From positions 1 through 44,353 of the IMG/VR virus record IMGVR_UViG_3300031673_000124: 44,353 nucleotides of DNA; one strand, given 5' to 3'. Position 1 is the first letter of the stretch. Each line of letters opens with the position of its first letter. Under the pieces are notes generated by a model. That model was not told where the DNA came from, searched no databases, and worked only from the letters and a program-made list of their open reading frames with translations. A program made the translations under genes and the position numbers. This stretch comes from a virus. Positions 1 to 44,353 of this stretch are shown here, piece by piece.

Positions 1-146
1 CGCGATGACGACGGCACGCCCTGGCGGCGAGGATGGATCGAATCGGTGACGGCGCATCCAGGCCGGGTGGATGACGTGGACAGGTACGAATTTCGCATCA
101 GCGTGCCGCCCGACTCATGGTACTATTCCGCATGGGCTTATGACGG
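1..146. repeat. Left copy of 146-bp terminal direct repeat (circular closure)
   Basis: These bases match 44208-44353 with two differences: T at 127 versus C at 44334, and T at 138 versus C at 44345. The tail hub reading frame continues exactly through the overlap, so this is the join of a circular or circularly permuted genome and not two separate loci. The first difference changes Ser to Pro and the second is silent, which suggests population variation. Merging the copies gives a unit length of 44207 bp. Confidence 0.9.
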
Positions 147-723
147 CCCCGCCTACAGCGATCCGCCTGATTTCACGTCGGACGGCGCCGACGAGATACC
201 GTCGCTTATTATTGTGCCCCCTGGCGTCACGACCGGAGAAAGCGTCGGCGGCCCGGTAGATCCCCCCTGTCCTCCTGTGCCGCCTTCCTGGTGCGATCCG
301 CCATCGGCCTGCCCCCCACCTACCTCGTCTGGCGTCAGCTCCACGGGCGGCGGCACCTCTGCGCCACCGCAGACGACGCCGCCGCCGCCGGCCACAACGC
401 CTCCGCCGGCCACAACACCAGGCCCGGACCCATGCTATTCATGTGTCTGCGTGATTTCGACAAAGGCTACTGTGGCTGAGATGATACAGTACTTCGGCGA
501 AATGCTGGGTGTTTCCTGCATTGAGGGATTTACAGGAGTTTGTTATTATAATCTTTCCGGCACAGAGGAAGAGGAATACGACTGGCCTGTCCCCGGAATG
601 CCGCCAAGCGCTCTCTGTGGAGATTGCCACGCCTTTACATATCGTCCGTTCGAGCCCTCGGACGGGCGTATAGCGCGGCTATATTACACTCTGAGTCATC
701 ATGATTGCGAGCCGGAGGCATAA
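1..723 (+). CDS. Tail hub/tip protein, C-terminal part (continues from the right end of the window)
   Basis: The frame is open from base 1, so an ATG at 46 is internal. Across the circular junction it joins the gene starting at 42105 to give one protein of about 941 residues. The part here ends the hub/tip domain and then passes into a Pro/Ser/Thr-rich mucin-like linker (bases about 265-435, with an 18-bp tandem duplication at 385-420). It closes with a Cys-rich end (CYSCVC, then CGDCH and HDC). Role: the distal end of a siphovirus tail, where host contact is made. The linker and Cys-rich end are not typical of the family and probably form an exposed, perhaps disulfide- or metal-stabilised, tip. 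The next gene, a glycosyltransferase, follows after 14 bases, so the linker is a plausible glycan acceptor (inference). Confidence 0.75.
   Translation, partial: RDDDGTPWRRGWIESVTAHPGRVDDVDRYEFRISVPPDSWYYSAWAYDGPAYSDPPDFTSDGADEIPSLIIVPPGVTTGESVGGPVDPPCPPVPPSWCDPPSACPPPTSSGVSSTGGGTSAPPQTTPPPPATTPPPATTPGPDPCYSCVCVISTKATVAEMIQYFGEMLGVSCIEGFTGVCYYNLSGTEEEEYDWPVPGMPPSALCGDCHAFTYRPFEPSDGRIARLYYTLSHHDCEPEA
385..420 (+). repeat. 18-bp tandem duplication in the Pro/Thr linker
   Basis: CCGCCGGCCACAACGCCT at 385-402 is followed by a copy at 403-420 with two changes. It encodes PPPATT twice in the tail hub linker. It probably arose by slippage and could vary in copy number between relatives. Confidence 0.8.
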
Positions 724-737
724 GGAGCGGCGCCTAC

Positions 738-2912
738 ATGAGCTGTGAAAGCGCTGGACAAACTGCAGATTTCAGCGGCGGCAAGATACGCATTTGCCGG
801 AAGCTGAGCGAGCGGGTAGGGCGGAGTTTCAGCGTCGATTCCAAGATCTGCCAACGCTGCCTGGCGAGCGGTGGCGACCCGGAAAAGATCATATCCATGC
901 CACCAGAAACGGCCCTTCGATCGCCGGCGGATAATGCTTTCCCCACCGCCGAGGAGGTGGCCTATCGCCGTGCGGCGTGTGCGGGGTGCGCGGCGTTGCG
1001 CATGGATGACGGACTTCCGCGCTGCATTGAGTGCAGGAACTGCGGCGGCAGCAACCGGGTCATCAACTATACGACGCCGGCCGCAAGGTGGCGCTGCCCC
1101 CGAGGCAAGTGGGCGCCCGTCGCCGGGGCCAGGCATATCGTTGTCGTCTCGAAAGGTCTGGGGGATGCGATCCTTGCCATTCCGTGCATCCTGGCCCTGG
1201 CCTCGCTCGGCGCATCGGTCGACGTGCTGCTGATAGGCGGCTATGCCGTCAACGCGGGGCCGCTCTTCGACGGGTTGACCGGCGTCCGCGTGGTCGACCT
1301 CGAGGCCGCCCGGGCCGAACCTTACGACGTGGCGATCCTCTCCGCGGCGAACACCACGAAATTATTCCCCCCGCTTAAGATCCGCGCGGGCCACGTCATC
1401 AACGCCTCGGACATCAAGGGGCATCGCGCGGCGGCCATGCTCGGCATCGCCCGCGATCGCGGGTATGACGGCCCGGATTTCGAAGCGCCTCTCGCCTCTC
1501 GACTGGGCATGCGCACGGGCGAGGTGATCATCATAGGCCCTGACACGGGCCAGTACGCGTGGGCGCAGGGTAAAAAGTGGCTCGGCGAGAAGTGGGCCGC
1601 GCTGATCCCCCGCCTGACGCTGCCGACGGTCGTGATCGGGAAACCGGAGGCATACGAACCATGGGTCGACCTGGCGACCGAGAACTGGATCGGAAAAGAT
1701 CTATGTATCAGCCAGCTCTTTCCGCTTCTGTCCCGTGCTGCCTGTTTCATCGGCCCGGACTCCGGCCTGGCGCATCTCGCATCTGCCTGCGGGATCCCCA
1801 CGGTCGTCATCTGGGGCCACGCATCGGCATCGGTCTGGAGGCCGGCGGGGAACCCCATCATCGTCCGCCCGGCTTCGGGCAACGTGGCGGCCGACGTGGA
1901 GATCGACGACGTGCTGGCTGGCGTCAACCGGGCGCTGCTCCCCTCGCGCCGCCCACAGCAGTCGTCCAACAGGCTTATCTACGCGTTCGGCGGCGAGAGG
2001 TACCGCAGAGAGATGGCCCGAAAAGTCTTGGCCGCCCTTGCCGCGCACGGGTACGAGGTCGAGACAATCCCCGAGACGTCGAAGCTTGAGGATTTGCGGA
2101 ACCTCTTCGCGCTGACGGGCCGCAAGCCCGCGGCGCTCCTGCGGTGGGAGGAGCACGGGACATTGTTCGTTACAAAAGAGTGGCGGCGACTGGCGGCCGG
2201 GATGTACGAGGACGGCGTGGTTCCCGCTTACGTCGACTACGGATATTTCGATCACTACAAGACCGTCATCATCGATAGGTACCTCGCCGACGGCGGGACG
2301 GGCTTGGACGAGGAGTGGCCTGCCATCCCGGACGCGAGCCAATGGGCCGCGGCGGATGAGCGCGTGGCCGCGTACCGAGATGCCGTGCGAGAACGAGGGC
2401 AGCAGGCGCTCCAGGCTGGCCCCCTCGAGGAGAACTATGTTGTCCTCTGGACGCAGTTCTCGACGTCTCTTTTGCGCCCACCATTCAAGGCCCGGACGTT
2501 TGGGGACCTCGCCCGGCGACTCGCGGATGAATGCTCGGCCAAAGGCGTGCGCCTCATCATCAAGACGGCGCCGCAGGGCAAACAGGTCGACCTGCCGGAC
2601 GTCCCGATCTACACGGGCAGGGATCAGAACGCCAAGCTCGCCGTTTACGCGCGCAACAACATCATCTGCTCCTCATCCGTGAGCAATGAATTTGTTCTTT
2701 GGAACGTCCCGGTAACGGCGCTGGGCCGGTCCTGGTTCTGCGGCAAGGGCATCTTCCACGAGCCGGACTCCATCGACGACGCCGTAATGCCCCGACCGAT
2801 CGATGAGAAGGCGCGGTCGCGCTGGGTGAATATGTGGCTCGCATCGCAGTGTTATCCCGAGTACGCCGGGTGGCGGCTCGACCAGGTAATAGGATCCATT
2901 GAAAGGAGTTGA
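738..2912 (+). CDS. Two-domain glycosyltransferase: zinc-ribbon, GT9 heptosyltransferase-like, capsule-synthase-like
   Basis: 724 residues. I start at ATG 738 because AGGAG lies 10 bases upstream and the preceding gene ends at 723; an in-frame ATG at 705 would overlap that gene. Residues 1-130 are Cys-rich (C38/C41, C81/C84, C96/C99/C102, C120), probably zinc ribbons. Residues about 132-400 are a GT9 (LPS heptosyltransferase) fold, with the start VVVSKGLGDAILAIP and the nucleotide-sugar motif GPDSGLAHLA at 339-348. Residues about 412-724 resemble the second half of capsule polysaccharide (KpsC/KpsS-like) glycosyltransferases, ending in a region that recovers conserved Ser/Asn (ICSSSVSNE). It directly follows the tail hub, so it is late-expressed. 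The target may be a virion protein or host envelope glycan; the sequence does not decide. Confidence 0.8.
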   Translation: MSCESAGQTADFSGGKIRICRKLSERVGRSFSVDSKICQRCLASGGDPEKIISMPPETALRSPADNAFPTAEEVAYRRAACAGCAALRMDDGLPRCIECRNCGGSNRVINYTTPAARWRCPRGKWAPVAGARHIVVVSKGLGDAILAIPCILALASLGASVDVLLIGGYAVNAGPLFDGLTGVRVVDLEAARAEPYDVAILSAANTTKLFPPLKIRAGHVINASDIKGHRAAAMLGIARDRGYDGPDFEAPLASRLGMRTGEVIIIGPDTGQYAWAQGKKWLGEKWAALIPRLTLPTVVIGKPEAYEPWVDLATENWIGKDLCISQLFPLLSRAACFIGPDSGLAHLASACGIPTVVIWGHASASVWRPAGNPIIVRPASGNVAADVEIDDVLAGVNRALLPSRRPQQSSNRLIYAFGGERYRREMARKVLAALAAHGYEVETIPETSKLEDLRNLFALTGRKPAALLRWEEHGTLFVTKEWRRLAAGMYEDGVVPAYVDYGYFDHYKTVIIDRYLADGGTGLDEEWPAIPDASQWAAADERVAAYRDAVRERGQQALQAGPLEENYVVLWTQFSTSLLRPPFKARTFGDLARRLADECSAKGVRLIIKTAPQGKQVDLPDVPIYTGRDQNAKLAVYARNNIICSSSVSNEFVLWNVPVTALGRSWFCGKGIFHEPDSIDDAVMPRPIDEKARSRWVNMWLASQCYPEYAGWRLDQVIGSIERS

Positions 2913-2913
2913 A

Positions 2914-3414
2914 ATGATGGACGTGCTGCACAAAGTGTTGAAGTTCGTGGACCACAACCGGTGGCTCGTGGTGTGCCTCGTCATCGCGGCGGTGGCCGTC
3001 GGCGGGCTCATCGGGTGCCAGTCGATGACGGCATCCCTGGTGGAGCCCGGGCGAAAGGTGACCCGCGCGGAACTCGCCCAGGAGGTGGCGACCATCCGGT
3101 CGACCGTTGAGCAGAAACGCATCGCGGCCGTGGCCGCGGTCGAAGTCGTCAACGCGGAGGTCGCCGGCGTAAACGAGCAGATCACGAACGCCGCAGCCGA
3201 CCTCGATCTGCAGGACGCGATGAAATGCGAAGTACTCGACGTGATAGCCGACGTGGCGACGACGGTAACGGCAGGCTTAGTCCCCGGGGCGGCGCAGTAT
3301 ATTCCGACGGCCGTCGGTATTATAGGCCTGCTGCTCGGCTTCGGGGCGATGGCTGACAATCGCCGAAAAGACAAGATCATCGCCGCGTCCTCCGGCGGCC
3401 CTGATACCGGTTGA
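2914..3414 (+). CDS. Small membrane protein or lipoprotein, possible lysis-associated
   Basis: 166 residues. AAAGGAG at 2902-2908 supports ATG 2914 (or 2917), just after the stop of the previous gene at 2912. An N-terminal hydrophobic segment (about residues 17-34) ends in LIGC, which fits a lipobox. A second hydrophobic segment near residues 129-150 (IPTAVGIIGLLLGFGAMA) is followed by basic residues. The middle is Ala/Val/Glu-rich and probably helical. It is the last gene before a strong terminator, at the end of the late operon, where holins and spanins often lie. A lysis role is inferred from position and topology only; I recognise no family. Confidence 0.55.
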   Translation: MMDVLHKVLKFVDHNRWLVVCLVIAAVAVGGLIGCQSMTASLVEPGRKVTRAELAQEVATIRSTVEQKRIAAVAAVEVVNAEVAGVNEQITNAAADLDLQDAMKCEVLDVIADVATTVTAGLVPGAAQYIPTAVGIIGLLLGFGAMADNRRKDKIIAASSGGPDTG

Positions 3415-3428
3415 AAATCCCTCTCGCC

Positions 3429-3490
3429 ACCCGGCTCGCATGGGCCGGGTCCTCCTCGAGCCCCGGAGCTTGTCCCTCCGGGGCTTTTTT
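3429..3490 (+). terminator. Tandem hairpins and rho-independent terminator ending the late operon
   Basis: The first hairpin is ACCCGGC (3429-3435) with GCCGGGT (3444-3450). The second is a perfect 10-bp stem AGCCCCGGAG (3459-3468) with CTCCGGGGCT (3476-3485), a 7-base loop and a T-run from 3485 to 3490. It lies 15 bases after the last late gene and separates late and early transcription units. Confidence 0.9.
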
Positions 3491-3660
3491 GTTTCTGGGG
3501 GCCCAGGATGGCCCAGGAAGGCCGCGGGCTGGTCCGGTCGCGTACATGGGCGGCTCGGGCCTCGCGCGCGCCCACGTGCTATGCTGGCGGCCGCGGGGCA
3601 TAGCCCTGCCCAGGGCCTCCCGGGACGGGCGAAAAAATCTGAAACTTTCCCGGATTTTCC
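3491..3660. other. Non-coding spacer with inverted repeat
   Basis: I see no convincing gene here. Open frames across it also cover the terminator and lack a ribosome binding site. It contains an inverted repeat, GCTATGC (3578-3584) and GCATAGC (3598-3604), with a 13-base GC-rich spacer, and then an A-rich tract before the promoter at 3661. It could hold a protein binding site. Confidence 0.5.
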
Positions 3661-3696
3661 TTGAAGCCCGGAACGAAAACGATACGATATATGTAT
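3661..3696 (+). promoter_or_regulatory. Candidate early promoter with overlapping dyad
   Basis: TTGAAG (3661-3666) is followed after 16 bases by TACGAT (3683-3688), a fair sigma70 match in an unusually AT-rich stretch. The -10 lies inside an ATAC/GTAT dyad (3682-3685, 3693-3696), and two AACG half-sites (3672, 3678) lie between the boxes. These resemble half-sites at the XRE gene promoter, so repression by that protein is possible. It would drive the early genes from 3770. Confidence 0.55.
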
Positions 3697-3769
3697 TAGA
3701 TGATGCAGCGCGCAAAGGGAAAGGCGCTCAAACCGGCCAGAACGGCCACAAAGGGAAAGGGGAGAAACG

Positions 3770-4294
3770 ATGACCATCACCGCAAAATACCCCGGCAGAT
3801 GCAACCGCTGTGGACAGCCCATCAATGTCGGCGACGCGGGCGGCGAAAATCTGACAGCCCCACAGGGGCAGGGAGGTGGCGACATGGCGACAGTTATCAA
3901 TCTTCGATACTGTGGCGTAGACGGCGCGGGCGCAACTGTGCGCGAAGCGAAACTCGATGCCACCAGGAAGATCGAGGCATACACCGAGCACGCGCTTGAC
4001 TTATTCCACTACGCGCACCGAGGGCACGCGGTGGTCGGCTGGCCGACGATACACGGCTGGACGGGCGTTATCGCCTTTCCCGACAACAGCGGCCCGAGCT
4101 ATGCTTCTGTCGTGGGCGGCCCCGACCGCGCCAAGGCCGAAGCGTCGGCGATAGAGCACTTGCTCGATTGCACCCTGGAACCTTTCGAGGAAATACCCTC
4201 CTGGGTCCCTCGCGCTCATGCTCAGAGAATCAGCGGCAACCTGCTTTCCAAATGGCAATGCCGCGCCAAGCAACAGGAGCCCGCAATCGCCTGA
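3770..4294 (+). CDS. Zinc-ribbon early protein of unknown function
   Basis: 174 residues. The start at 3770 is preceded by AAAGGGAAAGGGGAG (3750-3764). The N-terminus (TAKYPGRCNRCGQPINVGD) is a small zinc-ribbon module that I recognise from many phage and bacterial proteins; it binds one metal through two visible Cys, perhaps as a dimer. A second in-frame ATG at 3884 has its own strong site (GGGAGGT), so a shorter 136-residue product without the ribbon may also be made. The remainder, including HRGHAVVGWPTIHGWTG, matches no family I know. It is the first gene of the early region. Confidence 0.7.
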   Translation: MTITAKYPGRCNRCGQPINVGDAGGENLTAPQGQGGGDMATVINLRYCGVDGAGATVREAKLDATRKIEAYTEHALDLFHYAHRGHAVVGWPTIHGWTGVIAFPDNSGPSYASVVGGPDRAKAEASAIEHLLDCTLEPFEEIPSWVPRAHAQRISGNLLSKWQCRAKQQEPAIA

Positions 4295-4364
4295 CCGGCC
4301 TTCGCTCCCGGCCACGCTTCCACGGCAGGCCGGGGGCCAGGGCCGATAGACGGCCAGACTCAAG

Positions 4365-4472
4365 ATGCCCGAAGGGGGCAGGAGGGAGCACGATCACGTC
4401 GGCTGGACAATGACGGAAGATGATGTGAGGCGTGTGGCGGAAGCCCTCGAGGCGAGCAGGGAGAAAACATAA
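4365..4472 (+). CDS. Possible 35-residue early protein
   Basis: A short frame whose second half (MTEDDVRRVAEALEASREKT) looks like a genuine small acidic/basic helical phage protein. A second ATG (4410) would give only that part. No well-placed ribosome binding site is seen. Otherwise the 240 bases between 4294 and 4535 hold only the promoter/operator of the next gene. Confidence 0.35.
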   Translation: MPEGGRREHDHVGWTMTEDDVRRVAEALEASREKT

Positions 4473-4512
4473 CGAGAATACCGTTGACACGGGCTGCACG
4501 TTTTCGTAACGT
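4471..4512 (+). promoter_or_regulatory. Promoter and palindromic operator of the XRE gene
   Basis: TTGACA (4484-4489, perfect -35) is followed after 17 bases by TAACGT (4507-4512). Two dyads overlap it: AACG (4471-4474) with CGTT (4482-4485), covering the -35, and ACGTT (4498-4502) with AACGT (4508-4512), covering the -10. The placement fits autorepression by the XRE protein encoded 22 bases downstream. Confidence 0.7.
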
Positions 4513-4534
4513 CTACCTTCGGGAAAGGACCTCT

Positions 4535-4753
4535 ATGTCTAAATTGAATTACGCGGCGAATATCCACAGCGCCATCGACGCCAGCGGGCTCTCGCTTTCC
4601 GAGATCGCCCGGCGCGTGCATACCAGCGTGCCGCGAATCATCCGGTGGTATCGGGGGCACACATCCCCTCCTGCCGCAATGCTGCCGGCACTGGCCGGCG
4701 CGCTGGGACTGACGGTAGAGAAACTACTGACGCACCAGGAGGCCAAACCGTGA
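4535..4753 (+). CDS. XRE/Cro-CI family helix-turn-helix regulator
   Basis: 72 residues, starting at ATG 4535 after GGGAAAGGAC. The HTH spans about residues 19-41 (LSLSEIARRVHTSVPRIIRW), followed by the usual third-helix and TVEKLL end of the Cro/C1 fold. It has no dimerisation/peptidase domain, so it is Cro-sized and not a full LexA-type repressor. Its promoter carries palindromes over both boxes, suggesting autoregulation. It probably controls early gene timing. No integrase is visible, so a lysogenic switch is unproven. Confidence 0.85.
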   Translation: MSKLNYAANIHSAIDASGLSLSEIARRVHTSVPRIIRWYRGHTSPPAAMLPALAGALGLTVEKLLTHQEAKP

Positions 4754-4995
4754 CGGCGCCTCGAGTGGTGGACGGGGACAAACTGCTGGCGGATATCGAA
4801 GAGCGCCTGATGTATCACTATGCCGCCGACACATTGACCGAGTTTGACAAAGGCGCCATAACTGCGTTGGGTGCCGTGAGGAACGATATCAAGAATGGAA
4901 AGTACACTATGCCTCTGCCCTCACCACTCGCGCCGCTGGAGGCGGCCGGGGCCCTAAGACAAGCCGCCGTGCGATGTACAGAGGTGGGCGCGTAA
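4750..4995 (+). CDS. Small early protein, unknown
   Basis: 81 residues, GTG start overlapping the XRE stop (GTGA), with AGGAGG at 4736-4741 in good spacing. The middle (FDKGAITALGAVRNDIKNG) is like a family of small phage proteins that occur next to recombination genes. I cannot assign a function. The overlap suggests translational coupling to the regulator. Confidence 0.65.
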   Translation: MTAPRVVDGDKLLADIEERLMYHYAADTLTEFDKGAITALGAVRNDIKNGKYTMPLPSPLAPLEAAGALRQAAVRCTEVGA

Positions 4996-5033
4996 GCCCA
5001 CAACGAGATACCCCAAGGGAAAGGAGCGTTACG

Positions 5034-6170
5034 ATGTTTCAGCAAGCGAGGAAGTCCCAGACTAAGTTGCGGCTCGCGGTCGAGGGTCCCGCGGGTTCGG
5101 GCAAGACCTACACGGCCCTCCTCATCGCCAAGGGCCTCGGTGGCCCTATCTGCCTCATCGATACGGAGTACGGTAAGGCTTCGCTCTACGCCGACCGGTT
5201 CAACTTCCAAACATCCATTCTGGAGGCGTTCACCATCGACGACTACGTGCGCGAGATGCAGGCGGCCGAAGGGCAGTGCAGCGTACTCATCATCGACTCG
5301 CTCTCCCATGCGTGGGAGAGCCTCTGCGCGCAGAATGATGATCTCGCGCGCAAATCATTTTCCGGCAATACGTGGGCGGCATGGTCGAAGAACAAGCCCA
5401 GGCAGCGCGACTTCATGCGCCGGATTCTGGCTTTCCCCGGCCACGTTATCGCGACCATGAGGACGAGGACGGAGTGGACGCTCCAGGATGACGGGAAGGG
5501 CCGGCAGAAGCCGGTGCGCGTGGGTCTGGCGCCGAAACAGGAGGATGGCCTCGAATACGAATTCAGCCTCGTGGCGCAGATGACCCCGGAGCACCAGCTC
5601 ATATTCCTGAAGGACGGCACCGGGACATTCCAGGATAAGACGATAGACTGCCCGGGCGAGGACTTCGGCAAGCGGCTTGCGGCATGGCTGGCCGAGGACC
5701 TGCCGCCGGCGTCGGGCGCCCCGTTCGACGCGGGGAGAATCGCAGGGTCGACGCCGTCGGCCAAGCGCGAGGAACTCGACGCGGTGATAGCGCAATACGG
5801 GATTGCCGTCGACGCCCAACAGCGGTGGTGCGCATACTACAAGGTCGCGGACCTGGACGACCTCAGCGACGAGCAATGCGGGAAGATCATCCTGGGGGCG
5901 CACAAGAACTACGAGGGCCAGAACCCGACCCCGGCCGCGGCGCCTGCCGCTGACCCGGGGGAGAAGCCGGCCACCTCTGCCCCCCCGACAGTGAGCGACC
6001 GCGAGCTCATCATCAAGGAAATCATGGCGCACAAGAAGCGGTCGCCGAAATGCTACGCGGACGTCCTGGCGCAACACAACCTGTCGGAGATGGAGCTTGA
6101 TGTCGATTTTGGCGCGGCCACGAAGGAGTTGAAAGCCGTCCTCGCCGACCTCAAACACTCTGGCAAATAG
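5034..6170 (+). CDS. Sak4-like RecA-fold ATPase (phage single-strand annealing/recombination)
   Basis: 378 residues. I start at ATG 5034 after AAGGGAAAGGAG (5015-5026). Walker A is GPAGSGKT (18-25) and Walker B VLIIDS (84-89), followed by SHAWE, as in the AAA_24/Sak4 family of phage RecA-core ATPases that load or assist single-strand annealing proteins. Residues about 240-290 (EELDAVIAQYGI and LSDEQCGKII) form a small C-terminal helical unit also seen behind RecT/Erf-type proteins. A Pro/Ala linker and a further helical end follow. With the Rad50-like ATPase and UvrD helicase downstream it forms the recombination-replication module. No separate SSB or annealing protein was recognised nearby. 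Confidence 0.85.
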   Translation: MFQQARKSQTKLRLAVEGPAGSGKTYTALLIAKGLGGPICLIDTEYGKASLYADRFNFQTSILEAFTIDDYVREMQAAEGQCSVLIIDSLSHAWESLCAQNDDLARKSFSGNTWAAWSKNKPRQRDFMRRILAFPGHVIATMRTRTEWTLQDDGKGRQKPVRVGLAPKQEDGLEYEFSLVAQMTPEHQLIFLKDGTGTFQDKTIDCPGEDFGKRLAAWLAEDLPPASGAPFDAGRIAGSTPSAKREELDAVIAQYGIAVDAQQRWCAYYKVADLDDLSDEQCGKIILGAHKNYEGQNPTPAAAPAADPGEKPATSAPPTVSDRELIIKEIMAHKKRSPKCYADVLAQHNLSEMELDVDFGAATKELKAVLADLKHSGK

Positions 6171-6220
6171 GGACTGGTTTGCGTCACGAGGCATTGTTAT
6201 GGAGGACGCAGAAAAAGCGC

Positions 6221-6249
6221 TTGACGCGGTTCGGTGCTGCAGGGTAGAA
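6221..6249 (+). promoter_or_regulatory. Sigma70-like early promoter
   Basis: TTGACG (6221-6226), 17-base spacer, TAGAAT (6244-6249): five of six matches in each box. It sits in the 108-base gap before the YkgJ-like gene and would serve the operon through the helicase. Confidence 0.75.
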
Positions 6250-6278
6250 TCACCGCGCCTAAAGGGAAAGGGATGCTC

Positions 6279-6671
6279 ATGCATACATGCCAACGCTGCG
6301 GAGATTGCTGCGGCCCCGTACCGGCGAACGATGACGAGTATGCCAAGATCAAGGCGTATAGCGCCGAACATGGCATCAAGGCCAATCTTGATAACCCCGG
6401 CCTGCAATGCCCATATCTATCGGTTGGCGAATGCCTGGTCTATCCCGTACGACCGCTTATCTGCCGAGTCTATGGATACATCGAGACGCTGCCATGCAAT
6501 AGACAACAAACGCTTCTCGATGATCTGAACATAAAGGTCTGGGGAGACAAGATCAGAGTCCAGACATATCTGGAAATACTACGTGGCAGGCCCCTATTGG
6601 ACGTGCTTTTGACGGTGCGCCTGATGCGTGAGAAGGCGCGCGATGTGATAGAAAGAGTTGGAGGCAAATAA
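6279..6671 (+). CDS. YkgJ-family (UPF0153) Cys-cluster protein
   Basis: 130 residues. ATG 6279 has the better spacing from AAAGGGAAAGGG (6261-6272); ATG 6273 is too close. It shows the family pattern: CxxCxxCC near the start (C4, C7, C10, C11), then C44, C52, a VRPLICR block with C62, and C73. The family is described as zinc- or iron-chelating (possibly an Fe-S cluster), with no firm role. It often occurs in phages next to replication genes. It is transcribed from the promoter at 6221. Confidence 0.85.
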   Translation: MHTCQRCGDCCGPVPANDDEYAKIKAYSAEHGIKANLDNPGLQCPYLSVGECLVYPVRPLICRVYGYIETLPCNRQQTLLDDLNIKVWGDKIRVQTYLEILRGRPLLDVLLTVRLMREKARDVIERVGGK

Positions 6672-6731
6672 CGAAGTGGCATCGCCGGCAGCTGTGCCGG
6701 GCATTTGAGGCCCAAGGGAAAGGAGCACGGT

Positions 6732-8459
6732 ATGATTACGCACATCCGAACGGAGAATTTCAATGGCGCAGATCGCAGCGTGACGCTCGACAAGGAGAAG
6801 GTTATCCTGGTGGGCCCCAACGGCGCGGGCAAGACGTCGCTCGTCCAGGCGCTCCAGCTCGCCGTGACCGGGTATATCCCCGGCGAGGCGAGAGACGATC
6901 GCACAGTTTTCCTGCGCCATGCCACGGACGTCGGCCAGGCGATGATGGTGGAGGCGCAGGTGAACCACAACGTCTTGGCGCGCATCTGGACGCCGCAGCC
7001 GGACGGGAGCATCGCCACGGTCGTGATGATCGACAAGAAACGCATGAGCGCGCGGGCCGGCGCGGGCGCCCTGAGCATGGTTCTGGCTGGCCAGGTGTGC
7101 TTTGACGTTCCCGCATTCCTGGCACTGTCGGCCGAGAAGCAACTCTCGTATCTCCTCGAGATATCCGGGGCGGCCAGCGCGGACCTGGAGAAACTGGGCG
7201 ACCTCATCGAGCAGGGCAAACGTTACCTCTCGGAGGCGACCTCGAGGCGCGACGCGGCTACCTCTGCCGCCGCGCGCCTCATCGCCGAATCGGGCGGCCT
7301 CGACCGACCCACGGGAACGAAGGCGGCGGTCGACGAGCAAATAGCAGCGATGCGCCGCGAGCGCGACACGGCCCTGAAAATGCTGACGACGGCCGAAACC
7401 GCCGAACGAACGCGGGCCGATTTGACTGCCCAGTTGACCGCGTTGAAAGCGATGCCGCCAGACGTGTTCGACATGGTAGAAAGCATGCGGACGCGAACCG
7501 GGCTCAAGCTGAGAATTGAAGAGATCGAGGCCAAAATAGCGACGGCCGCGGGGGCCGGCGGCGACGAGGCAAAGAAGGTCCGAACCGAGGAAATCAAGGC
7601 CGAAGGCATTAAGCGCATCATTGACACGGTCGATATGCTTCTCTGCGAGGGGTGCAAGGGAAAAGTGCGCGAGACGCTTAAGGACCTCGAGGGAAGGATA
7701 AGCCATGCCCGGACGATGGCAAAGAAGACCGGCGACGAGAACAGCCTCCTGGCGACGCAATTGAGTACTTTGCGCACCTCCTTGGGCACGATGGAGCGGC
7801 GACTGCGCGACCATGCCGACGAGACGCAGGTGAAGAGAAACAAGCTGCAGCATATTGAAACCGCGCTGGCCGTGATGCCGGCCGCGGCGGACCCGGGCGA
7901 ATGGCGGGCGGCCATCCAGAGATACGACGCCGACCTGGTCGCGCTGCGCGCAAAGGCCGACGCCCTGGCCAAGGCGGACGCATATAAGGGCCAGATCGAC
8001 GTCTTGGCGGCCGAGCGCGACGCGGCCGAGAAGGACCTTCCTCTCATCAAGGCCACCACCGCGGCTTATGTTCTTCAGCGCGGCAAACTTCTCGAGGGCC
8101 TCGTCGGTCCCCTGACCCAAGTGATGACATCCGTCAGCGGCCGCGGCGTCGAAATCGTGGTCGACGAAAGCGGCAAGAAGCTTGATATGCGCATGTCCAA
8201 GGTGCCGCACACGTCCCTCTCAGGCGGCGAGCGCGTGATGTTCTACGCGGCCCTGTCTGCGGGGATTCTGGCGATGTCTGAGGCGACTCTCCGCATCATC
8301 GCCGTCGAGGCTGCGGAAGCGGACTGGGTGGTCTTCGGGCGGCTCCTCCATGAATTCGAGTCCCTCCCGGCGACGGTCTTCGCAATGACCTGCCATCCGA
8401 ACGACGACTTGGCCGGTACCGGGTGGCAGATGGTCCGGCTGGATGGCCCCGATGTTTGA
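6732..8459 (+). CDS. Rad50/SbcC-like ATPase with zinc hook
   Basis: 575 residues, ATG 6732 after AAGGGAAAGGAG (6714-6725). The N-terminal ABC/SMC head has Walker A GPNGAGKT (28-35). Long coiled-coil arms (about 155-300 and 310-450) flank a CEGC zinc hook (305-308). The C-terminal head carries the signature SLSGGE (495-500). The Walker B region reads IIAVEAAE (522-529), with Glu where Asp is expected and no obvious catalytic Glu after it. Shorter than cellular SbcC/Rad50 and closer to phage T4 gp46-type proteins. No Mre11/SbcD nuclease was found in the window. It overlaps the UvrD-like gene by 17 bases, so the pair is translationally coupled and probably handles DNA ends together. Confidence 0.85.
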   Translation: MITHIRTENFNGADRSVTLDKEKVILVGPNGAGKTSLVQALQLAVTGYIPGEARDDRTVFLRHATDVGQAMMVEAQVNHNVLARIWTPQPDGSIATVVMIDKKRMSARAGAGALSMVLAGQVCFDVPAFLALSAEKQLSYLLEISGAASADLEKLGDLIEQGKRYLSEATSRRDAATSAAARLIAESGGLDRPTGTKAAVDEQIAAMRRERDTALKMLTTAETAERTRADLTAQLTALKAMPPDVFDMVESMRTRTGLKLRIEEIEAKIATAAGAGGDEAKKVRTEEIKAEGIKRIIDTVDMLLCEGCKGKVRETLKDLEGRISHARTMAKKTGDENSLLATQLSTLRTSLGTMERRLRDHADETQVKRNKLQHIETALAVMPAAADPGEWRAAIQRYDADLVALRAKADALAKADAYKGQIDVLAAERDAAEKDLPLIKATTAAYVLQRGKLLEGLVGPLTQVMTSVSGRGVEIVVDESGKKLDMRMSKVPHTSLSGGERVMFYAALSAGILAMSEATLRIIAVEAAEADWVVFGRLLHEFESLPATVFAMTCHPNDDLAGTGWQMVRLDGPDV

Positions 8460-10131
8460 CCAGGACCAAGTCGCGGCGGTCGAGGCCTCGGAGCATACCA
8501 TCGCCTGCATCGCGGGCCCGGGCAGCGGCAAGACGCGCGTCCTGCTCGCGCGTATCGAAAGGCTCCTGGGCGAGCGCGTGGCGGGGGAATCCATCCTTGC
8601 AGTAACGTTCACCCGGCGGGCGGCCGGCGAAATGCGGGAGCGCCTCATCGACGCGGTCGGTCCAGCCGCGGCAAGCGAGGTTCGGATTGATACCTTGCAC
8701 GCGATCGGCTACGAGTTGCTCCTGCGCTACGGGTACGCCATAGGCATCGACCCCTTCGTCGGAGATCAGGTAATGCTCAACGTCTACTCCGGCTGGCAGA
8801 CGGAGCTCGTTGCCGATATCATTGCCGAGCGATGCGGCCTGACCTTCACGGACCGTCGCGGCAAACGCCATCGGAAGGTCCCCGCGGCCGCCATCTACGA
8901 CGCCATCCTCGCCTATGATCTGACTGGGAGAATCCCCCCCGCCGGCCCGCTCCGCACATTCATGATCGCGCTCCACTCCGCGTTGCGCGAAAACGCCGCG
9001 CTGACTTACGGCATGCTGATCGCGGAGGCAGTCAGGGCGCTCGAGGTCGGCAACCGCTGGTTTCCCTGGCGGCACATCCTCGTCGACGAGGCCCAGGACC
9101 TGGATCCCATGCAATGGAAACTCCTGCGGATTCTCGGGGAGGATGCGTCGATGTTCTGCGTCGGCGACCCGATGCAGGCTATTTATGGATGGAGGGGGGC
9201 GGACCCCGCCGAGTTCGCGCGGTTTTGCGAGGAAGCGCAGAAAACAGTCATCCTGAGGCATAATTATCGTTCCGGGACGGTGCTCGTGGCCGCCACGGAC
9301 CGCCTTTGCCCCCAAGGCCCCCAGGATGCACCAGGATCGATTCGGGTCTCCGCGGCAAGGAAGGAGGCGCCTGGGAGCATCCGCGTCGTAACGGGGCCTA
9401 TAAGTGGCGCCGCGGCGGCGGTGTCCGAGGCTATAGAGGGCGGCCGCTCACCACGGGAGGTGGCCGTTTTGTGCCGGACGAACTGGATGGCGGCTGAAAT
9501 GCGGGACCTCCTGACCTTTCGCGGCATCCAGACGGAAGGCGTATCCTGGTCGCTCGTGGATGAAGGCTGGGCCGACGTTTGGCCGGCCGCGGATTGCTTC
9601 CTGGCCTCAGTGCACAATCCCCACGATGCGATGTCGCGCCAATGCGCGGTAAGCGTCCTTGCTATGCCCGCTTCCTGTCGCCCAATCCCCGGCGGGGGCG
9701 AACTCTTGCCGCTGGTCGAATGGATCCGCGAAAACATGTCCGCCCCCCACGGGCTGGAGGATGATCTGCAGGGCAAGATGGCCGACCTCGAGCGCTTTGC
9801 CCTGACGGTTGGCGATGATCTCGCGCAATATATCCGTTTCCTGGCGACGCGGGATGTCTCGGCGCAGCTCGAGAGGGCCGATGGCGAGGCGGTATCGGTC
9901 CTGACCGTCCACGGCGGCAAGGGCCTCGAGTGGCCGGTCGTCGTCGTCGCGGGCTTCAACGAGGGCTTAATGCCGCGGACGTCGGGCGACCAGGATGAAG
10001 AGCGGCGCATCGCATACGTCGCGCTTACACGCGCTGGGGAAGAACTGGTGCTGTACGTTGATACCGGTGAGGGAGAATTTGCGGGCCCTCGGGCGGCCTC
10101 TTCTTTTTTGGCGGAGATGCGGATACAATGA
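8443..10131 (+). CDS. UvrD/Rep-type superfamily 1 DNA helicase
   Basis: 562 residues. All SF1A motifs are visible: GPGSGKT (25-31), TFTRRAA (55-61), DEAQD (215-219), GDPMQAIYGWRG (241-252), RHNYRS (272-277), VHGGKGLEW (489-497) and EERRIAYVALTRA (519-531). It is shorter than PcrA/UvrD (about 720 residues), mainly in the 2B region. ATG 8443 and ATG 8452 are both possible, neither with a strong ribosome binding site, as expected for a gene coupled to the overlapping Rad50-like gene. It probably serves as the replicative or recombination helicase; I see no DnaB-type helicase, primase or polymerase in the window, so the host replisome is likely recruited. Confidence 0.93.
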   Translation: MAPMFDQDQVAAVEASEHTIACIAGPGSGKTRVLLARIERLLGERVAGESILAVTFTRRAAGEMRERLIDAVGPAAASEVRIDTLHAIGYELLLRYGYAIGIDPFVGDQVMLNVYSGWQTELVADIIAERCGLTFTDRRGKRHRKVPAAAIYDAILAYDLTGRIPPAGPLRTFMIALHSALRENAALTYGMLIAEAVRALEVGNRWFPWRHILVDEAQDLDPMQWKLLRILGEDASMFCVGDPMQAIYGWRGADPAEFARFCEEAQKTVILRHNYRSGTVLVAATDRLCPQGPQDAPGSIRVSAARKEAPGSIRVVTGPISGAAAAVSEAIEGGRSPREVAVLCRTNWMAAEMRDLLTFRGIQTEGVSWSLVDEGWADVWPAADCFLASVHNPHDAMSRQCAVSVLAMPASCRPIPGGGELLPLVEWIRENMSAPHGLEDDLQGKMADLERFALTVGDDLAQYIRFLATRDVSAQLERADGEAVSVLTVHGGKGLEWPVVVVAGFNEGLMPRTSGDQDEERRIAYVALTRAGEELVLYVDTGEGEFAGPRAASSFLAEMRIQ

Positions 10132-10138
10132 GAATCTT

Positions 10139-10211
10139 AGCCGGGGCGTACGCACGCGGCCTTTCCCTGGGCCTGACGGCCTTCCAAGTTCGCGTCTGCG
10201 CCCCGGCTTTT
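10139..10211 (+). terminator. Long-hairpin terminator after the helicase gene
   Basis: A 10-bp perfect stem, AGCCGGGGCG (10139-10148) with CGCCCCGGCT (10199-10208), encloses ACGCG/CGCGT (10154-10158, 10191-10195) and a GGCC-TGAC-GGCC hairpin (10170-10181). It is followed by TTTT (10208-10211). The long loop is unusual, but the position 8 bases after the helicase stop and the T-run fit a terminator. Confidence 0.65.
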
Positions 10212-10214
10212 CTG

Positions 10215-10242
10215 TTGACATCTCCGGTCGCAACGTTAGGAT
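10215..10242 (+). promoter_or_regulatory. Sigma70-like promoter of the leader RNA/initiator gene
   Basis: TTGACA (10215-10220, perfect), 16-base spacer, TAGGAT (10237-10242). Transcription should start near 10249. An AACGTT palindrome (10232-10237) abuts the -10 and resembles the XRE half-sites. It lies immediately after a terminator, so this unit has its own control. Confidence 0.75.
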
Positions 10243-10249
10243 TCCCCTT

Positions 10250-10360
10250 AGCCAGTGCTGGCAGCAGGGGATAAATGAAATGACAAACGCCCACGGTCAA
10301 CATTTCTGCGACCTTCCGGTCGCGTCCTGTTGCCAGCAACCGTGGGCGTTCTTCTTTTTT
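10250..10360 (+). ncRNA. Structured leader or small RNA with two long interleaved stems and a U-tract
   Basis: Stem A: TGCTGGCAGCAGGG (10256-10269) pairs with TCCTGTTGCCAGCA (10325-10338), 14 pairs including two G-U. Stem B: AACGCCCACGGT (10286-10297) pairs with ACCGTGGGCGTT (10339-10350), 12 perfect pairs. Hairpin C, GCGACC-TTCC-GGTCGC (10308-10323), lies inside. The arms of A and B interleave, and their 3' arms are directly adjacent, so they form either a pseudoknot or two competing states. B is followed by CTTCTTTTTT (10351-10360), making B a terminator. The initiator ATG is 12 bases further on. This could be a free RNA of about 110 nt or an attenuator of the initiator gene. The structure is seen by pairing only; I know no matching family. 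Confidence 0.65.
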
Positions 10361-10371
10361 CGGGGCAAACC

Positions 10372-11190
10372 ATGAGCGAAGCGGGGGGACGACTGTACCG
10401 TATCGTGAAATGGGATGAGAATTTCGAGAATAACCGCAGCCGCGAATTAAAGGAGCTCGCCTGGGTACCGGTGCCCAATCGGCACGACGGGTCGGGCTAT
10501 CTGGAACTCGTAGATCACCCGGATGGCGCCGCACATTTCGGCGCATGGGTCCTGATCGTCGAGGTCGCTTCCAAATGTTCCCCGCGAGGCACGCTCCTCC
10601 GTTCCAGCGGCAAACCGCATGACGCCCGTTCGTTAGCAATGATGACGCGTATCCCCGAGGCCGTATTCACCGCGGTGCTTCCACGCCTACTGGATATCGG
10701 GTGGCTTGAGCTCGTACCGCAGGAGGGTGCGACAATCTCGCAGGAGGGTGCGACAATCTCGCAGGAGGGTGCGACAATCTCGCAGGAGGGTGCGACAATC
10801 TCGCAGGAGGGTGCGACAATCTCGCAGGAGGGTGCGATTCCTTCTATGAATGGAATAGAAAAGAAGGGAAAGGAAGAGAATCTAAGCAACGAAGCAAAGA
10901 GGCAGGCAAATTTCAAAGAGCTTCTTACAAACCATAACGCGCGCGCGATTTTTGAAAAACTCTGGGGGGCGGCATTCGAAGAGCACGCCGAGGCCAGGCG
11001 GTGGGCGCCTCTGGTAGCGTCGGTGGCGCAGGAAATCGAGGCCAACCTGCTGCCGCGCGACCGGGTATTGGCCGCGGCCACGGACGTCGCCTGCGACGCG
11101 GCGGCCGGGCGGCTAAAGAAGGGCATCGGCCCGGTGTTCGCCGGGTGCATCAAAAAGATGCGGGATAACGGGTCGGAGAGGAGGAAGTGA
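10372..11190 (+). CDS. Replication initiator (lambda O-like / replisome organiser), containing iterons
   Basis: 272 residues, start ATG 10372; the ribosome binding site is weak (CGGGGC), so translation may depend on the leader RNA. Residues 1-115 look like the winged-helix N-domain of phage O/DnaD-type initiators (VKWDENFENNRSRELKE; SLAMMTRIPEAVFTAVLPRLLDIGWLE). Residues 117-158 are five QEGATIS repeats plus a sixth variant, encoded by 21-bp tandem repeats. A Lys/Glu-rich linker and a helical C-domain (about 180-272) follow, where partner helicase-loader contacts occur in the family. The organisation, with an origin inside the initiator gene between DNA-binding and partner domains, mirrors lambda O. 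No separate helicase loader was recognised. Confidence 0.75.
   Translation: MSEAGGRLYRIVKWDENFENNRSRELKELAWVPVPNRHDGSGYLELVDHPDGAAHFGAWVLIVEVASKCSPRGTLLRSSGKPHDARSLAMMTRIPEAVFTAVLPRLLDIGWLELVPQEGATISQEGATISQEGATISQEGATISQEGATISQEGAIPSMNGIEKKGKEENLSNEAKRQANFKELLTNHNARAIFEKLWGAAFEEHAEARRWAPLVASVAQEIEANLLPRDRVLAAATDVACDAAAGRLKKGIGPVFAGCIKKMRDNGSERRK
10720..10837 (+). repeat. 21-bp tandem iterons, five full plus one partial
   Basis: The unit begins CAGGAGGGTGCGA and ends CAATCTCG. Copies lie at 10720-10740, 10741-10761, 10762-10782, 10783-10803 and 10804-10824; the sixth (10825-10837) keeps the first 13 bases. Copies are identical. Adjacent units create TCGCA-N6-TGCGA dyads. The 21-bp period is two helical turns, so bound proteins would line up on one face. 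Each unit encodes QEGATIS. Confidence 0.95.
10838..10945. other. A-rich segment after the iterons, probable origin unwinding region
   Basis: Directly after the iterons the sequence becomes strikingly A-rich on this strand (for example GAATGGAATAGAAAAGAAGG) in an otherwise GC-rich genome. Iterons followed by an AT-rich segment inside the initiator gene is the arrangement of the lambda origin. The origin assignment is inference. Confidence 0.6.
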
Positions 11191-11888
11191 TGGCAACGAG
11201 GAAAGCGAAGGCGGAGCGCAAGCGGATGATGAAGTTCAAGCCGATCGTCCGCGGTCAGACGAAGGAGGGCGACGAGGTCCTCGGGACGGTGCAATGGTGC
11301 CTCGACAACATTGAGCGCCACCAGGTGCGTCTCATCGAGTCGAGAATCGGGGTGGCGTGGACCTACCGCGTGCGATCTGACGCGGACGGCAGGCTCATGC
11401 TGGCCAAGGCGAAGAAGGTCGGCGGAGTCGAACGCGAGTTCGTGAAGCTCGACTTTCTGCTTATCGTCAACCATGGCGCCTGGAAGCAGCTCGACACGGC
11501 GCGCCGGAAGGGGCTCATTGACCACGAGCTCACCCATTGCGATTACTCCCTCGATAAGGTGACGGGCGAGGCAAAGCGCGACGACCTCGGGCGGATCTGC
11601 TACCGCATCGCCAAGCACGATGTCGAAGAATTTTACGAGGTGGCCTCGCGGAATGGGGGCAATGCCCCAGGCATCTCGCCGCTGCGGGTGCTCCTGGCGC
11701 AGGGGACGCTCTTCCAGGGCATGGCCGATGTGAGCCGAATCAGGCCCGTGCTCGACGACGGCATCATCGACGAGCAGGAAGTGGCATTCCTCGCTCAGGC
11801 CGAAGCCGATGCTGGGGGCGGCGGATTTGCGACACGGCAGGCCGCGGACTGTTACCAGGAAATACGATTATCTGACGGGGTATTATGA
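11190..11888 (+). CDS. Putative phage metallopeptidase (HExxH)
   Basis: 232 residues. ATG 11190 overlaps the initiator stop (TGATG) after GAGAGGAGG; a GTG at 11187 is also possible. The zinc-site motif HELTH lies at 112-116, and KHDVEEF (142-148) matches the conserved block of the phage metallopeptidase family (PF18894-like, preceded by LDFLLIVNHGAWKQL). The role is unknown; such genes lie in early regions and may cut host proteins. The last 40 residues overlap the DUF5131 fragment in another frame and look unlike the family, so the 3' end may have been altered by recombination. Confidence 0.8.
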   Translation: MATRKAKAERKRMMKFKPIVRGQTKEGDEVLGTVQWCLDNIERHQVRLIESRIGVAWTYRVRSDADGRLMLAKAKKVGGVEREFVKLDFLLIVNHGAWKQLDTARRKGLIDHELTHCDYSLDKVTGEAKRDDLGRICYRIAKHDVEEFYEVASRNGGNAPGISPLRVLLAQGTLFQGMADVSRIRPVLDDGIIDEQEVAFLAQAEADAGGGGFATRQAADCYQEIRLSDGVL

Positions 11889-12126
11889 TAATTCCCCATA
11901 CGATGAGGGCCTTACTGCCGCACTCGATTTCGTCATCTGCGGCGGCGAGAGCGGCCCGAACGCGAGGCCGATGGAAGTCGAGTGGGTGCGGGGCCTGCGC
12001 GACCAGTGCCAGGCGGCGGGCGTGCCGTTCTACCTGAAGCAACTCGGCGGGCGGGGGCGAGACAAGGGCGGGCATATTCTCGACGGGCGCGAGTGGCGCG
12101 AGACGCCGAAGTGGAAGGAGGCGTGA
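11809..12126 (+). pseudogene. C-terminal fragment of a DUF5131 (phage Gp37/Gp68) protein
   Basis: The frame from about 11890 encodes LDFVICGGESGPNARPMEV...WVRGLRDQC...GVPFYLKQLGG and DGREW, the C-terminal third of DUF5131 proteins, which are normally about 250 residues with an N-terminal Cys cluster. That N-terminal part is missing. The first in-frame ATG (11809) lies inside the metallopeptidase gene. The piece is either a deletion remnant or a short surviving gene. Its 3' end supplies the AAGGAGG ribosome binding site of the next gene. Confidence 0.7.
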
Positions 12127-12127
12127 G

Positions 12128-12346
12128 GTGAAAGGCACATATAAGAACCCGGAGACCGGAGCCGTGCTCAGGTTTGAGCCGCCTTGGCGACTGGATGGCA
12201 TAGAATACGATTACCCGTCCCGAATTGTCATTGACAGCAAGGTCGGATGTGCGGTGATGGACTTGTCGTCACGTCAGTTGCGCGGTCTGCACAGGGCCAT
12301 CGGCAAGGCGTTGGCGGCGATGGCGCGGCGAAAGAAGGAGGCGTGA
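12128..12346 (+). CDS. Small accessory protein, unknown
   Basis: 72 residues, GTG start 2 bases after the previous stop, with AAGGAGG at 12115-12121. It contains a short beta-rich first half (GTYKNPETGAVLRFEPPW) and a helical end (QLRGLHRAIGKALAAMARRKKEA). No family recognised. The junction AAGGAGGCGTGAGGTG at its start is repeated exactly at its end (12335-12350). Confidence 0.6.
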   Translation: MKGTYKNPETGAVLRFEPPWRLDGIEYDYPSRIVIDSKVGCAVMDLSSRQLRGLHRAIGKALAAMARRKKEA

Positions 12347-12347
12347 G

Positions 12348-12560
12348 GTGGCGCGAATGAAACCGTTGCGGATACGCGAAAACGTCCATCGAGTTGCATT
12401 GTCCGAGGGGCGTGATGGGCAGACGTGTCGTCTTTGCGCTGGCTGGCGCGCATATCCGCGAGTTGGCATCCATTTGACGCCCCGGCAGGCCGAGCGGATA
12501 GCGAACTGGCTGAAGGAATGGGCCTTGCGGCAGGGACTGAAGAAGGGAGGCGGGGCGTGA
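12348..12560 (+). CDS. Small accessory protein, paralogue of the next gene
   Basis: 70 residues, GTG 12348 (or ATG 12357). It has a CRLC pair and ends in HLTPRQAERIANWLKEWA. The next gene shares the basic MKxLRxR start, the LTPxQAxRxAxWLxEWA end and the KGGGA terminus, so the two are diverged tandem copies. Function unknown. Confidence 0.65.
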   Translation: MARMKPLRIRENVHRVALSEGRDGQTCRLCAGWRAYPRVGIHLTPRQAERIANWLKEWALRQGLKKGGGA

Positions 12561-12790
12561 CGAGAATGAAGCGATTGCGAGTGCGTTCGGGGAACTCGGA
12601 GGTGTCCACAAGCAGACACAAGGACGGATGCGCGAGGATTGTATTAATGGAATCTCAATTCTGCCTACCACGCATTGCCTCCGAGTGGCGGTGGGTGCCC
12701 AAAAAGACGGCCATCACTCTGACCCCGAGTCAGGCGCGGCGTCTGGCGGCGTGGCTGAACGAGTGGGCGGCGAAGGGAGGCGGGGCGTGA
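12557..12790 (+). CDS. Small accessory protein, tandem paralogue
   Basis: 77 residues, GTG start overlapping the previous stop (GTGA) inside the repeated 19-base junction. The end ITLTPSQARRLAAWLNEWAAKGGGA-type sequence (about 25 residues) mirrors the upstream gene; the middle has diverged. Function unknown; probably a short beta segment plus a helix. Confidence 0.65.
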   Translation: MTRMKRLRVRSGNSEVSTSRHKDGCARIVLMESQFCLPRIASEWRWVPKKTAITLTPSQARRLAAWLNEWAAKGGGA

Positions 12791-12996
12791 GCGAGAATGC
12801 GAAACAGGAAGCCGAGCGCCTGCGGAAGATAATCGCTGAGGCGACAAAGCGGCTAAGGCTGCTCAGGATATGCCTGGCGTTGGTATTTGAGGCCGGAGGC
12901 CCCGATATCGTCGGCAAGGCGGCGGATACATTGGGGAAGGTTGTCGGCGACCTCGAATCCGAGGCAACTGCGGCGGCGAAGGGAGGCGGGGCGTGA
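12787..12996 (+). CDS. Small helical accessory protein
   Basis: 69 residues, GTG overlapping the previous stop. Predicted nearly all helical, with a Lys/Arg-rich first helix (KQEAERLRKIIAEATKRLRL) and an amphipathic second helix. It ends in the shared KGGGA terminus. No family recognised. Confidence 0.6.
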   Translation: MSENAKQEAERLRKIIAEATKRLRLLRICLALVFEAGGPDIVGKAADTLGKVVGDLESEATAAAKGGGA

Positions 12997-13784
12997 AAGT
13001 GAAGCCTATTACCTTCTGCGGCGAGATGGTGCGGGCGAGACGCGAGGGGCGCAAGACGCAGACGCGGCGCGTGATGAATCCGCAGCCGCCTTCGGATGGC
13101 GGTTGGTACCCATCGCAGGAGCATCGTAAGGCTAAGCATTACTGCAGCGCGGCGCACATGCGCAAGGGCTTGCCGCTTGATTGTGCGCCTTATCAGGTCG
13201 GCGACATCCTGTATGTCAAGGAGGCGGTTCGACTTTGGTTTCCTACAGACGACGGCGACCAACCACTCAACGGTTGGCATGTCAGGTATCGAGAGGACGG
13301 GACTGAGAAAATAACGGCCCTGGGATGGGACGAAGGGCCAGAATACAACAGCCCCCACGATCTCGGCCTTGACGTGGAGCCGACCAAGTGGCGTTCTTCC
13401 CGCTTCATGCCGCGCTGGGCGGCGCGGACATTTCTCGAGGTCCTCGATGTCCGGGCGCAGCGGGTGCAGGAGATAAGCGAGGAGGATGCGATTGCCGAGG
13501 GATTCAGCGCCGAACCAGAGAACGTAAGTACGTGGTGGGAAGGATACAGGAGAGATGATAAGCCCGATGAATGGGGGAATCGACGCCCATGTGCTGGTGG
13601 TAATGGGAATGAGCCCCCACCCTGCTGGATGGTTAAAGCACGCAAGTGCGGATGCCGCCATCCGGCTATTCCTGCATTGGGCGCTTTTCAGAGATTGTGG
13701 GATTCCCTCCAAGCCAAGCCGGAGCGCCAATGGGCGGCGAACCCGTGGGTGTGGGCCTACACGTTCAAAGAGACGGAGGAATAG
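12993..13784 (+). CDS. ASCH-domain-like phage protein
   Basis: 263 residues, GTG 12993. The start KPITFCGEMVRARREGRKTQ followed by TRRVMNPQ, then YQVGDILYVKEA, RFMPRWAARTFLEV and EISEEDAIAEGF are the conserved blocks of phage ASCH/PUA-like proteins, thought to bind RNA or modified nucleotides. The end FQRLWDSLQAK and NPWVWAYTFK is also typical. An insert of about 50 residues with several Cys (CAGG, CWM, CGCR) lies between, unlike most relatives, and may bind metal. Exact role unknown. Confidence 0.8.
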   Translation: MKVKPITFCGEMVRARREGRKTQTRRVMNPQPPSDGGWYPSQEHRKAKHYCSAAHMRKGLPLDCAPYQVGDILYVKEAVRLWFPTDDGDQPLNGWHVRYREDGTEKITALGWDEGPEYNSPHDLGLDVEPTKWRSSRFMPRWAARTFLEVLDVRAQRVQEISEEDAIAEGFSAEPENVSTWWEGYRRDDKPDEWGNRRPCAGGNGNEPPPCWMVKARKCGCRHPAIPALGAFQRLWDSLQAKPERQWAANPWVWAYTFKETEE

Positions 13785-13786
13785 AA

Positions 13787-14191
13787 ATGACCGAGCAGGG
13801 CAAGTTCGGCGAGCCGTGGGAGTTGAGTGTGGAGTGCGGGGCGTACATCATACGGGACGTGAACAGAACCACCATCTGTCGTGAGGTCAACATATCTCCT
13901 GGAGTTGCATATCGTATTGTGGCCTGCGTGAACGCCTGCGAGGGCGTGGAAGACCCGGCGGCGGAGATAGCCGAACTGAAGCGGCAGGCCGCCGACGCGA
14001 AGGTGGTCATCGACCGGCTGACGGACGAGATAAAGCGGTTGAGGGCGGAAGGAATCACCTTCTGCAACGATGCGAAATCTCAACACCTTATTCGGAAAAT
14101 ACGGGAAGCACAAGTGAGGGGCGATGGCTCTTTTGAGGCTTTCAGAGGTGCCCTTCTCGAATGGGCGCAGGCGCAAAAGGAGGGCGCATGA
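13787..14191 (+). CDS. Small phage protein with coiled coil, unknown
   Basis: 134 residues, ATG 13787 after GGAGGAATAGAA. The N-terminal part (WELSVECGAYIIRD ... YRIVACVNACEGV) resembles a family of short phage proteins common in accessory regions. It is followed by a coiled coil (EIAELKRQAADAKVVIDRL, about residues 65-90) and an acidic helical end. Function not known. Confidence 0.7.
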   Translation: MTEQGKFGEPWELSVECGAYIIRDVNRTTICREVNISPGVAYRIVACVNACEGVEDPAAEIAELKRQAADAKVVIDRLTDEIKRLRAEGITFCNDAKSQHLIRKIREAQVRGDGSFEAFRGALLEWAQAQKEGA

Positions 14192-14553
14192 CCATCACGT
14201 TCACGATTCCCGTGGTCACAAAGTCTGAATCGAATCAGCGGGAGCACTGGGCAGCGAAGGCCAAACGCGCCAAGACGCAACGAGGCGCGGCGCGATTGCT
14301 TACCCACCACACCATGACGGGCATTGACTTGCGTTGCCCGCTGAGGATTACCCTGACGAGGATCGCGCCCAGGGCGCTTGATGGGGACAACTTAGGCCCA
14401 GCCCTCAAGGCGGTGCGGGACGGCGTGGCGGAGGCGTTGGGCTTCGCCAATGACAGGGAATCGCCGCGGCTGTGGTGGCGTCACCGGCAGCGCCGGGGCG
14501 GGACAGGGGAATACGCGGTCGAGGTGGCGATAGCGGCGGGAATGAACAAATGA
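14188..14553 (+). CDS. RusA-like Holliday junction resolvase
   Basis: 121 residues, ATG 14188 overlapping the previous stop, with AGGAGG upstream. RusA-fold hallmarks: an N-terminal beta region, then ALDGDNLGPALKAVRDGVAEALG (D65, D67, D78), and further D89, in the place of the metal-binding Asp residues of RusA. Length fits the family (about 120). It would resolve recombination intermediates or branched DNA before packaging. It is coupled by ATGA overlap to the nuclease gene that follows. Confidence 0.75.
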   Translation: MTITFTIPVVTKSESNQREHWAAKAKRAKTQRGAARLLTHHTMTGIDLRCPLRITLTRIAPRALDGDNLGPALKAVRDGVAEALGFANDRESPRLWWRHRQRRGGTGEYAVEVAIAAGMNK

Positions 14554-15239
14554 CCGAGTGCGAACTGGCGGCAAAAGTTATCGAGTGGCTTGAACGCGCC
14601 CATTGGGACGTTTATCCAGAAGTCCAGATGCGGACAGGCGGCAACAGGGCCGACATCGTTGCTGTACGCTCTCCAATCACGATGGTTGTTGAAACGAAAA
14701 GGACTCTCGGTTTCGAGGTCTTTGACCAGGCGCTTGAGTGGTTGCCCTTTGCCCACTATGTGGCCGTGGCGACGCCGCTCAACCGCAGACGCAGGCATCC
14801 GCGAGAGACCCTTCGGATGCTTGCTGATACCACGGGCATTGGAATCCTTTATGTGTGGGAGGAATTCATCTCTTGGGGTCTCGCGCCCCGCCTCCATCGC
14901 CGGATAAGGAAAAACATAGCGAATTGCTGCTGCGAAGGGCACAAGACACATGGAAAGGCGGGCACAAATTATGGCGGATACTATACGCCTTATCGGGGCA
15001 CCATCGATAGCGTTAAGCGCATTTTGGCAAACGGACAGCCCATGCGTATGAAGGACCTGATGGACACGCTGGCCGATAGGCATCACTACGCAAGCGATCA
15101 GGTTGCCCGGTCGTGCATACCGCAGGCGCTTGGGAAATGGGAGACGGACACGTTTGATGTCCAGAGAGATGGACGACACCTGATTGTTCGGTTGAGGCAG
15201 GCGGCGATAGCGGCGGAGGCCGCAGGAGGCAAGGCGTGA
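14550..15239 (+). CDS. PD-(D/E)XK nuclease fused to a winged-helix domain
   Basis: 229 residues, ATG 14550 (ATGA overlap). Residues 1-115 show a restriction-like core: E24, D35 in GNRADIVAV and E48-x-K50 in VVETK, followed by an AxxAxP-type strand. This resembles MmcB/VRR-like repair nucleases. Residues about 150-215 look like a winged helix (SVKRILANGQPMRMKDLMDTL ... VQRDGRHLIVRL) that may bind DNA or sense the target. It could act in recombination beside RusA or in host DNA breakdown. It is an orphan: no restriction partner is seen. Confidence 0.7.
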   Translation: MTECELAAKVIEWLERAHWDVYPEVQMRTGGNRADIVAVRSPITMVVETKRTLGFEVFDQALEWLPFAHYVAVATPLNRRRRHPRETLRMLADTTGIGILYVWEEFISWGLAPRLHRRIRKNIANCCCEGHKTHGKAGTNYGGYYTPYRGTIDSVKRILANGQPMRMKDLMDTLADRHHYASDQVARSCIPQALGKWETDTFDVQRDGRHLIVRLRQAAIAAEAAGGKA

Positions 15240-15412
15240 CGTTTGAACAGATTCGGCGGCGGCTGTTTCGTGCGGGGAGCCGAGCCGGAGGCGGCGTCCT
15301 GATAACCGTGACGTTCGCCGACAACGACGTGCCGGATTTCCTGCGCGAACTCCGGCGGTTTCAGAGGCGGTCGGGAGTAGTCAGGATAGTGGCGAAGGGA
15401 GGCGGGGCGTGA
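15236..15412 (+). CDS. 58-residue basic protein
   Basis: GTG 15236 overlaps the previous stop, with GGAGG at 15226-15230. The product is Arg-rich (IRRRLFRAGSRAGGG, then FLRELRRFQRR) and ends in the KGGGA terminus shared with three other small genes. Too short for family recognition; it may bind nucleic acid. Confidence 0.6.
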   Translation: MTFEQIRRRLFRAGSRAGGGVLITVTFADNDVPDFLRELRRFQRRSGVVRIVAKGGGA

Positions 15413-15606
15413 GAGAACTGCGATGCAATAAATGCGAGGCTTTCTTGGGCATGGTGTGTGCCCGCACAATCAAGATTGACTGTGATGGTCACCACTACAC
15501 GATGCGTGCGCCTGCGATTATCGAGTGCAAGTGCGGCGTGACGAACGTGTGGTTCGGCGATGGAAGTCCAGCCATCGAGGCCGCAGGCGGGGAGGTGGAG
15601 GAGTGA
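15409..15606 (+). CDS. Small zinc-ribbon protein
   Basis: 65 residues, GTG 15409 overlapping the previous stop. CNKC near the start and IECKCGV in the second half give two Cys pairs, the usual four-Cys zinc ribbon. It ends GGEVEE, like the next gene. Function unknown. Confidence 0.65.
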   Translation: MRELRCNKCEAFLGMVCARTIKIDCDGHHYTMRAPAIIECKCGVTNVWFGDGSPAIEAAGGEVEE

Positions 15607-15749
15607 AACAGGATAAAAAGAAGCGTCCGCCCGTAGTTCTATCAGAGAAAGATGTTGAGGAGTTGATGGTGAAGTGGGCTATCGAAAAGATGGCAGACGA
15701 CGAGCAGATAGGCGACGGGCTTGATGAGAGCGGGGAGGTAGAGGAGTGA
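15603..15749 (+). CDS. 48-residue acidic protein
   Basis: GTG 15603 overlaps the previous stop (AGGAGTGA). A basic start (KQDKKKRPP) is followed by a helix (EKDVEELMVKWAIEKMADD) and an acidic end SGEVEE. The junction to the next gene is a near copy of the junction before it. No family recognised. Confidence 0.55.
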   Translation: MKQDKKKRPPVVLSEKDVEELMVKWAIEKMADDEQIGDGLDESGEVEE

Positions 15750-15919
15750 AATACTGTAAGCATTGCGGCTCGCCTCTCCGGCTTGACACGGAATTGACCG
15801 AGGGACGCAGCCACTTCGTCTGGTACAAGTGCACATTCTTCCCATGTGGCGCACTGTATCTCGTGGAGAAGCACGCAAAACATTCGCAGGCGAAAGCCGA
15901 AGGAGGGAACCATGCGTAA
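15746..15919 (+). CDS. 57-residue zinc-ribbon protein
   Basis: GTG 15746 overlaps the previous stop. CKHCGSPLRL at the start and CTFFPCGALY in the middle make a four-Cys ribbon like those of small phage transcription- or RNA-associated proteins. The stop lies inside the next gene's start region (8-base overlap). Confidence 0.65.
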   Translation: MKYCKHCGSPLRLDTELTEGRSHFVWYKCTFFPCGALYLVEKHAKHSQAKAEGGNHA

Positions 15920-16244
15920 AGCCAGCAAGTTGCGACGAATACCGATACGCAAAGGGCCTGAAGCCACTAAACTGCCAGACACGAGAGGCAACGACCTCGA
16001 ACGACGTGTACGGGAGACCGAAGAATCCGTGGCAGCGCTTATCAACCGTGTGTTAGAACTGGAGGCTCCAACGGGGGACAATACCGTTATCAGGCCGCTG
16101 TACTCTGTATCGTTAGAGGCAAGCGCGCTTACGGCATGGTTGAAACTACATGACGAGCAAATTACAGACCTCGAACGGCGCATGGGGGAGGGAGCACTTC
16201 CAGAGGCACTGAAAAAGAAGACAAAAGGAGGGAGCCATGTGTAA
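15912..16244 (+). CDS. Coiled-coil protein, unknown
   Basis: 110 residues, ATG 15912 after AAGGAGGGAACC. A basic N-terminus (RKASKLRRIPIRKG) is followed by two helical, coiled-coil-like segments (ERRVRETEESVAALINRVLE and LHDEQITDLERRMGE). Function unknown; overlaps the following secreted protein gene by 8 bases. Confidence 0.6.
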   Translation: MRKASKLRRIPIRKGPEATKLPDTRGNDLERRVRETEESVAALINRVLELEAPTGDNTVIRPLYSVSLEASALTAWLKLHDEQITDLERRMGEGALPEALKKKTKGGSHV

Positions 16245-17409
16245 GCGCATTACCGTAGTTCTGATAGTCCTACTCTGTGCCGGCCCGCTGTTTGCCAGCA
16301 GCCGCAAGCCCAGCAAGCCCGCAAAGGAGCCGAAGATCGCCGCGCCTGTCGAGCAGCCGCCGCCCGCTCCAGTTGTTCCCGAACCGCCGCCGGTTTCCGT
16401 TGTGCCGCCGGAGCCCATTCCGCCGCCGGTTCCCGTTCCGCCGCCAGTGCCAACGCGCCCGCGGATAAAGGCTGATTGGAAGTCCTCGACGGATGCAGGC
16501 TACCGCGCCTGGGCCGAGGCCAACGGCTTTACGGCCGCACAGTGGTGGGCGTTCTGGAGCATACCGCTTACGTACAACCCGTCGTATCCCTTCGGCGTGG
16601 AATCGGCGACCGCGAGAAGCTACTCCCTTGAGATGGAACGCGATCGTGTCCTGACGATGGCCAAGAAGCCCGACTGGATACTCCTTGACTGCGAATGGCC
16701 GCGGGGCGAGGCGACGCTGGCCAGGCGCGAGATGTTCCGGGAGGTCTCGCCCGCGTCGCAAATCTGGACAGGCCCGATACCGTGGGCAAATCCGAACCCT
16801 GCCGATTTCGACGGGTACGACGGAACCGTCACGTTCTACAACCCGAACTACGACAACCGCATGGGCGAGGACATAGCGTACGTTCTCGCTGCGGCACTCT
16901 ACGTCGGCAAGCCTTACATCATCATGCCCCAGCCCATCACCGGCGGGGACAACCTGCCGGGCATACCGGACGAGTTCCGGCGCGGCCTGGAGATTGCCTG
17001 CGTGGACGTGGACGGCAAGAACAACGGCCTCATGGCCTGGGGCACGGACAGGCTGTTCACATACCGCGACGATCCCCGCGTAGTCGAGATGATGTCCGCG
17101 TGGAAAGCCGCGACTCGGAAGCCGATGGACGCCAGTAAGGTTCGGCTCGTCAAGTTCACCGCCCGGAACCCGTTCGGCTACAACGAAGCCCTGCCGCTCT
17201 GCCGGATAGTATGGCACGCGGGCTTTGTGCCGAAACTCGACATGGCTGCGGGCCTGACGTGGGCGGACATCGCGGCTCCGGTGGGTTATGCCGACATGCT
17301 CGCCGCGTTCCGCGACTTCGGCCATCCGGCGCGGGTGAGGTACACGACCGAGCAGTTGCGGGAGGCCGTGCGGCACGCGGAGCAGGCGATGGCGGGGCAG
17401 GTGAAATAG
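16237..17409 (+). CDS. Secreted, proline-rich-linker protein with a barrel-hydrolase-like domain
   Basis: 390 residues, ATG 16237 after AAAGGAGGGAGCC. Residues 1-21 form a signal peptide (KR, hydrophobic VVLIVLL, cleavage near LFAS). Residues 22-76 are a Pro/Val/Lys linker. Residues about 80-330 resemble an alpha/beta-barrel glycosidase: strands such as DWILLDCEWP, IWTGPIPW, TVTFYNPNY and PYIIMPQP, with acidic residues at strand ends (D and E of LLDCEW). I cannot name a GH family. The last 45 residues share a motif (FGHPAR, then EAM-type helix) with the gene at 18091. An exported enzyme in an accessory region could act on the host envelope or be the lysin; unproven. Confidence 0.55.
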   Translation: MCKRITVVLIVLLCAGPLFASSRKPSKPAKEPKIAAPVEQPPPAPVVPEPPPVSVVPPEPIPPPVPVPPPVPTRPRIKADWKSSTDAGYRAWAEANGFTAAQWWAFWSIPLTYNPSYPFGVESATARSYSLEMERDRVLTMAKKPDWILLDCEWPRGEATLARREMFREVSPASQIWTGPIPWANPNPADFDGYDGTVTFYNPNYDNRMGEDIAYVLAAALYVGKPYIIMPQPITGGDNLPGIPDEFRRGLEIACVDVDGKNNGLMAWGTDRLFTYRDDPRVVEMMSAWKAATRKPMDASKVRLVKFTARNPFGYNEALPLCRIVWHAGFVPKLDMAAGLTWADIAAPVGYADMLAAFRDFGHPARVRYTTEQLREAVRHAEQAMAGQVK

Positions 17410-17413
17410 CCAC

Positions 17414-18073
17414 ATGAACACCATCCTTCAAGGCGACGCGCGGGCGCTGGCGGGAACGCTGGCGGAACCAGTGATACGCCGCGAATGGGCGATGCCGTCG
17501 CCAAACACTTTCAGCATCCGACCGATTGCGCGGCTCCTGGATAGGTATCTGGAAGGATGCAAGGTCATCGTTGATCCGTTCGCCCGCAACAGCAAGCGCG
17601 GAACAATTACCAATGACCTCAACCCGGATATGCACACGATGTATCACATGGAAGCCGGGGCGTTTTGCGGGATGCTCTTGGAGCAGCACATCGTCGCCGA
17701 TGCAGTCCTTTTCGACCCGCCATATAGTCCGAGGCAGATGGCAGAAGTTTATCAGAAGTACGGGCTGGAATTCACTACCCGCGACTCCCAAAGGGCCGTG
17801 CGCTTTCCCGTCTGCAAAAACCGCCTGGCCCGCCTTTTGCGAATGGGGGGCGTGGCGATAAGTTTCGGATGGAGCACTGCCGGCTTGGGTAAGAACAATG
17901 GCATGGAGATTATCGAGATTCTGATGGTGCCCCACGGCGGCGCGCACTACGACACACTTGTTACCGTTGAGCGTAAAGTGACCGACACGGCCAACCAGCG
18001 CATCGAGGCCGCGGCGCGGGGCCTGACGCTGGCGGAGCACGTCGGCGGGCAAGGGAGCCTGGTGAAGGCGTAA
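17414..18073 (+). CDS. DNA adenine/cytosine-N4 methyltransferase (DPPY)
   Basis: 219 residues, ATG 17414. The catalytic motif LFDPPY is at 99-104. The cofactor-side motif appears as VIVDPFARNSKRGTITNDLNP (split around 52-71), a form common in phage-encoded amino-methyltransferases. No target recognition domain is obvious and no partner restriction enzyme is seen, so it is probably an orphan that protects phage DNA or modifies host sites. Target sequence cannot be told. Confidence 0.8.
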   Translation: MNTILQGDARALAGTLAEPVIRREWAMPSPNTFSIRPIARLLDRYLEGCKVIVDPFARNSKRGTITNDLNPDMHTMYHMEAGAFCGMLLEQHIVADAVLFDPPYSPRQMAEVYQKYGLEFTTRDSQRAVRFPVCKNRLARLLRMGGVAISFGWSTAGLGKNNGMEIIEILMVPHGGAHYDTLVTVERKVTDTANQRIEAAARGLTLAEHVGGQGSLVKA

Positions 18074-18090
18074 GCAGAAAGGAGCGTGAC

Positions 18091-18453
18091 GTGCTGACGT
18101 TGGACAACCTGCGGGCGAAGTGGCCGGCGTGGACTGTGCGGGAAGGCGTAAATGTCTACGTCGCCAGTCATACGAGCAAGATACTATTCGTGGGCGCGCC
18201 GAGCCTCGCCGACCTCGACGAGGCCATAGCCGCCATCGAGGCGGGGAAGGAGCACGGGGCCGACCTTCAGGGGCCAGTCGTGGCGACGCCGGCGGACTAC
18301 GGCTACGCGCTCTCGGTCTTTCACGACGCGGGGCACCCGGCCCGGGCAGGGCACACCGCCGAGGAGATAAGAAACAAGGTGCGCGACATGGAGATCGCGA
18401 TGGGCGCGGGGCTCAGGTCCAAGCTCGTGGCAAAGGGGGCGGCGCCGAGATGA
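18091..18453 (+). CDS. Accessory protein sharing a C-terminal module with the secreted protein
   Basis: 120 residues, GTG 18091 after AAAGGAG (18078-18084). Residues about 65-108 (DYGYALSVFHDAGHPARAGH then TAEEIRNKVRDMEIAMGAG) match the end of the 16237 gene (GYADMLAAFRDFGHPARVRY then TTEQLREAVRHAEQAMAGQ). The first half differs. The module's role is unknown; it may be a protein-protein docking helix. ATGA overlap with the next gene. Confidence 0.65.
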   Translation: MLTLDNLRAKWPAWTVREGVNVYVASHTSKILFVGAPSLADLDEAIAAIEAGKEHGADLQGPVVATPADYGYALSVFHDAGHPARAGHTAEEIRNKVRDMEIAMGAGLRSKLVAKGAAPR

Positions 18454-18836
18454 TGCTGAGACAAACTCGGTTTGGCAAGGACGGCAACTGCTGGGCGGCC
18501 TGCATCGCTTCCTGGGTCGGTTGTCCGCTGGGAGACGTCCCGGACTTTAGCGAGATGCCTGGCCCGTGGCTTCTGCGCTGCGAAGAGTGGCTGGCCGCGC
18601 GCGGCTACGAGATACGCCTCGTTGCCGGACAAGCAGCCGGAGCCGCGAAGGCCAGCGGAGCGCTGCTCATCGCAGGCGGGATAAGTCCGCGCGGTGTCGA
18701 CCACAGCGTCCTGTGGCGCGGCAACGCGATGGTTTTTGATCCTCATCCGTCTGACGCCGGGCTTGTTGGCGAACCAGACTGGTTTGCGATTATCGAACGA
18801 AAGGAGCGCTGCCGAGATAAAGAGACTTCGCCATAA
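18450..18836 (+). CDS. C39/papain-like cysteine peptidase-like protein
   Basis: 128 residues, ATG 18450 overlapping the previous stop (a second ATG at 18453). GKDGNCWAACIASW gives the nucleophile C14; VDHSVLW gives H85 and MVFDPHPS gives D97, in the order Cys-His-Asp of C39-like peptidases. Related short proteins are common in environmental phages. Substrate unknown; it may process a phage or host peptide. No signal peptide. Confidence 0.7.
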   Translation: MMLRQTRFGKDGNCWAACIASWVGCPLGDVPDFSEMPGPWLLRCEEWLAARGYEIRLVAGQAAGAAKASGALLIAGGISPRGVDHSVLWRGNAMVFDPHPSDAGLVGEPDWFAIIERKERCRDKETSP

Positions 18837-18905
18837 AATTACCGGCGTGGATACCCATGCCCCTTGGGGCGGGGTAGTTTGCTTATCAGCACAACTCTAT
18901 TTTGG

Positions 18906-18941
18906 AAAGGAGGGGCGGCGTTTCGCGCCGCGAACACTATG
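18906..18941 (+). promoter_or_regulatory. Ribosome binding site bridged by a hairpin
   Basis: AAAGGAGG (18906-18913) is 25 bases from the only in-frame ATG (18939). Between them GCGGCG (18915-18920) pairs with CGCCGC (18926-18931) around a 5-base loop. If the hairpin forms, effective spacing falls to about 8 bases, the optimum. No other in-frame start codon lies between. Confidence 0.65.
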
Positions 18942-19523
18942 GAGATATCCCGGAAGAGGTTCTTCGAGCTCGTGCGTGAACAGGCCGAAAGGCTCCTGCA
19001 TACCGAGCATTGCACTTGCGCGGTCTGCCTGCGGCACGCGAAAACGAAGGAAGGCAGGCCCTGGCAATGTCCCGAGTGCGGGTACACCGGTACACCAGGC
19101 ATATCGGCGTGCTCATGCCTGGATGGTCGATGCAACGGCCTCGATTATGGGCAGCGTCGCACGGCGTGCACGCACGGCGTGCCCTACTGCCCCACCTGTC
19201 TTCACGGACGATGGCCAGAGAGCGGTTTTGCCATTCTCCGCGGAATCGCCGGAAAGATCGCAGAGGAGCAGGAAAACGAAGACTCGAAGGCGATCATCGC
19301 GATCATCACGGGGGCGGCATCGCGGATACAGAAGGCGGCAATACTCAGCGGCGCGTTGGCCGAGGGGAAAAAGCCGGACCCGAAGGGCATCCAGGCATTG
19401 CGTGCGATGCTCGAGGAAGCGGCCGCCTCGCTGCGGGCGGAGTGCATAAAACGCAACTGGCCCGTTGAAACGGGGGGCGATAAACCGGACCTATCATCGC
19501 CGGCGATAAAGGACGCGAAATAA
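18939..19523 (+). CDS. Cys-rich protein, unknown
   Basis: 194 residues, start ATG 18939 chosen because of the hairpin-bridged site. The first 90 residues hold about a dozen Cys in pairs (CTCAVC, CPEC, CSCLDGRC, CTHG, CPTC), probably two or three zinc sites. Residues about 100-160 are a long Ala/Ile/Glu helix. Function not recognised. Confidence 0.65.
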   Translation: MEISRKRFFELVREQAERLLHTEHCTCAVCLRHAKTKEGRPWQCPECGYTGTPGISACSCLDGRCNGLDYGQRRTACTHGVPYCPTCLHGRWPESGFAILRGIAGKIAEEQENEDSKAIIAIITGAASRIQKAAILSGALAEGKKPDPKGIQALRAMLEEAAASLRAECIKRNWPVETGGDKPDLSSPAIKDAK

Positions 19524-19529
19524 ACCGCG

Positions 19530-20651
19530 ATGGAAAGCACCGAGGGGGAAGACTGCGGCGAGAAGATCGTGAAGGGCCGGTCGCCCTTTCGGGATCCGCC
19601 ACGGTCGGCTATTTGGGTGGCTGGCATGAGCCATTCGTACCCTGGGCACCGGGAGAGGATGCGACAGCACCATGCGGCGATAGTCTGGCACTACTTGCAA
19701 CGGCCGGGCGAACTCGAAGAGCAGCGGGCATACGGGCAGTGCGAGACGGGCCTGGGGGCAATCGTGGAAAGAATCCAGACCCGCTGTGATGGTGACATGG
19801 CGGCCACGATGCGGCTTTTCGTCCACTGGGCGCCGGAGGAGGAGGAGAACGAGATGGAGAAGTTGCGGGCGATTTATTGCCCTACGGGGCGCGCGGCCGA
19901 ATACGGGGGCTTGGCGCTCAACCTGTACGACCGGTGCGCCTGCGGGTGCGTCTACTGCTACGCCAGGCGCCTGTGGCCGAAGGGGGACGCCACGCCCTCG
20001 CCGCGCAAGAATATCCTTCAGAAACTTGACCACGACGCGAAACGCCTCTGGGGCGATCCGAGGCCGGTATTCCTGTCGTTCCTCTCTGACCCGTATCCCG
20101 AAGTCGAGAAGAATTATGGCGTGACGCGGGCGGCGCTGGAGATCCTCGGCGCCGCTGGCCTGCGGCCGCGCATACTCACGAAACGGCCCTCGTTGGCGAT
20201 CGGGCGGGACCTGGACCTCCTGCGGTCTACTGACGCGGAGTTCGGCGTGACGCTGCACTTGACGGAACCATTATCTGCCCGCGAATTGGAACCGAATGCC
20301 GAGACCTTGGCGCAACGTGGCGCCGCGCTATGGGAAGCACATGAGGCACGGCTCAGGACGTGGGTATCGATGGAGCCGGTCTTCTATCCGGGTCAGGCGC
20401 TTGACATAATCGAACGACATGCTCCCGCCGTCGACGTCTGGCGTATCGGGAAGCTGAACCATTACCCGGGCATCGAGCGAGGTATCGACTGGGGGGCGTT
20501 CCTGGAGGCCGCAATCCTTCGTATCCCGTCGAATGTCGGCTACTACATCAAAGAGGACCTCTGGCAGTTCGCCCCGGCTGCGTTCCCATGGCCCAGGCAA
20601 CGCGACTGCACGAGGGCGAGGCCGGCAAACAAGGGGGGGGAGAATAAATGA
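19530..20651 (+). CDS. Radical SAM protein (spore photoproduct lyase-like phage family), with N-terminal extension
   Basis: 373 residues from ATG 19530, or 265 from ATG 19854. The latter follows a strong GGAGGAGGAG and matches where relatives begin (IYCPTGRAAEYGGLALNLYD). Counting from 19854, the radical SAM cluster CX3CX2C is C28, C32, C35 in RCACGCVYC. VFLSFLSDPYP and RPRILTKRPSL follow, typical of SPL-like radical SAM proteins that occur widely in phages without known function. The 108-residue extension is open throughout and contains helices and HWAPEEEE; both forms may be made. A 4-base overlap leads to the next gene. Confidence 0.85.
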   Translation: MESTEGEDCGEKIVKGRSPFRDPPRSAIWVAGMSHSYPGHRERMRQHHAAIVWHYLQRPGELEEQRAYGQCETGLGAIVERIQTRCDGDMAATMRLFVHWAPEEEENEMEKLRAIYCPTGRAAEYGGLALNLYDRCACGCVYCYARRLWPKGDATPSPRKNILQKLDHDAKRLWGDPRPVFLSFLSDPYPEVEKNYGVTRAALEILGAAGLRPRILTKRPSLAIGRDLDLLRSTDAEFGVTLHLTEPLSARELEPNAETLAQRGAALWEAHEARLRTWVSMEPVFYPGQALDIIERHAPAVDVWRIGKLNHYPGIERGIDWGAFLEAAILRIPSNVGYYIKEDLWQFAPAAFPWPRQRDCTRARPANKGGENK

Positions 20652-20992
20652 AGACGCTCGAGGAGATCAGGCAGGAGCTGGCGCAGCACCAGCAACGGGT
20701 CATCAATGCCGCAAGCGACGGTATGTCCGGCGTGATCAGGTGGAAGCATGTGATGCTTTATTACATCGCCTCCTGGGGCGGTGGGTGGGACCACGTCTCG
20801 GTTCACTGCGACGGCCGTTGCCCGATCTGGGACGAGATGTGCTTCATGCGGGATATTTTCTTCCAGGACTTCGAAACGATCCTTCAGTACCACCCTTCGA
20901 AGACGGACTACATTAACTGCCATCCTTACACGCTTCACCTGTGGCGGCCACAGGGTGAGGCAATCCCGATGCCACCGAAGGAGATGGTCTGA
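20648..20992 (+). CDS. DUF7694-like phage protein
   Basis: 114 residues, ATG 20648. The block SWGGGWDHVSVH, CPIWDEMCFMRDIFF, QYHPSKTDYINCHPYTLHLW is the conserved core of a small phage family (DUF7694-type) of unknown function. The Trp/His/Asp-rich core suggests a compact nucleotide- or ligand-binding fold. Coupled to the next gene by TGATG. Confidence 0.8.
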   Translation: MKTLEEIRQELAQHQQRVINAASDGMSGVIRWKHVMLYYIASWGGGWDHVSVHCDGRCPIWDEMCFMRDIFFQDFETILQYHPSKTDYINCHPYTLHLWRPQGEAIPMPPKEMV

Positions 20993-21171
20993 TGTGCCAA
21001 GACTGCAAGTGGGGCGATCTTCTCGCTGATATCAACGACATGATCGAGTCGGGCGAGTACGATTGGGCGGAGGATACGCTCGGCGGCATCGCTGACTGGA
21101 TCGAGGAAAACGAGCACTGCACCCCCGGGCAGAGAACCGCCGTGGAGAATATCAGGAATCGGGGGCAGTAA
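20992..21171 (+). CDS. 59-residue acidic phage protein
   Basis: ATG 20992 overlaps the previous stop. MCQDCKWGDLLADIND, then YDWAEDTLGGIADWIEENEHCT and QRTAVENIRNR, form two helices with a CxxC start. This is a recurrent partner of the DUF7694 gene in phages, in my recollection. Function unknown. Confidence 0.7.
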   Translation: MCQDCKWGDLLADINDMIESGEYDWAEDTLGGIADWIEENEHCTPGQRTAVENIRNRGQ

Positions 21172-21190
21172 AGTATAGGCTACTTTTTTT
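21170..21190 (+). terminator. Weak AT-rich terminator-like hairpin
   Basis: AAAGTA (21170-21175) pairs with TACTTT (21181-21186) around TAGGC, within a run of seven T (21184-21190). The stem is weak, so at most partial termination before the secreted OB-fold gene. Confidence 0.4.
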
Positions 21191-21203
21191 GAAAGGAGCG
21201 GAG

Positions 21204-21647
21204 ATGAAACAAGCATTTGTGGTTCTAACGGCGCTTGTCGTGCTGGCAGGGTTCTGCATCGTTGGCATGGACCGGGCGCACGCGGCCAGGAAGCGCCATC
21301 CGAACGATGGGATAGCGTTCAAGGCAATCGAGGACCGGGTCAAGGGCATGACGACCGCCCAAATCGAGCAGACAAGTCGGCAACTGCATGGAGCCGAGAT
21401 AAGATGGGACGCATGGATCGCGGACGTCGATGAGACATGGTTTAAGGCGGGCACCTACACTGTGCGGCTGAAGATGGATCCGGAGGACTGGATCTACAAA
21501 GTCCAATTCGACACGAAGGACGCCAAGGCCGCTCTCTCACTGCGCGTCGGACAGGCGGTGCGAGTAACGGGGTACATCGATGGGGTAAACACATTCCTCG
21601 GGATCACTGTGACGCTTTACTCCGCGCAGGCGACGCCGCGGAAGTGA
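21204..21647 (+). CDS. Secreted OB-fold protein
   Basis: 147 residues, ATG 21204 after AAAGGAG (21192-21198). Residues 1-27 form a signal peptide (VVLTALVVLAGFCIV, cleavage near AHA). The mature part has a helix (FKAIEDRVKGMTTAQIEQT) and then a five-strand pattern (IRWDAWIADVDE ... VQFDTKD ... LRVGQAVRVTGYIDG ... TVTLYSA) like the OB-fold tRNA_anti-like/periplasmic proteins. It would lie outside the inner membrane. Role unknown; superinfection exclusion or envelope function are possibilities. Confidence 0.65.
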   Translation: MKQAFVVLTALVVLAGFCIVGMDRAHAARKRHPNDGIAFKAIEDRVKGMTTAQIEQTSRQLHGAEIRWDAWIADVDETWFKAGTYTVRLKMDPEDWIYKVQFDTKDAKAALSLRVGQAVRVTGYIDGVNTFLGITVTLYSAQATPRK

Positions 21648-21694
21648 GGGAGGCAAACAGGGCCGGATAGGCCCAGAAGAAAGGAGAACATAAC

Positions 21695-21952
21695 GTGGAG
21701 ATAAAACTGGGATCGAAGGTCAAGGACAAGATCACGGGCCTCGTGGGGATCGCCATGGCACGCACGACATGGCTGCATGGCTGCGTCCGCATTTCCATCC
21801 AGCCGCAGGAGCTCAAGGATGGCAAACCGATCGAACTATACACGATCGACGAGCCGCAATGCGAAGTGATCGAGGAGGAGAAGGCGAAATCTCCGGAGCC
21901 GAAACACGGGACCCGCCCTGATGTCACGCGCCGCGTGGATGTCAGTCGGTAG
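21695..21952 (+). CDS. Small phage beta-protein, unknown
   Basis: 85 residues, GTG 21695 after AAAGGAG. KLGSKVKDKITGLVGIAMART, then GCVRISIQPQELKDGKP and DEPQCEVI, is a frequent small phage protein family with an SH3-like beta pattern (KOW-like GxKVKDKxTG start). Function not known. The last 20 residues are basic and disordered. Confidence 0.75.
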   Translation: MEIKLGSKVKDKITGLVGIAMARTTWLHGCVRISIQPQELKDGKPIELYTIDEPQCEVIEEEKAKSPEPKHGTRPDVTRRVDVSR

Positions 21953-22006
21953 ATCTTGAATCGCGGAAGCAGAAAACGTAACGCCAGATAGGAAAGCGAG
22001 GCAAGT

Positions 22007-22258
22007 ATGCCAGAAGGGAATCCCGAAAGCGCCAAGTCGAAAATATATGGGGCGCTGCAGTGGAGGAAGGTTCACATCGAGGACCTGAAGCCGGCGCCGT
22101 ATAACCCGCGCTCCATCTCGAAGGCGGCGCGCGCGGCCTCGCTTAAGATGCTGACGGGGAAGATCGACATAAACGAGCATGAGGCCGATGCCATGTGGCT
22201 CGGCCTCGAGGCGGCCAAGGCCATCAGGACCGGGCAAGTACTCGCGGGGGCGAAGTGA
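22007..22258 (+). CDS. Small protein with a ParB-like start and resolvase-like end
   Basis: 83 residues, ATG 22007. Residues 20-38 (KVHIEDLKPAPYNPRSISK) match the beginning of ParB/sulfiredoxin-type nuclease domains in phages. Residues about 48-75 (LTGKIDINEHEADAMWLGLEAAK) look like the C-terminal acidic motif of RuvC-fold resolvases (xEADAxxLxL). No complete domain of either is present, so this may be a deletion fusion. Could be a pseudogene still translated. Confidence 0.5.
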   Translation: MPEGNPESAKSKIYGALQWRKVHIEDLKPAPYNPRSISKAARAASLKMLTGKIDINEHEADAMWLGLEAAKAIRTGQVLAGAK

Positions 22259-22292
22259 TAGCACTCGTCTTCCTCTTCTTCGTCCTCGGCTC

Positions 22293-22322
22293 TGGACACG
22301 GACGGGTAGGTCGCGGTAGAAT
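22293..22322 (+). promoter_or_regulatory. Candidate late promoter before the terminase genes
   Basis: TGGACA (22293-22298), 18-base spacer, TAGAAT (22317-22322), the latter identical to the -10 of the 6221 promoter. The expected start site falls at about 22328-22329, on or next to the ATG of the small terminase, which would make the message leaderless. Confidence 0.6.
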
Positions 22323-22328
22323 CGGGGC

Positions 22329-22931
22329 ATGACCAACGATACCGACAGTTCCGCCGCAAAAACAAAGAGGATAACCGGGGAAGCGGCCGGGTGGCAACCC
22401 CAGTCTCGCTTGATGAAACGAATGAAGGAGGTCGCGCTCCTACGCTGCGAGGCCGTGACCTGGGATAGGATCGCCAAGCAGTACGGTTACAAGAATGAAG
22501 ACTCCGCGCGCCATGCTATCACGCGAAAGTATCCCCAACTGTGGGCTCAAATCTACGAGAAGGCGCGGATCGAAAACCTCGACGTGATCGAGGCCGAGGC
22601 CATTATCACGTCGCGGCAACTCATGCGCGAGGGCCAGACGCGCACGGTCCAGGACGCCGACGGCAACCCTCGGACGATCGTCCCGGACGTCGCCATCAAG
22701 CGCGTGGCGCAGAGCGCGGCGTTCGCCCTGCTCCAGCACGCCTCCCGTTGTCGGGCCACGAAGATCGAGCTATCGGGCGGGGACAAGCCGATCGAGACGC
22801 GCGCGCGCCTCGACATCGACGTCTCCAAGTTGTCGGACGCGGAGCTCTTAGCCCTCGCCGGCGCCGGCCTGGTCGCCGCCCAATCCGCTGGCCGTGACGA
22901 CGGGGGCGAGGGTGGGCCCGCAGCCGACTGA
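22329..22931 (+). CDS. terS: Terminase small subunit-like protein
   Basis: 200 residues, ATG 22329; no ribosome binding site, consistent with leaderless translation from the promoter just upstream. An N-terminal HTH-like part (LLRCEAVTWDRIAKQYGYKNEDSARHAIT, residues about 38-66) is followed by a helical oligomerisation region (IEAEAIITSRQLMREG). The C-terminus is Ala/Gly-rich. Recognises phage DNA for packaging. It overlaps the large subunit gene by 38 bases, the usual arrangement. Confidence 0.75.
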   Translation: MTNDTDSSAAKTKRITGEAAGWQPQSRLMKRMKEVALLRCEAVTWDRIAKQYGYKNEDSARHAITRKYPQLWAQIYEKARIENLDVIEAEAIITSRQLMREGQTRTVQDADGNPRTIVPDVAIKRVAQSAAFALLQHASRCRATKIELSGGDKPIETRARLDIDVSKLSDAELLALAGAGLVAAQSAGRDDGGEGGPAAD

Positions 22932-24357
22932 CCCCGTCCGCGTTGCCGCACTGCGCGAGATCGCCCGGCGGGAACTCTCTCGGCGGCATTTCCATCCCTT
23001 TGTAACGTCGACGCTCCCCGGGCACATCGACAACTGGCATCTCGACGCGCTCGACGCCGCCCTCGAGGAATGGGCCACGACGCCGAACGGCAGGCTGATA
23101 ATCAACATGCCGCCGCGGCATGGTAAATCGGAGAGGGCGTCGATACGGCTGCCGGCGTGGATACTCGGCCGCGAGCCTGATGCGCAGATTCTCGCAACGG
23201 CCCATACCGCGCGCCTGGCCGGCAAGAACTCCCGCCGCGCACAACGCCTCATGGAAACGCCTACTTACTGCCATACGTTCCCCGCGACGCGCTTGGCAAG
23301 CGGCCGAAAGGCCGAGGGGCCAGTTACGCGGACCGCCGCTGAATTCGACGTCGTCGGTCGGAAGGGCAGTTACGTAGCGGCCGGCGTGGGAGGCTCCATC
23401 GTCGGCTACGGGGCGACGCACTGCATCGTCGACGACCCGATCAAATCCCGAGAGCAAGCCGAGTCGCCGACCTTCCGCGACAAGGTCTGGACCTGGTTCA
23501 CGGATGACCTCATGTCCCGCCTCGAGCCTGGCGGCCGCGTGGTAATTATCATGCATCGTTGGCACGAGGACGACCTCTGCGGGCGCCTCGCGGCCCGGCA
23601 GAGGGAAGGCGGCGAGAAGTGGACAACTATTCGGCTGCCCGCCATTGCCGACGAGATCGGCGCACCCGGCAGCTGGACCGGCGACCTGCGGCAGCCAGGC
23701 GAAGCCCTGTGGCCGGCGCGATATCCGGCCGACCGCCTCGAGCAGCGCCGGAAGGCCCTCGGCCAATACGGGTGGCTGTCGCTCTACCAGCAGGAACCTA
23801 TTCCCGCCGGCGGCACGCATATCAAGGATATCTGGTTCGAGATCGTGGAGCGCGCCCCGGAAGGCCTGTCGTGGGTGCGGGCATACGATCTGGCCGTCTC
23901 GACGAAGACGTCGGCCGACTACACGGTGGGCGTCAGCATGGCCAGGTCCAAGGACGGAATATACTACCTCCGGGACCTCGTGCGCCGGCGCGTGGAGTGG
24001 CCCGACGCCTGTAAAATGATCATCCAAGCCGCCGCCCTGGACCCCTACGGGCGCATCGGCGTGGAGGACTACGGGACGCAGGCCGGCTTCGTGCAGGAAT
24101 TACAACGTCTTGTCAGCGGACACATAAAGGGGTATAAAGTACCTGGGGACAAGTTAACGCGAGCGCTGCCCTGGATCGCCAAGACGGAGGCGGGAAAGAT
24201 AAAGATCGTTCGCGGAGATTGGGTACATGACTTCCTCGCGGAATGCGTCAGCTTCACCGGGCACGGAGATATTCATGACGACCAGGTCGATGCCGTAAGC
24301 ATCGCCTATTCAATGCTGCCATCGGGCAGCAACTGGCTCGGAGCGGTTGTCGAGTGA
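22894..24357 (+). CDS. terL: Terminase large subunit
   Basis: 487 residues from GTG 22894; GTG 22912 is also possible. ATPase motor: Walker A-like PPRHGKS (73-79), Walker B IVDDP (178-182) and coupling region HRWHEDDL. Nuclease (RNase H fold): D332 in AYDLAVS, E391/D392 in VEDYGTQ and D463/D466 in DDQVDAVS. Cuts and pumps DNA into the prohead, docking on the portal. The terminally redundant assembly would fit headful packaging, but cos packaging cannot be excluded. Confidence 0.95.
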   Translation: MTTGARVGPQPTDPVRVAALREIARRELSRRHFHPFVTSTLPGHIDNWHLDALDAALEEWATTPNGRLIINMPPRHGKSERASIRLPAWILGREPDAQILATAHTARLAGKNSRRAQRLMETPTYCHTFPATRLASGRKAEGPVTRTAAEFDVVGRKGSYVAAGVGGSIVGYGATHCIVDDPIKSREQAESPTFRDKVWTWFTDDLMSRLEPGGRVVIIMHRWHEDDLCGRLAARQREGGEKWTTIRLPAIADEIGAPGSWTGDLRQPGEALWPARYPADRLEQRRKALGQYGWLSLYQQEPIPAGGTHIKDIWFEIVERAPEGLSWVRAYDLAVSTKTSADYTVGVSMARSKDGIYYLRDLVRRRVEWPDACKMIIQAAALDPYGRIGVEDYGTQAGFVQELQRLVSGHIKGYKVPGDKLTRALPWIAKTEAGKIKIVRGDWVHDFLAECVSFTGHGDIHDDQVDAVSIAYSMLPSGSNWLGAVVE

Positions 24358-26513
24358 CAATAAAGGCCGGGAAGATTGGTCGCACCGCAGGCACATCTCG
24401 CAAACTTGCCTCGCCCCAGGAGCCGAAGAGAAAGACGCTTGTGCGACAGGGGTGTGGGGACGCCGCCATCCAGAGCTTCCTCACGCTAATCCGCGCCGTC
24501 ACCGGCGGGGGCAACATCGCCACCAGCGACGCCCCCGATACGATAGGGCACTTCCGCGGATACGTCTATGCCGTCGCTCACGCCATAGCGTCCGGCATTG
24601 CCCGGACTGAGTTCTTGGTTGAGCAGCGCCGCATCGAGAAAGGCCTCGAGGCATGGGTGCCCGTCCCGTCGCCGGAAATCATGAATCTCCTGGATCGCCC
24701 CAACCCGGACGAGACGGGAATCGAGCTTCTGTACGCCTCATCCCTCGAAATGAGCCTCTTCCCCGTGGTCTACTGGTTCTTCGCCCGGAGCGGCAAGGAT
24801 AACCACGGAGGCGAAATCCGGGAGATTCACCGGCTGGCGCCCCAGGGCATGGAGCCCGTTATCAAGGACGGCCGCACGACAGGATACCGGCGGGCAATCA
24901 GCAAGGCCGCCCCGATGATCTATGGGCTCGACGAAATTATGCCGCTGCGCGTGCCGGCGCCGCGGGGGACGGGCCTGGGGGCGCCACCAATGAGCGCAGC
25001 CGGCCCCGCGATCAGGCTCTTGGAAATGATCCTGCGCCGGCAGTTAGCCGACTTTGAATCCCCCGGCATGGACGGGATCATCGCTTACGCGGACGAGGAC
25101 GATCCAGTCAAGCGGGACGCGCTTCTGGCGGTCATCAAGAAACTCTATCGAGGGCCCGAAGGAGCGATGGCGCCCGCGGTATTCCAGAAGGATCGCGTCC
25201 TCATCGACAGGCCCCCGCACTCGCCCGTCGACATGGGCTACGGCCCGGCTATCGATGCGCACCGCGACGGGATACAGTCGAGTTTCCGGACGCCGTCGAT
25301 GCTGATCGGTCTCTCGAAGGACGTCACCCGGGCGAACGCGGAAGGTTCGGAATACGTCTGGGCAAAGTGGCTCCTGGAGCCGCTGCTTGAAATCATCTGT
25401 GCCCGGATCACGCAGCATATCATCATCCCCCAGTTCGGTCTCGACTTGCGACTCAGTTTCAAGAGCCCCGTGCCGGCGGACCGGATAACACAGGCAACTG
25501 TGTTGTCCCAACTGGTGGCGGCCAACATCATGACCCCCAATGATGCCCGCGCGGAACTGGGCTTGGCGCCGCAGCCCTGGGGCGCGGGCATCTACGTGAT
25601 GCCGCTGAACATATTCATTCCCGATGGAGAGGCGATGGACTCGACTGGCGAGTCGGATGGAGAGAATGACCAGGGCCAGCAGAAGGCGCTTTCCGCAGGG
25701 ACCCCGACGAGGCTGACGCCAGGCGGGTACGACAAGAAGGCGCGGCGAGTTGCTCTCGTGCATGTGCATTCCGCGCGAGCGGGGTACAGGCCCAAGGTGC
25801 GGAAGTGGTTCAAGAGATACTTCATCCGCGTGGGCGAGAGCGTGGCGGCGGCCGTCGTGGGGAAGGCCGAGCAGTCCGCGCGGTTCGACATGACCCAGGA
25901 GGAGGCGCAGGAAATCTTGCGGCGCGTCGGCATGGAACTCGAGGCCGGGGCCGCGGCGGTCAAACTCGCCAAGGACGTGAAGTCGCTCATGGGCCAGGGG
26001 ATCATACTCGGCGGCGACGTCGAGAAGGCCCTGGGCGGCTGGGATGTAGTCTGGGGCGCGCAACTACCAGAAGTGGCCAAGTACCTTTCGCTGCTCGATG
26101 AGCGGCACTGGAAGACGGTGACTCAGGCCACCCAAGAGCAGCTCGGCCAAGTCGTTGTCGACGGCCTGGCGAGCGGCAAAACGATCGGCGAGATCGCCGC
26201 GCAGGTGCAGGAGACGGCCGGAGGCATGGCCGATACCCGTTCCGCCCTGATCGCCGATACCGAGTCGACGAAGGCAACATCGATGGGGCAGCAGGCTTTC
26301 CGGGACGCCTACCAGATCGCGTATAAGCAATGGGCATGCTCGTTCGTGAATTCGCGCGACAGCCATATGGCCGCGGACGGCCAGGTGGTTCCGAATGCGG
26401 GCAACTTCCAGGTCGGTAGCGATAACATGCAGTACCCAGGGGAAGGCGATCTCGCGGAGGAGAACTGCAATTGTCATTGCGTCGCAATCGCCATTGGCGA
26501 TCCAGGCGCATAG
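24354..26513 (+). CDS. Portal protein fused to a MuF/SPP1 gp7-like minor head domain
   Basis: 719 residues, GTG 24354 overlapping the terminase stop. Residues about 40-420 are a HK97-type portal (RGYVYAVAHAIASGIARTEF; FRTPSMLIGLS; PNDARAELGL near the end). Residues about 563-719 carry the MuF minor head domain (IADTESTKATSMGQQAF; NSRDSHMAADGQVV; CNCHC end). Portal and MuF are normally two genes; here no stop or start separates them, and a basic helical linker joins them. The ring of twelve would carry twelve MuF domains into the capsid, possibly as injected or scaffolding parts. Confidence 0.9.
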   Translation: MTIKAGKIGRTAGTSRKLASPQEPKRKTLVRQGCGDAAIQSFLTLIRAVTGGGNIATSDAPDTIGHFRGYVYAVAHAIASGIARTEFLVEQRRIEKGLEAWVPVPSPEIMNLLDRPNPDETGIELLYASSLEMSLFPVVYWFFARSGKDNHGGEIREIHRLAPQGMEPVIKDGRTTGYRRAISKAAPMIYGLDEIMPLRVPAPRGTGLGAPPMSAAGPAIRLLEMILRRQLADFESPGMDGIIAYADEDDPVKRDALLAVIKKLYRGPEGAMAPAVFQKDRVLIDRPPHSPVDMGYGPAIDAHRDGIQSSFRTPSMLIGLSKDVTRANAEGSEYVWAKWLLEPLLEIICARITQHIIIPQFGLDLRLSFKSPVPADRITQATVLSQLVAANIMTPNDARAELGLAPQPWGAGIYVMPLNIFIPDGEAMDSTGESDGENDQGQQKALSAGTPTRLTPGGYDKKARRVALVHVHSARAGYRPKVRKWFKRYFIRVGESVAAAVVGKAEQSARFDMTQEEAQEILRRVGMELEAGAAAVKLAKDVKSLMGQGIILGGDVEKALGGWDVVWGAQLPEVAKYLSLLDERHWKTVTQATQEQLGQVVVDGLASGKTIGEIAAQVQETAGGMADTRSALIADTESTKATSMGQQAFRDAYQIAYKQWACSFVNSRDSHMAADGQVVPNAGNFQVGSDNMQYPGEGDLAEENCNCHCVAIAIGDPGA

Positions 26514-26531
26514 GAATAGGAGGCTACAGCA

Positions 26532-28043
26532 ATGCCAAAGCCCTTCACGCCGCCCCTGATGCAGGATAACCGCGTCAAGCTCGCCGCCACGCTCTCCGAG
26601 CCGCGCAAGATCATGCGCAACGGCGAGGAATATCTGGAGTTCCCTTTCGTCGCGGTGACGAAGAACGAAGAGATCAACGACGCGGGGATGTTCTTCGAGC
26701 CCGCGGGCCTCGACGTCTCGAGGTTCCTCAAGAATCCGACGCTGGTCTGGTCGCACAACCTCGACGAGATACCCATAGGCCGGGTGACCCGGCTGGTGAT
26801 CAACGATGCCGTGATTGAGGGCACCGCCGAGATGCCGCAATTCAAGACGCCCTATTTCCAGGACCTCCGCGATCAGGTGGAGCGCGGCCAGCTTAAGGCA
26901 ATCTCCATCTGTTTCTACATCATCGAGTACGACAAAGTCTATTCGCCTCCCGACGGCGAGGGGCGGCAGATAGTCATCGGCTGGCGGGTGACGAAATCGC
27001 GCCTGCTGGAGATATCGCTCTGCACGCAGGGGGCAGACGAGAACGCGCTTGCCTCCCTGCCGGTGCCAAAGAAGGACCAGTCCGCCGGCGCCGGCGAGGA
27101 ATTCGCGCACGCCGGGACATGGGATATCCGGCAGGACGCGACGGGAGTTCTTTGCACGCTATCGCTCGGGGGCGCTGGGGGTGCGCCGCCGGCGGCCGTG
27201 GATGGCCCAGGGGCCGTCCTGGACGCTTTGGCCGTACCTGACGCCGCCTCTGCGGTCCCGGACGCCACTGGCGGCGACGGCGGCGGCGCGGTGGCCAGCG
27301 AGGAACCTGAGGAGGGTGAGTCTCAGGCGGCCGCCGGATGGGTGGCGATTCCGTACTCGCGGCATGGCGACATGCCCATGATGGCCGAGAATGCAGACTG
27401 GTCGGGGCCGGAGATGGTAGCGGCCGCCTCAGTCGACCAGCTCAAGACGATGTGCCTCTTCGAGGATAAGGGCGAGCTCGATAAGAAGGGCGGCTACAAA
27501 ATGCCGCACCACAACACCGCCGGCAAGGTCAACTGGAAGGGCGTGGCGTCCGCAATGGGCGTCCTCATGGGAGCCCGCGGCGGCGTCAAGGACGTGCCCG
27601 ACGCCGAGATGAAAAAGGGATACGGCCACTTGGCCAAGCACTACAAGCAGTTCGACAAAAAGCCGCCGGAGTTCCAGCAGAGTCTTCCGGCGGAGGAACT
27701 GGCAGCGCTCCAGGAACAGGGTCTTATCCTGATACCCGGGGCGCAGCAGGCGGACGGCAAGGGTTTGCCGCCAAGCATCGAGGCGCTGGCCGCCCAAGTC
27801 ATCGAATTGAAGGAAATGATCTCCGCGGCGTTTGCCGCGATAAAGGTCCTCGAGGACGGCCGCAAGGCCGGAGACGGCGACCAGGCCGCCCCCGCAACTC
27901 CGGGCGCGGCATTGGCCACGTCAGCCGACACCGCCGCCAAGAGCCCCGAGGAGATAATCGCCGCATTCTTCGCGGAACATCCCGCCGACGTCAAGGCGCT
28001 CGTCGAAGAGCGGGTCGATGCGCTCATTAAATCGATCGGATAG
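26532..28043 (+). CDS. HK97-family prohead protease with long C-terminal extension
   Basis: 503 residues, ATG 26532 after AGGAGG. The S78 protease domain spans residues 20-180: H75 in WSHNL and S125 in KAISICF are the catalytic pair. Residues about 270-385 form a separate domain (WVAIPYSRHGDMPM; YKMPHHNTAGKVNWKG; MKKGYGHLAKHYKQFDK) seen attached to proteases in some phages. The end (380-503) is Ala/Glu-rich and helical, like a scaffold. A protease-scaffold fusion explains the lack of a separate scaffolding gene before the capsid gene. Confidence 0.9.
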   Translation: MPKPFTPPLMQDNRVKLAATLSEPRKIMRNGEEYLEFPFVAVTKNEEINDAGMFFEPAGLDVSRFLKNPTLVWSHNLDEIPIGRVTRLVINDAVIEGTAEMPQFKTPYFQDLRDQVERGQLKAISICFYIIEYDKVYSPPDGEGRQIVIGWRVTKSRLLEISLCTQGADENALASLPVPKKDQSAGAGEEFAHAGTWDIRQDATGVLCTLSLGGAGGAPPAAVDGPGAVLDALAVPDAASAVPDATGGDGGGAVASEEPEEGESQAAAGWVAIPYSRHGDMPMMAENADWSGPEMVAAASVDQLKTMCLFEDKGELDKKGGYKMPHHNTAGKVNWKGVASAMGVLMGARGGVKDVPDAEMKKGYGHLAKHYKQFDKKPPEFQQSLPAEELAALQEQGLILIPGAQQADGKGLPPSIEALAAQVIELKEMISAAFAAIKVLEDGRKAGDGDQAAPATPGAALATSADTAAKSPEEIIAAFFAEHPADVKALVEERVDALIKSIG

Positions 28044-28054
28044 GAGGATACACC

Positions 28055-29197
28055 GTGGCAGCCGAAACAGACAAGAGGTTGGACAAGGTCGACGTGCTCG
28101 TAGCGAAGCTCAAGGGCGTCGACCCCGCACTGGTCAAAGAGGCGCTCGAAAAGGCCATCGGCGAGCAGGCGGCGAAGATGGTCATCGAGCAGATGACGCT
28201 TGACGAGAATCGGCGGAAGGTCGTCGGCGAGGAACTCGTAAGCCAGGCCCTTGAGAAGAGGGGCATCCAGAAGCTCACGCTCGCAGAGAGGGTCGAGTAC
28301 TTCCGGTTCAAACTCCTGGGCGAGGCGCCCACGAGCCCCATCGTCAAACAGGCGCTGACGGACACGGTCGGGTCCAGCGGCGGCAGCCTCATCCCCGCCG
28401 ACCAGCGCCTCGAAATCTACGCGGCCGCCGCCGAGCGGTCGAAGATCTGGAGCCTGTGCGACGTCAATGCGACGTCGGGCAGGACGGTCGAGGCCCCGTT
28501 CGTCGTCGTCGGAGACGTCAACGTGGGGACGGACGCGAAGTCGAGTTCCGCGACGCGTTCGGACAAGCTCGGCGAGACGGCCGTGACAACGAGCACAAAG
28601 ACGTTCGTGCTCCAGGACACGGATGCGTACGTGCCGTTCAAGCGGTCGTTCGTGGCGAACGACCCCATCGCGGCATACACGAAGCTGATCGCCATGATCA
28701 AGCAGCAGTTCGTGATCAAGAGGGATTACATGATCCTCCGGGGCGCGGGGCATACGTCCTCGCAGGTACCGGGCATCATTGGCACGGTCGGCGTACCCTC
28801 GACGGGCCTGTCGGCCAACGTGGTACTGAAGGACGTGCTCGCGCTCTCCTTCGGGATCCCCACGGCATACAGGGACATGGGGTCGCTGCACGCCATCACG
28901 AATGGCAAGGTCCTCAAGGCCATCGTGTACGACCTGGCGAAGAACTTCGTCAACGCCCAGGCGCTCAACGCGGTGCTGCCGATCTTCGTCGAGTGCGGGA
29001 GCATGACGAACGACACGCTGCTCGTCGGGCAGTTCAAGGAGTACGCGATCTACTACCGCGAGGACATGGACATGATGGTCACGCAGGATGCGTCCTCGCG
29101 CGCCATCGACGTCTCGGTCCAGGACTCCTACGACGGGCAGGTAATCAACCCGTTGGCGTTCAACATCTACACCTCGGTCGCATACGCCATCGCCTAA
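28055..29197 (+). CDS. Major capsid protein (HK97 fold)
   Basis: 380 residues, GTG 28055 after AGGAGG. An N-terminal delta-domain (1-100, charged and helical) is followed by the mature shell protein (SSGGSLIPADQRLEIYAAAA onward, with VPFKRSFVANDP, RDYMILRG and QFKEYAIYYRED typical of the fold). The protease probably cuts near residue 100. Followed by a strong hairpin. It is the most likely abundant target for the glycan genes that come next. Confidence 0.92.
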   Translation: MAAETDKRLDKVDVLVAKLKGVDPALVKEALEKAIGEQAAKMVIEQMTLDENRRKVVGEELVSQALEKRGIQKLTLAERVEYFRFKLLGEAPTSPIVKQALTDTVGSSGGSLIPADQRLEIYAAAAERSKIWSLCDVNATSGRTVEAPFVVVGDVNVGTDAKSSSATRSDKLGETAVTTSTKTFVLQDTDAYVPFKRSFVANDPIAAYTKLIAMIKQQFVIKRDYMILRGAGHTSSQVPGIIGTVGVPSTGLSANVVLKDVLALSFGIPTAYRDMGSLHAITNGKVLKAIVYDLAKNFVNAQALNAVLPIFVECGSMTNDTLLVGQFKEYAIYYREDMDMMVTQDASSRAIDVSVQDSYDGQVINPLAFNIYTSVAYAIA

Positions 29198-29225
29198 GAC
29201 GCCAACGCAACAAAGCGGAGAATGG

Positions 29226-29258
29226 GCCCCCGCGGGCCGTATTACCCGCGGGGGCTTT
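29226..29258 (+). terminator. Strong hairpin after the capsid gene, probably partial terminator
   Basis: GCCCCCGCGGG (29226-29236) pairs perfectly with CCCGCGGGGGC (29245-29255) around an 8-base loop, followed by only TTT. Such stems after capsid genes often limit readthrough into the next genes or protect the upstream mRNA. Confidence 0.75.
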
Positions 29259-29285
29259 GATACAGGAATCGCGGAGGGCGAGGCC

Positions 29286-29477
29286 ATGTGGATCAGAATA
29301 CTCAGGCAGGAAAAATACCAAGGGCAGCGGTACGCGGAAGGGATGGAAGTCGATATCCCGGACGCGGCAGCAGAGACGCTGATAAGCGTTGGCAGCGCGG
29401 AAAGGATACCTCCGCGGCGAGTCTCCACCAACAATCTACCTGGCGGGCTCAATAAATGGCTTCTCGTGAAAATGTAG
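29286..29477 (+). CDS. Small protein between capsid and glycosyltransferase genes
   Basis: 63 residues, ATG 29286. RILRQEKYQGQRYAEGMEVD and DAAAETLISVGSAERI form the short beta-beta-alpha pattern of small head-associated phage proteins (it reads like a DUF7302-type fragment). It overlaps the next gene by 22 bases. Function unknown. Confidence 0.6.
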   Translation: MWIRILRQEKYQGQRYAEGMEVDIPDAAAETLISVGSAERIPPRRVSTNNLPGGLNKWLLVKM

Positions 29478-32257
29478 TCGCAGTCTGGCCGGTAATAGCG
29501 ACCCGCGACAGGCCGGCGGATATCGCCGACCAGGTCGAGCGCCTCCTCCCCCAGCTCGAGGAGGGCGACAATATCGTCGTCGTTGTGGACGGCGGCGAGC
29601 CGACCATGCTGCAGACGGATCCCAAGGTGACTGTAATCAGGCTGGCCGAGAATGTCGGCGTCTACCGGGCGCGCCGCGTCGGGAACGCTTTTGTGCCCTG
29701 CGACGCGGTTATCTGCGAGATAGATGATCACGACCTGGCCGAGCCGAACCTCTTATCGAAAATCCGCGAGGCATTTACCGACGCGCAGGTAGTGCTCGCT
29801 TACTGTGATATCCATCTTCGCGCGGCCGACGGATCGTGCTGGACGACCCTGCCGAAACGCAACTATGAACCGGGCGGCTTCCACGCCGGGAATCTCGCCC
29901 TTGGCATGAGGGCTTATCGCAAGTGGGCATACGACGCGGTTGGAGGGTATCCGCTCGACGTGGACCCGGCGGGGGATTTCGCCCTGATGCTGCGTCTGGA
30001 GGCGCTGCTGGATGGATCGCCGCGCCACATCGTGCGCATCGCCGAGCCTCTGGTGACGGTCATTGCCGGGAACGGCATCAGCGGGAAGCGGCGCATAGAG
30101 CAGGATATGCAGGCCGCGAGTCTCGTGAACCAGATGCCGGGACAGGCCCTGCCGTTCCGTGCGATTGCGCCGTCGAGCGTGGCGGATGAGACGCGGCGGC
30201 TTGCCCCGCGCGAGCCGACGTGTCCCCCGCCCGATACGTGCGGCCGCTACAGGCCACACCTGGTGTATATCACGGCTCTGTTCGGCATCGGGAACGGCGG
30301 GGGCCAGTTGAGCGTGATCCGGGCCCTGCGCGCGGCGTATGACGCCGGCTGGCGCGTGACGGTCATCTGTGAGCGCGAGGTATCCACGGTGCACAAGGAC
30401 CTCGATTGGCTCTCGTTCGCCTGTTGCAAGAAGGCGGACGCCAAGTCCATAACCGAATATCTCAATGAGGCGCGGGCGGACCTCGCGGTGATAGAGGGCG
30501 AGGTGCATGTCTGGGACGCGGCCACCGCGGCCACGGAGGCGGCGCGCCTGCCCATCATCGGCAACATCCAGTTCTGGCGCCCGCTCGTGAACATCCACAG
30601 GGACGGCATCTGGGAGGCGATCAACGGCAAGCCCGAGGATATCCTGCCGTTCGTCGACCACGAGGGGGTCAAGCGATTCAAGACGGCCGTTGCCGTCATC
30701 GCCAATAGCGAGGTGACCGCGCGCTGGGTGGAGACGATCACCGGGATAAAGCCAACTATTATGAATCCGCCAATCGACCCTGACGCGGTGATAGTGAAGG
30801 ATGCCGTTCCCGTCCGCGAGCGCCGCTTCGTGACATGCATGTCGGGGCAGCAGTTAAAGGGGGCGGATATGTTTGCCGCGATGGCCAGGGCCAGGCCGGA
30901 CTTGGAGTTCAAGATCGTCGGCGGAGACATCATACACTGCAGAGGGGGCATCGCCTCGCTCGACGCATACGAGGGAATCCCGAATCTCGTGCTGGAGCGT
31001 GGCTGGATAGGCGATATCCGGGAGGTCTATGCCGAGGCCCGCGCCGTCTTCATCGGCACGCAGACGGCGGAGACGTTCTCGCGGTGCGCCGCGGAGGCGC
31101 GCGCTAATGGCATTCCGATTATCGCCACGGATGCTGGCAACCTGCCGAATATCGTGAACGCGGGCAAGCCTGGCGGCGTAATTATCCCGCGCCATCCCTC
31201 GCTGCCCGAATGCCTCGCGGCACTGGACACCGCGTTGGCGATGGATATCGAGACGGACGCATCCTTTTGCCACGACGATACACCGAAGGCCGTGGCGCTC
31301 TTCGAGCGACATCGCAACCTGTCCGAGGTGCTGATCGCCCGGGTCAACGCTCCGGGGATAGGGCGGGCCGCTACGGAACTCGCGCGAGCCCTCGGCGTGC
31401 GCGAGGTCGAGGGCATTCCCCGCCAGGAACAGATCGACGGCGCCGCGCTGACGATCCTGCCGGGAGGATTCAACGCGGCATACGCAACGATCTTAGAGCG
31501 ATCCCAAGCTCGCGTCGGGCTTTACTGGTGCAGCCACATGGCCCAGATGGATACGAGTCGCCATGAAATGGAAGCGTTCGTGGACGCCTTTGACGCGCTT
31601 GGCAAAAGGCCGGGCGCCTATTTCCTTACCTCCTGTCGGCACGATGCGGAATTCCTACAGTCGCTCGGGTACGCTAACGTCGAGTGGTTGCCACTCTGCT
31701 ACGCGGTCCCCGCGGCGCTTGGCCTGCGCAGGGAGCCGAAGACCGTCTACATTCCCGGCCCCTATGGCCCGAGGAAGAATATCTACGTGGCGCTGGCAGC
31801 CACACGCGCGGCCGGGTGCGAGGCCAACGTGGGGGAATGGATCACGCGTCACAAGGAGGCCGTGGCGTTCGCCAGGCACATCGGATTGGCGCTGCGCGTG
31901 GTGCCGATACGCAACTGCGATGACGTCCTGGAGATGGCGGCAAGCTCATCGGCTGCCTTGGCCATCAGCATCGCGGAGACGTTCTGCTACTCGGCCGCCG
32001 ACTGCATCTCCCAGGAGACGCCCGTCCTCGGATGGGCCGGCGTCCCCGCCGTCGCCCGCGAGGCGCGTCACGGGTTGGTCGCCGATCCGGGCGACGTGGA
32101 GGAAGTCGCGGCCGCACTGCGCGTCCTCGTGAACGATCCCGAGGCCGCCGGCGAATGCGCGCGCGAGCAGCGGGCGTGGCTGAAGGCTACCGTGGAAGTG
32201 CACGCCCTTGAGGCGCGCGCGCGGCTGAGGCGCATTACGGAAAGAGGGATGGCATGA
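29456..32257 (+). CDS. Triple-domain glycosyltransferase (GT2 + GT4 + GT4-like)
   Basis: 933 residues, ATG 29456. Residues 1-220: GT-A/GT2 fold, with VVVVDGG (41-47) and the metal motif DDHD (90-93). Residues about 267-600: GT-B/GT4, with GIGNGGGQLSVIRAL (277-291), NSEVTARWV, and the EX7E pair E539/E547 in ETFSRCAAEARANG. Residues about 660-933: a second GT4-like half or full domain (YIPGPYGPRKNIYVALAAT; ETFCYSAADCISQ with E841 and D849 in place of the second Glu), perhaps less active. Three domains in one chain suggest stepwise transfer of several sugars. It lies between capsid and connector genes and overlaps the next glycosyltransferase by 4 bases, so it is late-expressed. Acceptor unknown; virion protein glycosylation is the favoured inference. 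Confidence 0.85.
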   Translation: MASRENVVAVWPVIATRDRPADIADQVERLLPQLEEGDNIVVVVDGGEPTMLQTDPKVTVIRLAENVGVYRARRVGNAFVPCDAVICEIDDHDLAEPNLLSKIREAFTDAQVVLAYCDIHLRAADGSCWTTLPKRNYEPGGFHAGNLALGMRAYRKWAYDAVGGYPLDVDPAGDFALMLRLEALLDGSPRHIVRIAEPLVTVIAGNGISGKRRIEQDMQAASLVNQMPGQALPFRAIAPSSVADETRRLAPREPTCPPPDTCGRYRPHLVYITALFGIGNGGGQLSVIRALRAAYDAGWRVTVICEREVSTVHKDLDWLSFACCKKADAKSITEYLNEARADLAVIEGEVHVWDAATAATEAARLPIIGNIQFWRPLVNIHRDGIWEAINGKPEDILPFVDHEGVKRFKTAVAVIANSEVTARWVETITGIKPTIMNPPIDPDAVIVKDAVPVRERRFVTCMSGQQLKGADMFAAMARARPDLEFKIVGGDIIHCRGGIASLDAYEGIPNLVLERGWIGDIREVYAEARAVFIGTQTAETFSRCAAEARANGIPIIATDAGNLPNIVNAGKPGGVIIPRHPSLPECLAALDTALAMDIETDASFCHDDTPKAVALFERHRNLSEVLIARVNAPGIGRAATELARALGVREVEGIPRQEQIDGAALTILPGGFNAAYATILERSQARVGLYWCSHMAQMDTSRHEMEAFVDAFDALGKRPGAYFLTSCRHDAEFLQSLGYANVEWLPLCYAVPAALGLRREPKTVYIPGPYGPRKNIYVALAATRAAGCEANVGEWITRHKEAVAFARHIGLALRVVPIRNCDDVLEMAASSSAALAISIAETFCYSAADCISQETPVLGWAGVPAVAREARHGLVADPGDVEEVAAALRVLVNDPEAAGECAREQRAWLKATVEVHALEARARLRRITERGMA

Positions 32258-33255
32258 ATTTCCTGGTCGTTGGGGGCAATAACGCGGCGGACACGCTTGG
32301 CGTGGTGGTGCGGGCAATGGAGCGATCCGGCCATCACGTGACGTATGTCCCGACGGCAGGCCGCTGGACGCGCGAGACGAATGTCGAGGGTAACGCCGCC
32401 GAGGTGGCGAGGATAATGGGGATCACGCCCGGGTTTTTCGAATGCCTCCTCTGGTGGAATCCGAAGAACGATGTCAACGAGGAGGCCATAAGGCGCCTGC
32501 GCGCGCTGGACCCGAAGACGAGGACCGTCTACTGGACCATCGACGATCCGTACTATTACGATTCCGGCGGCCGTTCATATGACGGCTTTGAGTTGGCCGT
32601 CACGTGCTCGCGCGATGTGTTACCTCGATACGAGGCGCTTGGCATCAAGGCCGCGTGCATCTATCCCCCGTGCGACAGCGAACTTCACGGCCACGCTCCG
32701 ATCCGCCAGGAGGACGCCGCGGACCTGATGTTCGCCGCATCGAATTGCTACTCGCGCGAGAGGTATCCGGCGATCCTCGTCGACCGCCGGGACCTGGCGC
32801 TCTCCGCCGCAAAGATCGGGAGCTTGACGCTGTACGGCCAGAAAGACGGGCGGAGCGGATGGTTAGGCGAACAGGGTTCGCCGCTTCTCGCGCCCCACTA
32901 CCGCGGTTGGCATTCATACGAGGCGCTGCCGTCGACCTACGCCTCGGCGAAGATCTGCATTAATTCCCATGTGCGGCCGGACGGCGTCGGATATCTCAAT
33001 CAGCGGGTCATGGAGATCATGGGGTCGGGCGGGTTCATGCTCTGCGACCGCGTCGCCGGCATCGAGGATACGTTCGCGCCCGACATCGAGATCGCCACGT
33101 GGGCGACGCTTGAGGAATTCGAAAGCAAGGCGCGGTTCTACCTGGCGCACGAGACGGCGCGGGCGCATATCGCCGCGGCCGGCCGGGAGCGCGCGCTGCG
33201 GGATTTCTCCGGCGAGGTGTTCGTACAGAAACTCTACAACTTCGTGAAGGCGTAG
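32254..33255 (+). CDS. CgeB-like glycosyltransferase
   Basis: 333 residues, ATG 32254 overlapping the previous stop. It has an N-terminal Rossmann half (MNFLVVGGNNAADTLG) and TVYWTIDDP. The C-terminal block (YLNQRVMEIMGSGGFMLCDR; FAPDIEIATWATLEE; AAAGRERAL) is the CgeB/Glyco_trans_1_2 family hallmark, first known from spore coat glycosylation and found in many phages. It probably adds one sugar in the same pathway as its neighbours. Confidence 0.88.
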   Translation: MNFLVVGGNNAADTLGVVVRAMERSGHHVTYVPTAGRWTRETNVEGNAAEVARIMGITPGFFECLLWWNPKNDVNEEAIRRLRALDPKTRTVYWTIDDPYYYDSGGRSYDGFELAVTCSRDVLPRYEALGIKAACIYPPCDSELHGHAPIRQEDAADLMFAASNCYSRERYPAILVDRRDLALSAAKIGSLTLYGQKDGRSGWLGEQGSPLLAPHYRGWHSYEALPSTYASAKICINSHVRPDGVGYLNQRVMEIMGSGGFMLCDRVAGIEDTFAPDIEIATWATLEEFESKARFYLAHETARAHIAAAGRERALRDFSGEVFVQKLYNFVKA

Positions 33256-33258
33256 CAA

Positions 33259-33846
33259 GTGATCATCAACGATACGATAACGGAACTCCTGAAAGACCCC
33301 AACTTGGGCTCCTCGCGCCAGTGCTACGCGCTGATGTACGCGCTCGCGAGGGCATTCCAAGCCAAGACGGTACTCGAAATCGGGACGCACCGGGGCGTCA
33401 GCGCGCTGACGTTCGCGCAGGCGATAGCGGACAACGGCGACGCGGCTCGGGTGTGGACGGTGGACGACTACAGCCAGGGCGCCTCGCCGGTGGAGCATCG
33501 GGCGACGGCGCTGGCGGCCTTCGCCCAGGCGGGATTCGCGGAGGCGATAACGCTCGTGGAGGGTAGTTCAAAGGACGCGCTCAGGCCCTTGCTGGCGAAG
33601 ATCGCCCCGCTCGACCTCATCTTCATCGACGGCGACCATTCTCTCGGCGGGGTGATGGCGGACTACGGCGCCTGCAAAGGCTCGACCGATAGACTCCTTT
33701 TCCACGACATGGCCGGAGACAACATGCGGCCGGTGTTCGCGGTGCTACAGGATGCCGGATGGCATATCACGTATTTTCCCACGCGGGCGACGGAAGGCGA
33801 CAGGCGGCCCAAGGGCATGCTGCTCGCCGAAAGGAAGTGGACATAA
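33259..33846 (+). CDS. SAM-dependent methyltransferase (Methyltransf_24-like)
   Basis: 195 residues, GTG 33259, three bases after the previous stop. SAM motif VLEIGTHRG (38-46); WTVDDY; LIFIDGDHSLGGVMADY (D124, D126, H127 bind the metal in related sugar O-methyltransferases and hydroxylases). It lies in the glycan cluster, so it may methylate a sugar of the finished glycan (inference). The stop overlaps the connector gene start (TAATG). Confidence 0.8.
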   Translation: MIINDTITELLKDPNLGSSRQCYALMYALARAFQAKTVLEIGTHRGVSALTFAQAIADNGDAARVWTVDDYSQGASPVEHRATALAAFAQAGFAEAITLVEGSSKDALRPLLAKIAPLDLIFIDGDHSLGGVMADYGACKGSTDRLLFHDMAGDNMRPVFAVLQDAGWHITYFPTRATEGDRRPKGMLLAERKWT

Positions 33847-34475
33847 TGCTGCACGCGGCGGTAGCGACAATCCGTACATACCTTGGCCTGACGTCAAGCG
33901 AGGATGCCGCAATCCAGGCAATCGCGGACATGGTGCAGAGTCTTATGGAGGAGCACTGCAAACGGCGCCTCAAGGCCGCGGCCAGGACGTTCTACGCCGA
34001 CGGAGGCCATATCGGCCTCGGAGATCAGCCACCGCGGGTTGCCCTGGCTCTGGACGGATCGACCTCGCTCAACGACCTGATCCAGTTGCCCGAACCCTTC
34101 GCGAGTATCGCGTCGGTGAAGCAGGACAGCAGCCGCGTCTTTGCCGCGGGTTCGCTTGTGTCCGCGACGACCTATGCGCTCGACGGCAGCGGCATGCTGC
34201 TTCGGCGCCTGGACAATGTCTGGGAGCCGGGCCTGCGCAACATCGAGATCATTGGGCAGGTGGGATTTGCCACCATGCCCGCCACGCTTCTCATGTGCGA
34301 AATAAACGAGGTATCCCGCCGCCGGAACATGCAGGCGGCGCAGCGCCAGGGCGACGATATTCTGAAGTCGCAGTCGACCGAGGGATGGAGCAAGACTTTC
34401 CGCGACGACGTAAACGGCCTGGCCGAGGAGACAAAGGACATTTTGAACCGGGCCTATCGAAACCGAGGCTGGTAA
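33846..34475 (+). CDS. Head-tail connector (HK97 gp6-like adaptor)
   Basis: 209 residues, ATG 33846. It starts with the helical pattern of gp6-type adaptors (VATIRTYLGLTSSEDAAIQAIADMVQSLME), then CKRRL and beta strands, ending in a basic helix. Its place after the head genes supports the call. It docks under the portal to join the tail. The glycan genes separate it from the capsid gene. Confidence 0.75.
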   Translation: MLHAAVATIRTYLGLTSSEDAAIQAIADMVQSLMEEHCKRRLKAAARTFYADGGHIGLGDQPPRVALALDGSTSLNDLIQLPEPFASIASVKQDSSRVFAAGSLVSATTYALDGSGMLLRRLDNVWEPGLRNIEIIGQVGFATMPATLLMCEINEVSRRRNMQAAQRQGDDILKSQSTEGWSKTFRDDVNGLAEETKDILNRAYRNRGW

Positions 34476-34488
34476 TGAAGGGGGCGCC

Positions 34489-34800
34489 ATGACGCCGGCG
34501 GAACAGGGGGATATCCAGAGAGTCTTGGGCCGACTCGAGAACGGACAGGAGATGTTGTCCGGCCAGGTCAAGGCCCTTTTCCACAAGGTCGAAGCGATAC
34601 CCGGGCAGGTAGCACTTCAGCAGGAGGCCTGCCGCATGCGGCATGACGCGCGGATGGAGGCGGCGGAGGGCCGTATCGGCGAGCTGGAGGCGTGCAAAGT
34701 CGAGACGCGCGGGATGATACGCGGAGGGTGGGCGATTCTGATTTGGATCGGGTCGGCCATTACATTTGCGGTCGGAGTCTATCTGAGCGTGAGGAAATAG
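34489..34800 (+). CDS. Coiled-coil membrane protein, XhlA/holin-like
   Basis: 103 residues, ATG 34489. Residues 1-70 form a coiled coil (IQRVLGRLENGQEMLSGQVKA) and residues about 78-98 one transmembrane helix (GWAILIWIGSAITFAVGVYL) followed by SVRK. This is the layout of XhlA-like holin-associated proteins. It is the best holin candidate in the window, although it lies in the neck genes and not beside an endolysin. Confidence 0.55.
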   Translation: MTPAEQGDIQRVLGRLENGQEMLSGQVKALFHKVEAIPGQVALQQEACRMRHDARMEAAEGRIGELEACKVETRGMIRGGWAILIWIGSAITFAVGVYLSVRK

Positions 34801-34816
34801 AAGGGAAGAAGAGGAC

Positions 34817-34917
34817 GTGCGGGAGGTGCTGGCGGTTTTGAAGCGGCTGGAGGCGGGGCGGTAATGAGCAATGCCGAGGCGATAGTGACGGTTCTGCGGC
34901 GGGCGGAGGAAGTATGA
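34817..34917 (+). other. Two tiny overlapping frames (15 and 17 codons)
   Basis: GTG 34817-34864 encodes a 15-residue peptide (REVLAVLKRLEAGR core) and ATG 34864-34917 a 17-residue peptide (SNAEAIVTVLRRAEEV). Each overlaps the next start by a base or so, and both resemble VLxRLE/VLRRAE helices. They may be coupling leader peptides that keep ribosomes on the message. Weak support as real genes. Confidence 0.3.
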
Positions 34918-35087
34918 TGGCGAAGTTGATTTCAGTCTCCGCCGATGCCTTGATTTTTGAGGTCGAGGGCGAAGAGGTCAGCGTTAGCATTGCGGGCTTG
35001 TCCTCTGAGGATGCGACTCTTGCGGCACAAGTCTATGACGCTGGGCTACGGGTTACGAGGCTGGACGATGGAGGGGTGAAAGTCTGA
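34914..35087 (+). CDS. Small protein before the neck fibre-like gene
   Basis: 57 residues from ATG 34914 (or 56 from ATG 34917). A beta-rich first half (LISVSADALIFEVEGEEVSV) and a helix. TGATG overlap with the next gene. No family recognised. Confidence 0.6.
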   Translation: MMAKLISVSADALIFEVEGEEVSVSIAGLSSEDATLAAQVYDAGLRVTRLDDGGVKV

Positions 35088-36916
35088 TGGCTGTCTACTT
35101 CTCGACCGGTTGCGAGACAATCGCGTGGCCCGACCTCGACTACGTTTATACGGATGGCAACGGGTTCTTTGAACTCGTTGGTGGAGGGCGTTCGGGCAAT
35201 TGTTGGCGGGCGCGGATATCGTCAGGCACGGGGTCGTGCTACGCCAATAAATATTTGTTTGGGGCCACGCCGCCACCCGCAACCGGTCTTGGGCGAATCA
35301 CTCTGTATTGCGAGTGGACCGGCCACGTCTCCGCCGACCTGCGTTTTTTCGGCAGTCCCGATGCAGTTGCGGAGACAGACCGCTTTCGGCTCGTGAGCAC
35401 GGGCCTCGGATACCTGATGACCCAATGCAGGGCGAGAATCGAGTTTCCGCAGGGAGGGCTTGTGCGGCAGGTCGCCACGCCGCCGCTATTGGATTTCGAC
35501 GTATGGTACAAGTTTTCCATCATCTACTTCATCGGCGAGGGTGGAACAGACAGTTGGGCGGTGTTTGAGATAAACGACGTGCGGTACACGGAGGTTGTCG
35601 ATTGCGACCTGAGGTATGGTGACAACATCCCTGGTTCGTTCAACGTCGGGGTGATAGCATCGACGAGCGTATACCCCACGAATCACGTCATGCGCATCGA
35701 CGACATCCTCATCGACGACGAGTTTGATCCTGCCGACTACAAGCCGACCTGGCTGCCGGAAACCGATAAGGTCGTAAAGCCGACACTTTTTGGGCTTGAC
35801 CTCGAAGGCACGCACGAGTGCGAAAACCTCAACGACCCCTCCGAGGGCGACGTGCGCAAAACGGTGGTCTTCGGGCGGGGGCTGGAATTCGAGGGCAACC
35901 TCGCCCTGACGACGGCGGACAATCTCCGGCGCGACGTGGGCATAGGCGCGAATGGAACAGAGGTCATCGGCAACATCACGCTTACGGCGGCGGAGAACCT
36001 TCTGCTCGATGTCGGCATAGGCTCCAACGGCACGGAGGTTGTGGGCACGCACGAGTGCGAGGCCATCCCCGACCCGGTCGCCGATGCCGACGTGCGTTTC
36101 GGCACGTTAAATCCGGGGACTGGCGGAACCGGCCTCATCCACGTGCCCGCGCCGGGCAAGGTCGCCCTTGATGAGCCCGTTGACCAGGCGCAAGGAACGC
36201 GAACGGATTGCCCCGTCGCGGCCGCCGTCCTGGACACCAAATACGGCGACCCGGACGCGCAGTTCACCGGCACGCATGAGTGCCCCGATACCTACATCCC
36301 GCCCCTCGCCATCACCACGGCCAGCCTTCCCGCCGGCATCTACGAGGTGGCCTACTCCGCCGCCCTGGCGGCCACCGGGGGCGTTCCGCCATATACTTGG
36401 CACCTTATCAGCGGTTCTTTGCCCCCAGGCCTAACGTTGGCGCCCACGGGCGCAGTGACGGGCACGCCTGGGATGCCTGGGGCTTTCTCCCTCGTGGCCA
36501 CCGTTACCGATGCGGGGGGCCAGACAAATGCCCGTCTCGTAACATTGACGATCACGGGCATGATCGCCAGACTCCCGAACCGCCAATTCGTCCACCTCAT
36601 AAAACTCTACAGGAACTCAGCCGCGAAGGCCGCGTCGGGCCGGGTCCTGAACTCATGGACGTATCAACGCGAAGTTTCCTGCCTCTGGTTTCCCAAGGGC
36701 GGGGACATCGTCGAGAGTAAATTCGGTCGCGCATTCCAGTGTGACGCGATAGCATGGATTGACCCGAGCGAGGACGTGCGGCCGCAGAAAGCGGGGGAAG
36801 AACCGGACTTGGTGGAATTCGAGGGGCAACAATACTACGTCCGGAACGTGCGCAACGCCGGCGGGACGGACAGGTATCTCATCGCTCAGATGGAGGCTAC
36901 CGCAGATGCGCTCTGA
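35087..36916 (+). CDS. LamG-like, Ig-like and head-closure fusion protein
   Basis: 609 residues, ATG 35087. Residues 1-215 resemble a LamG/concanavalin-type beta-sandwich. Residues about 225-400 hold repeats with GTHEC (three copies), DVGIGxNGTEV (two copies) and VLDTKYGDPDAQFTGT, a pattern of phage and bacterial fibre proteins. Residues about 405-480 form an Ig-like putative He_PIG domain (GVPPYTWHLISGSLPPGLTL). Residues about 490-609 (VLNSWTYQREVSCLWFPKGG; FGRAFQCDAIAWIDPSEDV; QQYYVRNVRNAGGTDRYLI) match SPP1 gp16-type head-closure/stopper proteins. A stopper with large binding domains is unusual; it would display six copies around the neck as collar fibres. No internal ribosome binding site favours two proteins. 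Confidence 0.75.
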   Translation: MAVYFSTGCETIAWPDLDYVYTDGNGFFELVGGGRSGNCWRARISSGTGSCYANKYLFGATPPPATGLGRITLYCEWTGHVSADLRFFGSPDAVAETDRFRLVSTGLGYLMTQCRARIEFPQGGLVRQVATPPLLDFDVWYKFSIIYFIGEGGTDSWAVFEINDVRYTEVVDCDLRYGDNIPGSFNVGVIASTSVYPTNHVMRIDDILIDDEFDPADYKPTWLPETDKVVKPTLFGLDLEGTHECENLNDPSEGDVRKTVVFGRGLEFEGNLALTTADNLRRDVGIGANGTEVIGNITLTAAENLLLDVGIGSNGTEVVGTHECEAIPDPVADADVRFGTLNPGTGGTGLIHVPAPGKVALDEPVDQAQGTRTDCPVAAAVLDTKYGDPDAQFTGTHECPDTYIPPLAITTASLPAGIYEVAYSAALAATGGVPPYTWHLISGSLPPGLTLAPTGAVTGTPGMPGAFSLVATVTDAGGQTNARLVTLTITGMIARLPNRQFVHLIKLYRNSAAKAASGRVLNSWTYQREVSCLWFPKGGDIVESKFGRAFQCDAIAWIDPSEDVRPQKAGEEPDLVEFEGQQYYVRNVRNAGGTDRYLIAQMEATADAL

Positions 36917-37463
36917 GGGCATCACGTTCGAGCCCAATGCCAAGAAGCTGGACAAGTACTTGGGCAGCCGCGGTCTCAAGGCAGAGCGAATTGTTATAAA
37001 CCGCATGGGCAAGGCGGTAGGGACCTGGCACGGCAAGGCGCAGACATATGCTCCAATAGGTGCCTCGTTTGCCGGTTTGGGTAAACTGCGCCGCAGGCGC
37101 ATGGTGGCGGGCCGCAAATATATTGGCGGATCCTTACGCAAAGGGCTGCGGCCGGTGGTCGCCACGAGGGCCGGGCAAGTGCTGGGCATCATCTATTCGC
37201 CGACGAAGAGCCGAGGGAAATTCTACGGCGTCTTCGTCGAGATGGGAACGAAGTGGACGCGCAAGGGGAAACAGATGGGGATCGCCGGCGGCCGCGTCCG
37301 GGACTGGCGCCCAGGGGACCCCCCGATCACCGACTGGGCGGCCAAGCGGAAATATACGACGGCCAGGATGAGCCGCCTGTCGATAATGCCGTTTATCCGG
37401 CACTTCAGGCCGGCGGCACGGAAGCAGTTGGAAGAGGGGCTTCTCCAGGAGATCACGGAGTAA
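36906..37463 (+). CDS. Tail/neck protein (HK97 gp10-like)
   Basis: 185 residues, ATG 36906 overlapping the previous gene by 11 bases. A basic protein with a helical start (AKKLDKYLGSRGLKAERIVI) and YGVFVEMGTKWTRKGK, then PAARKQLEEGL at the end, the layout of HK97-gp10-like minor tail/neck proteins. It lies between stopper and tail completion genes, as in HK97 and lambda. Basic insertions (KLRRRRMVAGRKYIGG) are unusual. Confidence 0.7.
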   Translation: MRSEGITFEPNAKKLDKYLGSRGLKAERIVINRMGKAVGTWHGKAQTYAPIGASFAGLGKLRRRRMVAGRKYIGGSLRKGLRPVVATRAGQVLGIIYSPTKSRGKFYGVFVEMGTKWTRKGKQMGIAGGRVRDWRPGDPPITDWAAKRKYTTARMSRLSIMPFIRHFRPAARKQLEEGLLQEITE

Positions 37464-37466
37464 TCG

Positions 37467-37928
37467 ATGGCGCTGCAGGCAGAAGTCAAGGCGTTCAAGG
37501 AACTCTTCACGGCGTGGCTTACCTCTATCGAGGAATTGGCCGCCATCGTCGGCACCCATATCTACTGCAAGCGGCCGACGTCGACGAGCCGGTTCCCCTG
37601 TCTCGTCTGGAACTTCATCACGCGAAAGCCCGCGCTCGATCCCTTTGCCGGCAAGGTGGGCTGGAACGGAATGCTCGTGATCCGCCTGGGGAGTCCCGAC
37701 GACGATGTCCTCGACCAGATGGAGGCCGCCATCCTCGAGGCCCTCGGCAACGCGACGCCCGATATCACGGCCGTCCTCTCGAACGCAGTCATCGGGACCG
37801 GCAAATTCGAGGTAGTACAGGTCGAGGATTCGGAGGAGGTGATGATGCTGACGGAAAACCTCGTCGCGGATGAGCGTGATATTTTCTGTAACGTGGTCTT
37901 TTACCCGCTACCAATAGAGGAGGCGTAA
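37467..37928 (+). CDS. Tail completion/terminator protein
   Basis: 153 residues, ATG 37467. An alpha-beta pattern (LEAAILEALGNATPD; GKFEVVQVEDSEE; DIFCNVVFYPLP) of the gpU/gp17 tail terminator family, with the position just before the tail tube gene. Its hexamer caps the tail and joins it to the head. Confidence 0.7.
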   Translation: MALQAEVKAFKELFTAWLTSIEELAAIVGTHIYCKRPTSTSRFPCLVWNFITRKPALDPFAGKVGWNGMLVIRLGSPDDDVLDQMEAAILEALGNATPDITAVLSNAVIGTGKFEVVQVEDSEEVMMLTENLVADERDIFCNVVFYPLPIEEA

Positions 37929-37929
37929 G

Positions 37930-38469
37930 ATGGATCAGGTCGTGCTGGACGTAGTAGCGAAGATTTGTCAGGGCCCCGTGCTCATCGAGCTGGGGTACGA
38001 AACGCCGGAAACGGCGTTGAAGATCCTTTCCGAGGGCGACGTATCGGTCGAGACGTCCGAGGACGTTGCCGCAACGATGCTCGACGTCATCGGGAAGGTA
38101 GACGAGTTCGTCACCGACGAGAACGCGCAGGTCACGCTCACCATTCCGGAAATAACCTACGACATGGTCAAACGCATGTACTCGGCCGGGCTCGACGGCA
38201 CGACGTACATGGGCGTCGGCCACTCGGCGGGGACGCAGAAGACCAGCGTCTGTACCACGATGCGTATCCGCCCGTGGGCGCTGCGCAACGAAGTCTCGCC
38301 GACGCGGTGCATCGAGTTCTGGAAGGTAGCGGTCAGCGGCAACAAGAGCATCCGCATGGGCAAGGAGGCGCCGCACGGATTCGTCAGCGTGGTGTTCCAG
38401 GTTTTCAAGGACACGTCCCAGACGGACGGCATGATGCTCTTTAAGATAACGTCGCCGACGCGCTCGTAA
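37930..38469 (+). CDS. Major tail (tube) protein
   Basis: 179 residues, ATG 37930. It lies between the tail terminator and G/GT chaperones, the fixed place of the tube gene. Beta-rich with VTLTIPEITYDMVKRMY and FWKVAVSGNKSIRMGKE, ending VVFQVFKDTSQTDGMMLFKI, as expected of the tube fold. About 200 copies would make the tail shaft. It is a further possible glycan acceptor. Confidence 0.8.
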   Translation: MDQVVLDVVAKICQGPVLIELGYETPETALKILSEGDVSVETSEDVAATMLDVIGKVDEFVTDENAQVTLTIPEITYDMVKRMYSAGLDGTTYMGVGHSAGTQKTSVCTTMRIRPWALRNEVSPTRCIEFWKVAVSGNKSIRMGKEAPHGFVSVVFQVFKDTSQTDGMMLFKITSPTRS

Positions 38470-38519
38470 GCGCGAGGCGTGCAGGTCCCCGGCACTTGTG
38501 AGGCAAGGAGAATGGTTCG

Positions 38520-38993
38520 ATGATCACGCTCTCGAATGGCAAGCGCTACGATGTGCGGCAGCCGCGGCTCTTGGGATGGGCAGCGGTGCTGAAGTCCCTG
38601 CCGTCGGATGCCATGGGCAACCTCGGCCGGCGGCTTTGGGGCGCGATAGGGAGCCTGCGGGAGGGGGGAGCGGCGGAAGTAGACGGCTCGATGATCGCGG
38701 AGATCATTCCCCTGCTGCCGGAGCTGCCGGCTGTCAACCTCGCAATAGCTCGAGCCTTCCTCTCTCCGGTCGACGACGCAGCCATGCGGGACCTGGCCGT
38801 TCTCCCGGAGTACGTCCTGGACTGGATGACGCTCGAGGACGCGGAGAAGGTCTTGGGCGAGATTCAGGGCTGCGGCATTTCGAAGGAGCTGGTGACGCAG
38901 TTAAAAAACTACCTCAGCCGGGTGATCGCATTCCTGCCAAAGGAGGCGAAAGCAGAGCCAGCATCCCCGGCGCAGGAAATCTCGAAGCCATAG
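38520..38993 (+). CDS. Tail assembly chaperone G
   Basis: 157 residues, ATG 38520 after AAGGAG (38505-38510). A helical chaperone in the position of lambda G. Normal translation stops at 38993. Near codon 128 (Leu-Lys-Asn) the gene carries A AAA AAC, where some ribosomes would slip to make the GT form. Confidence 0.8.
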   Translation: MITLSNGKRYDVRQPRLLGWAAVLKSLPSDAMGNLGRRLWGAIGSLREGGAAEVDGSMIAEIIPLLPELPAVNLAIARAFLSPVDDAAMRDLAVLPEYVLDWMTLEDAEKVLGEIQGCGISKELVTQLKNYLSRVIAFLPKEAKAEPASPAQEISKP

Positions 38994-39304
38994 TCGAACA
39001 ACTGGTGGCGACCTTCGGGTGGCTTCCGAGGGATGCCTGGAACGTGACGCTCCCGGAGGCCATCGGGGCTTTGTGCGCGCGGATGGCGATGGCGGGAAGA
39101 ATGATGCAGTTGGGAGCAAGCATCCTCGTCGGCCATCTTTTCTGCTCGGAGACGGCCGCCGCGGTAGACGCGAATATCGCGACATTCGAACGGCGAGGGG
39201 AGAAGGCCAAACCTGACGTCGCGATGCAGGCGGCCCGGGCGGCGCTCGATGCGGAGAACCGGGAGGCTTTCAAGCGGGCGTGTGGGCGGTATCCGGAGGA
39301 ATAA
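38520..39304 (+). CDS. Tail assembly chaperone GT (programmed -1 frameshift product)
   Basis: Reading 38520-38909 and then, after one base back, 38909-39304 gives 261 residues: 130 from G plus 131 from the overlapping frame (LPQPGDRIPAKGG, then GNLEAIVEQLVATFGW ... FERRGEKAKPDVAMQAARAAL). In lambda-like phages GT bridges tail tube subunits to the tape measure. The downstream frame has no good start of its own. The minor product is usually a few per cent of G. Confidence 0.8.
38903..38909 (+). promoter_or_regulatory. Slippery site A AAA AAC for -1 frameshifting
   Basis: In the G frame the codons read TTA AAA AAC (38901-38909), so the heptamer A AAA AAC fits X XXY YYZ exactly. The -1 frame from 38909 is open for 131 codons. 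Sequence downstream is GC-rich and may form a stimulating structure. Confidence 0.85.
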
Positions 39305-39306
39305 CT

Positions 39307-41715
39307 GTGGCGAACGACGCGGATAAGCAGCTTGAAATATCGCTTATCGTCCAACTCAAGGAGCTCAAGAAGGGCTTCGAGAACGCGATCAAAGAGGTGG
39401 ACAAGTTCACTGGCGCGGTCGCGGCCAAGTCCGGCGACGCCGGCGCGCTCGGCGGAATGAAGGCCGGTATCATCGGCATGGTCGGAACCGTCGTTGCGAC
39501 GGGTGTTCGCATTCTGGCGACGGCCGGCACGATCATCGGCAGCGCCATATCCATCATAACCGGCGGCATCACGGCCATTGCTCAAGTCGTGGGTACAGTC
39601 GTGAACATCGTCGGCTCGGTCGTCAAGGCCGTTTGGACCGCGGTCACCTGGCTGCTGACGAAAATCTGGGAAGCGGTGAAATGGCTCGTGACTCAAATCT
39701 GGAACCTGGTCAAATGGTTCGCCGGAGTTATTTACGACTCCATCAAATGGATCGCCGGATTTGCGGTCAAGGCGCTCCTTGCAATTGGCGGGGCGGCCGC
39801 TGCCGCGGGGGTGGCGCTTGTAGCCCTTGCGCTCAAAGTCGGCATCGCCGGCGACGAGATCGACGACCTGGCGAAGCGCACGGGCTTGTCGGTCAAATTC
39901 CTGTCGGAGATGCGCATGGCCCTCCAGCTGAACGATGCGCAACTCGGGGACGTGCAGACCGCGATACGCGGGCTCTCGAACGCGATGGCGGATGCGGAGA
40001 TGGGGTTGCAGACTGCCATTGATGCCTTCAATGCCCTGGGCGTTTCGCTGCGCGACCAGAATGGGCAGTTGAAGAGCGCCGAGCAGATGTTCATGGAGGT
40101 GACCGAGGCGATATCGAAGGTCGAAAACCCCCTGATCAGGAACGGGCTGGCCGCCGACGTGTTCGGCCGGTCGGCAATGGCCCTGTTGCCCCTCATAGTG
40201 GGGATGAAGACGGGCCTGGCCGACGCGCGGAAAGAGGCGGAGAAATTCGGCCTTACATGGACGCCGCAGGAGACCGCGCGCGCGTCTGATTTCATCGACG
40301 CGTGGGACAGGATGAAGATGGTGCTGAAGGGCCTTGCGGAGACGTTGGGCAAGCCCCTCTTCACCCCGCTGACGCGGCTCTTCAACTATGTCGCGGGCCA
40401 GTTGGCGGACAACAAGGCGCGCGTCGCGGCCCTGGGCGCGACGATAGGCAGGTGGCTTACCGTCACGATCCCGAAGCTCGTCTACCGCATCCGGGATATC
40501 GCCGCTGTCGTGGCCGAGGTCGCAAAAATAATCTGGGGCGTCGTCAGTCCCTTGATCCGCAAGATCGAGAAGTGGGTCGCGGACTTTTTTGACAAGATAA
40601 CCTTCCGCATTCGCGGCCTTCTCAAGGGCCTCGGCCTCGCCATGCCAGAGGCGCCGGCGGCGAAACCCGCCGCCCCGGTCGACCTCGCGGCCCGGGCCAG
40701 GAGAGAGCGGTGGAGCATAAAGCAGTACGATGAGGCGAGGCGGGCGGCGTGGGAGGAGAAAGACCGGCAGCAGAAGCTCGAGCGCGCCATCCGTGAAGAG
40801 GCCATGCGCCTCGGACGCGGCCGCGCGCCACTGGGTAGGGAAGAGGCCTTGCGCCAGGCCCGCGAAAAACTCACCGGCGCATACGTCAGCCCGAAAGCAA
40901 CGCCGGGTCAGGCGGCGGCCGAACTCGGCGCGGAAGCCTTCGGCCGCAAAATCCGCCAGCTCATCGACGACGTGGTCGGGTATGCGAAGGATGCTTACGC
41001 CTGGGTGCGCGATACGGTCTGGCCGTTTTTCGCTGATATCGTCTGGCCGTGGGTCGAGGATAAGTATCAGAAACTCAAAACAATATGGGAATGGATTGAC
41101 GCGCACATTATCGGCAAGATAGGCGTTTTCGTCGATAAGGTCAAGGAACTGCAGACTGCCGGCGAGAATATATTTGCGGCGATCTTTCTGGCGGGCAAGG
41201 AGATTTACGGGCCGGAGATTGACCTGCTCATCAATTATCTGAAGGCCGCATGGGCGGTGGCATGGAAATGGATGCACGAAGTTGCGTTGCCGTATCTGGA
41301 GGACATCGGGAGAAAACTTGGCACGGCCATCTGGGAGGGGATGAAGAGCGGGGCATGGGCCGGCACCAGGGAGATGGGGATGAAACTGCCACGGGCGGCG
41401 GCAGGCGTGGGTGAGAAGGCTTTCCCCCAAGAGAAGCCGACTGGGTGGAATCCATTTATCTGGTTATTTGCGCTCGAGGAGGCGAGAAAGGGATTGCAGG
41501 TGCCACCGGTTTCTCCTCTGGGCACCCCAAAACCATCGGGCCCTAGGCCGCCAGCCCCGCCGGCGCCGCCGCCACCGGCGGAAGTGTCGGTCACAAACAA
41601 TAATGAAGTCAGGATCGAGATCGCCGGCGTCCTGGACGACGCGATGGTCAAGAAAATCGTGACGGCCGTCAGGCGCCATATGCTACTCAATGGGGAAACT
41701 GGAGGGGTCGCCTAA
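39307..41715 (+). CDS. Tape measure protein
   Basis: 802 residues, GTG 39307 after GGAGG. Long helical protein with hydrophobic Gly/Val/Ile segments (about 40-115 and 150-180) and repeated Trp motifs such as WxxVKWL, then charged coiled coil (KQYDEARRAAWEEKDRQQ). The end has a Pro-rich stretch and VTNNNEVRIEIAGVLDD. Its length would set a tail of roughly 120 nm at 1.5 Å per residue (general rule). Hydrophobic parts may form the channel for DNA ejection. Confidence 0.92.
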   Translation: MANDADKQLEISLIVQLKELKKGFENAIKEVDKFTGAVAAKSGDAGALGGMKAGIIGMVGTVVATGVRILATAGTIIGSAISIITGGITAIAQVVGTVVNIVGSVVKAVWTAVTWLLTKIWEAVKWLVTQIWNLVKWFAGVIYDSIKWIAGFAVKALLAIGGAAAAAGVALVALALKVGIAGDEIDDLAKRTGLSVKFLSEMRMALQLNDAQLGDVQTAIRGLSNAMADAEMGLQTAIDAFNALGVSLRDQNGQLKSAEQMFMEVTEAISKVENPLIRNGLAADVFGRSAMALLPLIVGMKTGLADARKEAEKFGLTWTPQETARASDFIDAWDRMKMVLKGLAETLGKPLFTPLTRLFNYVAGQLADNKARVAALGATIGRWLTVTIPKLVYRIRDIAAVVAEVAKIIWGVVSPLIRKIEKWVADFFDKITFRIRGLLKGLGLAMPEAPAAKPAAPVDLAARARRERWSIKQYDEARRAAWEEKDRQQKLERAIREEAMRLGRGRAPLGREEALRQAREKLTGAYVSPKATPGQAAAELGAEAFGRKIRQLIDDVVGYAKDAYAWVRDTVWPFFADIVWPWVEDKYQKLKTIWEWIDAHIIGKIGVFVDKVKELQTAGENIFAAIFLAGKEIYGPEIDLLINYLKAAWAVAWKWMHEVALPYLEDIGRKLGTAIWEGMKSGAWAGTREMGMKLPRAAAGVGEKAFPQEKPTGWNPFIWLFALEEARKGLQVPPVSPLGTPKPSGPRPPAPPAPPPPAEVSVTNNNEVRIEIAGVLDDAMVKKIVTAVRRHMLLNGETGGVA

Positions 41716-42105
41716 ATGGCCCTCAAGAGCACAATGTGGTGGTTCACGCCGTCTCCATACTACAGCCTGACGTTGCCCGCGCCGGCCCCGGAGTACACGG
41801 TTTCCCGCGAGCTCTTCCAGGCGATCGGCCAGGCGGCCGGCGGCGCCGACATGGTATACGATAAGAACGTCGCCACGCGCACGGTCCGGTTTACGCTCGA
41901 ACTGAGCCTCGCGCAGAAGGCCGCGTTTGAAAGCTTCCTCATAAACCGTCTCCACGGTGCAAGAGAGATATTTACCTGGGTCGACCACCAGGACGTCTCG
42001 CACACCGGCTGCCGCCTGTTGACGATCAGGCCGGAGTTCAAGAAAACCGCCTCGCAGCGCTGGACCGTGGAACTCGAAGTCCGCGTACCTGGGGACTTCA
42101 ACTGA
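41716..42105 (+). CDS. Tail protein after the tape measure (distal-tail/minor tail-like)
   Basis: 129 residues, ATG 41716. It starts WWFTPSPYYSLTL and ends RWTVELEVRVPGDFN, a beta-rich small tail protein in the place of lambda M/L or a distal tail adaptor. ATG of the next gene overlaps its stop (TGATG). Probably joins tube to hub. Confidence 0.7.
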   Translation: MALKSTMWWFTPSPYYSLTLPAPAPEYTVSRELFQAIGQAAGGADMVYDKNVATRTVRFTLELSLAQKAAFESFLINRLHGAREIFTWVDHQDVSHTGCRLLTIRPEFKKTASQRWTVELEVRVPGDFN

Positions 42106-44353
42106 TGGCCGGCAGCCGTACAGCACAACCGGGAGGCAATTTCTACCTTGCCCGTTATCAAGCCGAACTGCAAGCATCCACCGCCCTCAACGCGATCAAG
42201 ATCGACTGGGGCGGCGCGCTCGGGACTCTCTGGTATTCGGATGCGGACCGCGTAATCGACGGCGTTACAATGCTCGCCCGAATCAAGGAGTGGGGCAGCG
42301 CCACGAGCTCACTTTCGTCAGCCGGCGGGTATTCGTTCACCCTCTGGGACACGGACAGGACCATCCTCGCGCACATCCAGGCCGCCGGCGCCGCTGGTTT
42401 TCCCGTGACCCTCTATCGCCTCTGGCCCGACTTCACGCAGGCTAACTGGATAGTCGACTGGAAAGGCGTCTCGGAGGAACGATCCTCGTGGAGCGAGGCT
42501 GATGCGTCGATCTCGATTTGCTGCATCGACTATTCCTTCAAAGTGCGGACGCCCGGCAGCCTCATGGTGACGGATGTCCAGTTCCCGACGGCGTCGCCCG
42601 AGGCCATCGGCCAGGCGCTCCCCATCGTGTATGGGAAGAAACGCGGGGCGCCGGCGGTCTGGGTAAAGGGCGGCGGCCCCGTGACGGCGCTGCGCCGAGC
42701 GATGAAGTTTTACGATGAGTCGTTCGTCGTCGAGGACCCCACGCTTTTCCCTGCGTCCGATGCAGGCAACACAATCGATGTTTGGGTCGGCCGCGAACTG
42801 GTGCGGGGATATTTCGGAACGACGCGGCGCTTTACGATCACCCAACGGGGCGTGCCGATTCGCTCGGGGACGCTCTCGTTCGTCGACGATGGTTTTGGGC
42901 GGACCCTCACGCTTGATACGACGGAACCGACCGACTTCTGGAAAGGCTACGTCATTAAGATGCGGGTGAAATCGGGAGGGGCATACGTCGGGCCCTGGCA
43001 GTACCGCACGATCTCGACGTACCGCCGCGAGGAGGGAGTGTCTACCGCCACAATAGCCTGCTGGTTCTCGGCGTCCGCGCCTTGGGCCGTTTACGAGACG
43101 GACATGCAGGGGATCGGTTTCGCGCACTACGCGCCTACGGGAGGCGTCTCGCATGAGTACTACATCGCTACGGCTCGGGGGTTCTGGAGCAGGGGAACCG
43201 TAGTGCGATACGCCGGCCGGAACCTCGGGACGGGCAATATGTATGACGCCGTCTTTGTCGTGAACGATAGGCCCTCGACATCCATCCAGAGCGTTTATTG
43301 CCGCAGCGAGGATGGAGAGATTCAGCGCCTCCCCGAAGGCTGCTACTTTGCCAACCACAACGATCCCCAGTTCGCGTCTCTCATCGGGCGCAACTGCACG
43401 ACGGTGACGTTCCACCTGCCGCCCGATCAGATCAGTTATCTCGAAGTTCTTTCCTATGGCACCATCAGCATTCCCGCCATCGCCGGACTCAGCGAAGGGA
43501 TAACGATCTCGATACCCATGCTCATGCGCCACAGGACGATTGATAAGGCGATTCAGGCGGAGGTCTGGGGACCGTCTGAATACAACCCGCCCGTGGTCAT
43601 CGAGCATCCGGCCCGGGTCCTGCGGCACATGGCCATGGTGTATGGATTTACGACGCCGGGAGAAATCGACGAATGGAGCATCGCCCAGGCGGTAACCGCG
43701 CGCCCGAATTATCGCGCCTGTTTCGCGCTCCAGCGGTCCTCCGGCCGCGCCGGCGATATGCTCCGCGACCTGGCCGATCAGCTCTTCTGCGCGATAGACT
43801 GGACGCAGGGGAAATTGCGCCTGGTCTGTCTGCGCAATGACATCGATGCCGCGACGCCGGCGAAATCATTCTCGGCCGCGCTGCGGCAGCGGGATACGTT
43901 TGGGATCAGCCAGGCGGGGATCCAGGCTGTAATAAACCAGATCGTCGGAACTTTTTATGACTATCAGAACGAACCCCAGAAAGTGACGCGCCGCGCGGAT
44001 GGCGAAGCGGGGTCCGACGACGCGATCCGGGTCGCCGGCATTATCAGCGAGGAGTTCAACTGCTGGGCATACGGGAAGGCGGCCCCGGCGAAGGCCGTCA
44101 TCTCATACAGGCTCTATCGTTTCCGCTACGGAGTCGACGAGGTCGCGCTCAACGGATTCCTGGGCTGCATCGACCTCGCACCCGGGGATATCGTGGAGAC
44201 GCGCGAACGCGATGACGACGGCACGCCCTGGCGGCGAGGATGGATCGAATCGGTGACGGCGCATCCAGGCCGGGTGGATGACGTGGACAGGTACGAATTT
44301 CGCATCAGCGTGCCGCCCGACTCATGGTACTATCCCGCATGGGCCTATGACGG
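42105..44353 (+). CDS. Tail hub/tip protein, N-terminal part (continues at base 1)
   Basis: ATG 42105; open to the end of the window. Together with 1-723 it encodes about 941 residues. Residues about 1-150 have a baseplate-hub-like start (NFYLARYQAELQASTALNAIKIDWGG; VTLYRLWPDFTQANWIVDWKGVS). The middle has an Ig-like/tail beta pattern (YGKKRGAPAVWVKGGG; FGRTLTLDTTEPTDFWKGYV). From about 540 it carries ADQLFCAIDWTQGKLRLV and later DLAPGDIVETRERDDDG, typical of phage tail hub proteins. It closes the tail operon before the glycosyltransferase gene. An exact family is not assigned. Confidence 0.75.
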   Translation, partial: MAGSRTAQPGGNFYLARYQAELQASTALNAIKIDWGGALGTLWYSDADRVIDGVTMLARIKEWGSATSSLSSAGGYSFTLWDTDRTILAHIQAAGAAGFPVTLYRLWPDFTQANWIVDWKGVSEERSSWSEADASISICCIDYSFKVRTPGSLMVTDVQFPTASPEAIGQALPIVYGKKRGAPAVWVKGGGPVTALRRAMKFYDESFVVEDPTLFPASDAGNTIDVWVGRELVRGYFGTTRRFTITQRGVPIRSGTLSFVDDGFGRTLTLDTTEPTDFWKGYVIKMRVKSGGAYVGPWQYRTISTYRREEGVSTATIACWFSASAPWAVYETDMQGIGFAHYAPTGGVSHEYYIATARGFWSRGTVVRYAGRNLGTGNMYDAVFVVNDRPSTSIQSVYCRSEDGEIQRLPEGCYFANHNDPQFASLIGRNCTTVTFHLPPDQISYLEVLSYGTISIPAIAGLSEGITISIPMLMRHRTIDKAIQAEVWGPSEYNPPVVIEHPARVLRHMAMVYGFTTPGEIDEWSIAQAVTARPNYRACFALQRSSGRAGDMLRDLADQLFCAIDWTQGKLRLVCLRNDIDAATPAKSFSAALRQRDTFGISQAGIQAVINQIVGTFYDYQNEPQKVTRRADGEAGSDDAIRVAGIISEEFNCWAYGKAAPAKAVISYRLYRFRYGVDEVALNGFLGCIDLAPGDIVETRERDDDGTPWRRGWIESVTAHPGRVDDVDRYEFRISVPPDSWYYPAWAYD
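44208..44353. repeat. Right copy of 146-bp terminal direct repeat
   Basis: Same sequence as 1-146 apart from C at 44334 and 44345. It lies in the tail hub gene, in the same codon phase as the left copy, confirming circular closure. Confidence 0.9.

Follow-up and report, generated by a model that had tools for sequence, protein, structure and literature searches.

A capsid-adjacent glycosyltransferase island with a conserved GT2 domain and exchanged modules in uncultured phages

Introduction

Why would a phage carry a run of putative sugar-transferring enzymes between its capsid and connector genes, and on what would these enzymes act? Among tailed phages, it is mycobacteriophages that offer the firmest evidence for virion glycosylation (PMC12363180), and the initial annotation of the locus considered here proposed a compact assembly line that adds and methylates a short glycan on the virion. 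The locus lies in an IMG/VR virus record, of which the window, i.e., the whole stretch of DNA analysed, has 44,353 nt. The two ends of the window (1-146 and 44208-44353) are near-exact repeats, identical at 144 of 146 bases, and its right end cuts through an ORF starting at 42105. Given these end repeats, the record is probably a complete or nearly complete genome, and it seems to be closed or terminally redundant.

Organization of the island within the head operon

The genes for the terminase (starting at 22894), portal (24354) and protease (26532) lie upstream of the island, and are followed by that of the HK97-type major capsid protein (28055..29197, + strand; Pfam Phage_capsid, 2.8e-14; phrog_10). 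A small gene of 63 aa (29286..29477, +), with its relatives traced through MAFFT alignment and HMM, separates the capsid gene from a 933-aa glycosyltransferase (GT) chain (29456..32257, +), recognized through Pfam, its relatives, and a model with fold search. This is followed by a CgeB-like GT-B glycosyltransferase of 333 aa (32254..33255, +) and a putatively metal-dependent class-24 O-methyltransferase of 195 aa (33259..33846, +), while the right border of the slot is formed by the head-tail adaptor, or connector (33846..34475, +; phrog_442, 1.1e-9), so that the cluster does lie between capsid and connector genes, as had been described.

The junctions are tight throughout. The small gene overlaps the GT chain by 22 bases, the chain overlaps the CgeB-like gene by the 4 bases of an ATGA, a 3-base gap separates the latter from the methyltransferase gene, and the methyltransferase stop shares 1 base with the connector start (TAATG), which bears out the 4-base and 3-base junctions noted earlier in the late operon. 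With no two neighbours more than 3 bases apart between the small gene and the adaptor, the genes are presumably carried on one transcript, probably with translational coupling. The codon usage of the 933-aa chain matches that of the structural genes, in a comparison for which the chain was itself part of the training set.

Two further genes of the window lie outside the island. The first (1002-2912) encodes a 636-aa protein with a GT9 (heptosyltransferase-like) match of 7.3e-10, which adjoins the tail genes across the circular junction of the record and constitutes the fifth GT-like domain of this phage; given that the L002, L006, L011 and L009 contigs, fragmentary though some or all may be, yielded no relative of it, it was not assigned to the same conserved system. 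The second (19530-20651) encodes a radical-SAM-like protein (weak Pfam match; phrog_13321), a 38% relative of which is found directly upstream of the terminase gene in L003-L006.

The enzymes of the island

The 933-aa chain consists of three domains, as the initial annotation had read from the letters, and both the Pfam matches and the motifs confirm this reading. The GT2 domain (aa 8-235; 29477..30160, +) presents an above-cut-off match to Glycos_transf_2 at aa 13-124 (1.4e-8) and an acidic DXD-type motif, DDHD, which is invariant in all the aligned relatives. Glyco_trans_1_4 (PF13692) matches the chain in two stretches (1.5e-17). The first GT4 (GT-B) domain (30251..31300, +) combines this profile with GT4 fold matches and an intact E539-X7-E547 motif (AETFSRCAAE), which does not vary among the aligned relatives. 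At aa 281-443 the chain also matches the N-terminal half of GT4 enzymes, weakly and below the cut-off. The second, GT4-like domain (31307..32245, +) is represented by the second Pfam stretch and by a profile match to the first GT4 domain (E=7.8e-5), and its motif is E841-X7-D849 (AETFCYSAAD), the E/D pair described previously. This motif is intact (E/E) in L006 and L011 and E/Y in L002, and the second GT4 domain may be inactive or non-catalytic here and in L002, where the second glutamate is missing.

The model of the whole chain is of modest confidence (pLDDT 67.5, pTM 0.47), and the fold search with this predicted model places the chain among GT2 and GT4 enzymes, in agreement with the domain assignment; WaaG, TarM, PimA and polysaccharide synthases are among its closest solved folds. 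The CgeB-like protein matches Glyco_trans_1_2 (PF13524, 5.6e-24), and its predicted model (pLDDT 71.8) has a GT-B fold, with best TM values of about 0.65-0.74 to solved GT4-type enzymes; orthologues are present at 37-42% in L006 and L011. The methyltransferase is assigned to class 24 by Methyltransf_24 (PF13578, 2.5e-16; PF01596, 2e-10), with a sugar or a small molecule as its putative substrate, and related domains occur within the same island of L002, L006, L007 and L008. The identification of these two proteins in the initial annotation is thus upheld, with metal-dependence as a putative trait.

None of the three enzymes has a hydrophobic segment above 1.5 (KD, 19 residues), and genes of two common sugar-nucleotide families, the nucleotidyltransferases and the epimerases, were not found in the window. 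Given these absences, the enzymes are probably cytoplasmic and would use donors of the host.

Relatives and linkage to the capsid gene

Among annotated, named phages, no relatives of the GT chain or of the CgeB-like gene were found, the GT2 domain being represented by one weak fragment and the methyltransferase by weak matches only. Relatives were likewise not found in sequenced bacterial genomes, which thus gave no clue to the host. In IMG/VR, by contrast with these collections, full-length relatives of the chain were recovered at 28% (L002/L010), 34% (L003-L006 and L009, which represent one population seen in five contigs) and 37% (L011). The same chain runs up to the contig end in L022, which was found by the portal query rather than the GT query, and in L007, L008 and L012 the GT2 domain (45-47% in the best segment) is fused to an unrelated GT32-like domain.

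The linkage of these genes was followed in eight lineages (the window, L002, the L006 group, L007, L008, L011, L012 and L022), each included because it has a capsid protein of the clade of the window and sequence beyond the capsid gene; L024, L025 and L103 were left out because their contigs do not extend past the relevant point. All the loci were scanned with profiles of the capsid protein, small gene, GT2, both GT4s, CgeB, methyltransferase and others, the capsid profile being a narrower one, given that the capsid-wide profile was too diverged. In all eight lineages, the capsid gene is followed by the small gene and then by a GT2 relative, both within 0.26-0.74 kb of the capsid stop. It was the GT sequence that first led to most of these lineages; queries with the portal and the capsid protein are less biased, and neither returned a counter-example to the coupling of capsid and GT2. 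Behind the GT2 domain, the architecture is GT2-GT4-GT4 in five lineages (one cut by the contig end) and GT2-GT32-like in three. The co-conservation of all three enzyme genes with the capsid gene, named at the outset as a check, holds for the GT2 (8/8), but not for the CgeB-like and methyltransferase partners, which are missing from some relatives.

The small gene is itself conserved in the eight lineages, with 63-83 aa (HMM 9e-21 for the copy of the window), and weakly matches PHROGs of unassigned function. In the GT-bearing clade, most copies of its product carry, at the C-terminus, a short hydrophobic tail (LLVKM, VLVKL, VLVKK), which is missing from the distant GT-less phages examined. It is possible that this protein is an acceptor or a docking element, or, alternatively, the pattern may reflect mere phylogeny.

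The profile scan found no GT2 match in more distant phages. In L048 and L039, the capsid gene, small gene and connector follow one another with nothing between, an empty arrangement in which the connector of L048 starts 4 bases after the small gene, and in L034, L041 and L044 the slot is filled by other genes, fibre-like as judged from their sequence. A slot that is empty, fibre-filled or GT-filled in different phages points to a site for accessory genes tied to the head and neck genes. Elsewhere in the more distant phages, GT-like genes, recognized from sequence alone, occur upstream of the terminase (L034 2274-4572; L035 5048-7673), the L035 region also having a methyltransferase-like gene.

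Conserved GT2 and exchange of the modules behind it

The GT2 is the most conserved module, with an identity of 34-58% across the lineages. Its mean identity is 45%, as against 40% for the capsid protein, and between the window and the others the values are 39-49% for the GT2 and 24-28% for the capsid protein. Of six comparisons between complete chains, five show the GT2 to be better conserved than either GT4 domain, and in the remaining one it is roughly level. Such conservation would fit an enzyme that works on a conserved acceptor, with the enzymes that act after it able to vary.

Lineages of the GT4-GT4 type (L011, L022) are intermixed with those of the GT32 type (L012, L008) in the capsid tree (supports 0.93 and 0.71), which indicates that the modules have been swapped. 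For example, the capsid proteins of L011 and L012 are 68% identical, yet the tail of one chain is GT4-GT4 and that of the other GT32-like, and L012 and L022 form the closest GT2 pair (58%, support 0.92), yet have different tails. At least one module exchange at the GT2 boundary is thus well supported by these comparisons.

The partners behind the chain also differ. The window has a CgeB and a methyltransferase; L004/L006 have class-24, FkbM and class-11 methyltransferases and a CgeB; L002 has one methyltransferase linked with a GT-D-like domain (weak, below cut-off) plus another methyltransferase; and L007 and L008 have a GT-like/methyltransferase fusion and a radical SAM protein. Within the population seen in five contigs, L003 and L009 are without 569 bases of the FkbM methyltransferase gene present in L004 and L006 (L004 11176-11744, codons 61-250 of a 287-codon ORF), in contigs that are otherwise 99.8-99.9% identical, and no microhomology was found at the deletion junction. 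This difference is a presence/absence variation of a glycan-decorating gene within one population. Beside the glycan island, a segment of about 2.1 kb, which includes a repetitive 469-aa fibre-like gene, is also absent from L009 (L004 13559-15670 vs L009 8253-8327).

What the island may modify

The island probably represents a set of cytoplasmic enzymes that, late in infection, decorate a protein of the virion with a short methylated glycan. The N-terminal GT2 domain would place the first sugar on a conserved head-associated acceptor, which may be the capsid protein, the co-conserved product of the small gene, or a protein that decorates the head or neck. Extension or branching of the glycan would then fall to the CgeB-like enzyme and the pair of fused GT4 domains, and the methyltransferase would cap a sugar hydroxyl, with sugar nucleotides and S-adenosylmethionine supplied by the host. 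We infer here the enzyme activity, the order of action (GT2 first), the acceptor, and the benefit of the glycan. The assembly line of the initial annotation is partly supported: it fits the capsid co-conservation (8/8), the lack of membrane segments and the late-operon coupling, as well as the fact that neither integrase, thymidylate-synthase-fold nor sugar-nucleotide genes were found in the window; its glycan and acceptor remain the conjectural part. The capsid protein is likely the acceptor or the neighbour of the acceptor, although location beside capsid genes need not mean action on the capsid.

The protein modified may, instead of forming the capsid shell, be a fibre of the tail or neck. 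Fibre-like genes occur in the same slot of L034, L041 and L044, as well as in L006, and the window encodes a candidate target, a 609-aa Ig-domain protein (35087-36916) two genes past the adaptor. This version of virion glycosylation is nevertheless rather unlikely, as the GT2 tracks the capsid and small genes in all the lineages, whereas the fibre-like genes vary.

Modification of the host surface (lipopolysaccharide, capsule or teichoic acid), which would exclude rival phages or aid release, is improbable by comparison. Most GT4 and GT2 enzymes of this sort serve the synthesis of cell-surface polysaccharides, and the closest solved folds include those listed above, but the three enzymes have no membrane segment, no tyrosine integrase was found in the window, and the cluster lies in the late head operon, abuts the connector, and is co-conserved with the capsid clade. 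Lysogenic serotype conversion of the gtr type was ranked low on the lack of a PF00589 match and of membrane segments in the three enzymes. Glycosylation of the phage DNA (hypermodified bases) as a protection from restriction is the least probable alternative: virus-encoded GTs do hypermodify DNA (Pyle 2024, as cited in PMC12619734) and the window has a DNA-methyltransferase-like gene (17414-18073), but no gene for hydroxymethyl-pyrimidine synthesis was found in the window, whether a thymidylate-synthase-fold hydroxymethylase (PF00303, with positive controls) or Tet_JBP (PF12851, searched without a positive control), and the cluster belongs to the head operon, at a distance from genes of replication type.

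Comparison with known glycosylation systems

Corndog-type phages have an O-methyltransferase and three GTs between the portal and the protease (PMC4351075), and glycosylated proteins have been reported for Corndog (PMC12363180). The cassette of these cluster O phages (Corndog gp35-38, Dylan gp32-35) resembles the island in its O-methyltransferase and several GTs, packed tightly in the head operon, but it lies between portal and protease and encodes four separate small proteins. BLASTP and profile comparisons of Dylan gp32-35 with the enzymes of the window were non-significant, so that membership by homology was rejected. Che8 gp110 is reported to be essential for capsid glycosylation (PMC12363180); the Che8-type GTs (gp108-110) are likewise phage-encoded, but they are separate proteins located near the right genome end, and no significant similarity to the enzymes of the window was found. 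The mycobacteriophage precedent therefore stands as an analogy, without a significant sequence relation to the Dylan and Che8 enzymes.

Of the PBCV-1 enzymes for capsid glycosylation, A064R combines two GTs with a methyltransferase, and A111/114R is predicted to have three GTs (PMC7019647). The likeness, drawn by description only, lies in several sequential sugar-adding domains in one polypeptide, sugar O-methylation and a glycan on the major capsid protein (PMC7019647), whereas PBCV-1 is a eukaryotic giant virus with another capsid fold and a fused methyltransferase. Long multi-GT chains are also found in BFVD, for giant viruses as well as uncultured Caudovirales. A viral protein with three GT domains therefore has precedents, and is less unusual than first supposed. 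What is new, on the comparisons made, is an enzyme family apparently unrelated to those of the Corndog type (Dylan) and Che8, its fixed slot, and the module swapping behind a conserved first enzyme.

Implications

With the GT2 retained and the enzymes behind it exchanged, the product is likely to differ from one phage to the next and would be a variable surface feature. A more far-reaching reading, offered tentatively and at somewhat less than even chances, is that of a capsid-coupled modular glycan-typing locus, in which an invariant GT2, adding the first sugar to a conserved acceptor of the head, is combined with swapped or lost cassettes (GT4-GT4, GT32-like, CgeB-like, GT-D-like, FkbM/class-24 methyltransferases and radical SAM) and each phage has its own glycan, in a manner similar to the O-antigen diversity of bacteria. 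The three-domain chains are candidate one-pot glycosylation enzymes, and the family as a whole belongs to uncultured phages, occupies a constant slot next to the capsid gene, and falls outside any detected relationship with the mycobacteriophage enzymes. The conserved first enzyme and the exchangeable later ones suggest that phage particles may have variable sugar coats, which, if true, would turn the glycan on the phage surface into a trait that can be tested for a part in adsorption, host choice and recognition.
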